Shown here: positions 1 to 64,000 of the stretch, in pieces | Layout: every line of letters begins with the position of its first letter | How positions within the stretch are numbered: the first letter of the stretch is position 1 | Assembly: GCF_014697545.1 (NCBI RefSeq) | Contig: NZ_JACJSA010000020.1 | Coordinates: 89,537-153,536 of the forward strand | Direction of reading: 5' to 3' | Length of the DNA: 64,000 nucleotides | From: Oscillatoria sp. FACHB-1407 | GTDB lineage: Bacteria > Cyanobacteriota > Cyanobacteriia > Elainellales > Elainellaceae | Translations under genes and position numbers: made by a program | Notes under the pieces: model-generated | The model's database searches: none | Told to the model about the DNA's origin: nothing | Seen by the model: only the letters and a program-made list of their open reading frames with translations

Positions 1-2460
1 ATTGGCGAGAGCAATCAGGGTTTCATTGTGCATCCGATGGAAGAAATCGCTGTTATACAGATAAACCAACTTCTCTAACGTTGGAAAGGTTGTCAGAGGT
101 GGATGAGGGGTGACACTTGCCAACAGAGTTTTAGCCGTTTCTTGTAACAGTGTAGGTTGATGATCCCCTTGAAGGTTGCGGGCGATCGCCTGGGCCTGAT
201 CAAATTCCAGTTGAGCAATCATATACAAGCAAACAGCCTGTATCAAAGGATTGCGATCGCCCATGAGTTGTTCAAGATATCCAAGAATGTCTGTCTTTGA
301 AAACTCCAAGCTACATGCCGCTACAGGGTTGGGTTGGGTCAACACCGATATGACATCCGGGTGCAGGCGAGATTGCCACTCTTCGGTTTCCAATAGGTTT
401 AGCAATACTTGAGGCGATAGCTGTCCTAATGTTTGAGCAAAGGCGATCGCAGACGATTGATTGCCCAGCTTTTCCAGGCTTTCTAGAACCGTTCGCACCA
501 TTAATTCTTTTTTGTGTTGCACACTTTCTCGCAGCACCGCCAGAGGAGCACTGTATTCGCGTACCAGGGGTTGATTGAGTGCCCGATAGCAATCAATTAA
601 ATTCGGCAATTGAGCTAACAAAAACTCAGACCGTCTCACCTCAGACGATTCTGGAGCCAAGCCACTGAGAATCCAATCTTCCTCTTGAGGAGTAATGCCA
701 TATTGCCGACGCAATGTGCGGATCTCAGCTGAATTTGACTGCACAAGCGATTCCGAAACCAGGGTGGGTTGTTGTTTTTGCAGGAGCATCAACCGTTCTA
801 ACGACTTGCGATAGCCATTCAGCCGCACCAGGTTTTCCAGGTTGCGCTGACGATTGGGGCTGAGTAACTCTGGATCTTCTACACCTAATTCATCCAAAAT
901 TTCGCGATGTTCGTCCTCCGTAATATCCAGTTCTTGTCGCATCTGTTTCAACACTTCCAGGCTGCTGGAGTAGTTGACATACCCTTCCTCCAGTGCCTCG
1001 CGTAACACTCCCTTAAACACCTGATGGCGTTTTTCCTTTGTAAAACCGGGCAATACTTTCGCTAAAACATACACTTCATGGATATTCAAATCATCGAGAG
1101 AACGGTTATCTAAAAACTGTGAGACGTTGATTTGCAGCTTTGCCAACTGCTTGCGGAAACGACTCGACAGACTCTCTCGCGAATAAAGCTCTGAACTCCG
1201 TCGCCAGGTTTTATAAACCCATAGCGTACTCAGTAGGACTAAACCCAACTCGTAAATATACTGCACCCAGAGCGGCAGCAATTGGATTAACGGGCGACCT
1301 CCGAAGATGAAGAAGAAGTTGAAAATACCAAAGGTGCAGAGGGTAAAAATGCGATGGCGGATCAGATCAGACGAGAAATTGAGTTGATGGCGACGGTTAT
1401 AAGCTCTTATCTGCTTTTCAACGAACTGCCCCAGATAGTAGGCGATCGCCGTAAAAGCTCCCAACGTCAGCGGCACCGCTACCAACTTCGGAATCGCGAT
1501 CGCCCGTTCTGCAATATAAAACCCCGGATCGAATAACGAGGCCAGTTGATCGGTTTGACGTGCCCATGCCCCCGAAAAGTAATAATCCCAGTTACCCGCG
1601 TATAAATAGTAGTAAACAAAATAGCCAACCACTAAGCCAATATAGCCATATCGAAGAAAAGACGCTTCTGGCTTAGGCAACTCATCCCAATACGCCCGTT
1701 CAGCATCAATGTCGATACAGGGATTTTGGCAGGCGACACAGGCACTCTGCTCCTTGTTATCGGGTAGCACCACACGGCACATCGATTGAGTAATCAGATT
1801 GTTGCTCATGTGGGCTTTGCTGCTAAACAAGCCACCCGGTTCGCTATAAATCTTTTGTACTGGAGCCATCGGGCAAAAGTATTGGCACCAGGATTTGCCG
1901 CTATATAAATAGCCAACTGCGATCGCAGCAGCGATTGTAAATAGGAGCCACAACGCCAACACCAGGCGATCGGCATTGAAGAATAAAATCCGACCGCAGA
2001 GTCCGACAAATAACCAGCCAAACTGCAAATAAGGGTAGTTCCTGCCAAGCCACGAGTCAGGTGCAACTTTTGCTAACTCGTACCGCACCTTTCCGGTTTT
2101 TGGGTTTTCCCGCTTAAACTGACGCTGCCAATTTAGCGCACGGGGAATTTGCGATAAGAAAGACAATGGGCAAATGCGTCGCCACACCTCATGCCCAAAC
2201 ACCAGCAAGATAAAGATGGCTGACGGAACGATCGCCCCCCAAAACAGTGTAGTGCCGATTGGGTAAGGTTGCTCCGTCAGGCACTTGCCCTGCACCTCAA
2301 CACAAGTATTTGGCAACCGTAACGGACTCCATGGATGATCCGGTGTGGTTAACGCCGGAGTCCATGGGTCGTAGAACAGGGAGATAATCACGAGTAGCCA
2401 ACCGAGCGTTAGAACCCACCGGGTCCAGTGCATCTGACGCTCAGAAACTTGTGAAACCAT
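1..2460 (-). CDS. Membrane polyferredoxin-like 4Fe-4S protein (3' end outside window)
   Basis: The reading frame opens at the ATG at 2460 and runs leftwards without a stop to the window edge, about 820 codons. The N-terminal third has several membrane segments (about residues 15-30, 75-92, 145-185). Between them are cysteine motifs typical of NapH/FixG-type electron-transfer proteins: RRICP near 95, CQYFCP at 192-197 and a cluster CVACQNPC at 241-248 preceded by a Cys near 228. More membrane helices follow, then a long soluble helical region that resembles HEAT-like solenoid. Proteins of this layout occur in cyanobacteria, often with a cyclic-nucleotide-binding domain at the C-terminus; that part would lie outside the window. 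It probably passes electrons at a membrane, donor and acceptor unknown. Confidence 0.75.
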   Translation of the reverse strand, partial: MVSQVSERQMHWTRWVLTLGWLLVIISLFYDPWTPALTTPDHPWSPLRLPNTCVEVQGKCLTEQPYPIGTTLFWGAIVPSAIFILLVFGHEVWRRICPLSFLSQIPRALNWQRQFKRENPKTGKVRYELAKVAPDSWLGRNYPYLQFGWLFVGLCGRILFFNADRLVLALWLLFTIAAAIAVGYLYSGKSWCQYFCPMAPVQKIYSEPGGLFSSKAHMSNNLITQSMCRVVLPDNKEQSACVACQNPCIDIDAERAYWDELPKPEASFLRYGYIGLVVGYFVYYYLYAGNWDYYFSGAWARQTDQLASLFDPGFYIAERAIAIPKLVAVPLTLGAFTAIAYYLGQFVEKQIRAYNRRHQLNFSSDLIRHRIFTLCTFGIFNFFFIFGGRPLIQLLPLWVQYIYELGLVLLSTLWVYKTWRRSSELYSRESLSSRFRKQLAKLQINVSQFLDNRSLDDLNIHEVYVLAKVLPGFTKEKRHQVFKGVLREALEEGYVNYSSSLEVLKQMRQELDITEDEHREILDELGVEDPELLSPNRQRNLENLVRLNGYRKSLERLMLLQKQQPTLVSESLVQSNSAEIRTLRRQYGITPQEEDWILSGLAPESSEVRRSEFLLAQLPNLIDCYRALNQPLVREYSAPLAVLRESVQHKKELMVRTVLESLEKLGNQSSAIAFAQTLGQLSPQVLLNLLETEEWQSRLHPDVISVLTQPNPVAACSLEFSKTDILGYLEQLMGDRNPLIQAVCLYMIAQLEFDQAQAIARNLQGDHQPTLLQETAKTLLASVTPHPPLTTFPTLEKLVYLYNSDFFHRMHNETLIALAN

Positions 2461-2732
2461 AGATAAAAATCTATCTAAAATCGAATTTCCATAGTAATCA
2501 TACCCGATTTCAGCCGGATATATCTTCTGAACTCTTTTTGCAAACAAATCTCATATAGACCTCGGTTCCAGATACTTTCCACGGTGTTGAGTTGAACTGG
2601 GCGATCGCGCCCAACTTATAGACCTGTGAGGAAAAACTATCACGCACTGGTTTAGGAGTTAAATGACTACACCTTGAAGTCAGGACAGAAATTTGTCGTG
2701 TAGCATAGAAAAAATTGTTGCCTTATGTCGTC

Positions 2733-5663
2733 ATGGCTGACCCAATTGACTTTCAGCCTTATCTAGATTCTATTGGTCGTCACTATACAGAGTGGTGGAA
2801 TCTTGGCACACTGACAGACATATCAAATAGTCAATCCCCTCTGTTTGATTTTGAACAAACGGTTCAATTGGTGAAACCTAAACAATCAGTGGGTGAAGCA
2901 TCGATTCAAGAGGCACCAAAGTTGCTTACGTTGCAGCAGCTTTGGGAAGATTCAATTAGAGCACGAGAGCACGTCTTGTTAATTGGACGACCGGGAGCGG
3001 GAAAATCAACCGTTTTGAAAAGACTTCTGGTCTACGCATCTGAGCAGGCAAGACAAGACCCGTTGCTGCAAGACACCCAAACAAAAATTCCAGTGTTGGT
3101 CGAGTTAGAGCTTTATCCAACTCATCGACGCAGTGACTCTGGAATTTTGGATCTGATTGAAGATTTTTTAGTGAATAACGAGTGCCCTTTAGACATCTCA
3201 AGTATTAGAAGATTAATCGCTGCAAACCGCCTATTGCTGTTAATTGATGGAGTCAATGAACTCCCTAAAGACGCACTGACAGATTTGAGGACATTTCAAC
3301 GTAAGCCTTTGTCTATAGTCTTTACAACACGGGATTCAGATCAAGGTGGCTTAGACTACATCAAGCAAAAACTAGAGTTGCAGCCCTTATCATCAACGGA
3401 AGTGCAACGCTTTATTCAAGAACGGATGCCAGGGCAGAATGGGGAAAAGTTAAAGGAATTGAGCGATCGCATTCGAGATTTGGGTGAAACGCCGCTGGTG
3501 ATCTGGATGCTCTATCAAGTCTTTCAACAAACAGGTGACGTTCCAGAAACGCTGGGGGAAGCCCTGCGCGAATTCACCAAACGCTATGAACGGAACTGTA
3601 AAGCTGGAAAGGTGATTACAGTTGCTCGTGATTTACTGAAGCACTTAGCGTTTGAAATGATGCATTCCGAGAAACCAACCGATTTCCGGTTAGTGATTTC
3701 TGAGGAAGATGCTATTGAGGTTTTCCGGCAATTTCTAGAGCGTGAGCAAACACTAGAACCTAAGCAAAAAGCTAGAGAATACCTGGAAAACTTACTCAAT
3801 CATCATCTACTACAAAAGAAAGGTAAGAATCAGATCGGCTTTTGTCATCAATTGCTTCAAGAATATTATGCAGCAGAGAGATTACTAGAAATGTTGCAAC
3901 AGAAGCATCCTGATCTCGTTGACGACAAACGATTTCAGCATTACTACCTCAATTATTTGAAGTGGACAGAGGCGATCGCCTTAATGCTTGGGCTAGCAGA
4001 CGTAACTAAAAGTCAAGCAAAACAGCTTATTGAGTTAGCTCTTGCAACTGATTTAATGCTAGGAGCGCGGTTAGTTAGAGAGATAAATATAGGCTCTCAA
4101 CCAGATGCTATCGCAGATGTTATGTATAAGCTTGCAAGTATTGCACCAGAAGAACCAATTTGGCTCAAGCTTAAGATATTACAGAAAATAGGAACCAAGG
4201 CGGTAATTAATTACTTAATTCCTTTGCTCGATTATCCAGATGACTATATTAGTCGTCATGCTTATCTTACATTAATGCTCATTGATTCTAAAGTAATTCC
4301 GGAGCAATGCAGATTTATACGAGACTTAAGGAAGTATCAAGACATACTTAAGTCTGTAACTGAAACTTCGGAGACGGGAGAAGTTCCGATACTACATCCA
4401 CAAACTGTAGAAGAATTAGTTCTAGAACTTCTTAAAGCAATGGAAGACTTGGACTTTGGAGCCTGTTGTATAGCAGTGGAGGCTTCAGAGAAAGTTGGTT
4501 CTGAAACAATTATTTCTGCATTACTTGCAGTTCTTTCACCTTCAAAATCGCATTCATATAATCGTCAGCAAGTAGAACATCTATGTAGGTTGGCAGCATA
4601 TTATTTACGAATGCTCAGCCTTAAAGAGAATGTTGCAAAAGTTCTTGATGAAAACCATCTTCAGGAGTTGGTTCAAGTTCTTGAGCATTCAGATGTTTGG
4701 ATTCGCTGGCGAGTTGCTTTTACTTTATGGAATGTTGCATCTAAACAGGTGATCCCTCTGCTTCTTCCAAAACTTAACCATAAAATCCTTGATGTTAGCT
4801 TCAGTGCAGCTTTAGTTTTAGGTAAGTTTGGTTGTCAAGAAGCAGTTTCAGGATTGATCCAGATTATGGATTACGAAAATCTTAATAAACATCCTGATCC
4901 TTGGGAAATTTCCTATGTCGCAGCTTATGCATTAGGACAGGTAGAAACCAATAAAGCTGCAAAATTTCTGCCAGAACTTATTTCTTTGATTTCCAAACCT
5001 CTTGGAGAAAATGCTTTTCGGGCGATCGCAGCAATTCAATCACGCTGTGGATTCTACAATTATGAAATTTATCGACAAACTCAAGAGATGAGAGAGTTAG
5101 AATCTGAAGAAGGTAGCTTTATCAAGAAAATTTATCAGGATATAGATAGAGCCATTTATCAAATTCAAGATAATCGAGAGTTGCGTCAAAAAGATTCAGA
5201 AGACCGATTAACTATAGACATAGTGGGGCAGTTACTTAGCCTAAACTATGAGGCAGCTCATGACACAAAAATCGGGGGTCATGTTGACCTTGTAGTTAAA
5301 AAAGATGACTTTAAATGGTTGGGAGAAGCAAAAATCTATAGAGACAATACTTGTCTTTGGGAGGGATTTCAACAACTGGTTACAAGATATTCAACTGGTG
5401 ATTCTAATCAAAATCATGGTGGCTTAATAATCTATATATTTCAAGAGAATGCGAAATCGATTATGGACAATTGGCAAATTTACTTGATGAGTAAGGAGTT
5501 GCCAGATTATGTTTGCAAGCCCTGTGAAATGAGAGATTTAGCTTTTACGTCAAGCCATAGACACGAAAGTTCAGGAAAACCCTTCTATGTTAGACACATG
5601 CCAGTAATCCTTCATTTTGCTCCTAAAGATAAAAGCGGACGACGTAGAAAGAATAGATCTTGA
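2733..5663 (+). CDS. NACHT-family STAND NTPase with HEAT-like repeats and C-terminal PD-(D/E)XK nuclease-like domain
   Basis: This 976-residue protein has a Walker A motif GRPGAGKST at about 85-93, a Walker B LLLLIDGVNELP with Asp near 172, and NACHT-like downstream motifs. A long helical region (about 380-800) reads like HEAT repeats. Near the C-terminus HVDLVV (Asp about 852) is followed 13 residues later by GEAK (Glu 865, Lys 867), the spacing of a PD-(D/E)XK nuclease core. NACHT STAND proteins in bacteria are often anti-phage sensors whose effector domain is released on detecting a phage product; here the effector would be a nuclease, which is inference. An in-frame TTG at 2715 is an alternative start; the ATG at 2733 was preferred. 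A toxin-antitoxin pair follows 28 bases downstream. The gene is AT-richer than its neighbours, which fits transfer. Confidence 0.85.
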   Translation: MADPIDFQPYLDSIGRHYTEWWNLGTLTDISNSQSPLFDFEQTVQLVKPKQSVGEASIQEAPKLLTLQQLWEDSIRAREHVLLIGRPGAGKSTVLKRLLVYASEQARQDPLLQDTQTKIPVLVELELYPTHRRSDSGILDLIEDFLVNNECPLDISSIRRLIAANRLLLLIDGVNELPKDALTDLRTFQRKPLSIVFTTRDSDQGGLDYIKQKLELQPLSSTEVQRFIQERMPGQNGEKLKELSDRIRDLGETPLVIWMLYQVFQQTGDVPETLGEALREFTKRYERNCKAGKVITVARDLLKHLAFEMMHSEKPTDFRLVISEEDAIEVFRQFLEREQTLEPKQKAREYLENLLNHHLLQKKGKNQIGFCHQLLQEYYAAERLLEMLQQKHPDLVDDKRFQHYYLNYLKWTEAIALMLGLADVTKSQAKQLIELALATDLMLGARLVREINIGSQPDAIADVMYKLASIAPEEPIWLKLKILQKIGTKAVINYLIPLLDYPDDYISRHAYLTLMLIDSKVIPEQCRFIRDLRKYQDILKSVTETSETGEVPILHPQTVEELVLELLKAMEDLDFGACCIAVEASEKVGSETIISALLAVLSPSKSHSYNRQQVEHLCRLAAYYLRMLSLKENVAKVLDENHLQELVQVLEHSDVWIRWRVAFTLWNVASKQVIPLLLPKLNHKILDVSFSAALVLGKFGCQEAVSGLIQIMDYENLNKHPDPWEISYVAAYALGQVETNKAAKFLPELISLISKPLGENAFRAIAAIQSRCGFYNYEIYRQTQEMRELESEEGSFIKKIYQDIDRAIYQIQDNRELRQKDSEDRLTIDIVGQLLSLNYEAAHDTKIGGHVDLVVKKDDFKWLGEAKIYRDNTCLWEGFQQLVTRYSTGDSNQNHGGLIIYIFQENAKSIMDNWQIYLMSKELPDYVCKPCEMRDLAFTSSHRHESSGKPFYVRHMPVILHFAPKDKSGRRRKNRS

Positions 5664-5691
5664 TTTAAATAGAACAAAGGAGATAATTGCT

Positions 5692-5919
5692 ATGGAAATT
5701 GCACCTCACATCAACATCGATCCTGAGATTCATCACGGCAAACCTGTCATTACAGGTACTCGCGTTCCTGTTTCGCTAGCGATCGGGTCACTCGCTAGCG
5801 GAATGACTATGGAAGAAGTCATCAAAGAATATGAGTTAACTATCGAGCAACTTCAAGCCGCTCTAGCCTACGCAGCAAATTTGGTTGCTCAAACCGATGT
5901 CATACCATTAGGAGCATAG
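5692..5919 (+). CDS. DUF433-family antitoxin
   Basis: A 75-residue protein with the DUF433 signature: INIDPEIHHGKPVITGTRVP near the N-terminus, then a helix-turn-helix-like half (MTMEEVIKEYELTIEQLQAAL). DUF433 proteins act as antitoxins and DNA-binding autorepressors for PIN-like DUF5615 toxins. The frame is open upstream from 5617 but the ATG at 5692 has a good ribosome site (AAAGGAG, about 8 bases before) and begins at the family's normal N-terminus. It sits directly before the toxin gene with only three bases between, and 28 bases after the NACHT gene, so all three may share a transcript. Confidence 0.9.
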   Translation: MEIAPHINIDPEIHHGKPVITGTRVPVSLAIGSLASGMTMEEVIKEYELTIEQLQAALAYAANLVAQTDVIPLGA

Positions 5920-5922
5920 ATC

Positions 5923-6294
5923 TTGAACATACTGGTTGATGAAAATCTACCTCGTTCTCTGGCTCCACAAATTGCTGAACTAGGTTTCACCGTTCAAGAT
6001 GTTCGTGATATCGGACTACGGGGGCAACCGGACACCGAGGTAATGGCGACAGCAACAGCGACAGATGCTATTATCCTCACGAAAGATAGAGGCTTTACCA
6101 ACGTTAAAACCTGGGACGAGAATTTTACAGCTGGAGTCATCTTCATTAACCTCCCGGATGACAGCCCTGCTAGTTTTGTAAATGCCAAAATCATAGAGTT
6201 GCTAACCCAACGTACTGCAACATCGCTGTTAGGGGCAGTTACAACAGTGGAATTGCGACGTGCTCTTTCTCGTCAAGCTCGACGTAGACCTTAA
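5923..6294 (+). CDS. DUF5615 PIN-like toxin, partner of DUF433
   Basis: A 123-residue protein starting with TTG; AGGAG inside the end of the antitoxin gene gives the ribosome site. The start MNILVDENLP has the conserved Asp of the DUF5615/PIN-like fold, and the central ILTKDRGF motif holds the second acidic position. Members are predicted ribonucleases held inactive by their DUF433 partner. The two genes are separated by three bases, so they are almost certainly translated together. A C-terminal basic tail (RQARRRP) follows. Assigned from motif and gene pairing. Confidence 0.88.
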   Translation: MNILVDENLPRSLAPQIAELGFTVQDVRDIGLRGQPDTEVMATATATDAIILTKDRGFTNVKTWDENFTAGVIFINLPDDSPASFVNAKIIELLTQRTATSLLGAVTTVELRRALSRQARRRP

Positions 6295-6336
6295 TTTTCT
6301 ATAGTCTAAAAATAAGGTGGAGGCGGAGCCTCTAAA

Positions 6337-6642
6337 GTGACATTGCAAGGCAGAACCTCGCAACGAGAACAGAAGGGAAGCCTCAAAACAGTAATTGAGA
6401 ACCTGAACAGAAGGTTTAGAAACCCCAAAACGATGTTGAGGAACCTTGAAGCGATAACGAGGACTTTCAAAACGATATTTGGGAGCCTCGAAACGGTATT
6501 TAGGTTATTCAAAACGATTTTTAAGCCCCTCAAAACGATTTTTAAGCGTGTAAATACAGGAATTGAAAACCCTAAAACGATATTGATAAGCCTCAAAACG
6601 ATAAATGTTACGATCGCTTTACAAAACGGTGCGATCGCTTGA
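6337..6642 (+). CDS. Possible heptad-repeat protein encoded by the 21-bp array
   Basis: A 101-codon frame from GTG at 6337 with GGTGGAGGCGGA upstream. Almost the whole product is eleven heptads of type (L/F/P)KT(I/V)xxx, because the underlying DNA is an exact 21-bp tandem array and keeps the frame open. The opposite strand is also open across the array (6306-6596), as expected for any repeat of period divisible by three that lacks stops. No cysteine, signal or known domain is present. Whether it is translated is undecided; the coding call is weak but the repeat is certain. Confidence 0.3.
   Translation: MTLQGRTSQREQKGSLKTVIENLNRRFRNPKTMLRNLEAITRTFKTIFGSLETVFRLFKTIFKPLKTIFKRVNTGIENPKTILISLKTINVTIALQNGAIA
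6382..6612 (+). repeat. Eleven tandem copies of a 21-bp unit
   Basis: Eleven consecutive units, each exactly 21 bases, can be laid end to end from 6382 to 6612. The common core is CAAAACGAT followed by a T/A-rich stretch. Units diverge by several bases each but none gains or loses a base. The array lies between the toxin-antitoxin pair and the 6777 gene. Confidence 0.93.
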
Positions 6643-6776
6643 GTATAATCAACCAGTTCATCTAGCTGTAATGCAATCCTGTCCTCATATTTGCGAAATT
6701 TTGCCCAGGGAGATTAATAGAGTTAACCATTAAAGTACAACCATTAATCCCAAAACACTGAAGTGGAGTTGCATCT

Positions 6777-7187
6777 ATGCCAAGACCAAAACGCGGTTCT
6801 GTTGTACTCAATAAAGCTATCCGCCGAGCAGCAGGCATGCGATCGATTAGTGAAACGCTACAGTTTGGTGATGGCTTGAGCTTGATAGAGTACGATGACC
6901 GCATTCAAACCTTACAGATGCAGCTATCCAGTTACAACACGATGCTGTCAAAGTTGGATGAAATGGCAGGTCACATTGGATTGTTGGAGCAGGATTTGGG
7001 AAGTTACTCCGAAAAGATGCTGATGAGTGTGGCAACTCGATATGGCAAGGATAGTTTGCAATATATGCAAGCCGGAGGAAAAGTCCGGAAACGTTCAACC
7101 CGCTCAGCCTCAACGCCTGCGATCGCGTCAGGTGTTGCAACAAGTGCAGCAACAAACGGTAATGGAACCCAAGCTGCGGTGAGTTAA
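6777..7187 (+). CDS. Hypothetical protein with low-complexity basic/Ala-Thr tail
   Basis: A 136-residue protein with GTGGAG about 8 bases before its ATG. Residues 1-25 are basic (MPRPKRGSVVLNKAIRRAAG), the middle (about 40-85) is an amphipathic helix pair (IQTLQMQLSSYNTMLSKLDEMAGHI), and the tail is rich in Lys, Arg, Ser, Ala and Thr. There is no signal peptide or membrane segment. It could be a small nucleic-acid-associated or structural protein. I do not recognise the family. It stands alone, with about 90 bases to the next gene. Confidence 0.6.
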   Translation: MPRPKRGSVVLNKAIRRAAGMRSISETLQFGDGLSLIEYDDRIQTLQMQLSSYNTMLSKLDEMAGHIGLLEQDLGSYSEKMLMSVATRYGKDSLQYMQAGGKVRKRSTRSASTPAIASGVATSAATNGNGTQAAVS

Positions 7188-7278
7188 TGCTGACTTAAAG
7201 TGAAGTGTCTGGATTGTAGATAGCTGTCACAACCTGCTTAGCTTACAACTCATTTAGAACTGCTATACAATCCATGGC

Positions 7279-8208
7279 ATGGATAAATTTGAGTGCATAC
7301 GAGCTTTTACCCAGGTTGTGACGGCGGGTGGTTTTGCTGCTGCTGCCCGCCAAATGGGATTGTCGCGATCGGCAGTAAATAAACTTGTCATTAATTTAGA
7401 GAATGATTTGGGAGTGCAACTGCTGCATCGCAGTACTCGACAGGTTAGCCCGACAGAAACCGGGTTAGCTTTTTATGAGCGGTGTGTCGCTATCCTGGCG
7501 GATTTAGCCGAGGCAGAACAAGCCGTTTCTCAACTGCATGAAGAACCCAAAGGACGACTCCGAATTAATGCCCCCATGTCATTTGGCACAATGCATCTAG
7601 CCTCTGCTGTGGCTGATTTTCTCCTCCAGTATCCTGACTTACAGGTGCAACTGACCCTAGACGATCGCTTCGTTGACCCCATCGAAGAGGGATTTGATGT
7701 CACGGTGCGAATTGCAGAGCCTCCAGAGACAGCGAGTTTAATTGCTCAAAAACTGGTATCTGCGCCACGAGTGGTATGTGCTTCCCCTACCTATTTGCAA
7801 CAACGAGGAAATCTCACCCATCCCAGCGATTTGCGTTATCACTCGTGTTTACACTATGGGCATCTAGCCGTGGAAAATCACTGGCTACTTGTAGGAGCAG
7901 ATGGAGAACATACGGTGACGATTCGGGGGGCGATGTGTTCCAACAATGGGGAAGTCTTACGGGATGCAGCAATTCAAGGATTAGGAATTGCATTACTGCC
8001 TACGTTTATCATTGGTAGGGCTTTACAGCAGGAGCAACTCACCGTTGTGTTGCCCGACTATCATCCAACAGAACTTTCCATCTACATTTTGTATCCAGTC
8101 AATCGTCATCTTTCGACTAAAATTCGACTGTTCGTTGACTTTTTAACGACTCGTTTTCAACGTCAAGCAGACACTTTTTTCAAGTACAGTGTTGTCAAAA
8201 ATGCTTGA
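7279..8208 (+). CDS. LysR-family transcriptional regulator
   Basis: A 309-residue protein with the LysR N-terminal helix-turn-helix ([19 protein letters not shown], then [21 protein letters not shown]) and a C-terminal effector-binding domain of periplasmic-binding type from about 90 on. Members of this subgroup often regulate efflux or redox genes, but the target cannot be read here. The next gene downstream is convergent and overlaps its last 46 bases. Confidence 0.92.
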
Positions 8209-8561
8209 GTGGGTTTTTTAGGGTTGACTACTGCTTCGAGGCGATCGCCCCGTTGAATACCCAAACTCCAACCAACCACATAGTTCACCACCTCATACAC
8301 ATCGCTGCCATAGGAGTAGCGATATCGCAAAATCCATTCCCCGCGTGACAGCCGTTTCTGCACCAAAATGGCTTCAACCGGAACACCCTCAGCAAATACC
8401 CTGCGAATGGTGCCAACTCGTTTGAGTAACAGAAAAATACCAATTGGAATGGTTAACAGGGCAATGGGTCCTAATATGATGGAAACCATGGTCAGAAGAA
8501 AAAGCACCAACGACCAATAGTCCCGAAAAATTACTTTAAAGCGACCGGGTTTGGGATTCAT
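8163..8561 (-). CDS. Two-helix membrane protein, DUF3592-like
   Basis: A 132-residue protein from the ATG at 8561 ([12 protein letters not shown]). Two hydrophobic segments (about 13-30 and 32-50) are followed by a beta-rich soluble part ([20 protein letters not shown]...). This layout matches DUF3592-type small membrane proteins, a tentative family call. The frame continues upstream to TTG at 8621 but the extra residues look non-native. Its 3' end overlaps the end of the LysR gene by 46 bases in tail-to-tail orientation. Confidence 0.7.
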
Positions 8562-8642
8562 TCTAGAACGCGGGTAAGCTAGCAGGATTAACGTGCCGCC
8601 AGTGTAGCCCCTCATCCTCAAAGGTAGACATCACCCGATTGG

Positions 8643-8735
8643 ACTAGTGTTGCGAACACAAAGTGCTGCAATGTAGGGGGTTCGGGGGCGTTGCCCCCAA
8701 GAAGGGGGATGTATCCCCCTCCACCCCCTCCTCTA
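8643..8735 (+). repeat. Dispersed repeat, copy A (double G/C hairpin element)
   Basis: The stretch begins CTAGTGTTGCGAACACAAAG and runs through two hairpins built from runs of G and C. It is nearly identical in its first 50 bases to 15771-15820 (copy B). Confidence 0.8.
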
Positions 8736-8876
8736 TCTGACGTTTAATTACGCCAAGCTATAGCTGTAGTCACCTCAGTTAAGACAAGGCACTCAACAGG
8801 ACAGACGCGATTAATCGCGTCTCTCTCAGCAGGACTCAAATTCAATGTCCTAATGGTTTTGGCGATCGCTATACTT

Positions 8877-9037
8877 CTAACATCAGTTCGGTTTAAGAGC
8901 CTGGCGAATAAATTCGCGGCTAACAAAGCGAAGTCCGCCGACGCGGACTCTGGAAGAGGCAGGATGTGACGAACCGACGCAGGTCGGTTTTGCTGCGATA
9001 GCGGCGGTTTTAACCGCCAAAATCCTGATCCCAAATT
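8877..9037 (-). repeat. Dispersed palindromic repeat, copy 1
   Basis: Read on the minus strand this stretch matches 15995-16153 at about 85 per cent over some 150 bases. It contains three short palindromes, including GGCGGTTAAAACCGCC and GTCCGCGTCGGCGGAC. Open frames across it give a similar peptide in both copies (PPLSxQNxPASVxxIL), which is a by-product of the repeat and not a gene. Confidence 0.85.
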
Positions 9038-9089
9038 CACGTTCATTTAAATTCGTCCTGCAATCGTGCTACCCACTGCCTCGATCCTG

Positions 9090-10310
9090 CTAAACCGCTA
9101 ACTGAACTGATGTGACTCCCTGACGCAACTGTCGCTGTCGAGCAACCCAGGAATAGCGAACAGGATAACGAATTAGCGGAGCAAACTGGCTGACTCCCCA
9201 TTGCAGCAAGGGGTAATTTCCCAGCAACTCTGCTTGGGCTGCCTCTTGATGTTGTAACTGCTGAGCACGCATAATTTCTGGCTCGCGTGCTGCTTGAATC
9301 TGGGGTAATACCTGGTCGATGCACACCAGTTCCTCTGACGAGGGAATTGCTGCCTGGGAGACTCCCTGCATTAGTGGGACGAGATGATTGGCAGCGACAA
9401 TGCTATCGCGCAGTGCCATATTGATCCCCTGTGCTCGAATTGGTGACATGGGGTGAGCCGCATCCCCTAGCAGCAATAATCCTGGCACCCACCATTGAGG
9501 ACAGCGACCCACAACGACGGAGAGTAGGACGGGACGTTCCAGCGAATCGGCAACTGTCCGAAAATGATCTGCCAACCAATCTGGAGAAGCTGATGCCAGA
9601 GTTTTAGCCCAATCGATCTGTTTCCAGTCTTGGGTGCGATCGCCCAGTGCCCATCCGACTTGCAAATTTCCCTCCGAACTGCGAAACAACCCAAAGGCGT
9701 GTTGTCCCTGAACGATGGAATAGAAAATATTTTCAGCCTCAAACTGAGGACTGTCTGCCAGACGAAACCAGAGGATATCGAACGCATTGGATTGGTGTTG
9801 CAGCGAGAGATTAGCTTGCCGTCGGGCAACTGAGTTGCGTCCATCAGTCGCAATGACCAGAGATGCGGCGATCGCTCGATGATCTGCCAGTCTCACCCCT
9901 GACACGCGTCCATTAGATGTCAGCAAGTCTTGAACCGCCACACCCTGCACAAACTCAACATGAGGGTAATGGCTGAGTTGATCGATTAACGCCGTTAGCA
10001 AAGCCGATTGAGAAACCAGCGTACAGGGTTCTCCTCCCGGTTCAATTGGCTCCTGAACCCGAAACAGCGATCGCCCATTGATCCAAAACTCCCAGGCAGT
10101 CAGTGGACGATGGGGAATGCCTTGTAACACAGCAGTTAAGCCCATCTGATGGAGAGCATCCAATCCGCTTGGCATTAACCCCTCTCCGCGAAACGTCCGC
10201 TGAAAGGTGTTTGATGCCTCAATCAGCGTCACTGAAATGCCTCGTTGGGCTAACAGCAAGGCTAGAGTTGCTCCGCCTGGTCCTGCCCCCACAATAACAA
10301 TCTGACTCAT
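9090..10310 (-). CDS. FAD-dependent monooxygenase (UbiH/PHBH-like)
   Basis: A 406-residue flavoprotein. The start at 10310 places the dinucleotide-binding motif IVIVGAGPGGATLALLLAQR at residues 4-23, as usual; the frame reaches further upstream to 10352. A second FAD motif LLLLGDAAHPMSP with a following GQGIN-like AQGINMAL lies near residue 280. These are the signatures of aromatic hydroxylase/UbiH-type single-component monooxygenases, which use NAD(P)H and O2 to hydroxylate an organic substrate. The substrate cannot be inferred. It stands alone between a repeat and a small gene. Confidence 0.9.
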   Translation of the reverse strand: MSQIVIVGAGPGGATLALLLAQRGISVTLIEASNTFQRTFRGEGLMPSGLDALHQMGLTAVLQGIPHRPLTAWEFWINGRSLFRVQEPIEPGGEPCTLVSQSALLTALIDQLSHYPHVEFVQGVAVQDLLTSNGRVSGVRLADHRAIAASLVIATDGRNSVARRQANLSLQHQSNAFDILWFRLADSPQFEAENIFYSIVQGQHAFGLFRSSEGNLQVGWALGDRTQDWKQIDWAKTLASASPDWLADHFRTVADSLERPVLLSVVVGRCPQWWVPGLLLLGDAAHPMSPIRAQGINMALRDSIVAANHLVPLMQGVSQAAIPSSEELVCIDQVLPQIQAAREPEIMRAQQLQHQEAAQAELLGNYPLLQWGVSQFAPLIRYPVRYSWVARQRQLRQGVTSVQLAV

Positions 10311-10494
10311 GCCGCTACTGCTTTTAGCAGTTTGTGTAGTGCTACGCATCAAGCTTAGAGCAAAGAGAGGTTGGGTAGTGTTTCAGACCTGTTGCTACTA
10401 ACCCCCCGGGTGTCGCCGTTCCCCTTACCAAGGGGGACTACAGGGGGTCTTACAGAGGTTATCAACAGGTTTGGAACACCACCTTTTTAATGGG

Positions 10495-10725
10495 TTAAAA
10501 ATTGCTGTACTCGTTGGAGCAATCTCTAAACTCAATGCCACGGTGCTTAGCTGCATTTTGGGCGAATTCGTAAGCCATTTCGTAAGATTTAGAAGTATGA
10601 ATTGCAACCCAATCTGAACGGTCTTCACATCCGGCACATAACTCAAGACAATTGCCAGAAACGTAAACTGTGAAGAAGGTAGGTTTATTTGATGACCGTG
10701 CTTGCTGCATAACTAAACCCTTCAT
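10495..10725 (-). CDS. Small hypothetical protein
   Basis: A 76-residue frame from the ATG at 10725, with a second ATG at 10710. It holds a beta-like stretch (TFFTVYVSGNCLELCAGC) with three closely placed Cys residues, then a helical part (SYEMAYEFAQNAAKHRGIEF). The balanced composition and the absence of a better frame favour a real gene. Family unknown. Confidence 0.5.
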   Translation of the reverse strand: MKGLVMQQARSSNKPTFFTVYVSGNCLELCAGCEDRSDWVAIHTSKSYEMAYEFAQNAAKHRGIEFRDCSNEYSNF

Positions 10726-11348
10726 ATTGCCATCTCAACAGAACAGGAACACACCCTCATCATCTGATTCGCTTTCACGAAGGGTTCCTTTCTAAAGAAA
10801 GATGTCAGAAATGCTAGATGTAACATTCAATCGTATTGGCAATTGTAAAGTGATAACGAATGCTCGAACTTCAGGAACAGATTGGTGTAATTTTATCCTT
10901 TTGGCGATTTACTAGCCCTTCTATAATCTGCTTATAAATGGGCGTAGAGCCATTGGATATCAAGGAATGGATAGGCAATAGTTTTCACCAACCGCAATAG
11001 AACACCCCAATTCTTGGCTACAAGTATCAAGCATCTGGAAGCCTGGTACAGCAAACAGAAGCTGATCATAGCAAACCTGACCTTGGATGAGATAAACCAA
11101 TAATTTACAACAATATTAGTAATTTGTTAGTGGGTATTTTTTGTGGGATATAAGCGTTCTCATACCCCACAAACACTACTTGGATGGCGATCGCCATCCA
11201 GGTGAATCCATCCACGCCTATTAGAATCCAGTCCGCAACTCGTGTGAGCTTCGCCGAACCTCAAACACTCAACGTCTGGAGTTCGCATCGAAATCAGCCG
11301 TTTCAACCGCCAAAATCCCTATCCCACATTCAACTGGAGGAGTTGAGA
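10726..11348. other. Intergenic region with a hairpin and a partial repeat
   Basis: No gene seen. A hairpin with arms TTTGTGGG (11140-11147) and CCCACAAA (11166-11173) lies in the middle. From about 11293 to 11320 the words AACCGCCAAAATCC and following bases match the edge of the dispersed palindromic repeat found at 8877-9037, so this is probably a decayed copy. Confidence 0.5.
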
Positions 11349-11894
11349 TCAGGTTGCCAAACTACTATCGCCACCTTCTAACAGAGTGCCTTCTAAATTG
11401 GCATCTTCTAGATTGGCACCCCCCAAATTGGCACCCTCCAGAGCTGCCTGGTTAAGGTTTGCCTGTTGAAGATCGGCGATCGCCAGATTTGCGCCACTTA
11501 AATCAGCGGCTTCTAAATTAGCACCCTGCATATCTGCCTGTGCCAGGTCTGCCTGGTTCAAATTCGCCTGAACCAGGTTTGCAGCTTGTAGGTCGGCTTG
11601 ACCCAGAACAGCGCGATCGAGAATTGCCCCCTCTAAAATCGCCCCATCTAAAGTGGCATCGCTTAGATTGGCTCCGCTCAGATCAGCCTGAGTCAGATCG
11701 GCTCCATTGAGATCGGCTCCACTCAGATCAGCCTCTCGGAGTTTGGCATGACGCAGATTGGCTCCATCCAGGGTTGCCCCTTGTAAAACAACGCCATCCA
11801 GGTCAACCCCTTCCAGTTCTGCTTCGCTGAGATTCGCAACACTAAAATCTCGTTCGCCCGCAGCATAGCGTTGCATCAGTTCTTCTACGTTCAT
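11349..11894 (-). CDS. Pentapeptide-repeat protein
   Basis: A 181-residue protein of which about residues 20-175 are A(D/N)LxxA pentapeptide repeats (for example ADLSGADLNGADLTQADLSG), which fold as a right-handed quadrilateral beta-helix. The N-terminal 20 residues (MNVEELMQRYAAGERDFSVA) are the usual helical cap. There is no signal peptide, so the protein is cytoplasmic. Cyanobacteria have many such proteins, most of unknown role. It is monocistronic. Confidence 0.92.
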   Translation of the reverse strand: MNVEELMQRYAAGERDFSVANLSEAELEGVDLDGVVLQGATLDGANLRHAKLREADLSGADLNGADLTQADLSGANLSDATLDGAILEGAILDRAVLGQADLQAANLVQANLNQADLAQADMQGANLEAADLSGANLAIADLQQANLNQAALEGANLGGANLEDANLEGTLLEGGDSSLAT

Positions 11895-12168
11895 CGTTTC
11901 TTCCTCTACCGTAATTCCGCAGCTTCACTTCCTGAATGACTCAAAGAGTTGGCAATCAAGGTTGTTCGAGTTCAAAGGATAACCATTCTATTCGTTAGAA
12001 CTCCGTTGGAATGCGATGTATTCCCTTCACCGTAAACTAACCCTTTTAACAAAACCCCTGTCTTGAGACACACCTTCCCGATCTGTATAACAAAAATGAA
12101 GTGACAGATATTGATTTTTGTCATTCCACTTGCTACAGTGGAAACAACTCAACACAGGAGTAATCATT

Positions 12169-13167
12169 ATGTTGATGCGACAGCTTGGAAATAACGGACC
12201 GATGGTATCGGCACTCGGATTGGGGTGCATGGGAATGTCTGATTTTTATGGTCCAACCGATCGCGAAGAAAGCATTGCCACCATTCACGCGGCACTCGAC
12301 GCGGGTATCACTGTGTTGGACACAGGCGATTTTTATGGCATGGGGCATAATGAATTGCTGTTGCATGAGGCACTGGCAGGGCGAAAACGGGAGGACGTTT
12401 TCATTGCCGTCAAATTTGGCGCACTGCGGTCACCGGATGGCAGCTTTATCGGGTTTGATGGTCGTCCAGCCGCCGTTAAAACCGCATTGGCATACACCTT
12501 GAATCGATTGGGTACGGATTACATCGACCTGTATCAGCCCGCTAGGATTGATCCCAACGTACCGATCGAAGACACGATTGGGGCGATCGCCGAGATGGTA
12601 CAAGCGGGCTATGTTCGGCATATTGGCTTGTCTGAAGTGGGGGCAGATACAATTCGGCGGGCTGCGGCAGTGCATCCAATTAGCTGGCTTCAGATCGAAT
12701 ATTCCTTACTTAGTCGCGGCATTGAGGCAAACATTTTGCCAACAGTGCGTGAATTAGGCATCGCGGTGACTGCCTATGGAGTGCTGTCACGAGGGTTGTT
12801 GAGTGGTCACTGGTCAAAGGAGCGATCGGAGACGGCTAAAGATTTTCGGAGCCACCTCCCTCGTTTCTCCGGAGATAACCTCGATCGCAATTTGTCACTG
12901 GTAGAGGCACTTCGCACCATTGCGGAGGAACAGAATGCTACAGTTGCACAAGTGGCGATCGCCTGGGTGCTATCACGGGGCAATGATATCGTTCCTTTAA
13001 TTGGGGCGCGTCGTCGTAGCCGTTTAGAAGAAGCACTGGGGGCGTTAGACCTGCACTTAACTGCCGATGAGTTAGCTCAAATTGAAGCGACGATTCCTCC
13101 GGAGGCAGTAGCAGGCGATCGCTATGATGCCAGTCAAATGGTCATGTTAGACAGTGAACGTCAGTAG
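12169..13167 (+). CDS. Aldo/keto reductase (catalytic His replaced)
   Basis: A 332-residue (alpha/beta)8-barrel oxidoreductase. The ATG at 12169 has AGGAG eight bases before it. The family pattern is clear: [13 protein letters not shown], the catalytic Asp and Tyr in DTGDFYG, Lys in AVKFG, and the C-terminal cofactor-binding segment GARRRSRLEEALG, so NADPH is the likely cofactor. At the usual catalytic His position it reads DLYQPARIDP where the paralogue at 51101 has [10 protein letters not shown], so the His is absent. A TetR gene starts about 25 bases downstream on the same strand and probably controls it. Confidence 0.92.
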   Translation: MLMRQLGNNGPMVSALGLGCMGMSDFYGPTDREESIATIHAALDAGITVLDTGDFYGMGHNELLLHEALAGRKREDVFIAVKFGALRSPDGSFIGFDGRPAAVKTALAYTLNRLGTDYIDLYQPARIDPNVPIEDTIGAIAEMVQAGYVRHIGLSEVGADTIRRAAAVHPISWLQIEYSLLSRGIEANILPTVRELGIAVTAYGVLSRGLLSGHWSKERSETAKDFRSHLPRFSGDNLDRNLSLVEALRTIAEEQNATVAQVAIAWVLSRGNDIVPLIGARRRSRLEEALGALDLHLTADELAQIEATIPPEAVAGDRYDASQMVMLDSERQ

Positions 13168-13191
13168 TGAACGAAGTTGAAACCCTTTCGC

Positions 13192-13800
13192 ATGAGTGAC
13201 TCAGCCTTAACCCCGGATCGGATTCTCAATGCAGCCGAAGACGTGCTGCGGCGATACGGTCCGGCTAAGGCAACTGTGGTTGATGTTGCTCGGTTTTTAG
13301 AAGTCAGTCACGGCTCCATTTATCGTCATTTTCCCAGTAAAGCTGCGCTGCGAGATGCTGTTGCCGAACGGTGGTTGCATCGAGTATCGGAGCCATTGGC
13401 AGCGATCGCCACCGAATCTGGTTCAGCGATTGAACGCTTACATCGATGGTTCCAACACTTAATGAGCTTGAAGCGGCAAAAGGTGCTGGATGACCCGGAG
13501 ATGTTTGCAACCTATTCGGCAATCGCTGAAGAATCACGAGATGTCGTACAGGCACATGTTATTGAATTGGTGCGCCAGGTCACTCAAATTGTTGAGAGCG
13601 GTGTTGCGAGTGGAGAGCTTACAACGTCTGATCCTCAACAAACTGCCAGAGCAGTTTTTAATGCCATGATCCGGTTTCATCACCCTGCTCATGCCCAGGG
13701 GTGGACTGCACCTGATATCGACGCGGATTTTGAAGCCGTCTGGCGGTTAGTGTTGGCAGGTTTGGTCAGTAATACCAACTTGAATGACCTGGCGAATTAA
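13192..13800 (+). CDS. TetR-family transcriptional regulator
   Basis: A 202-residue protein with an N-terminal TetR helix-turn-helix (TPDRILNAAEDVLRRYG, then ATVVDVARFLEVSHGSIYRHF) and a helical C-terminal ligand domain. An upstream TTG at 13177 would add five residues; the ATG at 13192 is preferred. It follows the aldo/keto reductase by 24 bases, so the two likely form an operon and the regulator may repress the pair. The ligand is unknown. Confidence 0.92.
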   Translation: MSDSALTPDRILNAAEDVLRRYGPAKATVVDVARFLEVSHGSIYRHFPSKAALRDAVAERWLHRVSEPLAAIATESGSAIERLHRWFQHLMSLKRQKVLDDPEMFATYSAIAEESRDVVQAHVIELVRQVTQIVESGVASGELTTSDPQQTARAVFNAMIRFHHPAHAQGWTAPDIDADFEAVWRLVLAGLVSNTNLNDLAN

Positions 13801-13870
13801 TTGCAGCGATCGGGATTCAGGTTAGATAAACGGTGTTGCTCATCTAATGTATGAATCATGTATGAATTTT

Positions 13871-13898
13871 GTAGGGGCGTTTCGCGAAACACCCCTAC
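13871..13898. terminator. Palindrome between convergent genes
   Basis: GTAGGGGCG-TTTCGCGAAAC-ACCCCTAC forms a nearly perfect 28-base hairpin with one mismatch. It lies between the end of the TetR gene and the end of the GNAT gene on the other strand, so it probably stops both. The sequence is also a common dispersed palindrome in bacterial genomes. Confidence 0.6.
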
Positions 13899-13913
13899 AG
13901 CAGGGGCGTGTTT

Positions 13914-14402
13914 TCAAAAATCGTATCTTCCTTCAGGATCGCCGATAAACTTCTCCATCACAAAGTTAGTCAACCATTCTCCACGGCACTCTACTTGTTG
14001 TTCCTTGACGATCGCAAACCCCATGCGCTGAAAGAAGGGTTTTGCTGTAATGCTGACCTCAACAAACAAGTGATTTAATCCTAGAGCGATCGCCTTTTCT
14101 TCGATCGCAGCATAGATCTGACTTCCTACCCCCCGACGCTGATAACCCCTGTGGCAATAGAAGCAGTCAACATGACCGTTGGCTTCTAATTCGCCAAACC
14201 CGGCAATCGTTCCGTCATCGTCTGCCACAAAGGTAAATCGGTTAAAGCAAGCTTCTACCCAATTTCTAAAATGGAGGTCATCGGGTGCCCATGCTTTCAC
14301 TTGGGCTTCAGAGTAATCATTGATATTGACATTGCGGATGGTGTCATGAAAAAGCTGTGCAACTTGCTCCGCGTCTTGCGGCTGAAACAATCGAATTTGC
14401 AT
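13914..14402 (-). CDS. GNAT-family N-acetyltransferase
   Basis: A 162-residue protein with the GNAT fold: beta1 start MQIRLFQPQDAEQVAQLF, a central strand FGELEANGHVDCFYC, and the acetyl-CoA loop YQRRGVGSQIYAAIEEKA (the Q/RxxGxG/A motif). It should transfer an acetyl group from acetyl-CoA to an amine; the substrate is unknown. The 55-residue gene at 14406 ends three bases before its start, so the two are cotranscribed. Confidence 0.9.
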   Translation of the reverse strand: MQIRLFQPQDAEQVAQLFHDTIRNVNINDYSEAQVKAWAPDDLHFRNWVEACFNRFTFVADDDGTIAGFGELEANGHVDCFYCHRGYQRRGVGSQIYAAIEEKAIALGLNHLFVEVSITAKPFFQRMGFAIVKEQQVECRGEWLTNFVMEKFIGDPEGRYDF

Positions 14403-14405
14403 GGG

Positions 14406-14573
14406 TTAGAGCAACTCAGCGATTTTTTTGAGCAGGTCTGCGCGTGACTGTTGCAAGCTGTCCATTTGTTCTTCTACTTCTTCTAACTGAACCATCAGCA
14501 CCGCCAGGGTTTTGCGATCGCCTTGAGTCTCTAAGGTCGGCTGCTGGTAAGTTTTAGGAGGAAAGCGATTCAT
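14406..14573 (-). CDS. 55-residue coiled-coil protein (paralogue of 49221-49508)
   Basis: A short gene of 55 residues. From residue 22 it reads KTLAVLMVQLEEVEEQMDSL, a coiled coil with heptad Leu and Val, ending DLLKKIAELL. The protein at 49221 has KTLAVLLVELEEVEEQMDNL and DLMEEI at the matching places, so they are paralogues. The stop lies three bases before the GNAT start. No known domain. Confidence 0.8.
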   Translation of the reverse strand: MNRFPPKTYQQPTLETQGDRKTLAVLMVQLEEVEEQMDSLQQSRADLLKKIAELL

Positions 14574-14722
14574 CGTCTCACCTTTGAAAAACGAAAATAA
14601 TTAGATTGCAAGTTATCTAGAGACTTCACACCACTCACATTGAATTCCTAGATTAAATCTCCAATCGCTCTATCGTTATCCTCCAATCAGGTCTATTTGG
14701 GTAGAGCTTGAAAATTCAAGTG

Positions 14723-15190
14723 TCAGATCGAATTGGAGTGTTGGCGATCGAGTTGGGTGAGTGCGATCGCCACAATGAGTAATGCGATCGCAAAAACTCT
14801 AGACCCATCCAGCGTATGAGATGGAACACCAAACCAACCAAATTGATCAATCACGAGCGACATCATCATCTGACTACAAACAACGGCTAATGTCGCTGTA
14901 GTTAAACCCAACTTGGGAACGGTCACCGTACTTAAACTGACGAATGCAGCTCCTAAAAAACCCCCTAAAAATGCCCACCAAGGAGTGGTTGTAAACCGTT
15001 GCCAATCTGGTGATTGAAACAAACCTAATGCGATCAAAAGTGCCAAAATACTAAAGCCAACCACGAAATTAATGGCGGCGGCTGCAATTGGAGAGTGCAG
15101 TGTTTGTTTTAATCGAGCATTAGCTGCTGATCCGATCGCTAAAAAACTTCCTGCTGAACCTGCTCCAATAATGGCTAATAAAATATCCAT
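14723..15190 (-). CDS. YdcZ/DUF606-type small DMT transporter subunit
   Basis: A 155-residue protein with five hydrophobic segments and the pattern of DUF606 (YdcZ) half-size DMT transporters: IGAGSAGSFLAIGSAANARL, AAAINFVVG, WWAFLGGFLGAAFVS. It is about half the size of a full EamA-type transporter, so two such proteins should pair. The partner candidate is the next gene upstream at 15218, 27 bases away on the same strand. Substrate unknown. Confidence 0.85.
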   Translation of the reverse strand: MDILLAIIGAGSAGSFLAIGSAANARLKQTLHSPIAAAAINFVVGFSILALLIALGLFQSPDWQRFTTTPWWAFLGGFLGAAFVSLSTVTVPKLGLTTATLAVVCSQMMMSLVIDQFGWFGVPSHTLDGSRVFAIALLIVAIALTQLDRQHSNSI

Positions 15191-15217
15191 AATGAGTCCT
15201 ACGTGAGAAGGGATAAA

Positions 15218-15706
15218 CTACTGCGCGAGAAAGAAAATCGCAACGGCTAATAAACCCATTGCAATGCGGCGGTTCCGTGTGAGGCGATGTCGGGGCATTC
15301 CCAACCAACCAAAATGGTCAATAATGATGCCTGCGATCGCCTGCCCACCAACCACAAAACCCAGGGTTAACGTTGCTCCGAGTGTGGAGATGAAGTAAGC
15401 ACTGGAGGCGATGTACCAGGCTCCAAATAAGCCCCCTGCAAACGTCCATGACGGGGCTTTACGCAAAGTAGACCAATCAACATGACCCACTTGCCCTGTT
15501 GAAAGTAAGGCGATTAAAGCCAGCGAACCGACAAGATAGGATATATCGGCTGCTAAGGGAGCAGAGTTGAGCGATCGCGCTAATTGAGCGTTGATACTGG
15601 CTTGAATCGGGAGTAGTGCCCCACTCAGGAGTGACAGCACAAGATAAAAACAGATTTGATAGCGCAACAAGATATTCCGCTGACGGAATAGAGTGAGGAA
15701 CGTCAT
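15218..15706 (-). CDS. YdcZ/DUF606-type small DMT transporter subunit, second copy
   Basis: A 162-residue relative of the 14723 gene (start ATG at 15706; the frame runs on to 15826 but adds no membrane segment). Conserved sections include LLSGALLPIQASINAQLARS, WTFAGGLFGAWYIASS and a terminal helix GLLAVAIFFLA. The two genes lie in tandem 27 bases apart and probably act as an antiparallel heterodimer. Repeat copy B lies about 65 bases upstream. Confidence 0.85.
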   Translation of the reverse strand: MTFLTLFRQRNILLRYQICFYLVLSLLSGALLPIQASINAQLARSLNSAPLAADISYLVGSLALIALLSTGQVGHVDWSTLRKAPSWTFAGGLFGAWYIASSAYFISTLGATLTLGFVVGGQAIAGIIIDHFGWLGMPRHRLTRNRRIAMGLLAVAIFFLAQ

Positions 15707-15770
15707 AGTGTTAGCCCTGGTGTAGCTGTAAAAGGATTGAGTGTGAACCACTAGCGGACTGTTGCGTAGG

Positions 15771-15870
15771 CTAGTGTTGCGAACACAAAGTTCTGCAATG
15801 TAGGGGGTTTGGGGGCTTCGCCCCAAGAAGGGGCTTCACCCCTTTCAAAACTTATTTTTTGCTGTACTAG
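15771..15870 (+). repeat. Dispersed repeat, copy B
   Basis: CTAGTGTTGCGAACACAAAG starts this copy, as in 8643. It runs through GGGGG/CCCC hairpins and ends GCTGTACTAG, so CTAG occurs at both edges. Copies differ mainly in hairpin length. Confidence 0.8.
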
Positions 15871-15994
15871 TGGTGGTATAGATGGGCAATTGCTCAGATC
15901 TATCTTAATATCAAGATACTTTCCTTAAAGGTAAATGTCAAGAATCTCGACGTCGAGATAAAAAATGGAGCGAATCCCTGCCACTGAACCTGAG

Positions 15995-16153
15995 CTTGGG
16001 AGCAGAATTATGACGGTTGAAACCGCCGCTATCGGAGCAAAACCAACCTGCGTCGGTTCATCAAATCCTGCATCTTCCGGAGTCCACGTCGGCGGACTTC
16101 GCTCCAGTAGCCGCGAATTCATTTTCCGGGCTCTTAAACCGAACTGACGTTAA
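15995..16153 (+). repeat. Dispersed palindromic repeat, copy 2
   Basis: Plus-strand copy of the element at 8877-9037, about 85 per cent alike. It holds the same palindromes (CCTGCGTCGGTT, CCACGTCGGCGGAC) and ends at GAACTGACGTTAA where the other has GAACTGATGTTAG. Confidence 0.85.
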
Positions 16154-16259
16154 TTACAGTTGGGAGCTTGATTTGCAAAGCTTAGCGGGTTGGCTTTTAC
16201 CTCTAAAACTTGCAAATCTATTCAAATCTTGAATACTTAAATGAGATGCCAATAATTTT

Positions 16260-16973
16260 TCACGTAACATCTGCTGTAACAGCTAAATCAGCTTGCTGAT
16301 TTGCTGGTAGAGAAGGTATTGTTTTTGTTGTATGCCACTTAATTTCACTTTGCCAGCTGATTAAATCAATAAGACTGTTGCAGGTATTACATCTAATGGA
16401 TGAAACATTTTTCATCACTGCATTCTGCTCATTGCAATGAGGACAAAAGATCACTCCATCACTGACATTGAGAAGGAGCTTATTCAAAATTGCCCTTTGT
16501 TCTTGAGTAAGAGTTTCCCCAAGTCGAGTTATTTTGAGTTTGGCACGGGTAAGGTTGCGACTGAAGTAATCCTTTGGGATTGGAATTAAATCTTCTTCAA
16601 GATGACTTAGTACGAGATTAGTTTGATTTACTGCCTCTCGAAATTGAAACAAAACCTCAAAAGCTGGATTTCGATCAATAGCTTGCATCAACAGAAAAAG
16701 ACTATTTTGAAGCCTCACGACTAGATAAAGTGCATCTTTTTCCAATTCAGATTCAGCTAATTTGCGTTGGAGATCACTAATTTGATCTTTGCTTGTGTCA
16801 GAAAGTTCGTGATAGCGTTTCTCTAAAGCATCACGACTATTAATAAGTTCCTCATTAACCTTTTCAAGCTGTTTGACTGCTTGTCTGTCTTGTTCACCAG
16901 CAGCATGACTTGTAATTGCCCCAGCAACAAATCCAACAGCTGCACATAATCCTCCAATTATAAAAGGAAGCAT
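16260..16973 (-). CDS. Membrane-anchored coiled-coil zinc-ribbon protein
   Basis: A 237-residue protein. One N-terminal membrane helix (about 4-24, FIIGGLCAAVGFVAGAIT) precedes a coiled coil (about 30-80). A helical middle section leads to a zinc ribbon CPHC at 177-180 and CNTC at 195-198, and a short tail follows. No known family was recognised. It starts nine bases after the HNH-like membrane gene on the same strand, so the two form an operon. The zinc ribbon could bind nucleic acid or protein; the arrangement suggests a membrane-anchored partner of the upstream protein. Confidence 0.75.
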   Translation of the reverse strand: MLPFIIGGLCAAVGFVAGAITSHAAGEQDRQAVKQLEKVNEELINSRDALEKRYHELSDTSKDQISDLQRKLAESELEKDALYLVVRLQNSLFLLMQAIDRNPAFEVLFQFREAVNQTNLVLSHLEEDLIPIPKDYFSRNLTRAKLKITRLGETLTQEQRAILNKLLLNVSDGVIFCPHCNEQNAVMKNVSSIRCNTCNSLIDLISWQSEIKWHTTKTIPSLPANQQADLAVTADVT

Positions 16974-16982
16974 AGGAAACTC

Positions 16983-18002
16983 CTACTCCTTATTATTAGA
17001 GGGAAGCAAAATTTGGTCAGAAGCTTGAATGCATTCTGAGGTAAATGAAGAAACAAGAGATTGATGAATTTTCAAGGATTCTGTGTAACGCTTGAGTGCT
17101 CCTTCTACCCCAGCCTCTCGTGGACGGTTCACAATTTCTGCACTAGTTTCCTTGGCTTGTGCAAGTAAAGCCATTGTTTTATCGTGTTCGTAGATTAATT
17201 CCTCTTCAACTCTTGATAAATATTGCAGTTGATCCTGAGTCAAAGATTTATAGTAACTGCGGACTTGGGTTTTGTGATCATCCAGGATTTGAAAGAACTG
17301 ATGAATCATACCAACTCCGCCGACCACCAAAAGAGCAGGAGAAATGGCTGTAAGTGCAATAGCAACTGGGGGACAAGCAACAGCTATTGTGGTTACTGTG
17401 AAAGCAGAAACTGCCCCAATTCCACCACCAATTGCTGTTTCCTTTGCAGTTTCTAAAGCTGCTTGCTGAGCTGTAATTTCTCCTCGGACAACTCTCAATG
17501 AATTCTTGAGTAAAGCAAATGGAATAGTTGTAGCTGCACCAATTGCTGCTCCTTTTGGCATTGCCCCTAGCCCAGCTTTCATAGCCCCAGTCAGATTGTC
17601 AAACTGCGCTTTGACTTCTAGCCGTGCTTGTTCTTGTTTCGTCATTGAACGATCGCCACGGGCACGATTTGATGATTTGTCCTCCCACTTAATATTGTCG
17701 GGATGCGCTGACCCTCCTTTGCTGTGAGGTTGAATATGACTAGCATCCTTATTAGCTAGATATTCTTTGACATTTCTAGCAGCAGATTCCCCATCAACTC
17801 CTGCTCGCTGAGAAGGTGGGATCTTTTCGAGTAGCTGCTGCATTTCAGCTTGTGTGCGCCCTGCTCCTTCGCGGATTCCGCCTCTATAGAAATGGTTTAC
17901 TTTTTCTGGGGTGAAGTTTTTAATGTTTTCTAAAGAAGCATGATGAACCTTAATATTAGCCGTAGCATTAACTGCTGAGTTGCGCTGAGAATCGTCTGAC
18001 AT
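16983..18002 (-). CDS. HNH-like membrane protein, first gene of an unrecognised two-gene operon
   Basis: A 339-residue protein. At about 86-116 it reads DASHIQPHSKGGS, then PDNIKW and SSNRARG, the pattern of an HNH/His-Me-finger core (His 89, His 93, Asn 103, Asn 112); the first Asp-His of typical cores is Ser-His here. Hydrophobic, glycine-rich stretches at about 146-168 and 190-235 (GGGIGAVSAFTVTTIAV and following) suggest membrane helices. The rest is charged and helical. It could be a toxin or defence effector that acts at the membrane, or the HNH-like block could be degenerate. It precedes the zinc-ribbon gene by nine bases. The pair is AT-rich and is preceded, beyond 16259, by dispersed repeats. 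Confidence 0.7.
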   Translation of the reverse strand: MSDDSQRNSAVNATANIKVHHASLENIKNFTPEKVNHFYRGGIREGAGRTQAEMQQLLEKIPPSQRAGVDGESAARNVKEYLANKDASHIQPHSKGGSAHPDNIKWEDKSSNRARGDRSMTKQEQARLEVKAQFDNLTGAMKAGLGAMPKGAAIGAATTIPFALLKNSLRVVRGEITAQQAALETAKETAIGGGIGAVSAFTVTTIAVACPPVAIALTAISPALLVVGGVGMIHQFFQILDDHKTQVRSYYKSLTQDQLQYLSRVEEELIYEHDKTMALLAQAKETSAEIVNRPREAGVEGALKRYTESLKIHQSLVSSFTSECIQASDQILLPSNNKE

Positions 18003-18134
18003 CGTAAGAAAAGGGGTTTTGAGGGGTTAACATCTTTGATGAACCTCTATTTATCCTGGTACAGCGATTGCTGAAATGGCATCCGTGGAGCTTCTAGGCA
18101 TACAAAAACTTTAAATTATGTAGAGAAAATTAGT

Positions 18135-18956
18135 ATGGATTCAGATTCATCCCTCGTGGATTCCTCTGTACATCGCTCTTTACTAATCACACCTGGCGAT
18201 CGCGTTCAGTTTGTCAGGCTTTACGTTCTTGCAACAGTCGTGTCCTGGTTAGTTGTTCAGTTTGTTTTATTGCCTCTGATTCTGCAACCTCTGCTACGAT
18301 TTACAGGCTCTATCCAAGTACGCGAACTTTTGATTGGAGCAACTCTAGGTTTTGCTCAATGGCTAGTGTTACGGCGTTATATCCCAGTTAAGTATTGGGT
18401 TGCCGCCACTGCATTAGGCGCATTAGGAAGTGTTGTAATTTACGAAGTATGGTCACCGTTATTGGTTGTACCGCCATCTCAACCAGTGGACCCCCAAACT
18501 TCTTTGGGAAATTTATCAAACTTTGGAGGCATTAACGCTCCTCCATCGTTACCCGTCGCACTGCTAGCAAGCTTGCTCACCCCCCTGCTGCAAGGGTTAA
18601 TTTTGAGTCGCTATACTCGCTTTGCGATGGGGTGGTTACTCGTTCCTACTGGGTTTACTCTAATGCTCTTCGTTTTTGGGGTTTTGAATGTGTTTCTATC
18701 GTTTATATCCCAACAATTCCTCCAATTTTCCATGCCAATTTTGATACCAGGATGTCAGGGAACAATGCAGGCGATCGCCCTGTGTCTGTTTCCGCGATCG
18801 CGTGGAGAGTCGCTTGAAGTTGAGGAGACGAGCAATCGCCCCAGTCTGTCACTGCCTCAGTTGACCGTTGTAACCCTGCTGGTTGTTGGCGGTGTAGCTC
18901 TATTGGTTGGGAGTCTAGAAATTTTGCTGCTGAGATTGCAGATGACGATCCGATGA
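18135..18956 (+). CDS. Hypothetical multi-pass membrane protein
   Basis: A 273-residue protein with about six membrane segments (for example VVSWLVVQFVLLPLILQPLL, LLVPTGFTLMLFVFGVL, VVTLLVVGGVALLVGSLEIL). The stretch GFAQWLVLRRYI with the following WVAATALG matches a motif that I have seen in other cyanobacterial membrane proteins, function unknown. Its stop is about 40 bases before the murD start, so they may share a transcript. Confidence 0.7.
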   Translation: MDSDSSLVDSSVHRSLLITPGDRVQFVRLYVLATVVSWLVVQFVLLPLILQPLLRFTGSIQVRELLIGATLGFAQWLVLRRYIPVKYWVAATALGALGSVVIYEVWSPLLVVPPSQPVDPQTSLGNLSNFGGINAPPSLPVALLASLLTPLLQGLILSRYTRFAMGWLLVPTGFTLMLFVFGVLNVFLSFISQQFLQFSMPILIPGCQGTMQAIALCLFPRSRGESLEVEETSNRPSLSLPQLTVVTLLVVGGVALLVGSLEILLLRLQMTIR

Positions 18957-18998
18957 TAAGATGATGACTGCTCAACGAGGGGATCGTGGCGTTTGTCT

Positions 18999-20387
18999 AT
19001 GCAGAATGCTTACGTAATTGGTCTTGGGCAGTCGGGCATCTCGGCTGCGCGGCTTTTGAAGCGAGAGGGGTGGCACGTCACCATTAGCGATCGCAACTTA
19101 GCAGAGGCACTTGCCAAAACCCAACAACAACTTGAAGCAGAAAGCATTGCGGTAAAGTTAGGGCACACCTTTGAGCCTGATCCAGTGTTGATGCAACGAG
19201 TGGTCGTGAGTCCCGGTGTGCGGTGGGACTTGCCTGCCCTGGTCAAAGCCAGAGAGTTGGGCATTGAGACGATGGGCGAAGTAGAGTTAGCGTGGCGATC
19301 GCTCCAGAGTTACCCCTGGGTGGGCATTACGGGCACCAACGGCAAAACGACGACGACGGCATTGATTGCAGCGATCTTTCAGGCGGCAGGGCTGAATGCA
19401 CCTGCCTGTGGCAATATCGGCTACGCAGTCTGTGAGGTAGCATTGACCGTTCCGTCGGGTCAATCGTCTGACCCAAATGCTAAACCGTTAGATTGGGTGA
19501 TTGCCGAGTTAAGTAGTTACCAGATTGAGGCATCCATCCATGTGGCACCCCAAATTGGCGTGTGGACAACCTTTACGCCTGATCATCTCAACCGCCACTA
19601 CACTTTAGAAAATTATTTCAACATCAAAGCCCAGTTGTTGAACCAGTCCCAATATCGAGTGTTAAACGGCGATGACCCCTATTTGCGAGAGACGCTGCAC
19701 CATACTGAGGGCGATCGCTGGGAGTCAACCTACTGGACGAGTGTGACGGGTAGAGCTAACCTGCCGGGAAAGACCCATCAGGGGGCTTATATTGAAGACG
19801 GTTTGGCATGGTTTCAGGATGAGCCGATTGTGCCTGTTTCTGCGCTGCGGATGGTGGGTGTACACAATCACCAAAATCTGTTGATGGCAGTGGCGACGGC
19901 TCGGTTAGCGGGAATTCCCAAAGAGGCGATCGCTCAAGCGGTTCATGACTTTCCGGGCGTGTCACATCGATTGGAACTGATTCGCACCCGGAATGGAATT
20001 CAATTCATCAACGACAGCAAAGCAACCAACTATGATGCGGCTCAGGTGGGATTGTCTGCGGTTGAAAGGCCAGTGATTTTAATTGCGGGTGGGGAAGCAA
20101 AAGCGGGAGATGATGCTGCCTGGTTAAATACAATTCAGGAAAAAGTCACAACGGTTTTGCTAATTGGTAGTGCGGCTCCTGCCTTTGCCCAACGGCTCAA
20201 AGAAGCCACAACCTGCCCCTTTGAAATTGTGGAAACGATGGATCGGGCAGTGGTTCGAGGGGCAGAGTTAGCCCCGCAGACTCAGGCAAAAGTGGTGTTG
20301 TTGTCGCCTGCCTGTGCCAGCTTTGACCAATATCAAAATTTTGAGCAACGGGGCGATCACTTCCGGCAGCTTTGTTTGGCGTTGTGA
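18999..20387 (+). CDS. murD: UDP-N-acetylmuramoyl-L-alanine:D-glutamate ligase
   Basis: A 462-residue Mur ligase that adds D-glutamate to UDP-MurNAc-L-Ala with ATP, the second peptide step of peptidoglycan synthesis in the cytoplasm. The N-terminal [20 protein letters not shown] fold (YVIGLGQSG at 5-13) is the MurD UMP-binding domain, and [14 protein letters not shown] holds the ATP loop. Later landmarks are DHLNRH and the C-terminal FINDSKATN. Length is normal. The ATG at 18999 has GAGGGG some 20 bases upstream, and an in-frame TTG lies two codons earlier. Confidence 0.96.
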
Positions 20388-20415
20388 TGTTGCTGGGCGA
20401 TCGCCCCATCACTTT

Positions 20416-20826
20416 TTACCTGCCAAAATTTGAGCCACCGTTAGATGAATCTGAAGGGGAGCTAGCGGGATCAGGTGTGGGGGCAACACGCTCACTCAAT
20501 TCTCTCAATTCTTCATTGAGTTCTTGTTGGCGTTGCAGCGTTGCTTCAAAATCTTCACGAGTTGCCAGATCTCCCTGCTGCATTTGCTGTAGGGTCTGTT
20601 CCAGGCAGGCATTTAATCCGGCAGCAAATTCGTAACGAGTCACAGGGCGATTACCCTGAAAGGGAAACTGCTGCGCATCGCCCTGGAAGGTCCCATCTGG
20701 ATTACCAGACAGGCACCCCTGTTGGGGAGACTCTGGGGCGGGTGTGGACTGAGCTAATGCTGGGAGGGTAGAGGCGATCGCCACAGCATTAAACACGGCA
20801 ATGGTCAGGAAGGAAAAGAGTTTCAT
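20416..20826 (-). CDS. Secreted stand-alone SLH-like domain with coiled coil
   Basis: A 136-residue protein with a signal peptide (cut after LPALAQ, about residue 26). Then GCLSGNPDGTFQG and NRPVTRYEFAAGLNACLEQ form one SLH-like motif of the type at the start of cyanobacterial SLH porins, compare GCVSGYADGTYRG and RSLTRYEFAAALNTCLDR in the 57131 porin. A short coiled coil (ATLQRQQELNEELRELSER) and a Ser/Pro tail follow. No beta-barrel is present. It could bind the peptidoglycan side of the outer membrane without a channel. Confidence 0.8.
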   Translation of the reverse strand: MKLFSFLTIAVFNAVAIASTLPALAQSTPAPESPQQGCLSGNPDGTFQGDAQQFPFQGNRPVTRYEFAAGLNACLEQTLQQMQQGDLATREDFEATLQRQQELNEELRELSERVAPTPDPASSPSDSSNGGSNFGR

Positions 20827-21016
20827 TGTACAAAAGACTCGATGAAATTCGGGAAGATGCGCTTAATGACGATAGACCTATCTCGATTGTGTCATTTACG
20901 AAGAGAAAGAGCTTCAAAAGTAATTAGGACAGCTACGTCAGAGGTGCCTAACTATTTTTGAAGCTCCCATGCCTCAGTCATTACCGATCAAGGAGAGTTC
21001 TGAATTTAGACAAAAA

Positions 21017-21223
21017 TTATTGCCCAGCGTAAGGAATTAAGTGCAGGACGTCACGCAAAACGCTGTAGCCGCCCAAATCCCACAGGAGGTAAGCGACGAA
21101 GCCAATCATTGCCAAACGACCATTCCACAATTCAGCCTGGGGGTTCCAGCCAAACAAGAAAGCATTCCGGTCAGCACCGTTATATTCTCTAGCAACGTTG
21201 GGTAAATCAGTTGAGTTGGTCAT
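21017..21223 (-). CDS. High-light-inducible (HLIP/CAB-like) protein
   Basis: A 68-residue protein with one membrane helix carrying the chlorophyll-binding signature ELWNGRLAMIGFVAYLLWDL. FGWNPQ precedes it, as in HLIPs. These single-helix proteins sit in the thylakoid membrane, bind chlorophyll and carotenoid, and protect photosystems under light or nutrient stress. The C-terminal extension (GGYSVLRDVLHLIPYAGQ) is slightly longer than in the smallest members. The gene is monocistronic, with its own upstream region of about 100 bases. Confidence 0.95.
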   Translation of the reverse strand: MTNSTDLPNVAREYNGADRNAFLFGWNPQAELWNGRLAMIGFVAYLLWDLGGYSVLRDVLHLIPYAGQ

Positions 21224-21328
21224 GGTTTTTATCCTCTTTTTGTTACAAATCTCAACATCTCTGTTGTAGTTCCCATAGTAGTTGCCCTATCTGGGTTTGC
21301 TGTCTGTCTAAAGTCTTAAAGTCCAAAA

Positions 21329-23080
21329 TTATTGCAATATTTCTTCAAGTTTGTGTTGATCCCATAAGGTTTGATATAGCCCAGACTGGCTCACCAACTC
21401 GTTATGAGTGCCCGATTGAACGATTTTGCCCTGATCCATTACCAGGATGCGATCTGCCATTGCGGCAGCAGAAAGTTGGTGTGAGATAAAAATTACAGTT
21501 TTGCGACGAGTCCCTTCGGAGAGGTTTTTGAGAATTTCGGTAGCAGTTTGGTTGTCTACACTCGACAGGGCATCATCCAAAATCAGGACGGGTGCATCGA
21601 CCAGTAATGCCCGTCCCAACGCACTGCGCTGACGCTGACCACCAGAGAGCGTAATACCCCGTTCGCCCACAATGGTTTTGTATTGCTGCGGGAAGTTGAG
21701 AATTTCCTGATGAATCTGGGCTTGCTTTGCCGAAGACTCGACTAAGGGTTGCTCCGCTACTGGGTCGCCATAGCGGATGTTGTTTTTGATGGTAGTGCTG
21801 AAGAGGAAACTGTCTTGAGGAACGTAGGCGATCGCCGACCGCAAGTCACGTAATCGGATCTGAGTAATATCGTACCCATCCAAAAAGAGTTGACCGGGGG
21901 CAATGTCGAGCAGCAGCGTCAGGGCATTTGCCAGCGTTGACTTACCAGAGCCGATAGGACCGACGATCGCCACCGTTTCTCCCGGTTGAATTGTGAAGTT
22001 GACATCGTCCAACGCTGGATGACGGGCATCAGGATAGGCATAGCTGAGATGCTGAGCCGTTAGCCATCCTTTCACCTCTGAGGGCTTGAGGGGGATGGCG
22101 TCGGGTGTATCTTTAATTTTGGGTTCCACCGACAACATGTATTCAATGCGATCGATGCTGACCTCACCCCGTTGATAGGCCGTGATCGTAAAGCCCAAAA
22201 TCGCCGTGGGAAATACGAGCCGTTCTACATATAGAAGTAGTGCCAAAAAGTCACCGATGGTCAGAGCCCCACTGGCGATCGTTCCCGCACCCAACGCCAG
22301 AATTGCTAACAAACTGATGCTCGCCAACCCACCCAACAGTGGAAAGAGCATATTGCGCGTTTTTGCCAGCTTTAAGTTCGCTTTGAGCAGTTGTTGATTT
22401 AAATCCTGAAAAGCACGGCGTTCATTCTCTTCCTGGGCATAGATCTTAATTAGAGCCATACCGCTCATGTCTTCCTGAATTAGATCGCTGAGATTGGAGG
22501 TTTCCTCCTGTACGGCTAATTGCTCATTGCGGAGGCGATCGCTAAATAGGTGTACCAAAAAGAACATCACCGGATAGATGGCGATCGCAACCAACGTTAA
22601 CCGCCAACTAATCAATAACATCACTGGCAATGTCAAACCATAGGCGAAAACTGTGTTGGCTAAACTCAACACCGCAAAGCCCAACAACCGTCGGATATTA
22701 TCGACATCGCTGGTAGCTCGACTGATCAAATCACCAACCGTATTGTTGGCAAAATAGGCAGGTTCAAGTGTCAGGAGATGATTAAAAATACGTTGTTTTA
22801 AGTCAAATTCAACTTGCCGACCGACCCCAAATAACAGAATCCGAGATGCCATCCGCACGACCCACATGACCGATGCCAACACAAGAATGAGTGCAACGTA
22901 ATACAACACTCGTTCAAAACTAAATGTCACTTGCAGGCGATCGATGCTATTGCGAATCAGTAGAGGAATGTAAACGCCAATCGCATTCACAACAAGCAGT
23001 GCAAGGATTCCTAGAACAGTCTGTCGCCAATGAGGACGCAGGTAGGTTAAGAGTTTTTGTAAACGATTTGAATTAGCCAT
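21329..23080 (-). CDS. ABC exporter, fused permease and ATPase (MsbA-like)
   Basis: A 583-residue half-transporter. About residues 1-310 hold six membrane helices of an exporter-type permease. The ATPase part has GPIGSGKST (Walker A, with Ile in the usual Ser position), LSGGQRQRSALGRALL and LILDDALSSVD. Two copies dimerise to export a lipid, peptide or drug at the expense of ATP. The substrate cannot be read. The gene is preceded by a heptanucleotide tandem repeat (23096-23193) in its likely upstream region. Confidence 0.95.
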   Translation of the reverse strand: MANSNRLQKLLTYLRPHWRQTVLGILALLVVNAIGVYIPLLIRNSIDRLQVTFSFERVLYYVALILVLASVMWVVRMASRILLFGVGRQVEFDLKQRIFNHLLTLEPAYFANNTVGDLISRATSDVDNIRRLLGFAVLSLANTVFAYGLTLPVMLLISWRLTLVAIAIYPVMFFLVHLFSDRLRNEQLAVQEETSNLSDLIQEDMSGMALIKIYAQEENERRAFQDLNQQLLKANLKLAKTRNMLFPLLGGLASISLLAILALGAGTIASGALTIGDFLALLLYVERLVFPTAILGFTITAYQRGEVSIDRIEYMLSVEPKIKDTPDAIPLKPSEVKGWLTAQHLSYAYPDARHPALDDVNFTIQPGETVAIVGPIGSGKSTLANALTLLLDIAPGQLFLDGYDITQIRLRDLRSAIAYVPQDSFLFSTTIKNNIRYGDPVAEQPLVESSAKQAQIHQEILNFPQQYKTIVGERGITLSGGQRQRSALGRALLVDAPVLILDDALSSVDNQTATEILKNLSEGTRRKTVIFISHQLSAAAMADRILVMDQGKIVQSGTHNELVSQSGLYQTLWDQHKLEEILQ

Positions 23081-23095
23081 GTAGTGAGGAGTTGA

Positions 23096-23193
23096 TAGTC
23101 AATAGTCAACAGTCAATAGTCAATAGTCAATAGTCAACAGTCAATAGTTAATGGTTAACAGTCAATAGTTAATGGTTAATAGTCAATGGTTAA
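23096..23193 (+). repeat. Fourteen tandem heptanucleotides (TAGTCAA type)
   Basis: Fourteen 7-base units with the pattern (T/C)(A/G)GT(C/T)AA, 98 bases in all, with no insertion or deletion. This is the short tandemly repeated type known in cyanobacteria, related to the TGGTCAA array at 43747. Confidence 0.95.
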
Positions 23194-23307
23194 CGAATCA
23201 GTAGCTTATAAGTGATGGCTATTAGTCGATGAGCAGTGATTGAGCGTGGGGAGAAGTGTTCGTCACTCTGTGTCATGAGCAATTGACAACTAACTACTGA
23301 GAACGAC

Positions 23308-24336
23308 CTAGAAGGACACCGGATTTAACAGCCAACCCCGCAGGAAATAATAAACTGATGTCAGATATTCATCGACAACACGAGTGGTTAAAGCAAGTGC
23401 CTCAACATTCGGAACCAGATCGGATAGGAGAGCTAATCGCCTTCCCTCTCGCAGTTGAAAGGCAAAGAAATCAGTTGGTCGCGCTTGTGCCTGCAAGCCC
23501 ACCTGAGCAAAGGCAGAGGTAGCTCGGCGAATATTAATCGCAGGCGAGATTAAGACGATCGTATCATTTGCCTTTTCATAGCCGCGTTCCACTAAGAGTT
23601 GTTCAACCTCAAGCGCACTACTTCGCACATCAACCCCTTCAGGCTCAATCAAAATCCGCTCTTCTGGCACTCCCGCACTCACGAGCAGATTGATCGTGTC
23701 TTCGGTTCGGTTTGCCCCTTCTGCACCGCTGTCAGGTTGAGGTCCAGCACTCACAATCACCAACGGAGTGTTGCCCTGGGCTGCCAGGTTTTGATAGATC
23801 TGACCAGCGTAATAGAGCCGCGACACCAATCCTGTACCGAAGCCATCTTCAGGACTGCTGAATTGCGTGCGGACTCCATAAGTCGGGTCGGCGGGTGAGG
23901 TACCATCACCGAGAATGACGATCGCCCTTACTGTAGAAGGATTTGGAGGACTATCCCCTTGAAGTTGCACGGTTGTGGATGCCGATCGCTCCGTTTGCGA
24001 GGCTAACCAATACGACACAATCGGTGTACTGGTGAAAAATAGAACCAACAGAGCGGCTACAACCTGATTAGCCGCGATTTTTTTAGTGCCTTCCTTGAGT
24101 GAATTGAGTAATAGAAAAATCGCGAGTCCCAGAGGTTTCAGCGGCAGAGACAAAATGCTCCAGACGGTTCCAACGGTTTTATTGGTCGGTTCTAAAAAAG
24201 CCAGAATGATAAAGGCAAATACGATTAATCCACCTAACCAGGTTAGATAAACTTTGTTAATAAATCGGCTGAAGATATACCAGATGATGGTGACAATCAG
24301 TACCCAAAGCAAAACTCGTGTTAGCAGTTCAAACAT
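23308..24336 (-). CDS. YdcF/SanA-like DUF218 protein with N-terminal membrane segments
   Basis: A 342-residue protein. Residues 1-125 hold several membrane helices. The rest is the DUF218 fold: AIVILGDGTSP at the start, LVIVSAGPQPDSGAEGANRT in the middle, and DTINLLVSAGVPEERILIEP next. Relatives (ElyC, YdcF, SanA) act in envelope biogenesis and barrier function in enteric bacteria. The domain faces either side of the cytoplasmic membrane; the topology is not settled by sequence. It is monocistronic. Confidence 0.85.
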   Translation of the reverse strand: MFELLTRVLLWVLIVTIIWYIFSRFINKVYLTWLGGLIVFAFIILAFLEPTNKTVGTVWSILSLPLKPLGLAIFLLLNSLKEGTKKIAANQVVAALLVLFFTSTPIVSYWLASQTERSASTTVQLQGDSPPNPSTVRAIVILGDGTSPADPTYGVRTQFSSPEDGFGTGLVSRLYYAGQIYQNLAAQGNTPLVIVSAGPQPDSGAEGANRTEDTINLLVSAGVPEERILIEPEGVDVRSSALEVEQLLVERGYEKANDTIVLISPAINIRRATSAFAQVGLQAQARPTDFFAFQLREGRRLALLSDLVPNVEALALTTRVVDEYLTSVYYFLRGWLLNPVSF

Positions 24337-24673
24337 GGTTGTGTCCTCATCATCTGCTTCTCTTAAGTGTAGGAAACCAGGAAGCCATTTAACTTCGCTA
24401 GTGGAGTCTTTATCTGAGTTAATGCAGATGGAAAAAATTGGTAATTTGTTGCTGTTTTAGTGTATATCGATTTTTGACGAGTTACACCATATTTGCCAAT
24501 GGAGTGGCGGTATCTACAGGGGTAAAGCCTCCAGCAAGAAGCTTCTAAGTCACTTGCAAGGCTCGTTTACGAAATGCTTTACCCTTAGCAAACAGGACTG
24601 ATTGGACGCGGTTAGACAAACATTTCAGTTTGTAGAAACGATGATTGAAAGGGTGTTTTATTAGGAAGGATTC
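24337..24673. other. Intergenic region, nothing recognised
   Basis: About 340 bases between two same-strand genes. No convincing frame, palindrome or RNA gene was seen. It should hold the promoter for the YdcF-like gene. Confidence 0.4.
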
Positions 24674-25153
24674 TTACAATTTAAGAGTAATCAGACGAGC
24701 GAATTCAGGCTCGAAGTCGCCCTTAAAAAGCAAAGCAATTTGACGACCTGCTACATCATGCTTAAGGGAGATTTGCAAATAGCGATCGGGATGGTACGGA
24801 AGGCGTTCTGCCCATTCGATCGCCACAATTCCAGGAGGGTATTCGATTCCTTCCCAATACAATTCTGGAGTGAGCGCAATAACCTCACTGGGAGAGAGCC
24901 GATACAGGTCAAAGTGATAAAGCGGTACTCGCCCTTCAAAATATTCGTTAATCAGATTGAAGGTTGGGCTGACCACGGGTTCTGTAATGCCTAACCCGCT
25001 TGCAATTCCCTGGATGAGAGTCGTTTTGCCGCTGCCCAAGTCACCGTCGAGCAGTAGGGTCGTGCCACTTAGGAGCGATCGCCCCAGGGTTACGCCCAAT
25101 TCGTGGGTTGTGTCTGCATCTGGCAATGTTAGCGTCACGGACGGTTCAACCAT
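24674..25153 (-). CDS. tsaE: tRNA threonylcarbamoyladenosine biosynthesis ATPase
   Basis: A 159-residue P-loop protein. GDLGSGKTTLIQGIASGLG is the Walker A region, and VVSPTFNLINEYF and LYHFDLYRL are family signatures. TsaE works with TsaB and TsaD to make the t6A base next to the anticodon of tRNAs that read ANN codons. Length and order are standard. The CP12 gene lies about 95 bases upstream on the same strand. Confidence 0.95.
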   Translation of the reverse strand: MVEPSVTLTLPDADTTHELGVTLGRSLLSGTTLLLDGDLGSGKTTLIQGIASGLGITEPVVSPTFNLINEYFEGRVPLYHFDLYRLSPSEVIALTPELYWEGIEYPPGIVAIEWAERLPYHPDRYLQISLKHDVAGRQIALLFKGDFEPEFARLITLKL

Positions 25154-25248
25154 AATGGGCTGTAAGAACTGAGTTCAAAAACAAAAGGGCAAGCACACGG
25201 GTGCTGCCCTCTCTCAAATGGCTAGTTAGAATGCCAGACCAATCAAGC

Positions 25249-25473
25249 TTAGTTGTCGTAAATCCGACATTCGTCAGCTTCGGGGTTTGCATCACAATAC
25301 TGCTGAAGAGAGTTCTTGGGAGTCTCTTTTTGCCGCTGGTGAGCAGCTTCAGCTTGCAGTTCCTCAACTGCATCCCAAGCAGCGGCACATTCAACAGAGC
25401 CGTCACCCTTGATCTCGCATACACTGCGAGCTTCGTCACGTTCTTGTTCGATTTTGCTGTGGATATCGTTCAT
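25249..25473 (-). CDS. cp12: CP12 Calvin-cycle regulator
   Basis: A 74-residue protein from the ATG at 25473. It has the two Cys pairs of CP12: SVCEIKGDGSVEC (eight residues between) and QYCDANPEADEC, with the core AAAWDAVEELQAEAAH between them. When its disulfides form in the dark, CP12 links GAPDH and phosphoribulokinase and shuts down the Calvin cycle. Length and both pairs are standard, so a full-function CP12 is likely. Confidence 0.95.
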   Translation of the reverse strand: MNDIHSKIEQERDEARSVCEIKGDGSVECAAAWDAVEELQAEAAHQRQKETPKNSLQQYCDANPEADECRIYDN

Positions 25474-25871
25474 AGATTTTGGCTGTCTCAACTTATGTCC
25501 ATCGGTATATTAGAGCATTCTTACTCTGAATGACTTGGTCTACTTGGGGGTTTCCAAGTCTGCCGTTGGTAGCTACTAGGCTGTAGCTGGCGGGTAACTA
25601 TCTTCTAATAACACACAAACTTGGTGAATCGGAGCAAAATCCTGTTATAGATTTAAGATTTAACTTTCCTATCTCTGCGTTTGCGCGTTATGATTAATAG
25701 TTCTCTATACATATATTAACGCCTACAGGAAGAATTGCCTCTATCCTCGTAAGCAATTTTACTCAGTAGAATGATGGATAGAACCTCGAACCATTTCTAA
25801 CTCAAGCCTGAGTGAATTTCTATAGTTGACAACTCTGAGGACTGATAGGATCGATAAAATTCCCAAGGGAA
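25474..25871. other. Intergenic region between divergent CP12 and FIST genes
   Basis: About 400 bases with the promoters of both genes. No gene or clear palindrome was seen. Confidence 0.4.
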
Positions 25872-27149
25872 ATGGCAATGACAGCGATGAATCAACCAAT
25901 GCAATGGGTTAGTGGATTGTCAACCCGTCCTTCGTTGGAAACGGCGATTAAAGAGGTGGTTGAGCAAACTCAGCGATCGCTGCAATCTCCTCCTGACCTA
26001 GGATTGGTATTTATCTCATCGGCGTTTGCCAGCGAATATTCTCGTCTGATGCCGTTGTTGCAAGAGTATCTGTCAGTACCCACGCTCATCGGTTGCAGTG
26101 GCGGTGGTGTGATTGGCATTGATGCAACTGGGCAAACTCAGGAAGTCGAAGAGGAAGCGGCGATCAGCCTGTGTTTAGCCTGTCTGCCCGATGTCAAAGT
26201 TCATGCCTTTCATATCGCACCGGACAACCTGCCGGATCTTGATAGTCCTCCCAGTGCATGGGTTGATCTGGTCGGAGTGCCTCCCCAGGATCAACCCCAG
26301 TTTGTTTTGCTGGCAGATCCCTTCTCATCGGGGATCAACGACTTGCTTCAAGGATTGGATTTTGCCTATCCGGGATCAGCCAAAATTGGTGGTTTAGCCA
26401 GCGTTGGAGCCATGCGCCAGAGTAGTGGGTTGTTCCACAACTACCAATTGCATCGCGAAGGGGTCGTAGGCGTTGCTCTGAGCGGAAACATTGTGTTGGA
26501 GACGATAGTAGCTCAGGGATGTCGCCCCATTGGGCAGCCTTATCAGGTGGTTGAGGGCGATCGCAACATCCTACTGAAATTGGAGGAAAATTTCCCCAAT
26601 CAGATCGGTGCTTCTGGGCAACCCCGCACCCCGCTAGAAATCTTGCAGGAGCTTTTTCAAGACCTGAGTGAAGATGATCGCCAATTGGCGCAGCACTCCC
26701 TGTTTGTTGGCGTTGCCCGCAATGAATTCAAGCAAAACCTGGAACATGGCGATTTTCTCATCCGCAATCTGTTGGGAGTAGATCCCCGCAATGGGGCGAT
26801 CGCCATCGGTGATCGGGTTCGTCCCGGTCAGCGAATTCAGTTTCACCTGCGCGATGCCCACACTTCTGCCGAAGATTTGGAGATGCTGCTAAAACGCTAC
26901 GACAACCAGCTATTGCTGGGGGCTGACTCTCCGACTCAAGCCTCGCCTGCGGGGGCGTTGATGTTTTCCTGTATGGGTAGGGGTGAAGGGCTCTATGGCA
27001 AAGCCAATTTCGACTCCCAACTGTTTAACCGCTATCTGAAAAACATCCCACTGAGTGGCTTCTTTTGTGGAGGGGAGATTGGTCCTGTTGGTGATGCCAC
27101 CTTTTTACATGGCTACACTTCGGTATTTGGCATCTGTCATCAACCGTAG
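25872..27149 (+). CDS. FIST-domain sensor protein
   Basis: A 425-residue protein with FIST_N (about 1-230: ISSAFASEYSRLMPLLQEYL, IGCSGGGVIGID) and FIST_C (about 240-420, ending near GAEIGPV-like GGEIGPVGDATFLHGYT). FIST domains are thought to sense small ligands such as amino acids. There is no output domain fused. The ATG at 25872 was used; the ATG at 25878 has better spacing from AAGGGA and is possible. Monocistronic, with the aldolase gene 75 bases downstream. Confidence 0.9.
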   Translation: MAMTAMNQPMQWVSGLSTRPSLETAIKEVVEQTQRSLQSPPDLGLVFISSAFASEYSRLMPLLQEYLSVPTLIGCSGGGVIGIDATGQTQEVEEEAAISLCLACLPDVKVHAFHIAPDNLPDLDSPPSAWVDLVGVPPQDQPQFVLLADPFSSGINDLLQGLDFAYPGSAKIGGLASVGAMRQSSGLFHNYQLHREGVVGVALSGNIVLETIVAQGCRPIGQPYQVVEGDRNILLKLEENFPNQIGASGQPRTPLEILQELFQDLSEDDRQLAQHSLFVGVARNEFKQNLEHGDFLIRNLLGVDPRNGAIAIGDRVRPGQRIQFHLRDAHTSAEDLEMLLKRYDNQLLLGADSPTQASPAGALMFSCMGRGEGLYGKANFDSQLFNRYLKNIPLSGFFCGGEIGPVGDATFLHGYTSVFGICHQP

Positions 27150-27223
27150 TGAGATTGGGAGCCAGCATTGCCTTAACCCCCTTAACTCCTCAGTCAAGAC
27201 TCTTAACTCTCCAGCGATAGACC

Positions 27224-28024
27224 ATGCCGTATGATGGACGCAGCATTCCATCTCAACGATCTATGTCTAAGTTTGAGTTCCCAACTCCCCCTGTATTTGA
27301 GCGGGTTGAAGATGAACGGCTACACCGCAAACAAAGGTTAGCCGCTGCGTTTCGGCTGTTTGCCCGTTATGGCTTTGACGAGGGAATTGCGGGTCATATC
27401 ACCGTGCGCGATCCCGAATTTGCTGATCATTTTTGGGTCAACCCTTTCGGTATGTATTTTGGGCATATTCGTGTGTCCGATTTGCTGCTGGTCAGCAGCG
27501 AAGGAGATGTCATAAAGGGCAATGGCTTTGTCAACGAAGCAGCATTTTGTATCCATGCCCCCGTTCATGCGGCGCGTCCCGATGTAGTTGCAGCAGCGCA
27601 CTCTCACTCGACCTATGGCAAGTTATGGTCAGCCTTTGGACGATTGTTAGACCCGCTAACCCAGGATGCCTGTGCGTTTTATGAAGACCATGCGGTGTTT
27701 AACGATTACACAGGTGTTGTTTTAAAGACATCTGAGGGAGAGAGAATTGCCAGCACTTTGGGCGATCGCAAAGCTCTCATTCTGCAAAATCACGGCTTAT
27801 TGACGGTCGGGCACACAGTGGATGAGGCGGCCTGGTGGTTCATCACGATGGAGCGCAGTTGTCAAGTGCAAGTCATGGCAGAATCCATCGGTAACCCCCA
27901 CAAAATTGCGCCAGACGTAGCACGCCTGACGCAGACTCAAGTGGGTACTCCTCATTTGGGTTGGTTTTGTTTTCAACCGCTCTACGACAAGATTGTTCGA
28001 GAAGAGCCTGATTTTTTGGATTAA
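27224..28024 (+). CDS. Class II aldolase/adducin-family protein
   Basis: A 266-residue protein (an internal ATG at 27263 is an alternative start). The fold has RLFARYGFDEGIAGHITVRD near the start, the metal-binding AHSHSTYG (His pair) in the middle and LQNHGLLTVG further on, the usual signature. Family members are zinc-dependent sugar-phosphate aldolases or are catalytically lost. The substrate is not clear. The gene lies tail-to-tail with the next gene, four bases apart. Confidence 0.9.
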   Translation: MPYDGRSIPSQRSMSKFEFPTPPVFERVEDERLHRKQRLAAAFRLFARYGFDEGIAGHITVRDPEFADHFWVNPFGMYFGHIRVSDLLLVSSEGDVIKGNGFVNEAAFCIHAPVHAARPDVVAAAHSHSTYGKLWSAFGRLLDPLTQDACAFYEDHAVFNDYTGVVLKTSEGERIASTLGDRKALILQNHGLLTVGHTVDEAAWWFITMERSCQVQVMAESIGNPHKIAPDVARLTQTQVGTPHLGWFCFQPLYDKIVREEPDFLD

Positions 28025-28027
28025 GGA

Positions 28028-28576
28028 TTATGTGTTGGAGGGTGAGGGGCGATCGTCATTTAAGATTGCTCCTACATAAGTTCCACCGACAAAGGAAATG
28101 CCACCATAGGACGACAGCAGCTTGTTGACATCCGATTCAGACAGGTTGAAGTTTTCGTCCGGTGTTGAGACGGTTAATCCAGAGATCGTCGGGTTGTCAA
28201 AGGTAAAGGATTCATCCGGTTCATAGTCTGTGTCGTCCATACTCTGAGGAAGTCGCACTGTGACGGTTCCATCCAGATGAACTGCCATGTCTAAAGACCC
28301 ATAGCTAAAATCATCCGGTGTGGCTAAAGAACGGCTGTCCAGAGTACTTGTGATTGAAAGAAAAGAGCTATGTAAGTCTGCGTTGGGATAGGCAGCTTGA
28401 ATAGCTGTAATTAGATCAGGTGGAATGTTGATGGAAGTGTCCATTCCCGAAGACAAATCCGTTCCTTCGTAAAACACATTCTGGAACAGTGGCAAATTGA
28501 GAACAATTGGCATCTTCTGTGTCGATCCTCGTAAAGGGCTTGAAACGACGTCTGCTGAGTCAGCAGAGGAGTTCAT
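28028..28576 (-). CDS. Hypothetical protein whose start codon lies at a MITE edge
   Basis: A 182-residue protein if translation starts at the ATG at 28576. It is acidic and Asp/Ser-rich, with beta-like stretches (DMAVHLDGTVTVRLP, FTFDNPTISGLTVST). No signal peptide or known domain was recognised. The ATG is made by the junction with the 105-base MITE copy 28576-28680, and the frame continues into the MITE to 28660. The original upstream region was therefore displaced or replaced by the insertion. Confidence 0.55.
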   Translation of the reverse strand: MNSSADSADVVSSPLRGSTQKMPIVLNLPLFQNVFYEGTDLSSGMDTSINIPPDLITAIQAAYPNADLHSSFLSITSTLDSRSLATPDDFSYGSLDMAVHLDGTVTVRLPQSMDDTDYEPDESFTFDNPTISGLTVSTPDENFNLSESDVNKLLSSYGGISFVGGTYVGAILNDDRPSPSNT

Positions 28577-28680
28577 ATAGCTTTGGTCAGAAAGCTTAAG
28601 GCAAAGGCAATGGCTCAAATCCTGATTCTGGGGGAGCTTTCCGACTTGCCTCCGCCCCATAGCATATGGCTACGGCTATA
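28576..28680 (+). mobile_element. 105-base MITE-like repeat, copy 1
   Basis: Begins TATAGCTTTGGTCAGAAAGC and ends GGCTACGGCTATA, so TATAGC/GCTATA are its inverted ends and TA may be the duplicated target. Near-identical copies are at 28828-28929 and 45160-45264. Confidence 0.85.
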
Positions 28681-28935
28681 GTTCCTCAGAAAGTACCGAA
28701 TTCTACGGAGATTTTTGATTATCTACATGTAATCTTTAGATTTATTCGTGCTAGAGAATTTAGAGTACAGGATGTATAGCATTCAGGTCAGTTGGGCAAA
28801 CCCTGAATTCTCTGTCGTTTGCACTAATATAGGTGTGGTCAGAAAGCGTAAGGCAAAGGCAATGGCTCAAACCCTGGATGGGAAGGCTTCTGACTCGTCT
28901 CCGCCCTATCAAATGTGGCTACGGCTATATCCGTT
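28577..28935. other. Region made largely of two MITE copies
   Basis: Between the 28028 gene and the DUF1574 gene. Apart from MITE copies 1 and 2 and about 145 bases of AT-rich sequence between them, no gene was seen. Confidence 0.5.
28828..28929 (+). mobile_element. MITE-like repeat, copy 2
   Basis: About 102 bases, from TATAGGTGTGGTCAGAAAGC to CTACGGCTATA. It matches copy 1 in the same direction and ends seven bases from the stop codon of the DUF1574 gene. Confidence 0.85.
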
Positions 28936-31900
28936 TTAGGGCAACCAGGGGATCATTGGGTCTTGTGCAAGGCGGGTCGAGACGGCTTGTGCCCCATAGC
29001 GGTTTAGGTGGCTGGGATCAGAGAAGTAGGTGTAGCGATCGACCCACTGTTCACCCAGGTCACGGAAGATCAACCCCTGCTGAGTCAGCGACACGTTCAG
29101 CATGTACTGCCTGAATTCTTGCTCGTGTTGCAAGCGCACGGGGTCAAGATAGTCATCGGTCAACGGCAGATTTACAAACACAACCGGGACATTGTGCGAT
29201 CGCGTGTAGTTGAGCAAGTTTTGTAGAGCGATCGCCTGTTTGCCCTCAATCTGAAAATCCTTGTAGTCGCTGTCATAGGCTCCGGCGACTCTGGCATATT
29301 GCTGATAATACGTGGCGGGATTGAATCGCACAGCCAGAGGCAAAAATCCATTCACATCAATCAACCCCTGACCTGCATTGGCTAACGACTGCGGGTCATT
29401 GGGGTCTTCTCCAGTCGGCACGATGGGGGATGGCTCTGGTAGCCATGCGGTAAGCCCCTGCTGCACCATTGCTTTGAGGCGATCGCGATCGGTGTGAGCA
29501 GCAGACATACTGGCAAGGCGATCGCTAAGCCATCCATCAATTTCTTGATAGCTTGCCGTTAACGAGGCTCCAAACCCCTCGGTTCCTGCAACGCCCGGCA
29601 TTTCTGTTTCACTCAGTTGGGTTTCTTCAGCTGAGAGGTTGGGGTTTTCCTGAACGATAGCGCGATAGCCCTCTGACAGCACAACGCCGTTGTAGGTGAC
29701 GTCCAACGTGCTGCTGTTAAAGGCGCGGGCTCCATCTGCCCAGATGATCAACCGGGGCAACTGATCTGGGGTGAGAATGCGCCGCACAATTAGATCAATG
29801 ACTTGAGCGGTTGCCCCATTCACCCCATAGTTAAACACACTGACGTCGGTGTAACCTAATTTCTCCAGTTCTTGCTTTAACACAACAGGGTCAACTCCCC
29901 GCAAAGCTCTGGAACTGCCGACGATTAATACATCGGTTGGGCCTGAGTCGAGCGTGAGTTGGTGATAAAGCGCAACTTTTTGATCAAGCTGTTCGCTGTT
30001 GAAGGTGGGAAAGGGAGACTCTGCGGCTAATGCTGAGGCGTTTGCAGGGGCTTCGGCTAACGGAGTTTCCTCGATGAAGGTGTCTTCATCCGTCAACACA
30101 GGACTGATGGGAGTGGTCGTGTCGGGGGAGGTTTCCGGCAGGGGAACAGCGACCACAGGCGGTGAGACGACCTGGGTTACAGATTGGCGTTCTTTCAGGT
30201 GGTGCAGCAGGCGATCGCCCTGGAAGGTCAACAAAATCCCGATTGTGCCCCAAATCAGAGCCACTTTTGCCCCCTGATAGTGAGATGGGGTATAGCGACT
30301 CAAAGCCGATTCTTCAGGGGCAGGGGACACCAGGGTTTGGTTTTCGGGTAGGGGCGCAAACAACTGCGATCGCACCAGAGCCATCTGCATCTTTTGCCCC
30401 AATTTCTCGCGGAATGTTTTCCAGGCATCGCGCAGATCGGCGGGGGTCAACTCAGACCGCAAAATCTCATCGCTGGATTGAGCGACCAGATCGGCAACAT
30501 AGACATCCGTTGCGGCAAACTCTGGAGCGGGTTCTGGGACGAGACGGTTGCGCGATCCCCAGTCTACGCCGTAACTCCAGAGAGGACGCTTTTGCCCCGC
30601 TCGTCGCCCATAGATGCGAATCCCCAAAATGCCAGGAAGATGGAACCGCTTCAGCAGTTTGACAATGGTGCTGCTGACTCGCTGCTGATCTGGGCAAACG
30701 GGAGCATCGGTCATGATGTGCAGCAAATCCTCGCGCTGCAACAGTTGGATGCGAATCCCCCCGGTGGCGATTTGTTGGTCAAGATCAGGATTGAGCGCAC
30801 ACAGCAGCAAGAAGGCGATCGCATCCCAATCCCCCTGTTGTGCCAGGGTTAAGGTGGGTTCCGCCAGGGCAGCGTGTTCAGCAGCAGGCAGGTTTAGCCA
30901 ATCGATCCAGGCGGGTGCTTCTTCCCCAATGGCCTGTCCATAGATCGTTGCTGCTTGAATACCCTGTGGTCCCAGGGTTTCCAGGAGTGGCGCGATAATT
31001 GCCCGTACCGTTGCCTGATCCGGTGCCTCAGTGGTCGAAATACGAGGATTCAGACAACATGAGAGATGCAACGTTGCATCTCTGAGGGTGCTGGTTGACA
31101 GTTGAATGTCGCGATCGCTCAGGGCATGGCGCAGAAGTCGGGCGATCGCCCCGACATCACCCCAGCGTGCCCGTTCCCGCAGCATCTCCACAGGAGGGGT
31201 CAAGTCTACACGCAAAAGCCAGTCGGGTTCTGCCTCCCCGGTCACCTGAATGCAGATCACCGCATCGCGAAAATCATCTAACTCCAGATCGCGCAACTGC
31301 CGCGCCATTGGCTCCCCAATCGCAACAGGGTCAGGACTATAGAGCGACTCGCAGACGATCCAGAGCCGTCGCGTCGAAACTCGACTCACCGACACCGTAT
31401 TCAATAAACCGGGGGTGGGAACGGTGGTTTCAAAGGGCAAAGTTTTAACGCTGACTCTGACGGCAATGCCCAGTGTGCTGATGCGCTCACTCAGGTAACG
31501 GGCGATCGCATTGGGATGTCCTCGTTTTGCTTGGCTGCGAGTAGAGAGCACGATGGCTCCCCCCGTTGCATCAGACGTTCTAACTGAGGCCGCATCAGGG
31601 GCGATTGTAGCGGTGTGGGTTCCCGTTGAGCGGGTGGCGGTGGATAGAGCCAGTCTGGAGTTAGCCCGATATTGTTTTAGCTGCTCCAGATGGCGATCGA
31701 GTTGGTCGAGATGAATCCGATAAGACCAGGCAGGTCGCTCCTCACCCAGCGTGCGCCCATAGAGCAACACCTGATAAATCGGTGGATGGTCTGCGGGCAA
31801 AAAACTGTTGATGTCGGTCTGATATAGCGCAGGGATCAGTCGATTGAGGGCGATCGCTCGATTGAGGCAGGGCTTGCTCTCACACAACACATGCAAGTGG

Positions 31901-32016
31901 TTGCCTTTGATCCGAAACTGCACCCAAATGCCACCACGCTCAAGCATTCGGCGCAACCACTGCGCCAAAGGGGATTTGTCATTAGAAGGGGACTGCTCTG
32001 ATGCCGAATTCAACAT
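28936..32016 (-). CDS. DUF1574 protein: repeated N-terminal domains, membrane helix, SGNH-like hydrolase domain
   Basis: A 1026-residue protein. The N-terminal 500 residues hold four related blocks, each with a beta strand, a helix and a closing motif of the form IYGRxxGExxPxW (LYGRTLGEERPAW, TGEAEPDW, IYGQAIGEEAPAW, IYGRRAGQKRPLW). A membrane helix at about 590 (VALIWGTIGILLTF) is followed by a Ser/Pro linker and a C-terminal SGNH-type domain: LIVGSSRALRGVD (catalytic-like Ser), FNYGVNGATAQ and DPSHLN (Asp-His pair). Such proteins occur in cyanobacteria; the natural substrate is unknown. The C-terminal domain probably lies outside the cytoplasm. Confidence 0.88.
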   Translation of the reverse strand: MLNSASEQSPSNDKSPLAQWLRRMLERGGIWVQFRIKGNHLHVLCESKPCLNRAIALNRLIPALYQTDINSFLPADHPPIYQVLLYGRTLGEERPAWSYRIHLDQLDRHLEQLKQYRANSRLALSTATRSTGTHTATIAPDAASVRTSDATGGAIVLSTRSQAKRGHPNAIARYLSERISTLGIAVRVSVKTLPFETTVPTPGLLNTVSVSRVSTRRLWIVCESLYSPDPVAIGEPMARQLRDLELDDFRDAVICIQVTGEAEPDWLLRVDLTPPVEMLRERARWGDVGAIARLLRHALSDRDIQLSTSTLRDATLHLSCCLNPRISTTEAPDQATVRAIIAPLLETLGPQGIQAATIYGQAIGEEAPAWIDWLNLPAAEHAALAEPTLTLAQQGDWDAIAFLLLCALNPDLDQQIATGGIRIQLLQREDLLHIMTDAPVCPDQQRVSSTIVKLLKRFHLPGILGIRIYGRRAGQKRPLWSYGVDWGSRNRLVPEPAPEFAATDVYVADLVAQSSDEILRSELTPADLRDAWKTFREKLGQKMQMALVRSQLFAPLPENQTLVSPAPEESALSRYTPSHYQGAKVALIWGTIGILLTFQGDRLLHHLKERQSVTQVVSPPVVAVPLPETSPDTTTPISPVLTDEDTFIEETPLAEAPANASALAAESPFPTFNSEQLDQKVALYHQLTLDSGPTDVLIVGSSRALRGVDPVVLKQELEKLGYTDVSVFNYGVNGATAQVIDLIVRRILTPDQLPRLIIWADGARAFNSSTLDVTYNGVVLSEGYRAIVQENPNLSAEETQLSETEMPGVAGTEGFGASLTASYQEIDGWLSDRLASMSAAHTDRDRLKAMVQQGLTAWLPEPSPIVPTGEDPNDPQSLANAGQGLIDVNGFLPLAVRFNPATYYQQYARVAGAYDSDYKDFQIEGKQAIALQNLLNYTRSHNVPVVFVNLPLTDDYLDPVRLQHEQEFRQYMLNVSLTQQGLIFRDLGEQWVDRYTYFSDPSHLNRYGAQAVSTRLAQDPMIPWLP

Positions 32017-32147
32017 TCGTGGTTTGATTGAGCGGGTTTAAGTGAAATGGCTTAAGTCTGATTTTTAAATACGATAGCTAAAAGCCAGGAGCGATCGCGT
32101 GATTTTGCCTTATAGGGATACCATACTATTGACTGTTTTCAACAGAA

Positions 32148-32771
32148 TTACGTTTTTTTAACACGCAATCGTCCCAAATATTCCTCATTCTGACGGTTTG
32201 CAACGGAATCCGTCACGTTCTTCAGTGACAGAATTTCAAAATCAGGACTAAATCGCTGATGAATCTCGTCTACGCGACCGCCAAAAGGGGGACCATCGGG
32301 GCGATCGTGCAACCAAAATAGGGCGATCAGTTCCCCATGAGGACGCAACAGATCCCTGACCAGATGCACGTAGGCAGAGCGTAGTTCCAGGGGAATAGCG
32401 CAAAAACAGGTGTGCTCCAGAACATAATCAAACTGATTGGCAAACTCGTGAGGTAGCTCAAAAATATCGCGTTGTAGAAATTGGGCAGAAATCTCCTGTG
32501 CCTCTGCTAAAGCAGTTGATTGGGCAATCGCAGACGGAGCAAAATCAAACCCAACCACTTCAAATCCGTGCTTGGCGAACCAGAGGGCATCATGTCCTTT
32601 TCCTGATCCTAAAACTGCCATCCGTCCGGGCGGAGGTGCATCTGCTGATTGCAACAACTGGACGAAGGGAGGAGCAGGTTGCCCCAAATCCCATCGGGTT
32701 GATCCGGTTTGATAACGTTCCTCCCAAAAGTGAGGGGAACGAGGAGTAGAGATAGGCGATGGCTCAGACAT
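32148..32771 (-). CDS. SAM-dependent methyltransferase, TPMT-like
   Basis: A 207-residue protein with HFWEERYQTGSTRWDLGQP near the start, then MAVLGSGKGHDALWFA (SAM-binding loop) and VVGFDFAPSAI. These features match thiopurine-type methyltransferases, including members that methylate thiols or halides. The substrate is not known. The gene is preceded by a purine-rich stretch at about 32769-32850 and is divergent from exbB. Confidence 0.85.
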   Translation of the reverse strand: MSEPSPISTPRSPHFWEERYQTGSTRWDLGQPAPPFVQLLQSADAPPPGRMAVLGSGKGHDALWFAKHGFEVVGFDFAPSAIAQSTALAEAQEISAQFLQRDIFELPHEFANQFDYVLEHTCFCAIPLELRSAYVHLVRDLLRPHGELIALFWLHDRPDGPPFGGRVDEIHQRFSPDFEILSLKNVTDSVANRQNEEYLGRLRVKKT

Positions 32772-33412
32772 AGGAAAAGACGAAGGAAAAGAGAAGACGG
32801 AAAAAGGAAAAGAGAAGAGAGAAGAAGGAAAAAAGAGACATTTGCCACGGGTCTTGACTTAACCAGAAACACCCGTACTTGGAACTGATGCGAAGCGGGT
32901 CTTTGGGTTCACTGAAACACCTTCTGCTAGGGGGTTTGGGGGAGACTCCCCCAATGCCTGGTTCTCAACCTTATTCAGTAACCGAGTGTCTCATTAACAG
33001 AGCAAAGATGTGTGTACACCGTAGCTTAGAAAGGGGGCTTCCAGAATTTTCCCTTTTTAAGAGGGGCTAAGGGGGAGAACAAAGTTTTAGGCTTCAAGTG
33101 CATCAGGCCTATCTGTATTCAGCAACACCGATAAAGGATGGTTCAGAATTTAGGGTTAGCGTGTGCATTAGAGGCAGAGCCTCCGTCACTCCATTTCTAA
33201 GCAAGAGTTTGGCAACGAGGTTTGTAAGAAATTTGTTGACAAAGAGAGTGACCGAAGAGGGATAAACGACAATACTTCTCAATTAAGTGAATTAATTTCA
33301 AGTTAGGATCTTCATTACCCTTTCTTAACCAGGGTGACAGGTAATTCAGGTATGCTAACGGTGAATACCCCGATTTGTTAAGCTTTCCAAACTCTCAACC
33401 CTGCCGAATTTT
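32772..33412. other. Divergent intergenic region with purine-rich tract and G/C hairpins
   Basis: No gene seen. A tract of G and A runs from 32772 to about 32846 on the plus strand. A GGGGGTTTGGGGGAGACTCCC hairpin-like block lies near 32929-32950, similar in style to the dispersed double-hairpin elements. The 3' part should carry the promoter for exbB. Confidence 0.45.
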
Positions 33413-34108
33413 ATGTCTACTTTGTTTGAATTGGTTGTCAAAGGTGGTCCTGTTATGATCCCCTTGGTGGGGTTGTCTGTCGCCACGATCGCCTGTGGTT
33501 TGGAACGAAGCTGGTTCTGGTACAAGTTTTTGTCTCAAGAAAAGCGTATTGTTCACGATGTATTAGAAGCCGCTCGCTACGATCTTGACAAGGCAGCATC
33601 GATCGCTGAACGAGCGCAAGATCTCCCCATTGGCCGCTTTCTGTTAGCTCCGTTGAAGTTGAAAAATGCCAGTGCTGAAACTTTTCGGCTAGCCATGGAG
33701 GCGGCGGGCGATCGCGAGTTTGCCCAGATGCGAAAGGGAGACAAGCTCCTGGAAACTGTGGTGGCACTTGCTCCATTGTTAGGTCTGTTGGGAACGGTAA
33801 CGGGTCTAATCAATACCTTCAACAACCTCAATGTGGGCGGCGGTGGTACAACCGAGCAAGCAACGGCAGCAGCAGCGGGGATTGGGGAAGCGTTGATCAC
33901 GACCGCAGCAGGAATGATTGTTGCAATCATTGCTCTGGGATTTTTTCGGGCGTTGGTTTCACTCCAATCTCAGCAGATGGACTACTTTTCCAATGTCGGG
34001 TCTGAGTTAGAGCTGATCTACCGTCAAGATTGGTATGAGCCTGCTCTGATAGAAGAAGACAAAGAGCATAACGTCCTCACTGCTAGTGGTGTTGGTCATG
34101 GCTCCTGA
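33413..34108 (+). CDS. exbB: ExbB/TolQ/MotA-family proton channel subunit
   Basis: A 231-residue protein with three membrane helices. The first is MIPLVGLSVATIACGLERSW, and the conserved section LLGLLGTVTGLINTFNNL lines the channel. It forms a pentamer around ExbD and uses the proton gradient to power a periplasm-spanning partner. Two exbD genes follow on the same strand, and a TonB-like gene is on the other strand beyond them, so all four probably work together. Confidence 0.92.
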   Translation: MSTLFELVVKGGPVMIPLVGLSVATIACGLERSWFWYKFLSQEKRIVHDVLEAARYDLDKAASIAERAQDLPIGRFLLAPLKLKNASAETFRLAMEAAGDREFAQMRKGDKLLETVVALAPLLGLLGTVTGLINTFNNLNVGGGGTTEQATAAAAGIGEALITTAAGMIVAIIALGFFRALVSLQSQQMDYFSNVGSELELIYRQDWYEPALIEEDKEHNVLTASGVGHGS

Positions 34109-34132
34109 TCGAGGAAGTTGAGCGATCGCATT

Positions 34133-34543
34133 ATGAGATTCAGAGACCGCAACAAAAACTCTCAAATGCTTGAGATTGAGTTGACCCCAATGCTCAACGT
34201 GATGATGGGCATTCTGGCATTCTTTGTCATGATCACGATGACTCTAACTGTAGAACAAGGGGTTGAGGTTGAGTTACCTAACAGTGCTGAGAATGCTCCT
34301 CCCACTACAGCGGAACCTGACCCTCTAATCGTACAATTAGACGCTCAGGGACAGCTATTGCTCAACAATCAACCTTTCACCGAAGACCAACTATCTCCTC
34401 AAATTCAGGCTTATCTGACTAGTAATCGTGCGGGATTTGTAGTTCTGCAAGCCTCACCTGACTTGCCTTATGAGCAGGTAATCAGACTGTTGGGAGATTT
34501 GAAGGAAATTGGGGGCGATCGCGTTTCCCTGGCAATCGAATAG
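34133..34543 (+). CDS. exbD: ExbD-family protein with Asn in place of the channel Asp
   Basis: A 136-residue protein with one N-terminal membrane helix and a periplasmic domain ending in IGGDRVSLAIE. At the channel position it reads ELTPMLNVMMGILAFF; the usual ExbD/TolR motif is xxTPxIDVxxxLL. The codon is AAC, so Asn replaces the proton-carrying Asp. The ATG at 34133 gives the family's normal MRFR start; a TTG at 34118 is also open. The next gene is a second ExbD that keeps the Asp. Confidence 0.88.
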   Translation: MRFRDRNKNSQMLEIELTPMLNVMMGILAFFVMITMTLTVEQGVEVELPNSAENAPPTTAEPDPLIVQLDAQGQLLLNNQPFTEDQLSPQIQAYLTSNRAGFVVLQASPDLPYEQVIRLLGDLKEIGGDRVSLAIE

Positions 34544-34572
34544 AGAAATTTTAGCCACCCGATTTGACAATC

Positions 34573-35007
34573 ATGCGGTTTAACAATCGACAGGGTAACA
34601 AAGACTTACCACAAGTCAATCTAATTCCCATGATGGACGTGCTGATGACCGTTCTGACTTTTTTCATCATTGTTTCAATGACGCTGACAGGTCAGGTTGT
34701 CAATGTTTTCTTGCCAGAGGCAAACTCATCTGGGGGTGAAGGACAAGGAGAGGGGGAAGATGCCTCAATGGCACAGCTTGTTGTGGGTCTGAATGCAGAA
34801 AAGCAAATCTTACTCAGCAATCAAGTCGCAACTACTGACCAACTAGTGCAAGAAATGCAAACCTACTTTCAGGAAAACCCAGAAGGAATGGTAACCCTCA
34901 AAGCCGATCGCTCACTAACCTACCGGGATGTAGCAGATGTGCTCAAAGTCATGCGAGATGTCGGGGGTGGTCGTGTTTCTCTGGGTGTCGAAAGTACTGC
35001 AAATTAG
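34573..35007 (+). CDS. exbD: ExbD-family proton channel subunit
   Basis: A 144-residue ExbD with NLIPMMDVLMTVLTFFII, the helix that carries the conserved Asp, and a periplasmic domain ending GGGRVSLGVE. The start MRFNN matches the neighbouring ExbD. It lies about 30 bases after the first ExbD, so both are made from the same message as ExbB and may form a mixed dimer. Confidence 0.92.
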   Translation: MRFNNRQGNKDLPQVNLIPMMDVLMTVLTFFIIVSMTLTGQVVNVFLPEANSSGGEGQGEGEDASMAQLVVGLNAEKQILLSNQVATTDQLVQEMQTYFQENPEGMVTLKADRSLTYRDVADVLKVMRDVGGGRVSLGVESTAN

Positions 35008-35043
35008 GTACAGCAACCGCCAGGAGGCTAAAGCCGTAATCTC

Positions 35044-35074
35044 CATCTCCAATTGCTCAAAGCAATTGGAGATG
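35044..35074. terminator. Perfect hairpin between convergent exbD and TonB-like genes
   Basis: CATCTCCAATTGC, loop TCAAA, then GCAATTGGAGATG: a perfect 13-base stem. It sits between two genes that end towards each other, so a two-way terminator is likely. No long T run follows on the plus strand. Confidence 0.75.
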
Positions 35075-35089
35075 TCGTTCTTTGGGGAA

Positions 35090-36199
35090 TTACTGTGGGG
35101 GTTTTTCCCACACAAAAATCACCGTATCTCGACCGTTTGTGGCAGGTACAAGACTGATGTAACCTGTTACCCCATCTCGTTGGAGTTGGTATAACAATCC
35201 CCCGCCATAATTGCCTTGAGGAGCAATTTCATAGGCACCAATCTCTAGCAAATTCTGTAACTCGTTGGTGAAAAGAGCTTGCGGATCAGTTTGCCCAAGT
35301 GCTACGACAGCTCGACGCACTTCAGACCGGAGTTCTGGCTCAATATAAAACCCACCCTCATCAGATCCGAGACTGGCAAAAAATGCATTGGGTTGGCTCA
35401 GCAATAGACCTGGTTCACTGACCCGTTCAAATGCAGGATTAGGATTATCTGCGTCAATATCTGGAATAGGCAATTCGGTAAAGAATTGGGCTACCTCTGG
35501 AGGCTCAACACTAACGCTGCCCAGATCCGCCGGTAAAGGTTGCGGCGTAATGAGAATATTGGTTCCTACATCCGTTGGGTTTGAGAGCAAGGTCAAGTAC
35601 TGTGTCGTCCCCTGGCGGGATACCTCGTACACCACACGATTAGCTTCACTTTCAAAAGCGGCAGCCGTGTAGCCTTTAGCAGCCAGTTCTCGTTCAAACC
35701 AGCTATCGACAGCACGAATGGCATCTGACGTATTTTGCCCCTGCGAGGCAAAGGCAGGAGGTAAGCCTACGGTTCCGGTGCGTGCCCCTGGATAGCGAGG
35801 GAAGTCGCGCAAGAAGTCATTAGCGGGGGGAGCTGTCGGAGCGACTGGGGTTGTTGGAGCCGCTGCTACAGGTTCCTGACGGTTCGATCGCACCGGAGGA
35901 GGAGCATTGCGGCGAGCTGGAGGCGCGTTTACCCGTGCTCGGGGCAATACGGATGGACGCGGACGAGGAGCGGGCGTTGCTCGGGGTGAGGGGGATGGTT
36001 GAGCAACGGGCTGATCCGCAGGGGGTAACTGGGTCAGCGTAACAGTTTCTTCTTCTGGCTCTGCTGGGGCTTCAGGCTCAGATGATCCAAACGGTACAAA
36101 GAACAATAGACCGTGCAGGACCAGGGAAAGGAGGAGCATTGGACGGAGCCAGGCTTGCATTGAAGACTGCAAGTTTTTCATAGGGTAAGACTGAGCCAT
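35090..36199 (-). CDS. TonB-like periplasm-spanning protein
   Basis: A 369-residue protein. The N-terminal helix PMLLLSLVLHGLLFFVPFG holds Ser 25 and His 29, the spacing of the TonB S-x3-H motif, and Ser 40 fits the fourth position. A Pro/Ala-rich stretch (about 45-130) would span the periplasm. The C-terminal half (from about residue 135) is not a standard TonB domain. It is opposite to the exbB-exbD-exbD set and ends 16 bases beyond the shared hairpin. Energy transducer for outer-membrane transport is the best guess. Confidence 0.78.
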   Translation of the reverse strand: MAQSYPMKNLQSSMQAWLRPMLLLSLVLHGLLFFVPFGSSEPEAPAEPEEETVTLTQLPPADQPVAQPSPSPRATPAPRPRPSVLPRARVNAPPARRNAPPPVRSNRQEPVAAAPTTPVAPTAPPANDFLRDFPRYPGARTGTVGLPPAFASQGQNTSDAIRAVDSWFERELAAKGYTAAAFESEANRVVYEVSRQGTTQYLTLLSNPTDVGTNILITPQPLPADLGSVSVEPPEVAQFFTELPIPDIDADNPNPAFERVSEPGLLLSQPNAFFASLGSDEGGFYIEPELRSEVRRAVVALGQTDPQALFTNELQNLLEIGAYEIAPQGNYGGGLLYQLQRDGVTGYISLVPATNGRDTVIFVWEKPPQ

Positions 36200-36970
36200 G
36201 TTTGACGGAAATCGTTGAATAACACCCAGAATGAATGAATTTCAAAAATGAAAATGAGCGATCGCTTGATACACAAGCTAATCTGACCTGATTAAAGAAC
36301 TGAATCAGCCACTTTGCAAGGTGAGGATGATACCAAACGATTTGAATCTTTGAGAATAGAGGTTCCTAATTTGAAAGAATCACTTGTACCAACGGAAAAT
36401 GTAGTATGGTACTCCATCTCCGATCTGTCTTGAAACTTTCATCTAGATTAAGAGGAGTTTAATAGAAACCTTAAAGTTCAACCAAATCCTATTTTTATAA
36501 TCCTAATATGAAAGCGGCAAGAAAGTTAGAGATAACGGATAAATGCTCTGACAAAACTATTAGCTGTGACCTGTAGGGATTTTTGTATAGCATCAAAAAA
36601 ACCGATTATACAAAGATTTGGGCGACATCAAAAGTAATGTAAGCCTGGAGAAGCTCAAAATTTAGAGACTCTTCTCAGTAAGAAGGTTATCTAAAACTTC
36701 AGCGGTTAGTTGAAGGGAAGCCGTGATATTTTTGAAGGGGGGTTTCGTGTTTTATATCAAGATAAGTTGAAATAATATTCATTGATTTTGAGTTATTTTT
36801 TTTAGGAAAAATGGGCAAATCAAAGTATTTTACCTCCGCTAAATCAAACCTTAAACAGATATTAATTTTGCAATTAACTAATTTAACCAGACAAGTTGTA
36901 CCTTGTTCTTTGAAAACGTGAATTGTGTATTCAACAACATAGTGGTTTCCTGTTAGAGGAAGAAAGAGAA
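36200..36970. other. Long intergenic region upstream of pstS
   Basis: About 770 bases, AT-rich, between the divergent TonB-like gene and pstS. No gene seen. The 3' part holds a set of TTAA repeats that could be a Pho box (36851-36888). Confidence 0.45.
36851..36888 (+). promoter_or_regulatory. Possible Pho box for pstSCAB
   Basis: TTAAAC at 36851, TTAATT near 36862, TTAACT at 36874 and TTAACC at 36883 lie 9 to 12 bases apart, roughly one DNA turn. Cyanobacterial PhoB/SphR boxes are spaced repeats of CTTAACC type. The match is loose except for the last unit. Confidence 0.35.
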
Positions 36971-38029
36971 ATGGTATTTTCCAACATTCTTCGCAGTAAA
37001 ATTCTCCGCCGCATTCTCCTTGCGGTGATGGTCGCTGCTGCGATCGCCCTTAGCCCTGTTTTGTCCACCTATGCTCAAAGTGCCATTAGTCTCAATGGTG
37101 CTGGTGCAACCTTCCCCGCACCATTGTACGAGCGTTATTTCAGCGAATTTACTCGCGCAAATCCCAACATTCGAGTTAACTATCAAGCCATCGGTAGTGG
37201 TGGCGGTATCCGTCAGACAATTGCTGAAACCGTAGACTTTGGTGGTAGCGATGCGGCAATGACGGATGCTCAGATTGCACAAGTCGATCGTGGTATCATC
37301 CTCGTGCCCACAGCAGGTGGAGCAGTTTCTATCACCTATAACCTGCCTGGAATTGACAACCTCAGATTGTCTCGTTCTGTCTATCCCGATATTTTCTCTG
37401 GTCGGATTACTCGCTGGAACGATCCTCGGATTGTTGCTGACAACCCTGGAGTGAACTTGCCTGACCTGCCAATTCGCACAGCTGTTCGTGCCGATGGTAG
37501 TGGTACAACTTTCATCTTCACTAACAACCTCAGTGCTGTTAGCCCCTACTTTAGAGGTCGTATTGGCGTTGGTACGGCTCCTCGTTGGACGACCAACCCA
37601 ATTACAGGTCGTGGTAATCCGGGTGTGGCTGCACAGGTCGCTAGAACTCGTGGAGCGATCGGATACGTTGAATATGCTTACGCTAAGCAAAACAACTTAC
37701 AAGTTGCATCCCTAGAGAACAAAGCAGGTCAATTTGTTGCTCCTTCCTTGCAGGCAACTGAAGAAGCGTTATCAGCAGTTGAATTCCCTGATAACTTCCG
37801 CGTGTTTGTTGGTGATCCTGATCGTGGATATCCAATTTCTGGTTTGACCTGGCTGATGGTTTATCGTCAGTACGAACAAGCTGGTAAAGCGGCTGCAATC
37901 AAGAGAATGGTTGAGTGGATTTTGACAGACGGTCAAGAAATCAATAACACACTCGACTATCTGCGGATTCCTGAGGCGGTTGCTCGTCGTGCGATCGAAA
38001 CGGTCAATCGTGAGGTGACAGGTCCTTAA
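36971..38029 (+). CDS. pstS: Phosphate ABC transporter, periplasmic binding protein
   Basis: A 352-residue protein from the ATG at 36971, with GAGGAAG upstream. The signal peptide ends near STYAQ (about residue 35). The mature part begins SLNGAGATFPAPLYERYF, and RADGSGTTFIFTNNL and GSGGGIRQT are the phosphate-binding sections. It captures phosphate in the periplasm and hands it to PstC/PstA. First gene of pstSCAB. Confidence 0.95.
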   Translation: MVFSNILRSKILRRILLAVMVAAAIALSPVLSTYAQSAISLNGAGATFPAPLYERYFSEFTRANPNIRVNYQAIGSGGGIRQTIAETVDFGGSDAAMTDAQIAQVDRGIILVPTAGGAVSITYNLPGIDNLRLSRSVYPDIFSGRITRWNDPRIVADNPGVNLPDLPIRTAVRADGSGTTFIFTNNLSAVSPYFRGRIGVGTAPRWTTNPITGRGNPGVAAQVARTRGAIGYVEYAYAKQNNLQVASLENKAGQFVAPSLQATEEALSAVEFPDNFRVFVGDPDRGYPISGLTWLMVYRQYEQAGKAAAIKRMVEWILTDGQEINNTLDYLRIPEAVARRAIETVNREVTGP

Positions 38030-38162
38030 TTGACGGGCGTGTCAGGTGTGACAGATTCTTCTGTCCAAGGATCTTGATAATCTTTTAGGGCGCGGTTTAA
38101 CCCGTGCCCTTCTCCATCTCTTGATCAAATTTACTCGTGCTGTTTACGGTTGGAGCCTTGAT

Positions 38163-39143
38163 ATGACTGCTGGAACTCCTGAAGACTTGCAAAACACCAG
38201 TTCTCTTGACTTAACCAGCACTGAGGATGAAGGGTTGTGGCTTGACGTTGCCTTTACCTGGCTAGTCCGGCTTTTTGCATTTTGTACGATCGCCATCATG
38301 GTTTGGATGACGGTCGTGATCTTTCAACAGGCATTTCCTGCAATTCAAGAATTTGGGATAGGCTTCCTGTGGAGTCAGGAGTGGGATGTGGGAGCCCTGC
38401 TGTTTGGAGCGTTGCCCTACATTTATGGCACACTTGCCACATCCACTATCGCCCTTCTAATCGCCATTCCGATTGGATTGTCAGTGGCACTGGTTACGAG
38501 TGAGAATTTTTTGCCTCCCTGGGTGCGATCGCCCATTGCCTTTCTGGTTGAGTTAATTGCTGCTATTCCCAGCGTAATTATTGGGTTGTGGGGCATTTTT
38601 GTATTGATCCCCTTCCTGTTGCCGATCACGCTCTGGCTGCATAACACGTTAGGGTGGATTCCCCTCTTCAGTACTGAACCGTTTGGGCCAGGGCTACTGC
38701 CCGCAGGTGTCATTCTGGCTATTATGATCCTGCCAACCATGGCAGCGATCAGCCGCGAGGTCTTAATTGCAGTGCCCGGTGAGTTACGCAGTGCCTCCGG
38801 GGCGTTAGGAGCAACCCGTTGGGAAACCATTTTCCGAGTCATTTTGCCCGCTGGATTGTCCGGCACTCTGGGAGCAGCTACCCTGGCACTAGGGCGAGCC
38901 CTGGGAGAGACGATGGCGGTCACGATGGTGATTGGTAACTCACCACTGATCAGTATTTCTTTACTCGACCCTGCTTCCAGCATCCCATCGCTGTTAGCTA
39001 ATCAATTTGCTGAGGCACTGGATGATTTACACATTGGTGCTCTGATGTATCTCGCACTTATCCTATTCGTGTTGACACTCGTTGTTAATATCATTGCAGT
39101 GTTAATGGTGCGGTTTTTAAGTCCGAATTTACGGGAGAGTTAA
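38163..39143 (+). CDS. pstC: Phosphate ABC transporter permease
   Basis: A 326-residue permease with six membrane helices. SAIF-type regions such as FGALPYIYGTLATSTIALLI and the EAA-like motif GALGATRWETIFRVILPAG are present. The ATG at 38163 is preferred; the frame runs back to 38121. It sits 133 bases after pstS and about 50 before pstA, and pairs with PstA. Confidence 0.95.
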   Translation: MTAGTPEDLQNTSSLDLTSTEDEGLWLDVAFTWLVRLFAFCTIAIMVWMTVVIFQQAFPAIQEFGIGFLWSQEWDVGALLFGALPYIYGTLATSTIALLIAIPIGLSVALVTSENFLPPWVRSPIAFLVELIAAIPSVIIGLWGIFVLIPFLLPITLWLHNTLGWIPLFSTEPFGPGLLPAGVILAIMILPTMAAISREVLIAVPGELRSASGALGATRWETIFRVILPAGLSGTLGAATLALGRALGETMAVTMVIGNSPLISISLLDPASSIPSLLANQFAEALDDLHIGALMYLALILFVLTLVVNIIAVLMVRFLSPNLRES

Positions 39144-39194
39144 TCATCAATCCATACTTGTGCTTCTCATTGATTCATCCTTAAGTATTCCACC

Positions 39195-40121
39195 ATGACA
39201 AATTCGCCTCCGTTATCTGTTTCCCCCCTCGAAAACGATCCGGTGAATGACCTGAGTAGTCCTTTACCCATGAAGCGTCGCTTATTCAGCATTGGCATGA
39301 CGACGCTCGCGTTTGTGTTGGCAGCGATCGCCCTTTTACCTCTGGGTGCCGTGTTGGTTGAGATTCTCAAACAGGGTTTACCCAATCTGCGCTGGGAAGT
39401 GCTTGTCTCCTTGCCTGCTCCTATTGGGATGGAAGACGTATCCAATGGGTTTGGGAATGCTATCGTCGGCACCTTTATCATGGTGGGTTTGGCCGCTCTG
39501 TTCAGTGTGCCTGTGGGGATGTTAGCTGCTATCTTTTTGTCGGAATTTGGGCAGAAAGCAGCCGTCACAGAAACGATTCGGTTTATAGTAACGGTGTTGA
39601 GTGGGGTGCCCTCGATCGTTGTTGGGGTGTTTGCCTACGGGGTCATTGTCTTCACGACAAAACAGTTCTCAGCGATCGCCGGTAGCTTTGCCTTAGCAGT
39701 CGTCATGTTGCCCATCATCGTTCTCTCAACTGAAGAAGCATTGAAGCTTGTTCCCACCAATCAACGGCTTGCCTCGTCTGCATTAGGAGCCAACCGTCTG
39801 CAAACGACGTTGCGAGTGGTCGTTACCTCCGCGTTGCCAGGTATCACGACAGGCATTCTTCTCGCTATTGCGCGTGCAGCAGGTGAAACGGCTCCCTTAC
39901 TCTTTACAGCCCTGTTTAGCCAAAACTGGCCCGATCCTTTACCAGGGGGATTGTTTAGCCCCATGCCGTCGATGTCCGTTCTGATTTATAACTACGCCAA
40001 TTCTCCATTTGTGGAGCAAAACCAGATGGCCTGGACAGCATCTCTCGTTTTAGTTGGGCTAGTCCTGCTCACCAGCATTCTCTCTCGTTTGGTTACTCGT
40101 CAACGATCCACTTCTCGCTAA
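39195..40121 (+). CDS. pstA: Phosphate ABC transporter permease
   Basis: A 308-residue permease. EAA-like SSALGANRLQTTLRVVVTSALPG and GETAPLLFTALF are signatures of PstA. The N-terminal 25 residues are soluble and the first helix starts near residue 32. It pairs with PstC and binds PstB at the cytoplasmic loop. Confidence 0.95.
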   Translation: MTNSPPLSVSPLENDPVNDLSSPLPMKRRLFSIGMTTLAFVLAAIALLPLGAVLVEILKQGLPNLRWEVLVSLPAPIGMEDVSNGFGNAIVGTFIMVGLAALFSVPVGMLAAIFLSEFGQKAAVTETIRFIVTVLSGVPSIVVGVFAYGVIVFTTKQFSAIAGSFALAVVMLPIIVLSTEEALKLVPTNQRLASSALGANRLQTTLRVVVTSALPGITTGILLAIARAAGETAPLLFTALFSQNWPDPLPGGLFSPMPSMSVLIYNYANSPFVEQNQMAWTASLVLVGLVLLTSILSRLVTRQRSTSR

Positions 40122-40134
40122 AGATTGATAACGT

Positions 40135-40983
40135 ATGTCATCCGATTCCCATTCCCTCAATTCAACAGGTGCATCAACCGACACTCTCCACTCCGAAGAC
40201 TCAGATATGGATATTTCTCCAGCTATGCGTGTGCAAAATTTGAGCTTCTACTATGGCACTCGTAAAGTGCTAGAGGGAATCTCAATGGACATCGCGCAAA
40301 ACAAAGTGACTGCCATTATTGGTCCCTCTGGTTGTGGTAAGTCAACCTTTATCAAATCCCTCAATCGTATTGGCGAACTTGAAACCACGGTCAGAGTTGA
40401 GGGCAAAGTTGAGTTTTTTGGGCAAGACCTGTATAGCAGTAAGGTCAACTTAAATCGGTTGCGTCGGCAGATCGGCATGGTGTTTCAAAAACCTAACCCG
40501 TTTAGCATGAGCGTTTATGAAAACGTGGCCTATGGCGTGCGGGTGGCGGGTGGAAAATCGAGAGCAGAACTGGATGCGATCGTAGAATCGTCCCTCAAAG
40601 GAGCGGCACTGTGGGATGAAGTGAAGGATCACCTCAACAAATCAGCGTTGGGGTTATCGGGTGGTCAACAGCAACGTCTTTGTATTGCTCGTGCACTGGC
40701 GATCAAGCCTAAGGTGGTGCTGATGGATGAACCCTGTTCTGCACTCGACCCGATCGCCACGATGAAGATTGAAGAACTGATTCACCAACTCAAAAAAGAC
40801 TTCACCATTGTCATCGTCACCCACAATATGCAACAGGCATCCCGCGTGTCTGACTACACTGCATTTTTCAGCACAGATGAGAGTCGCATCGGACAAATGA
40901 TTGAGTTTGGTCCAACGGCGCAAATCTTCCGCGCAGCCACTCAAGAACGCACTCGCGATTACGTTGAAGGACGATTTGGTTGA
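40135..40983 (+). CDS. pstB: Phosphate ABC transporter ATPase
   Basis: A 282-residue ATPase with GPSGCGKST (Walker A), [16 protein letters not shown] (signature) and [12 protein letters not shown] (Walker B). The core starts at the ATG at 40207; a Ser/Thr-rich 24-residue extension lies ahead if 40135 is the start. Powers phosphate uptake by PstC/PstA. A purine-rich tract follows directly after the stop. Confidence 0.95.
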
Positions 40984-41514
40984 GGAAAAAAGAGAAGAAA
41001 GAAGAGAGAAAAGAAGAGAGAAGAGAGAAAAAAGAGTTAGTGTGAGTTGTCTTCGCAATGAGGTCTTATTCTTTGCGCTGAATAGATGTGCGATCGCTGA
41101 TAGAGACAGGGCAATTATCCCGTAGGAATGTACACAAACGTATGAGAGAAAATGGGGCGATCGATAAGAATCAAAGCGTGCCTTTGTGAGAGAGCTTTCC
41201 ATCACCCAATCAGAATTTGTAGTTGAGTAAAGCCAACACCTTCAGGTGCATCTGCTAATCCCAAATGGGAATCTGAAATTATGCGGAAAGATTCTCGCTA
41301 TCTAGCTTGATCTGCCTATTGTGTGGAAATAATCGGCATAAGTAGCGCATTTGGGATCTTATGCGGAAAAGTTCAGTCTAAGAATAGTTAGCCCGCTACG
41401 TTTCTGGTCAGGACGTATAGGCAAGGTTATCTGATTGAGTTGCCTGGGCTAGTTCTTGCAGTTCCGGTATAACCAGGGTATAACTGAAGAGTAGGAATTA
41501 CAGTTAAGGTCATT
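40984..41514. other. Intergenic region with purine tract and repeated TTATGCGGAAA
   Basis: No gene seen. The first 53 bases are nearly all G and A. TTATGCGGAAA occurs at 41279-41289 and 41359-41369, and ATAATCGGCATAA lies between them on the opposite sense, giving a small repeat cluster. Confidence 0.45.
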
Positions 41515-41751
41515 ATGAAAACTGCAATTTCCCTTCCAGATTCAGTTTTTGATGAGGCGGAAGCACTGGCTCAGCAGTTGGGCTTGTCACGCAGCGAACT
41601 TTACACGAAAGCGTTACAAGCGTATTTGAAAAAGCACAATCGTAATCAAATCTTGCACAAGCTGAACCAAGTTTACTCACAGGAGTCTTCTGAACTAGAG
41701 CCTATAGCGGCAAAAATGCAATTTATGTCTCTCCCTCGTGAGGATTGGTAA
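41515..41751 (+). CDS. Ribbon-helix-helix antitoxin (MazE/CopG-like)
   Basis: A 78-residue protein with the ribbon-helix-helix start MKTAISLPDSVFDEAEALAQ and helix LGLSRSELYTKALQAYLKKH. Its tail, ending SLPREDW, should wrap the toxin. Its stop overlaps the toxin start by one base (TAATG), so the two are translated together. It binds its own promoter in related systems. Confidence 0.9.
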   Translation: MKTAISLPDSVFDEAEALAQQLGLSRSELYTKALQAYLKKHNRNQILHKLNQVYSQESSELEPIAAKMQFMSLPREDW

Positions 41752-42089
41752 TGTATCGGGGAGAAATTTGGTGGGCGAATTTACCTGATCCAGTAGGTTC
41801 AGAGCCTGGATACCGTCGTCCTGTTTTAGTCGTTCAGGATGATACCTTTAATCAAAGCCGTATCAGTACAGTTATCGTTGTCATTATCACTTCAAATATT
41901 CGGTTGGCAGAAGCCCCAGGCAATGTACTGTTACCGAAAGGAGCAACAGGCTTATCTAGGGATTCCGTCGCTAATGTATCTCAAATTCTCACAGTCGATA
42001 AAACGTTCTTGGTTGAGTGTATTGGTTCCTTACCAAACGACTTGCAGGAGGAGATAGATGATGGACTACGAACAGTCTTGTATCTGTAG
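41751..42089 (+). CDS. mazF: MazF/PemK-type endoribonuclease toxin
   Basis: A 112-residue protein from the ATG at 41751. MYRGEIWWANLPDPVGSEPG and RRPVLVVQDD are the MazF core, and VIVVIITSNI, SQILTVDKTFL and the end of the fold follow. It should cut mRNA at short motifs unless bound by the antitoxin. The frame also opens at TTG 41745. An attC-like dyad follows just after the stop. Confidence 0.92.
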   Translation: MYRGEIWWANLPDPVGSEPGYRRPVLVVQDDTFNQSRISTVIVVIITSNIRLAEAPGNVLLPKGATGLSRDSVANVSQILTVDKTFLVECIGSLPNDLQEEIDDGLRTVLYL

Positions 42090-42095
42090 CAACGC

Positions 42096-42183
42096 CAGCT
42101 AACAAGTCGCTGCACCGGGACGCCGCAAGCTGGTCGGCTGAGTATTCAAAGCTATCAGCGTTCGGTGAGCTTGGTCGTTAATC
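42096..42183 (+). other. attC-like dyad after the MazEF pair
   Basis: The segment starts CCAGCTAACAAGTCGCTGCA and ends GGTGAGCTTGGTCGTTAATC. Its outer parts are an imperfect inverted repeat (CTAACAAGTCGCTGCACCG against TTAACGACCAAGCTCACCG), with AAC and GTT at the ends as in integron attC sites. The centre is longer and less symmetric. One base in each outer core departs from the RYYYAAC/GTTRRRY pattern. Confidence 0.5.
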
Positions 42184-42317
42184 GTCAATTGTCCATGGTT
42201 AAGGGTTAATTTTGAGGTGTTTGGCGAAGCTGTTGGCTGAACTATTGACCATTAATTATGGGCTATTGACCACTAACCCATTAATCTAATATCTCCATCG
42301 ACCTTCGTTTTCTTTTT

Positions 42318-43466
42318 TCACTCTTCTTTTTTTCTTACCGTCATACAAAAGCAATTTTGGGCTAGTTCTGGGGTGGTAATAGCTTCTGGCAAAGCGGTGC
42401 AGCTAAGTTCTTGAAACTCGCTTCGCAATAGTGCTGCAACATCAATGTCATCATCTACCCAACCCAAATTAGACGGCACACAACGATAGTAGGCATTGAC
42501 GATGTAAAATCGTCCACCGGGTTTGAGAACTTGCTTAATTCGAGCCAATTCCAGATGTGGATCATGGCAGTGCTGAATTACCCAAGTGCTATAGGCGTGA
42601 TCCACCCGCAGACCATTTTGAATCAGGCGATCGAGCGCAACGGGTGAGCAGGTCATGAATTTGGGTGAGGCGACGTAGTCAATCGCAAATTGCAACATTT
42701 GCTGACTCATATCTACGCCCAAAACCAGGCAATCGTAACGGTTGATGACTTCCTTGGCTAACCGACCGATGCCACACCCAAAATCAAGGATTAAATCATT
42801 GGGTTTTGGGTGTAATTCTAAACCCAACTGCTCAGCCAGATAGGGAGTTTCAATCTGCCAGCGTTCTTCAGTGGTGGTTCCCTCTTCTGGCGTTAAAATA
42901 ATGCCTTTTGCAGCATCCAGCGTATCGACATAAAACACCTCTGGCTTATAAATGGCTTTTGGAACAGGATTATCCTTCGCGTACTGCAACAAACCATTAA
43001 TTTTTTGTGCTAACTCTGGATGTTCGTCTTGGAGTTCTGTCGCTGACTGCACCAAAACTTCAACCTCGTCTAACTTACCCTGACCCACCAACACGATCGC
43101 CAGGTTTTCGTAAGTCTCTGCCGAGTTAGGAATCTGCTGCAAGATTTGCTGATAGAGCAGTTCTGCTTCTGGTAGTTGATTTGTCGTTTGAAAGTGAAAT
43201 GCTTCTTTGAATAATGTCCTTGCCCAATCTTGCACCAATGCGTCAACCTGATCCGGATGAGCGGGAGCGATCGCAGATAACCAGATGGCTTCTGCCTCTA
43301 ACGGTTGCTGATGAAGCAACAATGCCATGCCCAGATACCAATATTGAGATGGCTCAGCCTCATCTGAGTTCTCTTCGTCCAAATATTGCTCGTACAGGTC
43401 GATCGCCTCAGCATAACGGCCCTGACGAAAATGTTCGATCGCCTGTTGGTGTTGAGTGTTATTCAT
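42318..43466 (-). CDS. TPR-methyltransferase fusion
   Basis: A 382-residue protein from the ATG at 43466. The first half holds TPR motifs (AIEHFRQGRYAEAIDLYEQY, ELLYQQILQQIPNSAETYEN). The second half is a SAM-dependent methyltransferase with LILDFGCGIGRLAKEV and CLVLGVDMS. The TPR part likely binds a protein partner or substrate. The small membrane gene 43485 lies 18 bases upstream in the same direction, so the two may be cotranscribed. Confidence 0.88.
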   Translation of the reverse strand: MNNTQHQQAIEHFRQGRYAEAIDLYEQYLDEENSDEAEPSQYWYLGMALLLHQQPLEAEAIWLSAIAPAHPDQVDALVQDWARTLFKEAFHFQTTNQLPEAELLYQQILQQIPNSAETYENLAIVLVGQGKLDEVEVLVQSATELQDEHPELAQKINGLLQYAKDNPVPKAIYKPEVFYVDTLDAAKGIILTPEEGTTTEERWQIETPYLAEQLGLELHPKPNDLILDFGCGIGRLAKEVINRYDCLVLGVDMSQQMLQFAIDYVASPKFMTCSPVALDRLIQNGLRVDHAYSTWVIQHCHDPHLELARIKQVLKPGGRFYIVNAYYRCVPSNLGWVDDDIDVAALLRSEFQELSCTALPEAITTPELAQNCFCMTVRKKEE

Positions 43467-43484
43467 GGGTGACGCTCTCAAACA

Positions 43485-43688
43485 CTACTCAGACTCAGTT
43501 GTGGGGTCGTCTGACTCCGCATGGAAATGTAGAACAGGTAGGCGATCGCCCCGAAATAGCTCTTCACTGGCTTCTCCCACCTGCTGCATCAACTCTGCAA
43601 GAGCTTTACTGCCTAACAACACCGCTAAGACAGGTACAGTGCCAAGGCTGATCAAGATGTTAGAGGTTGTCTGAGAGGGATTTGCCAT
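43485..43688 (-). CDS. Small single-helix membrane protein
   Basis: A 67-residue protein with a hydrophobic helix NILISLGTVPVLAVLLGSKA and an amphipathic helix LAELMQQVGEASEELFRGD, ending PVLHFHAE. GAGAT lies about seven bases before its ATG. Function unknown. It starts just after a heptanucleotide array and precedes the TPR-methyltransferase by 18 bases. Confidence 0.6.
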   Translation of the reverse strand: MANPSQTTSNILISLGTVPVLAVLLGSKALAELMQQVGEASEELFRGDRLPVLHFHAESDDPTTESE

Positions 43689-43746
43689 AGAAATATCTCA
43701 ACAGGAGCTATTGCCCTTATCCTAACATTGCCGTTTCTAGGTTAAT

Positions 43747-43837
43747 GGTCAATGGTCAATGGTCAATGGTCAATGGTCAATGGTCAATGGTCAATGGTCA
43801 ATGGTCAATGGTCAATGGTCAATGGTCAATGGTCAAT
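43747..43837 (+). repeat. Thirteen perfect GGTCAAT heptanucleotides
   Basis: Thirteen identical 7-base copies, 91 bases, preceded by one GGTTAAT. No change between copies, so it is young or homogenised. It belongs to the short tandem repeat class of cyanobacteria and is related to the array at 23096. Confidence 0.97.
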
Positions 43838-43969
43838 GGTTATTCTTCTCGCCCCTCACTCCTCTACCCCTAAAGCTTCTTGAGAATATTTGACAATAAG
43901 TAATTGATTCTCTATGCTGCGATCGGGGAAGAATGATGATCCCATTTCTCAATTTGTGTTGTATCTTCC

Positions 43970-44965
43970 ATGCCAAACCCTTTTGCACCCGAAAAAAATA
44001 CTCATTGGACTCGACGACGACTCCTCCAGGCTGGATTAGCAGGGGTGGGGTTAGGAGGGGCAGCGATCGCCCTCAATCAACTTCAATCTCGCTCCTCAAT
44101 AAAGATTCCCCCGATTCCTCAGGAGGCGATGGCGGGTATTGACGGTATCTTTCCGATGCAAACGTTGCGGCAGTTTGATTACGGCACGGTCAAACAGGAA
44201 AATGGACGTACCATCCGCGAATTTCAGATTGAGGTAGGCACTAAACCGATTCAACTCAACAGTGCGGTGTCGTTTGTTTCCTGGTGTTTTAATGGGCAGG
44301 TGCCAGGACCGACCTTACGGGCACGGGAGGGCGATCGCGTTCGGGTGGTGTTTATGAATCGGGGTGGACACTCCCATTCGCTACACTTTCACGGCATCCA
44401 CCCACCTGAAATGGATGGAATTCGCCCGATCCGCAATGACACTGCCTTTATCTACGAGTTTGATGCTGAGCCATTTGGTGTGCATCTCTATCACTGCCAC
44501 ATTGCCCCAGTCACGCGCCACATTGGGAAAGGATTGTATGGCATGTTTATCATCGACCCACCGCGCGATCGCCCTCCTGCGGATGAAATGGTGTTGATCA
44601 TGGCAGGCTATGACACCAATGAGGACGGGCACAACGAGTTGTACGCTTTTAATGGCATTCCTAACTACTACATGCAGCACCCAATTCCAATTCAGCAGAA
44701 TCAATTGGTGCGGTTGTATGTGTTGAATATGATTGAGTTTGATGTTGCTGCGACATTTCACCTGCACGCCAATCTGTTTCGTGTGTATCCCACTGGGAGA
44801 ACGTTAGAACCAACCGTAGAAACAGATGTAGTGACGATGGGAACTGCTGAACGGCACATTTTGGAGTTTAGTAGCCGTTACACTGGAGAATTTATGTTTC
44901 ATCCCCATCAAGATGTAATTGCTGAAGCTGGTTGTATGGGGCGTTTTAGCGTGGTCAGCGGATAA
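43970..44965 (+). CDS. Two-domain multicopper oxidase with Tat signal
   Basis: A 331-residue protein. RRRLLQAGLAGVGLG at about 15-29 is a Tat signal. The first cupredoxin domain has HSHSLHFHGIHP (His 139, His 141) and HLYHCHIAPVTRHIGKGLYGM with Cys 176, the type 1 copper ligand set. The second domain has FHLHANLF and FHPHQDV but no Cys, so type 1 copper is only in domain one (the type C layout). Such enzymes oxidise a metal or phenol with O2 in the periplasm. An HHH lipoprotein and an FTR1 permease lie downstream, so ferrous iron is a likely substrate. Confidence 0.9.
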   Translation: MPNPFAPEKNTHWTRRRLLQAGLAGVGLGGAAIALNQLQSRSSIKIPPIPQEAMAGIDGIFPMQTLRQFDYGTVKQENGRTIREFQIEVGTKPIQLNSAVSFVSWCFNGQVPGPTLRAREGDRVRVVFMNRGGHSHSLHFHGIHPPEMDGIRPIRNDTAFIYEFDAEPFGVHLYHCHIAPVTRHIGKGLYGMFIIDPPRDRPPADEMVLIMAGYDTNEDGHNELYAFNGIPNYYMQHPIPIQQNQLVRLYVLNMIEFDVAATFHLHANLFRVYPTGRTLEPTVETDVVTMGTAERHILEFSSRYTGEFMFHPHQDVIAEAGCMGRFSVVSG

Positions 44966-45530
44966 AGCAGTGAAAGCGTGAAGAGGTGAAGAGAAAGCAA
45001 TTGCAGGGTGCTGTTAGCTCACCGTAACGCACTACAAAGAAACAAAAAATAGAGGAATGAGCGCACACTCATGAGATCCTCACAAGATCCTCACAAGATT
45101 TTGAGAAGAAGAGAGCAGTTGAGGCGATCAAGGAGTTTGAACCGATCCTTATTGTGCTCTATAGCCGTAGCCACATTTGATGGTGCGGAGGCGAGTCAGG
45201 CAGCTTTCCCAGCGTCAGGGTTTGAGCCATTGCCTTTGCCTTAAGCTTTCTGACCAAAGCTATATTCTTTTGTCCTTCTGAAATAGCTTCTAGTTAAGAA
45301 TCGTTTTCAATATAGTTGACAGTAATTCTCAAAAGTAGCAAGATGAATCCTGTAATGGTAACGATTGCAAAATAATGATGCTCTGTAGTTTTGTGGAGTG
45401 AGTAAACCTCCACAACAACAAAATCACCTTTAGGTAAACCCCTTCCCCTCTCAGGGGGATGCTACGGGCAAGGGAACTGGGATTTAAGGGGATAAACCCT
45501 ATAAAAGCTGTGTATTGATGGAGAGATAAA
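44966..45530. other. Intergenic region carrying MITE copy 3
   Basis: No gene seen. MITE copy 3 fills 45160-45264. ATCCTCACAAG occurs twice in tandem near 45076-45098. The 3' end should hold the promoter for the HHH lipoprotein gene. Confidence 0.5.
45160..45264 (-). mobile_element. MITE-like repeat, copy 3
   Basis: The reverse complement of copy 1, from TATAGCCGTAGCC to GACCAAAGCTATA, 105 bases. Its ends are TATAGC and GCTATA. Confidence 0.85.
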
Positions 45531-46550
45531 ATGCGAGTGCTTCGATATTTGATGATTGCAATCACGATCGCGTGTTTGGCAATTGGTCTAAATAATTGTG
45601 CCAGTTCAAGACCGTCTGATGTCGCGTTACCCCCTGCTGTGACTAGCCCGGCGGCAACTGATACCACAACCGATAGTGGCGATCGCAAAATCAATATCAA
45701 CACCGCAATTTTGTCAGAGTTAGACAAACTAGAGGCGGAACTGGGCATTCCTGCGTTGTCCCACCAGATTCAAGCTAGTCGCCCCTACGGCAGCCCTGCC
45801 GATCTGGTTAGCAAAGGTGTTTTAACGCAGGAGCAGTTTGCTCAAATTCAAGACCAGATAACGGTTGAAGAAATTGTTCTAACGGGAGAAGCCAGAGATG
45901 TCGATTACCTGCTGAAGTTGGGCTTGATGAAGGGGCACATGATCATTGCAGGACAGTTGTTAGAACTGGGCTTTCCCGATAAAGCAGAACCGCACCTGGG
46001 TCACCCTGTTGAAGAAATTTATGTCGATATTGCTGAGCAGTTGCCCGAACGCGGTGTATCTGATTTTAGTGAGGGGCTGATTCAGGTGCAGGAGCTAGTA
46101 CGCTCTAAACCCAATGATCCACAAGTACAATCGGCGTTTGAGGCAGCGAACAAAGCCATTGATGAGGCGATCGCCGTTCTTCCCGCAGAGCAACGCCAAT
46201 CCCCCGCTTTTGTGTTGCAAGTCATCAACGGTATGTTAGACACAGCAGCGGCTGAATACACAGCTTCGATCAGCGATGGCAAAATTACGGCGGAGATTGA
46301 ATATCAAGATTCACGCGGGTTTGTCGAATATTCCAAAGACACCCTCTTCAGGTCAATTGAAACCAAACTAACTGAAGAGAATGAGGAAGTCGCTCGAACC
46401 CTCAACTCTGAGCTTTCTGGCTTGTTTGCAGCGTGGCCTCAACCTATTCCCCCGACGACTCCTGTAGTGGCAGCAGATGACGTTGCAAATCAGGTCAAAC
46501 GCTTTGAAACAACCAGCACCCCGGTTATTGAATCTGCTTCAATCCGCTAA
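45531..46550 (+). CDS. HHH-motif lipoprotein, FTR1-associated
   Basis: A 339-residue protein. LNNCASS at about residues 20-26 is a lipobox, with Cys near 23. A helix-hairpin-helix (KININTAILSELDKL with GIPALSHQIQASRP) follows, as in ComEA. Then a section with GQLLELGFPDKAEPHLGHP, rich in His and acidic residues, might bind metal. The FTR1 permease starts five bases downstream, so the two are cotranslated. It is probably periplasmic and helps feed iron to FTR1; this is inference from position. Confidence 0.78.
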   Translation: MRVLRYLMIAITIACLAIGLNNCASSRPSDVALPPAVTSPAATDTTTDSGDRKININTAILSELDKLEAELGIPALSHQIQASRPYGSPADLVSKGVLTQEQFAQIQDQITVEEIVLTGEARDVDYLLKLGLMKGHMIIAGQLLELGFPDKAEPHLGHPVEEIYVDIAEQLPERGVSDFSEGLIQVQELVRSKPNDPQVQSAFEAANKAIDEAIAVLPAEQRQSPAFVLQVINGMLDTAAAEYTASISDGKITAEIEYQDSRGFVEYSKDTLFRSIETKLTEENEEVARTLNSELSGLFAAWPQPIPPTTPVVAADDVANQVKRFETTSTPVIESASIR

Positions 46551-46555
46551 TCCAT

Positions 46556-47476
46556 ATGAATCTGAGTCTGATACTTCCCTCTTTTATCATCACGCTGCGA
46601 GAAGGTGTAGAAGCGGCACTTGTCGTGGGCATTGTGCTGGCGTGTTTGCAAAAAGCCAAACGCACTCAACTCAATTCCTGGGTTTATCTGGGGTTAGCGG
46701 CAGGGGTTCTAGTTAGTGCTTTGATTGGCTTACTATTTGGCTGGATCATCCGTGCCCTCGGATCTGCCAGTCCTGCTACAGAACCCCTTTTAGAAGCTGG
46801 ATTTAGTGCGATCGCAATTGTGTTGCTGAGTTGGATGTTGATCTGGATGACTCAGCAAGCCCGCTCAATGCGAATGTTGGTTGAAGGGGAAGTCACTCAG
46901 GCATTGAGCAACCATGCTAGTGCAGCTTGGGGTATCTTTAGCCTGATTTTTATCGCGGTTTTGCGTGAAGGGTTTGAAACGATTGTTTTCATTGCTGCCA
47001 AGTTTCAGCAGGGAATGCTGCCTGCATTGGGGGCATTTGCTGGATTAGTTACGGCTGCTGTGATTGGTATTGCTTTGTTTAAGTGGGGCGTCAAACTCAA
47101 TCTGCGATTGTTTTTTCAGGTCATGGGGGTTTTGTTGTTGCTAGTCGTAGCAGGATTGGTCATTACCACGTTAGGACACGCTGATGCAGTCATGGCTATT
47201 TTGGCAGGTCGCGATCGCGCCTCTGCGTCTCTCTGTTTCTACTATGAACACTTCACCCGCGTTCACTCTTGTATTTTGGGTCCGCTCGTATGGGATTTCT
47301 CAGCCTTCCTGCCCGATGACCAATTCCCTGGATTGATTCTCAGTGCTCTATTTGGTTACACTCAACGGCTCTATCAAGTGCAGGCGATCGCCTATTTTCT
47401 TTTTTTAATCACCGTTGGTGGACTGTACTTCCAGAGCCTTTCGGGTCGGCTCCTCCCTCTACGCCTTCAGAAGTAG
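46556..47476 (+). CDS. FTR1-family high-affinity iron permease
   Basis: A 306-residue protein with seven membrane helices and two REGxE motifs, TLREGVEAALVV near the start and VLREGFETIVFI near 138. These Glu residues carry iron through the membrane. It pairs with an oxidase in fungi (Fet3) and with EfeO/EfeB in bacteria. A multicopper oxidase and an HHH lipoprotein sit upstream on the same strand. Confidence 0.93.
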   Translation: MNLSLILPSFIITLREGVEAALVVGIVLACLQKAKRTQLNSWVYLGLAAGVLVSALIGLLFGWIIRALGSASPATEPLLEAGFSAIAIVLLSWMLIWMTQQARSMRMLVEGEVTQALSNHASAAWGIFSLIFIAVLREGFETIVFIAAKFQQGMLPALGAFAGLVTAAVIGIALFKWGVKLNLRLFFQVMGVLLLLVVAGLVITTLGHADAVMAILAGRDRASASLCFYYEHFTRVHSCILGPLVWDFSAFLPDDQFPGLILSALFGYTQRLYQVQAIAYFLFLITVGGLYFQSLSGRLLPLRLQK

Positions 47477-47531
47477 CCTCGATTCCCAGATGGTTGAGGA
47501 ATCTGGGAATTTCAAGTACTTTTTGATTGCT

Positions 47532-47930
47532 TTACCGAGAGGTACAAACCCACATGATGGGAGCACAGTCAGCACCGTAGGCACTGCATGTCTCAACCGC
47601 ATAGCCTTCTGCAATCGAACGATTGATGCCCCAACCTGACCCATAGGCTCCATTAGAAGCCGTCGCTAAAGCACCACAGGCATTGCGAAACCACAGCAAC
47701 ACTTGACAATCGCTGCTACCCGAATGAGCTTCGCACTCGTTCAATGCTCGTATTTCTGCATCACCTTGCGTTGGGTAGTCGCGGGAGTAGCCGTATCCCC
47801 CGGTTGCCTCAGAGTAAGCGATCGCTCCAAACTTATCAGCGGCAAGTGCCTGTGTTGTTGCGACTAACGCGATCGCTGGAAGGCTTGCAATAGCTGCACC
47901 AACTCTCCGACTCCATTTTGACTTAAACAT
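47532..47930 (-). CDS. Secreted DUF4189-domain protein
   Basis: A 132-residue protein from the ATG at 47930. A signal peptide ends near TTQALA (about 31). The mature part (KFGAIAYSEATGGYGYSRDY and later Cys-rich region with six Cys) matches DUF4189. It should be a disulfide-bonded periplasmic or extracellular protein of unknown role. Confidence 0.88.
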   Translation of the reverse strand: MFKSKWSRRVGAAIASLPAIALVATTQALAADKFGAIAYSEATGGYGYSRDYPTQGDAEIRALNECEAHSGSSDCQVLLWFRNACGALATASNGAYGSGWGINRSIAEGYAVETCSAYGADCAPIMWVCTSR

Positions 47931-48030
47931 ATTCTCTTCTTGGTGAAAACTGCTCAAATCTAACAACACCAATAATTTGTTGTCGAGAGAGGTTAACTAT
48001 TCTTTTTGCAGAAGAGAACATCGCAGCAAG

Positions 48031-48048
48031 TTGACGTTAACGTTAAAG
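48031..48048 (+). promoter_or_regulatory. Operator-like motif, site 1
   Basis: TTGACGTTAACGTTAAAG. It contains the palindrome ACGTTAACGT and TTGACG, a good -35 element. It lies 32 bases before the MerR start. The same pattern repeats at 48475 and 48574. Confidence 0.65.
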
Positions 48049-48079
48049 TCGTGATACAACTATTGATGTGAACAACAAA

Positions 48080-48457
48080 ATGCGTATCGGAGAATTGGCT
48101 AAGCTGGCAGGCGTGACCCCTCGCACCATTCGCTATTACGAGAGTTTAGGGCTACTCGGACCCAGCGAACGTGAGGGTAAAGGGTTTCGTTATTATACCG
48201 AAACTGAACTGGAGCGTTTAGAAAAGATTCACGCCTTCAAAGAGTTAGGGTTGACGTTGGAAGAAATCGCCGATGTCATGCCCGTCTACTATGCTGACCC
48301 GACTCGCGTTCAAGGTAAACGCAAAATTGTGGAGATCCTCAAGGGTCACCTTCAAGATACTGATGAAAAAATTCAGGCATTGATTCAATTTCGTTCTGAT
48401 TTGCAGAGCAACATCGATCGCATTCAACAGTGGATTGATGCTCAGGCCGAAAGCTAA
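48080..48457 (+). CDS. MerR-family transcriptional regulator
   Basis: A 125-residue protein with the MerR helix-turn-helix and wing (MRIGELAKLAGVTPRTIRYY, then ESLGLL and GKGFRYYTETEL) and a long coiled coil (DTDEKIQALIQFRSDLQSNI). It lacks the Cys triad of metal sensors. The GTG at 48068 is an alternative start. The repeat motif before it and before the downstream genes suggests it controls its own gene and the detoxification genes that follow. Confidence 0.93.
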   Translation: MRIGELAKLAGVTPRTIRYYESLGLLGPSEREGKGFRYYTETELERLEKIHAFKELGLTLEEIADVMPVYYADPTRVQGKRKIVEILKGHLQDTDEKIQALIQFRSDLQSNIDRIQQWIDAQAES

Positions 48458-48474
48458 TTCCTTTTAGCTAAAAT

Positions 48475-48495
48475 CTGACGTTTACGTAAAGGTTG
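48475..48495 (+). promoter_or_regulatory. Operator-like motif, site 2
   Basis: CTGACGTTTACGTAAAGG. It holds ACGTTTACGT in place of the palindrome at site 1. It lies just after the MerR stop. Confidence 0.6.
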
Positions 48496-48573
48496 TTTCT
48501 AGACGATATAAGTTAAGTACGCAATATTCAACCCTGAATCTTTAGAATTCGTGAGTAACGTTGTATTTCCTTT

Positions 48574-48594
48574 CTGACGTTGACGTAAAGGATA
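48574..48594 (+). promoter_or_regulatory. Operator-like motif, site 3
   Basis: CTGACGTTGACGTAAAGG. It lies about eight bases before the ATG of the carboxymuconolactone decarboxylase gene. The three sites agree in TGACGTTnACGTnAA. Confidence 0.6.
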
Positions 48595-48601
48595 TTAAAC
48601 A

Positions 48602-49069
48602 ATGCATTCTTCTCAAACTGATTTGCATAACCGTGTCGCTTCTGGGGTCCAACAGGAGCGATCGCCTCAATCTTCAGAATCCATGGCTGGCGATCGCTAT
48701 CAGCGAGGGTGGGCAAAGCTTCAGGAGATTGATGGTGAAGCGGGAGAACGAGTGATTGAAAGTCTCAAGGCGATCGCACCTGATTTAGGACGTTACATTA
48801 TTGAGTTTGCGTTTGGAGATGTCTACTCGCGCCCAGAACTGGACTTGAAATCTAGGGAAATCGCGACTGTCGCGGCTCTCACGGCAATGGGGACTGCTCA
48901 AGCACAACTTAAAGTTCACATCCATGCTGCTCTCAATGTGGGTTGCAGTCGTGCAGAAATTGTTGAGGTGATTTTGCAAATGGCAGTATATGCCGGGTTT
49001 CCGGCTGCGCTGAATGGTATTGCCATTGCTCAACAGGTTTTTGCTGAACGGGATCAACCGTCTCGATAA
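48602..49069 (+). CDS. Carboxymuconolactone decarboxylase/AhpD-like protein
   Basis: A 155-residue helical protein. The core KSREIATVAALTAMGTAQAQ leads to LKVHIHAALNVGCSRAEIVE, the family's active-site section, here with the Cys in GCSRAEI. The usual CxxC of AhpD is not present, so a decarboxylase-like or structural role is likelier than peroxide reduction. The gene lies under two operator-like motifs and next to the MerR gene. Confidence 0.88.
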   Translation: MHSSQTDLHNRVASGVQQERSPQSSESMAGDRYQRGWAKLQEIDGEAGERVIESLKAIAPDLGRYIIEFAFGDVYSRPELDLKSREIATVAALTAMGTAQAQLKVHIHAALNVGCSRAEIVEVILQMAVYAGFPAALNGIAIAQQVFAERDQPSR

Positions 49070-49220
49070 GACTAATTTCCTCAATTGCTACTACAGGTTA
49101 AATTCCCAACACCTATGGTATTTCCCCCTCAGCGAAGCGAGGTTGAAAAGAGTTAGATGGATCACCTTCAAGGATGAAATAAACATCTCATAGATTGCTT
49201 TTGTTGAAAGGAGATTACGA

Positions 49221-49508
49221 ATGCCAACAGGTTGCTCTTCCAGAACTCACACAAACACTCATGTAATCAAAGAAGAAAATTTTCACAACTTAGTGAGTAG
49301 TAACAATGATTCAAAAAAACCGACACCTTTTGATGACGAACAGTATCGTTTGTGGTTATTGGATAAGCGTGAAGACAAAACTTTAGCTGTCCTTCTAGTG
49401 GAATTGGAAGAGGTTGAAGAACAAATGGATAACTTACAGCAGTTACGTCTAGATCTGATGGAAGAAATAGTAGCCATCAAACAGCAAGCATCCTACGAAG
49501 ACTTTTAG
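49221..49508 (+). CDS. 95-residue coiled-coil protein (paralogue of 14406-14573)
   Basis: A small protein with AAAGGAG about eight bases before its ATG. From about residue 55 it reads KTLAVLLVELEEVEEQMDNL, which matches the 14406 protein, then DLMEEIVAIKQQ. The N-terminal half is polar and has no counterpart there. Function unknown. Confidence 0.75.
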   Translation: MPTGCSSRTHTNTHVIKEENFHNLVSSNNDSKKPTPFDDEQYRLWLLDKREDKTLAVLLVELEEVEEQMDNLQQLRLDLMEEIVAIKQQASYEDF

Positions 49509-49580
49509 AAGAGTCAAAACGATGGTTCGATCATTTTTGATGTATTGCCTCCCTTCATCTTTTCCCCTTCTCTACTCCTT

Positions 49581-50285
49581 ATGCCCCACTCTCCACCCTG
49601 GCTCTACAACGAGTTTCAGCACGTTGGGACTGACTTCGAAGATCCCACTCAGGTTGAAACCTACGATCGCAATCAGCGTTCTTCCACTCCTGAAACAGAG
49701 CAAGCTTTAATCACTCAATTGGGTATATTTGGAGGTCACACTGTTATCGACTTGGGTTGCGGTACGGGCACATTTGCCATTCAAGCGGCATTAGCTGGTG
49801 CTCAAGTCTTTGCGATCGATGTGTCACAGAATATGTTGACTTACGCGCAACGCAAAGCTGAGTCTTCTGGAGCAACAAACATTCAGTTTCATCAGGCAGG
49901 TTTTCTCACGTACGAGCACACCGCTGTACCCGTTGACTTCATCGTCAGTAAATTTGCGTTGCATCATCTCCCCGACTTCTGGAAGATGGTCGCGTTTCAG
50001 CGAATGGTTACGATGCTCAAGCAGAACGGTACGTTTTATTTGCGAGATGTCGTGTTTTCTTTTGCCCCGTCTGACTATCAAACCCACTTAAATGACTGGA
50101 TTCAACGGATGGCGAAACCAGTTGCAGAAGGATGGACGATGCAGGATTTTGAAACTCACATTCGTGAGGAATACACTACCTTCGGTTGGATTTTAGAAGG
50201 GATGCTGACTCAGGCAGGATTGGCGATCGCCTCCGCTCACTATCCCACCCCAACCTACGCCGAATACATCTCCACCAAGCTTTGA
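49581..50285 (+). CDS. SAM-dependent class I methyltransferase
   Basis: A 234-residue protein from the ATG at 49581 (MPHSPPWLYNEFQHVG); the frame runs back to a TTG at 49545. TVIDLGCGTGTFAIQAAL and VFAIDVSQNML are the SAM-binding motifs, and KFALHHLPDFWK is a later motif. The substrate is unknown. It is about 70 bases after the coiled-coil gene. Confidence 0.88.
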   Translation: MPHSPPWLYNEFQHVGTDFEDPTQVETYDRNQRSSTPETEQALITQLGIFGGHTVIDLGCGTGTFAIQAALAGAQVFAIDVSQNMLTYAQRKAESSGATNIQFHQAGFLTYEHTAVPVDFIVSKFALHHLPDFWKMVAFQRMVTMLKQNGTFYLRDVVFSFAPSDYQTHLNDWIQRMAKPVAEGWTMQDFETHIREEYTTFGWILEGMLTQAGLAIASAHYPTPTYAEYISTKL

Positions 50286-50329
50286 GCGTTTAATCCACGT
50301 TTATCACCTTAAATTTAGGAGCAGAAATC

Positions 50330-51079
50330 ATGTCTGACAAATTGAAAGGCAAAGTGGCGATCGTGACTGGAGCCTCGTCTGGTATTGGTGAAGCCACCGC
50401 TCTGGCTCTGGCAGCAGAAGGAGCAAGTGTGGCGATCGCCGCCCGTCGAAGCGATCGCTTAGAGACACTCGCAAGCCGCATCACCGAGAAAGGAGGGCAG
50501 GTGCTCACCATCACCGCCGATGTAGCTGACGAAGCACAGGTCAACGATATGGTGCAGCAAACCCATGCCAAATTTGGCAGAGTCGATATTCTCGTCAACA
50601 ACGCTGGGGTTATGTTGTTGGGTCCCATTGAAGGCGCAAACACCGAAGATTGGCGACGCATGATTAACGTGAATGTGTTGGGGTTGATGTATGCCACCCA
50701 TGCCGTATTGCCTCTGATGAAAGCACAGGGCATCGGACACATCGTCAACATCTCCTCGGTGGCAGGTCGAATTGCGAGTGCCAATACAGGCGTGTACAAC
50801 GCCACTAAGTGGGCAGTGGGAGCCTTTTCGGAGTCGCTGCGGAAAGAGGTTTACCAGAGCAATATCCGGGTCACGATCATCGAGCCAGGGTTGGTCGCCA
50901 CGGAACTGCCGCAGCACATCACCAATCCCATGGCAAAGGAAGCTGCACTGGGGTTTTATGGCTCTGTCAAAAATCTGGACAGTGAGGACATTGCAGCCGC
51001 GATCGCCTATGCAGTTACGCAGCCACCCCACGTCAATGTGAATGAGATTTTGATTCGCCCTACAGAACAAGAACGCTAA
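50330..51079 (+). CDS. Short-chain dehydrogenase/reductase
   Basis: A 249-residue SDR: VAIVTGASSGIGEATALALA (cofactor loop), NNAGVM, NISSVAG and YNATKWAV (Tyr-Lys of the active site). AARRSDR at the end of strand two suggests NADP(H). It is followed after 21 bases by the aldo/keto reductase, so both are one operon and both reduce carbonyls. Confidence 0.94.
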   Translation: MSDKLKGKVAIVTGASSGIGEATALALAAEGASVAIAARRSDRLETLASRITEKGGQVLTITADVADEAQVNDMVQQTHAKFGRVDILVNNAGVMLLGPIEGANTEDWRRMINVNVLGLMYATHAVLPLMKAQGIGHIVNISSVAGRIASANTGVYNATKWAVGAFSESLRKEVYQSNIRVTIIEPGLVATELPQHITNPMAKEAALGFYGSVKNLDSEDIAAAIAYAVTQPPHVNVNEILIRPTEQER

Positions 51080-51100
51080 CCATTACTCAGGAGAAACCTC

Positions 51101-52081
<981 letters not shown>

Positions 52082-52097
52082 AGAAGGATAAAGAATG

Positions 52098-52139
52098 AAG
52101 GATGAAGGATAAAAAAGCTTCATTTCATCCTTCATCCTT
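52098..52139 (+). terminator. Hairpin after the SDR-aldo/keto reductase operon
   Basis: AAGGATGAAGGAT and ATCCTTCATCCTT form a perfect 13-base stem with a 16-base loop, starting 17 bases after the stop. No long T run follows directly, so efficiency is uncertain. Confidence 0.6.
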
Positions 52140-52336
52140 TCCTTCTCACACTTCTCCCAAAATCTAGTTTGCTAGTATATAGACTTTTATCTATGCTCAC
52201 GGAGTTTTCTATTATATTTTATCAATGAATAAAGAATCATGAGTAGATAGAAATATATCCCTCTTCCGATAGAGACAGTAGTCTGAAAGTAATTACTGTT
52301 TCTATGGAGAAAATACCGACTAGCATCTAAATTTTT

Positions 52337-53596
52337 ATGGGCAACGTTAAATTATTTGGTCTTCCTGCCGAACGGGGCAGGTGGTTTTTGATTCCCCTTG
52401 GAATTGCGGTTTTGCTTTGCCTGGGTACGGCTTACTCCTGGAGTATTTTTCGGAAGCCGATCGAAACAAGTTTGGAGGTAGGAGCAACTCAGAGTCTACT
52501 GCCCTTCACAACGTTGCTGGTGGTCTTTTCGGTCTTGATGCCCGTTACTGGGTACTACATTGAGCGATTTGGTCCACGGCGAATTACAGCGATTGGTGGA
52601 GTGATCATGGGCATTGGCTATCTTGCCTCCAGCTTTGCCCATAGCATTCCTGCTCTCGTTCTCACCTATGGGGTAATTGCCGGAATTGGGGTTGGTATCA
52701 CCTACGGTGTACCGCTAGCGGTAACTGCCAAGTGGTTTCCCGACAAGAAAGGAATTGCCGTAGGTACGACAGTGATTGGCTTTGGGCTTTCTCCCCTGGT
52801 CACTGCACCCCTCGCTCGCAATCTGATTGCGGCATATCCGCCCGATGGCTGGAAGGCGACGCTCCTCATTTTTGGAATTGCTTTTACGGCGATCGTTCTG
52901 CTGGCTTCAACCACCATGAAATATCCGCCGACAGACTGGCAACCTGGCGGGTGGCAACCTCCAGCAAGAACGCTGGCAGTCACAGGAGACGGCACACCGA
53001 TGATGCAAACCCGCACTTTTTATGGGCTATGGGTCTGCTTCATCATTGGCACTTTTGTGGGTCTTGCCGCGATCGGGATCGCTAGCCCCGTCGGACAGGA
53101 GATTGTCAAGTTAGATGCCGGGATGGCAGCCTGGACGGTTTCACTGTTTGCTGTATTTAACGGCTTGGGCCGTCCCTTTTTTGGATGGGTCGCCGATCGC
53201 TTCACCCCCAAGAATGCGGCGATCGCCTGTTACGTGCTGGTGATCATCGCCTCCATCATGATGCTGAGTGCGGGTGAAGGCAGTGTTGCAACCTACCTGA
53301 CCGCGTTTTGCTTGATTACTTTCTCCTTTGGCGGTTGGTTGGCGATCGCCCCTACTTCAACGCTGATCCTGTTTCGCTCTACGGACTATGCCAAGAACTA
53401 CGGCATCGTCTTTACCGCTTTTGGTGCAGGTGCGTTGCTGGGGACATTGACGGTGGGACGCATCCGTGATTTGTTCGGCAGCTATACGTCCTTCTTCTAC
53501 ATCACCGGGCTACTGGCGATCGTCGGGATCGTGGTCGCTGTCTTCATGCTGAAGCGCAATCCCACTGTTGCCACCGAGCTTGAACTGGGCAAGTAA
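52337..53596 (+). CDS. MFS transporter (oxalate/formate antiporter-like)
   Basis: A 419-residue protein with 12 membrane helices. YSWSIFRKPIETSLEVG near residue 35, GAIGGVGVGITYGVPL-like IAGIGVGITYGVPL near 122 and GWVADRFTPK are features of the OxlT-like MFS branch. The substrate may be a small mono- or dicarboxylate. It ends before a strong terminator and is not linked to an enzyme gene. Confidence 0.88.
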   Translation: MGNVKLFGLPAERGRWFLIPLGIAVLLCLGTAYSWSIFRKPIETSLEVGATQSLLPFTTLLVVFSVLMPVTGYYIERFGPRRITAIGGVIMGIGYLASSFAHSIPALVLTYGVIAGIGVGITYGVPLAVTAKWFPDKKGIAVGTTVIGFGLSPLVTAPLARNLIAAYPPDGWKATLLIFGIAFTAIVLLASTTMKYPPTDWQPGGWQPPARTLAVTGDGTPMMQTRTFYGLWVCFIIGTFVGLAAIGIASPVGQEIVKLDAGMAAWTVSLFAVFNGLGRPFFGWVADRFTPKNAAIACYVLVIIASIMMLSAGEGSVATYLTAFCLITFSFGGWLAIAPTSTLILFRSTDYAKNYGIVFTAFGAGALLGTLTVGRIRDLFGSYTSFFYITGLLAIVGIVVAVFMLKRNPTVATELELGK

Positions 53597-53627
53597 TGCC
53601 CGGTCTTTTTCAAGGGTCATAGGCGTC

Positions 53628-53650
53628 AGGGGCGATCGCCCCTTTTTTTT
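53628..53650 (+). terminator. Rho-independent terminator built on the HIP1 octamer
   Basis: AGGGGCGATCGCCCCT (a perfect 16-base palindrome containing GCGATCGC) is followed by a run of eight T. It lies about 30 bases after the MFS stop. Confidence 0.85.
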
Positions 53651-53679
53651 GCTTAGGATTGTGGATTTATAGCCGTATC

Positions 53680-54597
53680 TTAGGGAAGCTCTACCGAGGC
53701 TGGCTTAGCCACATGGGGCAACCCCCAACCCAGTTTTTCTCTCAACACATGGAAAAACTCAGGAGAGCGCAAGCGGATAAACCGGGCAACATAGGGCGAT
53801 CGCTGTACCCTCACGCGATCGTCTGGTAAGACATAACAACCACCATTGCCATCGACCACCATCACCAGACGGTTAGGATTCGCAGGAAAAATCGTCACAG
53901 GTTCACTGTCCGCAAAGACCAGTGCCCGTGATGCCAGCGAATGGGGACAGATTGGCACAAGTTGCAACACAGGCACGCCCGGTGTCACTACAGGACCACC
54001 CGCTGAGAGGGAATAAGCCGTGGAGCCAGTCGGGGTCGAAATAATCACCCCATCCGCTGCGATATCCACTGGGGCATGTTTGCCAATCTCAATCTCAAAA
54101 TGGCACATGCTGGTCAACGGCTCCCGATGCAGCACCATTTCGTTGAGACACAACGCCTCCCACAGGACAATGTCATCTCGCAGCAGTTGCACCGTCAACA
54201 TTGCTCGCTCTTCGATCTCATAGTTGCCCACTAGAAGCGGCTCGATCGCCTGCGACAGTTGATTGAGATAGACTTCGGTTAAAAAGCCCATATGTCCGGT
54301 GTTGACCGTTAGCAGCGGAATGCCACAGGGAGCAATTTGGCGGAAAGCTGACAACACGGTACCGTCGCCACCCAGAACGATCGCAAACTGTGTCTCTTCA
54401 TCAAACCCAGGTGGTACAAGATTGGCGATCGGTGTATGGCAAATGGGGCGATCGGGTTGGGAGTAACCTAGAATCCCACCGATTCCTGTTGCCATAGCCA
54501 CAGTCCAACCAAGCGAAGTCAGCTTGTCCCTCAATTCCTCAGCAACACGACAAGCAACAGGCTTCAAATCATTAAAGATAATCCCAGCTTTGGGCAC
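53680..54597 (-). CDS. nadK: NAD kinase
   Basis: A 305-residue protein that phosphorylates NAD to NADP with [16 protein letters not shown] holds the GGDGT motif, [11 protein letters not shown] and [16 protein letters not shown] are further family marks. Cyanobacteria usually have two NAD kinases; this could be either. It lies alone on the minus strand. Confidence 0.94.
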
Positions 54598-55077
54598 ACT
54601 CAGCGTCCACTACAGTGTCAAACAACTTAAAGGCAATTGCCTCATTGACTAAAGGAGGGGTGAATCAAATCACTCCTCTTTAATAGATTAGAGGCTTCGA
54701 CCCCAGTTTCAGCAGTTTTAAGCATTGAACTCGACAGTGTGAGCCATGCATTGAATTAAAACTGTTAAAAATCAAAGGCATTCATACCTCTTTGCATGGT
54801 AATTGCTCTACACTCCCTTTATCAAGCAGATAGCCCATGAGAGCGGGCGATCGCTGTTAGATTGCTCCAGCAAAAAGAGTTAGAAACCTTCTGTAACCGC
54901 CCTTTGAAAGTATGGATCCCCTACTTGTACGATCACAGTCACTTCATTCCATTTGCTTATAGATTAGTTTAAAAAAAGTAAAGAAAATTATTTCAGCTTC
55001 ACTAATCAATGTATTTTGTTGCTGTTTTCTTCATGTTTTGTTACAACTGTTGAAGATTCGTCCTTACAAGTGACCTC
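54598..55077. other. Intergenic region between divergent nadK and DUF2993 genes
   Basis: No gene seen. On the minus strand a GAGGAGTGA/TCACCCCTC hairpin (about 54651-54682) lies just upstream of nadK and may affect its expression. The rest is AT-rich. Confidence 0.4.
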
Positions 55078-55869
55078 ATGTTTGGTGGTTTGACAGGCTC
55101 AAAAAGTAGCTCTAGTGACTTCGGCGAGCGTATGCTAAACGCTGTCGCCAGTCAATCAATTCGCCACCTATTCACGCAAAGTGAAACTGTGGATGTCGAA
55201 ATTCGCTGCAATCCCTCTAGCAAACTGTTGCAGGGCAGTGTTGATAGTTTCAAAATGTGGGGTCGTCATCTCGTCATCCGTCGCGACTTTCTGGTAGAAG
55301 AGATGTCGTTTGAAACAGATGCTGTCTCGATTGATCCCGGTTCTATCCTCGGTGGCAATATCCGTCTCAAACAGCCCACTCAAGCTGTTGCCCAGGTCGT
55401 TTTGACTGAAGATGCCATCAATCGAGCTTTTACTGCCGAATTGGTGAAAAAGCGTCTGGTCAATGTCGATTTGGAAGCAGTCACCAATTTGTCGGGGGGT
55501 GAACCCATCTCCTTCCGGGATGTCAAGGTTGAGTTGCGACCCGATAATCAGATCAAGCTGATGGCAAAAACAGACCTTCCCAATCGGGCTGATGTGCCCC
55601 TGAGCTTATCTGCTACGCTCACGGTTGAAAAGCGTCGGCGCATCTCCTTCAAAAATCCCAAATTTGAACCCGATGCCATTCCAGACTCGATGCTCAGTCT
55701 GGCTGAAATTTTGAGTATGGCATTTGCTCAAATCCTCGATAATATGGTTGATTTGGATCGGTTTGATCTCGATGGCGTTACGCTTAGGGTCAATCGACTC
55801 GAAACTCACGGGAAAAATCTGGTTTTTAGTGGGTATGCTCAGATTGACCATTTTCCGGGCACCCGATAA
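55078..55869 (+). CDS. DUF2993 (LmeA-like) protein
   Basis: A 263-residue protein. The DUF2993 core starts near VEIRCNPSSKLLQGSVDSF and includes LVEEMSFETDAVSIDPGSIL and later beta strands. Relatives in actinobacteria (LmeA) bind lipid and act in envelope lipid synthesis. There is no clear signal peptide. It precedes exbB by 17 bases, so it is in the same operon as exbB and exbD. Confidence 0.88.
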   Translation: MFGGLTGSKSSSSDFGERMLNAVASQSIRHLFTQSETVDVEIRCNPSSKLLQGSVDSFKMWGRHLVIRRDFLVEEMSFETDAVSIDPGSILGGNIRLKQPTQAVAQVVLTEDAINRAFTAELVKKRLVNVDLEAVTNLSGGEPISFRDVKVELRPDNQIKLMAKTDLPNRADVPLSLSATLTVEKRRRISFKNPKFEPDAIPDSMLSLAEILSMAFAQILDNMVDLDRFDLDGVTLRVNRLETHGKNLVFSGYAQIDHFPGTR

Positions 55870-55886
55870 CGGTTTGGTGCATATTC

Positions 55887-56540
55887 ATGTCCATCATCAA
55901 CTTGTTCATTGCGGGTGGGGTTGTAATGTTTCCCCTCCTGGCACTGTCAATCCTGGCAATGGCTCTCATTCTGGAGCGGATTTTTTTCTGGCTCCAGCTA
56001 ACGCGACGACAGGATAAGGTTATCCGAGAGGCACTTGCTCTCTATCGGCGCAGTGCGAAGGCGGCATTTCAGTTTCTAGAGCGCAATGCCGATCTCCCGA
56101 TTCCCCGCATTTTTTTAGCGGCACTGGAGTTAGAACAGGCTGATCCGGAAGAGTTTCGGATTGCTCTAGAGAGTGCTGCTCAAGCTGAATTACCTCTGCT
56201 CAAACGCTTTACCATTGTGTTTGATACGGTTACCAGCGTATCCCCTCTCCTGGGGTTGTTAGGAACTATTCTGGGGCTGATTCAATCCTTTGGTTCGCTC
56301 CAAATTGGGGATTTAGGGGGCACTCAAGCCACCGGTGTAACAGCGGGGATCAGTGAAGCATTGATTTCTACCGCCGCAGGTTTGATTGTGGCGATTTTCA
56401 CACTACTGTTTGCCAACATGTTTCGTGGGCTTTATCAACGTCAAGTCGCCCTGATCCAGGAGTATGGTGGACAGATAGAATTGCTCTATCGCCGCCGCTA
56501 TGAGCAAAGTCGAGGATTTCCACCCTATGCGCCTTCCTGA
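55887..56540 (+). CDS. exbB: ExbB/TolQ-family proton channel subunit (second locus)
   Basis: A 217-residue protein with three helices: GGVVMFPLLALSILAMALIL, the conserved LLGLLGTILGLIQSFGSL, and ISTAAGLIVAIFTLLFANMF. It is shorter than the copy at 33413. exbD starts inside its 3' end, and DUF2993 lies upstream. Confidence 0.92.
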   Translation: MSIINLFIAGGVVMFPLLALSILAMALILERIFFWLQLTRRQDKVIREALALYRRSAKAAFQFLERNADLPIPRIFLAALELEQADPEEFRIALESAAQAELPLLKRFTIVFDTVTSVSPLLGLLGTILGLIQSFGSLQIGDLGGTQATGVTAGISEALISTAAGLIVAIFTLLFANMFRGLYQRQVALIQEYGGQIELLYRRRYEQSRGFPPYAPS

Positions 56541-56928
56541 GGAACCGGACATTCCCCCACAAATTAACATCGTCCCCATGATCGATGTGATCTTTGCGAT
56601 TCTGACTTTTTTTGTGTTGTCAACCCTGTTTCTAACCCGGTCAGAGGGGCTGCCGGTCAACTTACCTGGGGCAGTGAGTGCTGAAAGTCAGGCACAAACG
56701 CAGATTGTTGTAACCATCGATCGCGACGGCAATGTGTCACTCAATCGTCAACCGATCTCATTGGAGGCGTTAAACGCTCAGGTACAGCCACTCATTCAAG
56801 CCAACACAAACTCGATCGTGGTGATTAATGCTGATACCGACGTCAGTCATGGTCAGGTGGTCGCTGTGATGGATCAACTGCGCCAGATTCAGGGTATTCG
56901 GATGGCGATCGCCACTCAACGACCTTAG
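56500..56928 (+). CDS. exbD: ExbD-family proton channel subunit (second locus)
   Basis: A 142-residue protein with NIVPMIDVIFAILTFFVL carrying the channel Asp. A start at 56500 overlaps exbB by 41 bases; a start at the ATG 56527 would remove the first nine residues. The periplasmic domain ends GIRMAIATQ. The stop codon touches the left arm of an inverted repeat that flanks the porin gene. Confidence 0.92.
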   Translation: MSKVEDFHPMRLPEEPDIPPQINIVPMIDVIFAILTFFVLSTLFLTRSEGLPVNLPGAVSAESQAQTQIVVTIDRDGNVSLNRQPISLEALNAQVQPLIQANTNSIVVINADTDVSHGQVVAVMDQLRQIQGIRMAIATQRP

Positions 56929-57010
56929 TACAACTCGTCGTAAATAGGGGTGGGAATTCGGGGTGCAGGGGTGGAACCCCTGGCTGGGGGCGCAGCCCCA
57001 CATACCCTTG
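56928..57010 (+). repeat. Left arm of an inverted repeat around the porin gene
   Basis: Starts GTACAACTCGTCGTA and holds two hairpins (GGGGTGGAACCCC and TGGGGGCGCAGCCCCA). It matches the reverse complement of 58991-59075 with about five changes in the first 70 bases. Confidence 0.9.
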
Positions 57011-57130
57011 TCTCAACTGCCTCGACAGTTGCTATAGCTCTCTTCTTCTTTTTTCACTACTTCATCCTTTAACGACTAAAATGAGCCTGAGTCATTTGGA
57101 CTCATGTGGGATAGTGTGAGGAGTGTTGGC

Positions 57131-58942
57131 ATGAGTTTAGGTCAATTGGGGTTGACTCCAGTTTTGGGGGTCATTGGCGTGCTGCTGTCAGCTACGATCG
57201 CCACCGCTGATTCTTCCACACCTGCCCCACCGGAGGAGGTTGATTTATCCATAGTTGGCTCATCTGTCACAGATAATCAATCCCCGCTCCTCTCCCCCCA
57301 ACCTTGGGAACCAGACACCATCGCTCAATCTCCGTCCGTTGCTCAACTCTCAGATGTGCAGCCAACTGACTGGGCATATGAGGCATTGCGATCGCTGGTG
57401 GAACGCTATGGCTGCGTTAGTGGTTATGCAGATGGCACCTATCGAGGGGGGCGATCGCTCACCCGGTATGAGTTTGCAGCGGCGTTAAACACCTGTCTCG
57501 ATCGCGTGAATGAGTTGGTCAATGAGAGCTTAGCTGAGCCTTCTCTGGCAGAAGACCTGACAACGCTGCGACGGTTGCAGGAGGATTTTGCGGAGGAGTT
57601 GGCGACGGTGCGGAGTCGCATGGAGGACTTAGAAAATCGGACGGCTGAGCTAGAGTCAAATCAGTTTTCTACAACAACTCGCCTGAGTGGGCAAACTATC
57701 TTGGCGTTTAATGGTGGGTTGCAGGGAGGTGTTGATGATCCGAGCCTCGTCCTGTTGAGTCGAGTCCGGCTTAATCTAGTCACGAGTTTTGCAGGCACCG
57801 ATCAATTGTTAACTCAGTTGGAAACGGGCACAGGTGGGGCAAATAACGATGCTGCTGCCTACCTGTTGCGTGATGAAGGGGAGTTTCGGGATGATCTGGT
57901 GGAGGCAGGGAATGAACTTACCGATCAAGCCCTCAACCAGCGTGGTTCTAGTCTGAATGACTTTCCCCAACTGCGACTCAATAATCAAAACAGCATCGAG
58001 GGGATTCGCGATACCCTGGCTACTAATTTACGGGACATTGCTTTAGCCGCAGGGGTGTCACCCCTGGAGGCTCAGGAAATTTTTGAGACGGCTGTGGAAG
58101 CGGTTGAGACGGCTCAGGGGATTAGCGGATTTTTGCAAACGAACAGCGCACTTGAATATTCGGATGCAGATAGCCAAGTACGCTTGAATCGATTAAGTTA
58201 TGATTTTGCGCCCAATCCAAACCTGACATTTGCTGTTTTTGCTCAGGGTTATGCCTCCGACTATGTCGATCGCAACCGTTACGCTAATGACAGTGGAGAT
58301 AATTTTTCAACCTATGGCTTTGTCAACAATCAATTGCTGTTAGCCAATGACCCACCAGGGGCGGGCGCAGCCTTGCGCTGGAATCCCCTTGACTTTCTGA
58401 CGCTACGAGCGGTGTACCGAGCTGAACAAGCTGCCATTGCCACCGTGACTCCTAATGACGGCAATCAGCGCGGTTTGTTTGGCGATCCCTACCTGGGAGT
58501 GGTCGAATTAGAGTTTGCAATTTTGGATGATCTGGCGATCGCCCTGCAATATAGCGGCGGTGCTCAGGGAGATGTGGCTTACGATGCGGTGGGAGCTAAC
58601 CTCCAACTCACCCTAGGACAGTTGGGTGTATTCGGTCGCTTTGGGTACGCCTACAACTTTCCCGGTGGCATTGAACCGTCGGCATGGTCGCTAGGGGTGA
58701 CGATGTCAGATTTGTTTATTCCAGGAGCAGTGGGCGGGTTTGCGATCGGGCAACCCCTGGTGTTTGAAGAGGATGTAATCAACTTCTTTAACAGCACACA
58801 GACCAACTATGAGTTGTTTTACAAACTGCCCATCAACGACAACATCAGCGTTACTCCCATGCTGCAACTGATTACCGATCCCGGCAATCGAGGGGATGAC
58901 GCAATTTTCACAGGAACGCTGAGAACAGTCTTCAACTTTTAA
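57131..58942 (+). CDS. SLH-domain outer-membrane porin (iron-uptake porin type)
   Basis: A 603-residue protein. The ATG at 57131 has GAGGAG seven bases before, better than the ATG at 57104. A signal peptide ends near ATIATAD. An SLH domain follows (DWAYEALRSLVERYGCVSGY, RSLTRYEFAAALNTCLDR), then a coiled coil (TTLRRLQEDFAEELATVRSR) and a long beta-barrel that ends FTGTLRTVFNF. SLH binds peptidoglycan-linked polymer and the barrel sits in the outer membrane. Members are linked to iron and inorganic-ion uptake. It is next to exbB-exbD and lies between inverted repeats. Confidence 0.92.
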   Translation: MSLGQLGLTPVLGVIGVLLSATIATADSSTPAPPEEVDLSIVGSSVTDNQSPLLSPQPWEPDTIAQSPSVAQLSDVQPTDWAYEALRSLVERYGCVSGYADGTYRGGRSLTRYEFAAALNTCLDRVNELVNESLAEPSLAEDLTTLRRLQEDFAEELATVRSRMEDLENRTAELESNQFSTTTRLSGQTILAFNGGLQGGVDDPSLVLLSRVRLNLVTSFAGTDQLLTQLETGTGGANNDAAAYLLRDEGEFRDDLVEAGNELTDQALNQRGSSLNDFPQLRLNNQNSIEGIRDTLATNLRDIALAAGVSPLEAQEIFETAVEAVETAQGISGFLQTNSALEYSDADSQVRLNRLSYDFAPNPNLTFAVFAQGYASDYVDRNRYANDSGDNFSTYGFVNNQLLLANDPPGAGAALRWNPLDFLTLRAVYRAEQAAIATVTPNDGNQRGLFGDPYLGVVELEFAILDDLAIALQYSGGAQGDVAYDAVGANLQLTLGQLGVFGRFGYAYNFPGGIEPSAWSLGVTMSDLFIPGAVGGFAIGQPLVFEEDVINFFNSTQTNYELFYKLPINDNISVTPMLQLITDPGNRGDDAIFTGTLRTVFNF

Positions 58943-59344
58943 CCATCATCGCTTAGTCCTGCTTTCACAGATAGGGTTTGGAAATAAAACCAGGGGAGTG
59001 TGGGGGGCTGCGCCCCCAGTCAGGGGTTTCACCCCTGCACCCCAAATTCCCACCCTTATGTACGACGAGTTGTACTTAGAGTCTCAGTCTCATCTACAAA
59101 CCCATCGTTTGTATCGGCGATATGGAACCAGTCGTAATTTTTTCCGTACCGTTGCCCTACGAGTATAAAAAAGCATCCGTATTTATTTTGATTTAAAAAA
59201 ATACCTGATTGAAATTGGATAGATATACGGTTTTTCGACCCCTATGTCTATCCTCTATTCTCAAGTTGTTCAGAGCTCTATGTGTCAAAACGAACCTGAG
59301 TTCAACTCGTTGTCATCTCCCTCTCAAGCAATCTTCAGTCATTT
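58943..59344. other. Intergenic region carrying the right arm of the inverted repeat
   Basis: No gene seen. The right arm fills 58991-59075. The AT-rich 3' part should hold the promoter for the CsgG-like gene. Confidence 0.45.
58991..59075 (-). repeat. Right arm of the inverted repeat around the porin gene
   Basis: CAGGGGAGTGTGGGGGGCTG starts it and TACGACGAGTTGTAC ends it. It is the reverse complement of 56928-57010, about 93 per cent alike over 70 bases. Confidence 0.9.
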
Positions 59345-60331
59345 ATGTCGTTTAATTGTCTAGTTCGTGCTACTTGCAGTGCGTTACTGCTAACCAGTGT
59401 ATGGGTTCCCGTTATTGTTGTGCCTGCTGCGTCTGCCAACGAAATCACGATCGCTCAGGCACAGTCTCAAAATCGTCTGCGGGTTGCAGTTCTAGATTTT
59501 GACTTTGCCGCAACAACTTCGGTGCTCAATGCGTTTGGAGGGTTTGGTCCCAGTGATGGCATCAGCGATCGCTTGACTAATCAATTGACTCGCCAGGGAG
59601 CCTACGTGATGATCGAGCGTAGCCGGATCAACGCCATCTTAGCTGAACAGGGTCTTGCTGCTGCGGGTCTTGTGGATGCGAATACAGCGGCTCAGATTGG
59701 GCGTATGTTGGGAGCAGACATTGTTATTTTGGGATCGGTAACTCGCTTCAACGTCGAGGAGGGGCGATCGGGAGTCGGTATTTTGGGTATTGGCAGTAGC
59801 AACCGTCGTGTTACGGCTGAGGTTCAACTGACTGCCCGCATGGTCAACACGACCACTGGTGAAATTCTGGCGGTTGCAGAGGGGGCAGGGGATGACACGC
59901 AACGCAACAGTGGATTTTCGTTGGGTGGGTTGGTACGAGTTGGGTCGAGTACAAGTAATGTTGATGAACTTTTAAGCAATGCCGCTGATACTGCGGTCGA
60001 GCAGTTAGCCAGCAACTTTCAGGTTGAAGCCACTCGGTTAGCTGCACTGCCTCCCGCTTTGCCCAATATCGAGGCACGGGTGGCAGATGTCGCTGGCAGG
60101 GAAGTAGTGATCAATCGCGGGAGCCAGGATGGATTCCGAGTTGGGATGACCATTTCTATTGAGCGGGTTACTCGTCAAGTCACCGATCCCGAAACAGGTG
60201 AAGTCCTACGAACACTGAGTAGCCCTGTGGGAGAAATTGAACTAACCGATGTGGATGATCGGTCAAGTATGGGACGAGTGACAACGGGTACAGGCTTTCG
60301 AGTGGGCGATCGCGCGATCGCTGTTCGATAA
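59345..60331 (+). CDS. CsgG-like secreted protein with FlgT-C-like end
   Basis: A 328-residue protein. A signal peptide ends near PAASANE (about 32). The CsgG fold follows: LRVAVLDFDFAATTSVLNAF, YVMIERSRINAILAEQGLAA, ADIVILGSVTRF. The C-terminal part (from about 245, VADVAGREVVINRGSQDGFR) resembles the FlgT C-terminal domain. CsgG in enterics forms an outer-membrane secretion pore; the cyanobacterial members lack the lipid anchor and have unproven roles. Confidence 0.85.
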   Translation: MSFNCLVRATCSALLLTSVWVPVIVVPAASANEITIAQAQSQNRLRVAVLDFDFAATTSVLNAFGGFGPSDGISDRLTNQLTRQGAYVMIERSRINAILAEQGLAAAGLVDANTAAQIGRMLGADIVILGSVTRFNVEEGRSGVGILGIGSSNRRVTAEVQLTARMVNTTTGEILAVAEGAGDDTQRNSGFSLGGLVRVGSSTSNVDELLSNAADTAVEQLASNFQVEATRLAALPPALPNIEARVADVAGREVVINRGSQDGFRVGMTISIERVTRQVTDPETGEVLRTLSSPVGEIELTDVDDRSSMGRVTTGTGFRVGDRAIAVR

Positions 60332-60497
60332 AATCGCTGTTCGCTGAAACAGTTGGGGAATAGTTAGATCGGGGTGTAGAGGTAAGATCTCTGCGCCCCA
60401 TTTTTCGTTTAACCATTAGATCCTGCAATCCAAAATCCGAAATGGTATGAGATGCACTAGGGTAAGAAAGGGTTGAGTTGATCTGCTTTTTTGCTCC

Positions 60498-61994
60498 ATG
60501 AGCCTTTATCCGAAACATGACAGCCGTCTGACTCCCTGGTTTTGGGTCAGCATAGCCGTATTATTTCTGGTGGCGATCGCCCTGCGGTTTTGGGGGTTAA
60601 GCCGCTTTAACACATTGGTGTTTGATGAAGTCTATTACGCCAAATTTGCAACCGCATTTTTGCAAAATCGGCAGGAGTTTGGTGGGCATCCACCTCTGAC
60701 GAATTACATCATCGCCGTTGGAATCGCGATCGCTCAACGGTTTGGTTGGGGTAATCCCGCCGACAGCAACGACCTGGCAGGCATGATGCTGACGACGTTT
60801 AGCTATCGCTGGGTAAATGCCTTGACGGGAGCGTTTATTCCTCTGGTGATTGCGGCGATCGCCTATCAAATTACCCATCGCCGCAGTTATGCCCTGATTG
60901 CCGGACTCTTCGCCACACTGGAAGGGATGATCCTGGTGGAGTCTCGCTATGCCCTCAACAACGTGTATCTCATTCTATTTGGGCTGTTGGGGCATCTATT
61001 TGTGTTAATGGCAGTTAATCACAAAGTACGACAGCACACCTCAGAGGAATCAAACTTGCCCTGGTTTCTCGTTTATCTTGTACTGGCAGGTGTTGGTTTT
61101 GGAGCATCCGCTGGGATCAAGTGGAATGGGTTGGGCTTTTTGTTGAGTGCCTATTTGATCTGGGGTATCGCCTGGATCTTGCATTGGCTACGACGGGGGC
61201 GATCGCTATCTGGGGCACGCAGCACCAATCCTCTAGAGAAGCTGACTCAACTCCATATCGGGCATGTTTTGTTTGGGTTGGCTCTCGTTCCTGCTGTCAC
61301 CTACTACATTAGTTGGATTCCCTACATTCAAATTGACCCCAGTACGAGTTTTTGGGAATGGCAACATCAGGTGATCGACTATCACTCACGGGTCGGGGGC
61401 ATGGATGCTCATCCCTACTGCTCTCCCTGGTATAGCTGGCTGTATATGGTGCGTCCGGTTGCCTACTTCTATCAGACGACTCGCAGCATGAACGACCCCA
61501 TTCCGGTAGGCGAAACGGTGATTCCACAGGAGCAGGCAGCAGTTGTTTATGACGTACATGCGCTGGGCAACCCGTTCTTGTGGTGGTTTTCCAGTACGGC
61601 GATTTTATTGATGGTTGGAGCTGTTTTGCAACAGACCTGGACGTGGGCAACGGTTGTGGCTAGACAAAATGCAAAGGGCATCACGGTAGATACAACTACC
61701 TGGCTGATGTTGTATCTCGTGTTAGGTTGGGCGGCTAACCTGTTGCCGTGGATGAAAGTCAGCCGTTGTACCTTTATCTATCACTACATGGGATCGTCCA
61801 TGTTTGCGCTGTTAGCGATCGCTTTATTGTGCGATCGGTGGTTACACAGCCCGGAGCGATGGAAACAGGGCACCAGCATTACGATCATTTTTCTAGTGAT
61901 CGCCGCATTTCTATTCTGGTTGCCCCTCTATTTGGGATTGCCCCTCTCCCCAGCAGAGTTTCGACTGCGGCAGTGGTTCCCTTCCTGGGTTTAA
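60498..61994 (+). CDS. Protein mannosyltransferase-like (GT39/PMT) glycosyltransferase
   Basis: A 498-residue protein with about ten membrane helices. RFNTLVFDEVYYAKFATAFL carries the Asp-Glu motif of GT-C enzymes, and GGHPPLTNYI and VESRYALNN follow. Family members move mannose from a lipid-phosphate carrier to Ser/Thr in exported proteins. Its stop codon and that of trmB share TTAA, so the two genes meet tail-to-tail. Confidence 0.9.
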   Translation: MSLYPKHDSRLTPWFWVSIAVLFLVAIALRFWGLSRFNTLVFDEVYYAKFATAFLQNRQEFGGHPPLTNYIIAVGIAIAQRFGWGNPADSNDLAGMMLTTFSYRWVNALTGAFIPLVIAAIAYQITHRRSYALIAGLFATLEGMILVESRYALNNVYLILFGLLGHLFVLMAVNHKVRQHTSEESNLPWFLVYLVLAGVGFGASAGIKWNGLGFLLSAYLIWGIAWILHWLRRGRSLSGARSTNPLEKLTQLHIGHVLFGLALVPAVTYYISWIPYIQIDPSTSFWEWQHQVIDYHSRVGGMDAHPYCSPWYSWLYMVRPVAYFYQTTRSMNDPIPVGETVIPQEQAAVVYDVHALGNPFLWWFSSTAILLMVGAVLQQTWTWATVVARQNAKGITVDTTTWLMLYLVLGWAANLLPWMKVSRCTFIYHYMGSSMFALLAIALLCDRWLHSPERWKQGTSITIIFLVIAAFLFWLPLYLGLPLSPAEFRLRQWFPSWV

Positions 61995-62632
61995 GCATCC
62001 CTTCTGACAAAAACCGCTCGATATACGGGTTCCCCCCGTGACAGCACAGATTGTTCTCGCTCGGTCGCTATGGGTAAGGGGTTCGTATCCAGCCAAGCTG
62101 CTGTGCCCTGTTTGACAAAGGCGGGGTGCTCTTGAAAGCGATCGCCCATTTCCACGGCTACCTCCTGGACATCGGATTGCAGGAACACCGTTCCCCCTGG
62201 GATGAGATACTGCGCCAGGCAGTTCACCATTTCAGGCTTCACAACCCGCCGCTTTTGATGTCGCTTCTTAAACCACGGGTCGGGAAATTGAATCGAGACG
62301 TACTGTAATTGCCTCAATTGCAATGATTCGAGAAGTGGGGATAGAGAATTGGTTACATTACAAAAAATGTAGTGCAGATTCGTTAACCCCACCTCATCAC
62401 GCCACTGGTTTGCCTGGTCTACCAATGGCTCCCGGATCTCTAACCCTAAAAAATTCCATTCAGGCTGTTGCTGTGCCATCTCCAGCAAAAACACCCCCCG
62501 TCCACAGCCAATGTCAAGATGTAGGGGTTGAGTCGGATTGGCATAGATTTTCTCCCAATCTGGAGGGGTGACAGGCTGTTGATACTTCCGACTTAACGGG
62601 TTGACATGCTGACGGACACGGACGATTGCCAA
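61991..62632 (-). CDS. trmB: tRNA (guanine-N7-)-methyltransferase
   Basis: A 213-residue protein if the TTG at 62632 is the start (GGGGAAAG lies five bases before it); the frame goes on to 62647. LHLDIGCGRGVFLLEMA is the SAM loop and SIQFPDPWFKKRHQKRRV is the TrmB signature. It methylates G46 in the variable loop of tRNAs. Its stop overlaps that of the PMT gene by three bases. Confidence 0.95.
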   Translation of the reverse strand: MAIVRVRQHVNPLSRKYQQPVTPPDWEKIYANPTQPLHLDIGCGRGVFLLEMAQQQPEWNFLGLEIREPLVDQANQWRDEVGLTNLHYIFCNVTNSLSPLLESLQLRQLQYVSIQFPDPWFKKRHQKRRVVKPEMVNCLAQYLIPGGTVFLQSDVQEVAVEMGDRFQEHPAFVKQGTAAWLDTNPLPIATEREQSVLSRGEPVYRAVFVRRDA

Positions 62633-62698
62633 GAGAACTTTCCCCAATCAAACAAGGAACCTATAACAATATAGAAGGTACACTCACTTGACGCACCT

Positions 62699-63808
62699 AT
62701 GCGCTTGGATTTTCGCTTTGCCATCATCAGTGATCCTCACATTGCGTTGCCTCACACCATTTGGGATCATCCCACACGGTTTCATTTAGTAGAAGTCAGC
62801 ATTCCGGCTCTGGAACAGGTGTTGAGCCAACTGGAATTGCTGGATCTGGACTTTTTGCTATTGCCGGGGGATCTAACGCAACATGGCGAACCAGACAACC
62901 ACGCATGGCTAGCCGATCGCTTAGCCCAACTGCCTTATCCCGTCTATGTTGTGCCGGGAAATCACGATGTGGTCGAGCGTCAAGCCAGCCATCGCTCGAT
63001 TGGGGTTGCTGAGTTTCCGGGCTATTACGAAAAGATGGGCTATGACAATGCACAGCAGATCTATTACAGCCATGAGATTGTACCGGGAGTGCGGTTGATT
63101 GGGTTGAACTCCAACGATTTTGATGGCGAGGGTAAACAATTGGGGATGGGACATCTCGACACTGAGCAATTGATCTGGTTGGAGCAGACCTTAGCCACTG
63201 CCCAGGAAGAATTGATTTTAGTGATGATTCATCACAACGTGCTGGAACATTTGCCCGGACAGTCCAAACACGGCATGGGTAAACGTTACATGCTGAGCAA
63301 TGCTAACAAACTGTTGCAGCTATTACGAGCGGCAAAGGTGCCTCTAATTTTCACAGGGCATTTGCATGTGCAGGATATCGCCCACGCTGACGGCATCTAT
63401 GAAATCACCACTGGTTCTCTAGTGAGCTATCCCCATCCCTATCGGGTCTTACATTTTTATCAAGACGATCACGGTCAGCGATGGCTCAAGGTCGAGTCCG
63501 ATCGCGTCGTAGCAGTCCCAGATTTTCCCGATCTGCAACAACTCTCACGGGAATGGATGGGCGATCGCTCCTTTCACTTCATGTTCAAACTGTTGAGCCA
63601 ACCTCCACTCAACCTATCGATCGCTGAGGCAGAGGCTCTAGCACCCGCTCTGCGCTACTTCTGGGCAGAGATCGCTAACGGGGATGCGTTGTTTGATTTT
63701 GCTCACTTCCCTGACTCAGTTCGTCGCTATTTGAAGACATTTAGTGCGATCGACATGGCAGGAAATCCTCGGCAAATCGATAATCAAGCCTTACTGAATA
63801 TCTCCTAG
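62699..63808 (+). CDS. Calcineurin-like metallophosphoesterase
   Basis: A 369-residue protein with the full metal motif set: IISDPHI, LLPGDLTQHGEPDNH, VVPGNHDVVE, MIHHNV and FTGHLHVQD. It resembles CpdA-type cyclic-nucleotide phosphodiesterases, but the C-terminal third (about 270-369) has no counterpart that I recognise. Its stop codon TAG lies inside the CTAG at the left edge of a MITE. Confidence 0.9.
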   Translation: MRLDFRFAIISDPHIALPHTIWDHPTRFHLVEVSIPALEQVLSQLELLDLDFLLLPGDLTQHGEPDNHAWLADRLAQLPYPVYVVPGNHDVVERQASHRSIGVAEFPGYYEKMGYDNAQQIYYSHEIVPGVRLIGLNSNDFDGEGKQLGMGHLDTEQLIWLEQTLATAQEELILVMIHHNVLEHLPGQSKHGMGKRYMLSNANKLLQLLRAAKVPLIFTGHLHVQDIAHADGIYEITTGSLVSYPHPYRVLHFYQDDHGQRWLKVESDRVVAVPDFPDLQQLSREWMGDRSFHFMFKLLSQPPLNLSIAEAEALAPALRYFWAEIANGDALFDFAHFPDSVRRYLKTFSAIDMAGNPRQIDNQALLNIS

Positions 63809-63903
63809 TGGGTCATTTGCCTCGAACATAGCCATTTCCAGTGGCTGAAAAGCTTGCTGTGTAGGAATTTAAGTTTCCGTACTTGTACCAAATGACCCAC
63901 TAG
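63805..63903. mobile_element. 99-base MITE with perfect 15-base inverted ends
   Basis: CTAGTGGGTCATTTG at 63805-63819 and CAAATGACCCACTAG at 63889-63903 are exact reverse complements. CTAG may be a 4-base target duplication. It holds no gene and starts on the stop codon of the metallophosphoesterase gene. Confidence 0.88.
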
Positions 63904-63971
63904 TAGTCCACCAAAGGAACTTTGCCTAGTTTAGCGGGTACTGATAAACTGACTCAAAGACTGGAGGGTGT

Positions 63972-64000
63972 ATGAGCCAGAAGAAATATATCGTAAACTT
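63972..64000 (+). CDS. Start of an IS630-family transposase (cut by window end)
   Basis: ATG at 63972 with GGAGG eight bases before it. Nine residues are visible (MSQKKYIVN), which match the usual start of IS630 transposases. The left end of the IS should lie between 63903 and 63972. The rest is outside the window, so the call rests on a short stretch. Confidence 0.5.

Follow-up and report, generated by a model that had tools for sequence, protein, structure and literature searches.

A candidate membrane-bound anti-invader cassette of cyanobacteria: an HNH-type protein and its partner with exchangeable tails

Introduction

Several described systems resemble parts of the locus analyzed here. 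The HNH, or beta-beta-alpha-metal, endonucleases (Pfam HNH and HNH_5; PHROGs phrog_5718) share a predicted strand-strand-helix core with its first protein, and PDC-M09, a PADLOC defence candidate made up of genes A and B, is likewise a two-gene unit. Eleos and other bacterial dynamins are echoed by GTPase domains in some of the relatives. CorM (PDB 9rmi), which we take to be the cyanobacterial actin of the CorMR cell-shape system, occurs in its host form as a stand-alone core gene, with a small gene (167-170 aa) downstream in three loci read. Conflict systems of the FGE/C-type-lectin kind (VMAP-ternary systems and DGR targets) also carry an exchangeable FGE-sulfatase domain in cyanobacteria. 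One paper proposes FGE domains of the C-type-lectin fold as antigen sensors (PMC10907252), whereas another counts FGE domains among the predicted effectors, not the sensors, of cyanobacterial conflict systems (PMC7159879). The dynamin DynA is reported to have an anti-phage role and to delay phage lysis (PMC8844932). CapRel-Ebc is a defence protein that recognizes phage T7 Gp0.4 bound to host FtsZ (PMC13423816), a precedent for a defence protein that senses when a phage attacks part of the host cytoskeleton.

Here we analyze a two-gene operon from the window, by which we mean the whole 64,000-nucleotide stretch of Oscillatoria sp. FACHB-1407 DNA under study; the genome that it comes from is cyanobacterial (8.1 Mb, 66 contigs) and has its near relatives in the Leptolyngbyaceae. 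Sequence comparison points to a conserved two-gene cassette of cyanobacteria. The reading that we favor, at a probability of roughly 55%, is that of a membrane-bound anti-invader system in which the tail of the second protein would sense a disturbance and the first protein would cut nucleic acid. If it is a defence system, the cassette adds a membrane-bound HNH effector type and an unusually wide exchangeable sensor set in cyanobacteria; if it is not, it would indicate a new way in which a DNA-binding membrane protein is connected to the cell cortex. A literature search, with many journals outside its coverage, returned no paper describing the pair.

Results

Both genes lie on the minus strand. 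ORF1 (16983..18002, 339 aa) comprises an HNH-type domain, a Gly-rich hydrophobic domain, and a C-terminal helical region, and ORF2 (16260..16973, 237 aa) is an anchor and coiled-coil partner with a C-terminal zinc ribbon. A first-pass annotation of the locus had described two AT-rich genes nine bases apart, and both points were borne out: the intergenic gap (16974..16982, minus strand) is nine bases long, and GC content is 0.436 in ORF1, 0.380 in ORF2, and 0.413 over the operon; the window averages 0.481 (SD 0.034), and 4.5% of its 1743-bp stretches are as low as the operon. Neither protein is covered by a curated family in the scans run; no Pfam or NCBIfam profile reaches its cut-off with ORF1 or with ORF2, so that the lack of a known family holds up in HMM profile searches.

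The N-terminal helix, coiled coil, and CxxC-x14-CxxC zinc ribbon ascribed earlier to ORF2 were all found, as predictions from the sequence and from a structural model with a mean pLDDT of 83.3. Helices span residues 2-26, 30-58, 67-101, 105-124, 136-150, and 157-170 of the model, and a four-strand beta ribbon at residues 173-203 (16365..16457, minus strand) carries all four cysteines (C177, C180, C195, and C198). This ribbon is the variable tail in its local form. Residues 2-150 (16524..16970, minus strand), by contrast, make up a constant module of Gly-rich N-terminal helix, coiled coil, and helical domain that is common to all partners found. ORF2, which has 26 homologues at E<=0.001, is thus predicted to be a membrane-anchored coiled-coil partner with a constant anchor of about 150 aa and a C-terminus that varies by lineage.

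The proposed pairing is a conserved one rather than a rare coincidence of neighbors. Fetching through ORF1 gave 29 distinct close-type loci (the window, L013, L035-L051, L055-L060, L088, and L090-L092), a count that leaves out the distant L052 and places reached a second time. An ORF2-type gene comes next on the same strand in 23 of the 23 with an intact ORF1, at a distance, in the 17 loci for which we give it, of mostly 6-35 bases (201 in L044, 426 in L045, an overlap in L058). Six loci (L013 and L047-L051) have an ORF1 that is truncated, frameshifted, or present as a fragment, and two of them (L047 and L050) have an ORF2. Both genes are also present in L133, L135, and L138, with ORF1 broken in L135; these three were reached through partner-tail searches and are biased by that route. 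Two ORF2 genes each occur in L047, L056, and L057.

The cassette is patchily spread across cyanobacteria. Close-type ORF1 was found in 9 of 386 genomes of a phylum sample (at least 52% identity over at least 131 residues), with an additional 71-residue fragment in one genome (G385). The ORF2 anchor was found in seven of the 386, where it adjoins ORF1 in every case, and three other ORF2 matches involve the zinc ribbon only, at most seven candidates per genome having been scored in that search. Around the window, 6 of 60 genomes contain any ORF1 match, its own included, and two (its own and G050) contain the close type. A flanking homologue at E<=1e-30 is common to six locus pairs among 24 loci of varying flank length, and close flank sharing is confined to two pairs (L040/L043 at 84% and L044/L045 at 95%); with so few shared flanks, the same cassette occupies different sites.

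Each gene also has relatives that stand alone. An anchor with a CorM tail but no ORF1 occurs in L101, on a Dolichospermum plasmid, and in L134 (genome G450), and its coiled coil is multiplied in both. Stand-alone distant homologues of ORF1, in whose loci no ORF2 was found, have alignments to it that end near residue 255 (or at 296 in one that contains internal stops), and because they end there the C-terminal helices of ORF1 (residues 236-339; 16986..17297, minus strand) may be the part that docks ORF2.

At least seven kinds of tail follow the anchor: zinc ribbon, FGE/C-type lectin, LRV, dynamin GTPase, CorM actin, GUN4, and degenerate FtsZ. The first-pass annotation had not foreseen this modularity, in which its zinc ribbon is one tail among at least seven. 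Read by letters, the zinc ribbon occurs in the window, L035, L036, L038, L041, and L046, and in L060 it precedes an FGE domain. FGE-sulfatase tails were identified by Pfam in L042 and L060 (E 3e-47 and 2e-46) and by letters in L039, and LRV tails by Pfam in L043 and L040 (E 3e-7 and 5e-5), the L040 partner having a weak fascin/FRG1-like stretch beside its repeats. A dynamin GTPase is fused to the anchor in L045, L057, and L058 (Pfam Dynamin_N, E 7e-17, 7e-15, and 4e-18) and in L091, which matches a bacterial dynamin in the PDB (4.5e-8); on our reading, L044 and the first partners of L056 and L057 may carry a dynamin-like stalk without the GTPase. The partner ends early in L037, L050, L055, and L088, and in L055 the dynamin is a separate next gene (Dynamin_N 5e-17) rather than fused as elsewhere. 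The actin tail was recognized in L059 (Pfam ALP_N, E 8e-13), by similarity to L059 in L090, L092, and L133, and by letters in the second partner of L056. Precomputed Pfam labels of 49 long partners give actin in 28, dynamin in 12, GUN4 in 3 (one also with FtsZ), and none or YtxH in 6, a mix biased to the L059 group because the search used the L059 anchor, with words from that one sequence and limited lengths.

An ORF1 tree was built from 23 loci, without L050, which is broken, and without L133 and L138. Mapped on it, the six tail types take 8 changes; the least possible is 5, and shuffled labels take 14.8 on average. L056 and L057 are sister ORF1 genes in one genome and have different tails. 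The tail types thus appear clustered on the ORF1 tree yet also exchanged.

Some tails are copies of host proteins. The L059 actin tail matches CorM at E 1e-184, and a CorM gene was found in 80 of 80 genomes searched in the family of L059, nearly all in frames of 383-426 aa; longer, anchor-type frames occur in G086 (514), G469 (518), and G450 (631), with one at a contig edge in G444. The fused and stand-alone (L137) copies of G086 are 84% identical, and a 167-aa gene, presumably CorR, lies downstream of the latter. Our set of fused CorM domains has 27 rows, 25 of them distinct, drawn from 23 of the 28 actin-tailed partners (those of 480 aa or more, five shorter ones being excluded) and from L059, L090, L092, and L133; each is 65-90% identical to its closest match among 30 host copies. 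In a tree of the 30 host and 27 fused domains, made by a quick method and with some long fused branches, the fused label needs five changes, at least two of them forced by well supported branches. CorM was probably captured more than once, although anchor loss could explain some of the changes. The cassette form differs from the host form in being fused to an ORF2 anchor adjoining ORF1, and we did not assign the pair to CorMR, since the window pair has no actin domain and CorM is present only as the tail of some relatives.

In another partner (P0159), the FtsZ part shares 56-57% identity over residues 216-444 with host FtsZ, which was listed in 19 of the 20 genomes searched. The match starts at about FtsZ residue 72, and by letters the GTP-loop glycines usual in FtsZ are absent; the tail appears degenerate, without a recognizable GTP-binding half. 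GUN4-type matches are widespread in the same 20 genomes. Dynamin relatives at E<=1e-20 were found in 14 of 60 genomes, so dynamin of the tail type does not belong to the core genes of that set.

Tails of this kind bring up the main rival to a defence role, a cortical cytoskeleton or partition device in which a non-cutting, HNH-like ORF1 would tether DNA to the membrane while ORF2 provided the connection to filaments of CorM, FtsZ, or dynamin, whether for organizing the membrane or for segregating plasmids. The actin, FtsZ, and dynamin tails agree with such a device, and the fused CorM copies have kept their ATP motifs (DLG and DIG in 27 of 27 rows and GGGG in 26, the remaining row being partly gapped); copies on conjugative plasmids are annotated ParM/StbA, and the Dolichospermum plasmid has its anchor-CorM gene without ORF1. 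A filament role would, however, leave the zinc-ribbon, LRV, FGE, and short tails, which contain no filament domain, and the FtsZ tail without its GTP-binding half unaccounted for. It is further opposed by the patchy spread, by copies on chromosome-sized contigs (L037, L056, and L057), and by the invariant H, N, and N of ORF1, the residues expected of catalysis. We judge this device unlikely.

The HNH-like block reported earlier in the first protein was recovered at residues 85-116 (KDASHIQPHSKGGSAHPDNIKWEDKSSNRARG; 17655..17750, minus strand). ORF1 has 324 homologues at E<=0.001, and this number, together with the conserved pair, places the observation beyond chance. Among the 120 close homologues listed, D86, H89, G97, N103, E107, N112, and R115 are present in all 120. 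A further alignment of 21 rows includes L022, a 99-aa close-type fragment that stops short of the block, and 20 distant rows that cover it (25-37% identity to ORF1); H89, G97, N103, E107, N112, and R115 are kept in all 20, and position 86 is D in 13 and H in 7. The four core residues named at first pass, H89, H93, N103, and N112, were placed correctly and are invariant in an alignment of 30 relatives, but only three of them are deeply so: His93, present in 119 of the 120 close homologues listed, varies in the distant rows (10 H, 9 R, 1 Y) and therefore lies outside the deep core. H, GG, N, and N come in the same order and at the same spacing as in HNH proteins.

An AlphaFold2 model of ORF1 has a mean pLDDT of 60.5, with blocks of ten residues at 71-90 over residues 21-40 and 51-140. 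It places a strand at 85-89, a second at 104-108, and a helix at 109-115 (pLDDT 71-87 in those blocks), which on the model is the order that the HNH fold needs; an H...N...N/H core in beta-beta-alpha arrangement is thus found in both the residues and the predicted strand-strand-helix. The Gly-rich membrane-type segments described before are also present, as predicted membrane helices at residues 139-235 (17298..17588, minus strand), where model confidence is low (pLDDT about 30-63 in blocks from residue 141).

Matches to known HNH families reached no curated cut-off. ORF1 matched phrog_5718 (HNH) at E 5e-5, and of the 30 members aligned 28 matched it at E<=0.01, with 2e-5 as the best value. 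Its E value was 0.24 with Pfam HNH_5 and 0.0017 with NCBIfam MamC (18.7 bits, for a cut-off of 100). Foldseek gave no match to the ORF1 model at E<=0.001; among the hits short of significance are many Cas9 HNH domains and one EcoKMcrA. ORF1 further departs from the HNH endonucleases in its fused Gly-rich membrane-type domain and in a Ser directly before the general-base histidine, where many HNH enzymes have a metal-binding D, E, or H. The designation HNH-type is well supported by the alignments, and ORF1 would be a putative nuclease of DNA or RNA. Some relatives bear the precomputed label PF26373, so a family number may already be assigned to part of ORF1; the label was not recovered when two of them (P0064 and P0116) were rescanned with Pfam.

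The absence of a curated HNH match and of a significant structural match would also suit a non-nuclease membrane pair of normal physiology, such as a membrane-stress or envelope system in which the HNH-like block is structural, and the hydrophobic and helical parts do make up the larger share of ORF1. Such a pair is hard to reconcile with an H/N/E/N/R core in every close and distant row covering it, with phrog_5718 in 28 of 30 members, and with the plasmid-borne distant relatives, annotated as HNH endonuclease in two of nine records and as hypothetical protein in the others. We regard it as improbable.

Comparison with defence systems likewise gave partial resemblances. Positions 210-348 of PDC-M09B match ORF1 104-242 (E 8.5e-5), in Gly-rich hydrophobic sequence where the match may be compositional, and PDC-M09A looks coiled-coil, like ORF2; the partner of one relative matches it marginally (0.0065). 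At its N-terminus PDC-M09B has another domain instead, and no HNH motif was seen in the two members read. We did not place the pair in PDC-M09, since only this stretch of ORF1 matches and the window ORF2 has no PDC-M09A match. The PADLOC LeoBC model of Eleos is matched by L057 (2e-10), L058 (4e-9), and the separate L055 gene (2e-9), and not by the dynamin-tailed partner of L045, which does match Pfam Dynamin_N. Dynamin here differs from Eleos in that it forms an optional tail of a membrane anchor whose neighbor is an HNH protein, and the pair was not assigned to dynamin defence, the window ORF2 having a zinc ribbon and no GTPase and dynamin being present in some relatives only. No STAND/AP-ATPase domain was detected in ORF1, ORF2, nine partners, or one separate dynamin gene, so that, with no regulatory NTPase in the pair or the scanned partners, a VMAP/STAND-type conflict system was set aside. 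A simple regular-expression scan of 11 sequences found no DGR-type RT motif.

Among 72,556 plasmid records, nine plasmids carry ORF1 relatives, and four of these, two being near-identical T. variabilis plasmids, carry a full-length close-type ORF1; no ORF1 relative was found in 50,697 phage records. The plasmids carrying cassette copies are conjugative. Immediately upstream of the cassette on Calothrix NIES-22 plasmid2 is a run of consecutive genes for DrmB (1e-83), DrmC (3e-129), a protein with GmrSD_N, and one of RNase_T/AAA type. Plasmid A of T. variabilis has SspB (5e-125) starting about 3 kb and SspD (7e-119) about 7 kb beyond the partner gene on its downstream side; a gene annotated there as DndB gave no match in PADLOC at 1e-5. 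Nostoc N6 pNPM2 has genes for HEPN, helicase, and VapC proteins in the vicinity. Neither protein of the pair has a hit among the Drm and Ssp models, and we treat DISARM and Ssp simply as its neighbors on plasmids. L088 is directly followed by a separate caspase-like gene (Peptidase_C14 5.5e-5, above its cut-off), with no PADLOC match at 1e-5, and there is a further gene with a weak hydrolase match. Its IMG/VR record has no phrog_2 match; because tape-measure, endolysin, and ParB-like genes surround it, L088 sits in a probable prophage.

This neighborhood evidence comes from three plasmid types and one probable prophage and is raw proximity without a background rate. The copies on chromosome-sized contigs seem, from ORF lists, to be single cassettes amid ordinary genes and not in defence islands. 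Adjacency to known defence genes, which the first-pass annotation had named as worth checking, is seen on plasmids (DISARM and Ssp) and, as far as the ORF lists show, not around the chromosomal copies. An addiction or selfish module, in which ORF2 would restrain a nuclease toxin ORF1 for plasmid or prophage maintenance, is in keeping with the strict pairing, the short gaps, and the copies on plasmids and in a probable prophage, but is very unlikely given a putative antidote with large enzymatic or binding tails that vary by lineage, distant ORF1 relatives that stand alone without ORF2, and copies on chromosome-sized contigs.

Discussion

The pairing, the invariant motif, the scatter of tails, and the plasmid- and phage-type contexts are consistent with the anti-invader system that we favor, in which HNH cleavage, membrane location, and the defence role itself are predictions. 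Both proteins would sit in the inner membrane, joined via their Gly-rich segments and helical regions, with the ORF2 tails acting as sensors or baits. FGE/C-type-lectin and LRV tails would be binding domains, and CorM actin, FtsZ, and perhaps dynamin tails would be stand-ins for host membrane-cortex machinery disturbed by phages; activation would lead ORF1 to attack invading or host nucleic acid. The earlier suggestion of a toxin or defence system thus stands as to defence, which is plausible, whereas an exported toxin is unsupported.

Several observations count against a defence role. ORF1 reaches no curated HNH cut-off, has no significant fold match, and has the Ser before its general-base histidine; the chromosomal copies seem to lie outside defence islands; and no ORF1 relative is among the 50,697 phage records. 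The L088 caspase-like gene and the DndB-annotated gene of plasmid A are without PADLOC matches and L045 is without a LeoBC match, the anchor-CorM loci L101 and L134 lack ORF1, and actin, tubulin, and dynamin tails also fit a cytoskeletal role. FGE, moreover, is given as a predicted effector in PMC7159879.

A narrower and more doubtful form of the anti-invader reading is a guard with an integrated bait, in which a membrane HNH nuclease would be held by an anchor that carries a captured cortex protein (CorM, FtsZ, perhaps dynamin). A phage protein aimed at the host skeleton would strike the bait tail and so free the nuclease, and the zinc-ribbon form in the window would be a version with a compact sensor. 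CapRel-Ebc (PMC13423816) uses free host FtsZ, whereas the cassette partner has the copy of the host protein built in. If true, the bait would be a bacterial counterpart of the integrated decoys in plant immune receptors, and the capture of CorM and of part of FtsZ raises the question of whether bacteria monitor phage attack on the cytoskeleton via built-in copies of its targets.

The dispersed repeats noted at first pass beyond the 3' end of the operon are present (about 15987-16150 of the window), and no tie between them and the operon was seen. They are a generic element of the host genome, in which the 221-bp repeat stretch has 41 matches listed, itself included, from 40 scored of 328 first-look candidates.

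Variants of the partner gene

On plasmid A of Trichormus variabilis ATCC 29413 (locus L090), an open frame at 10012-11571 includes the predicted membrane anchor of ORF2, the partner of the HNH-type, predicted membrane protein ORF1, and begins ~460 nt before the annotated ParM/StbA start; because that start lies inside the frame and leaves the anchor outside, the fusion is hidden in the public annotation. Fusions of the anchor to CorM, the cyanobacterial actin, with a multiplied coiled coil, occur on a Dolichospermum plasmid (L101, 4524-6422) and in genome G450 (L134, 3036-4928), and ORF1 was not found within the stretch around either. The FGE-tailed partner gene of L039 (9037-12090) is apparently interrupted: a 515-aa ORF on the opposite strand appears to split it, with an FGE-like fragment on the far side of that ORF.

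Related proteins and flanking repeat

Two HNH-membrane subfamilies (L063-L074) stand alone, without ORF2; they share the motif order SHI...GG...N...E...N...R and long N-terminal helical extensions, and one member weakly matches ZorA models (4e-4). The B protein of PDC-M09, a PADLOC two-gene defence candidate (L061, 5203-7503; L062, 6012-8359), parallels ORF1 in architecture, with a candidate PD-(D/E)xK-like motif, read by eye, N-terminal to a Gly-rich hydrophobic domain.

Near the operon, window positions 15987-16150 hold a dispersed repeat of ~150-165 bp that is generic in the genome (at least 41 matches including itself, with 40 of 328 candidates scored), its copies mostly 84-91% identical.
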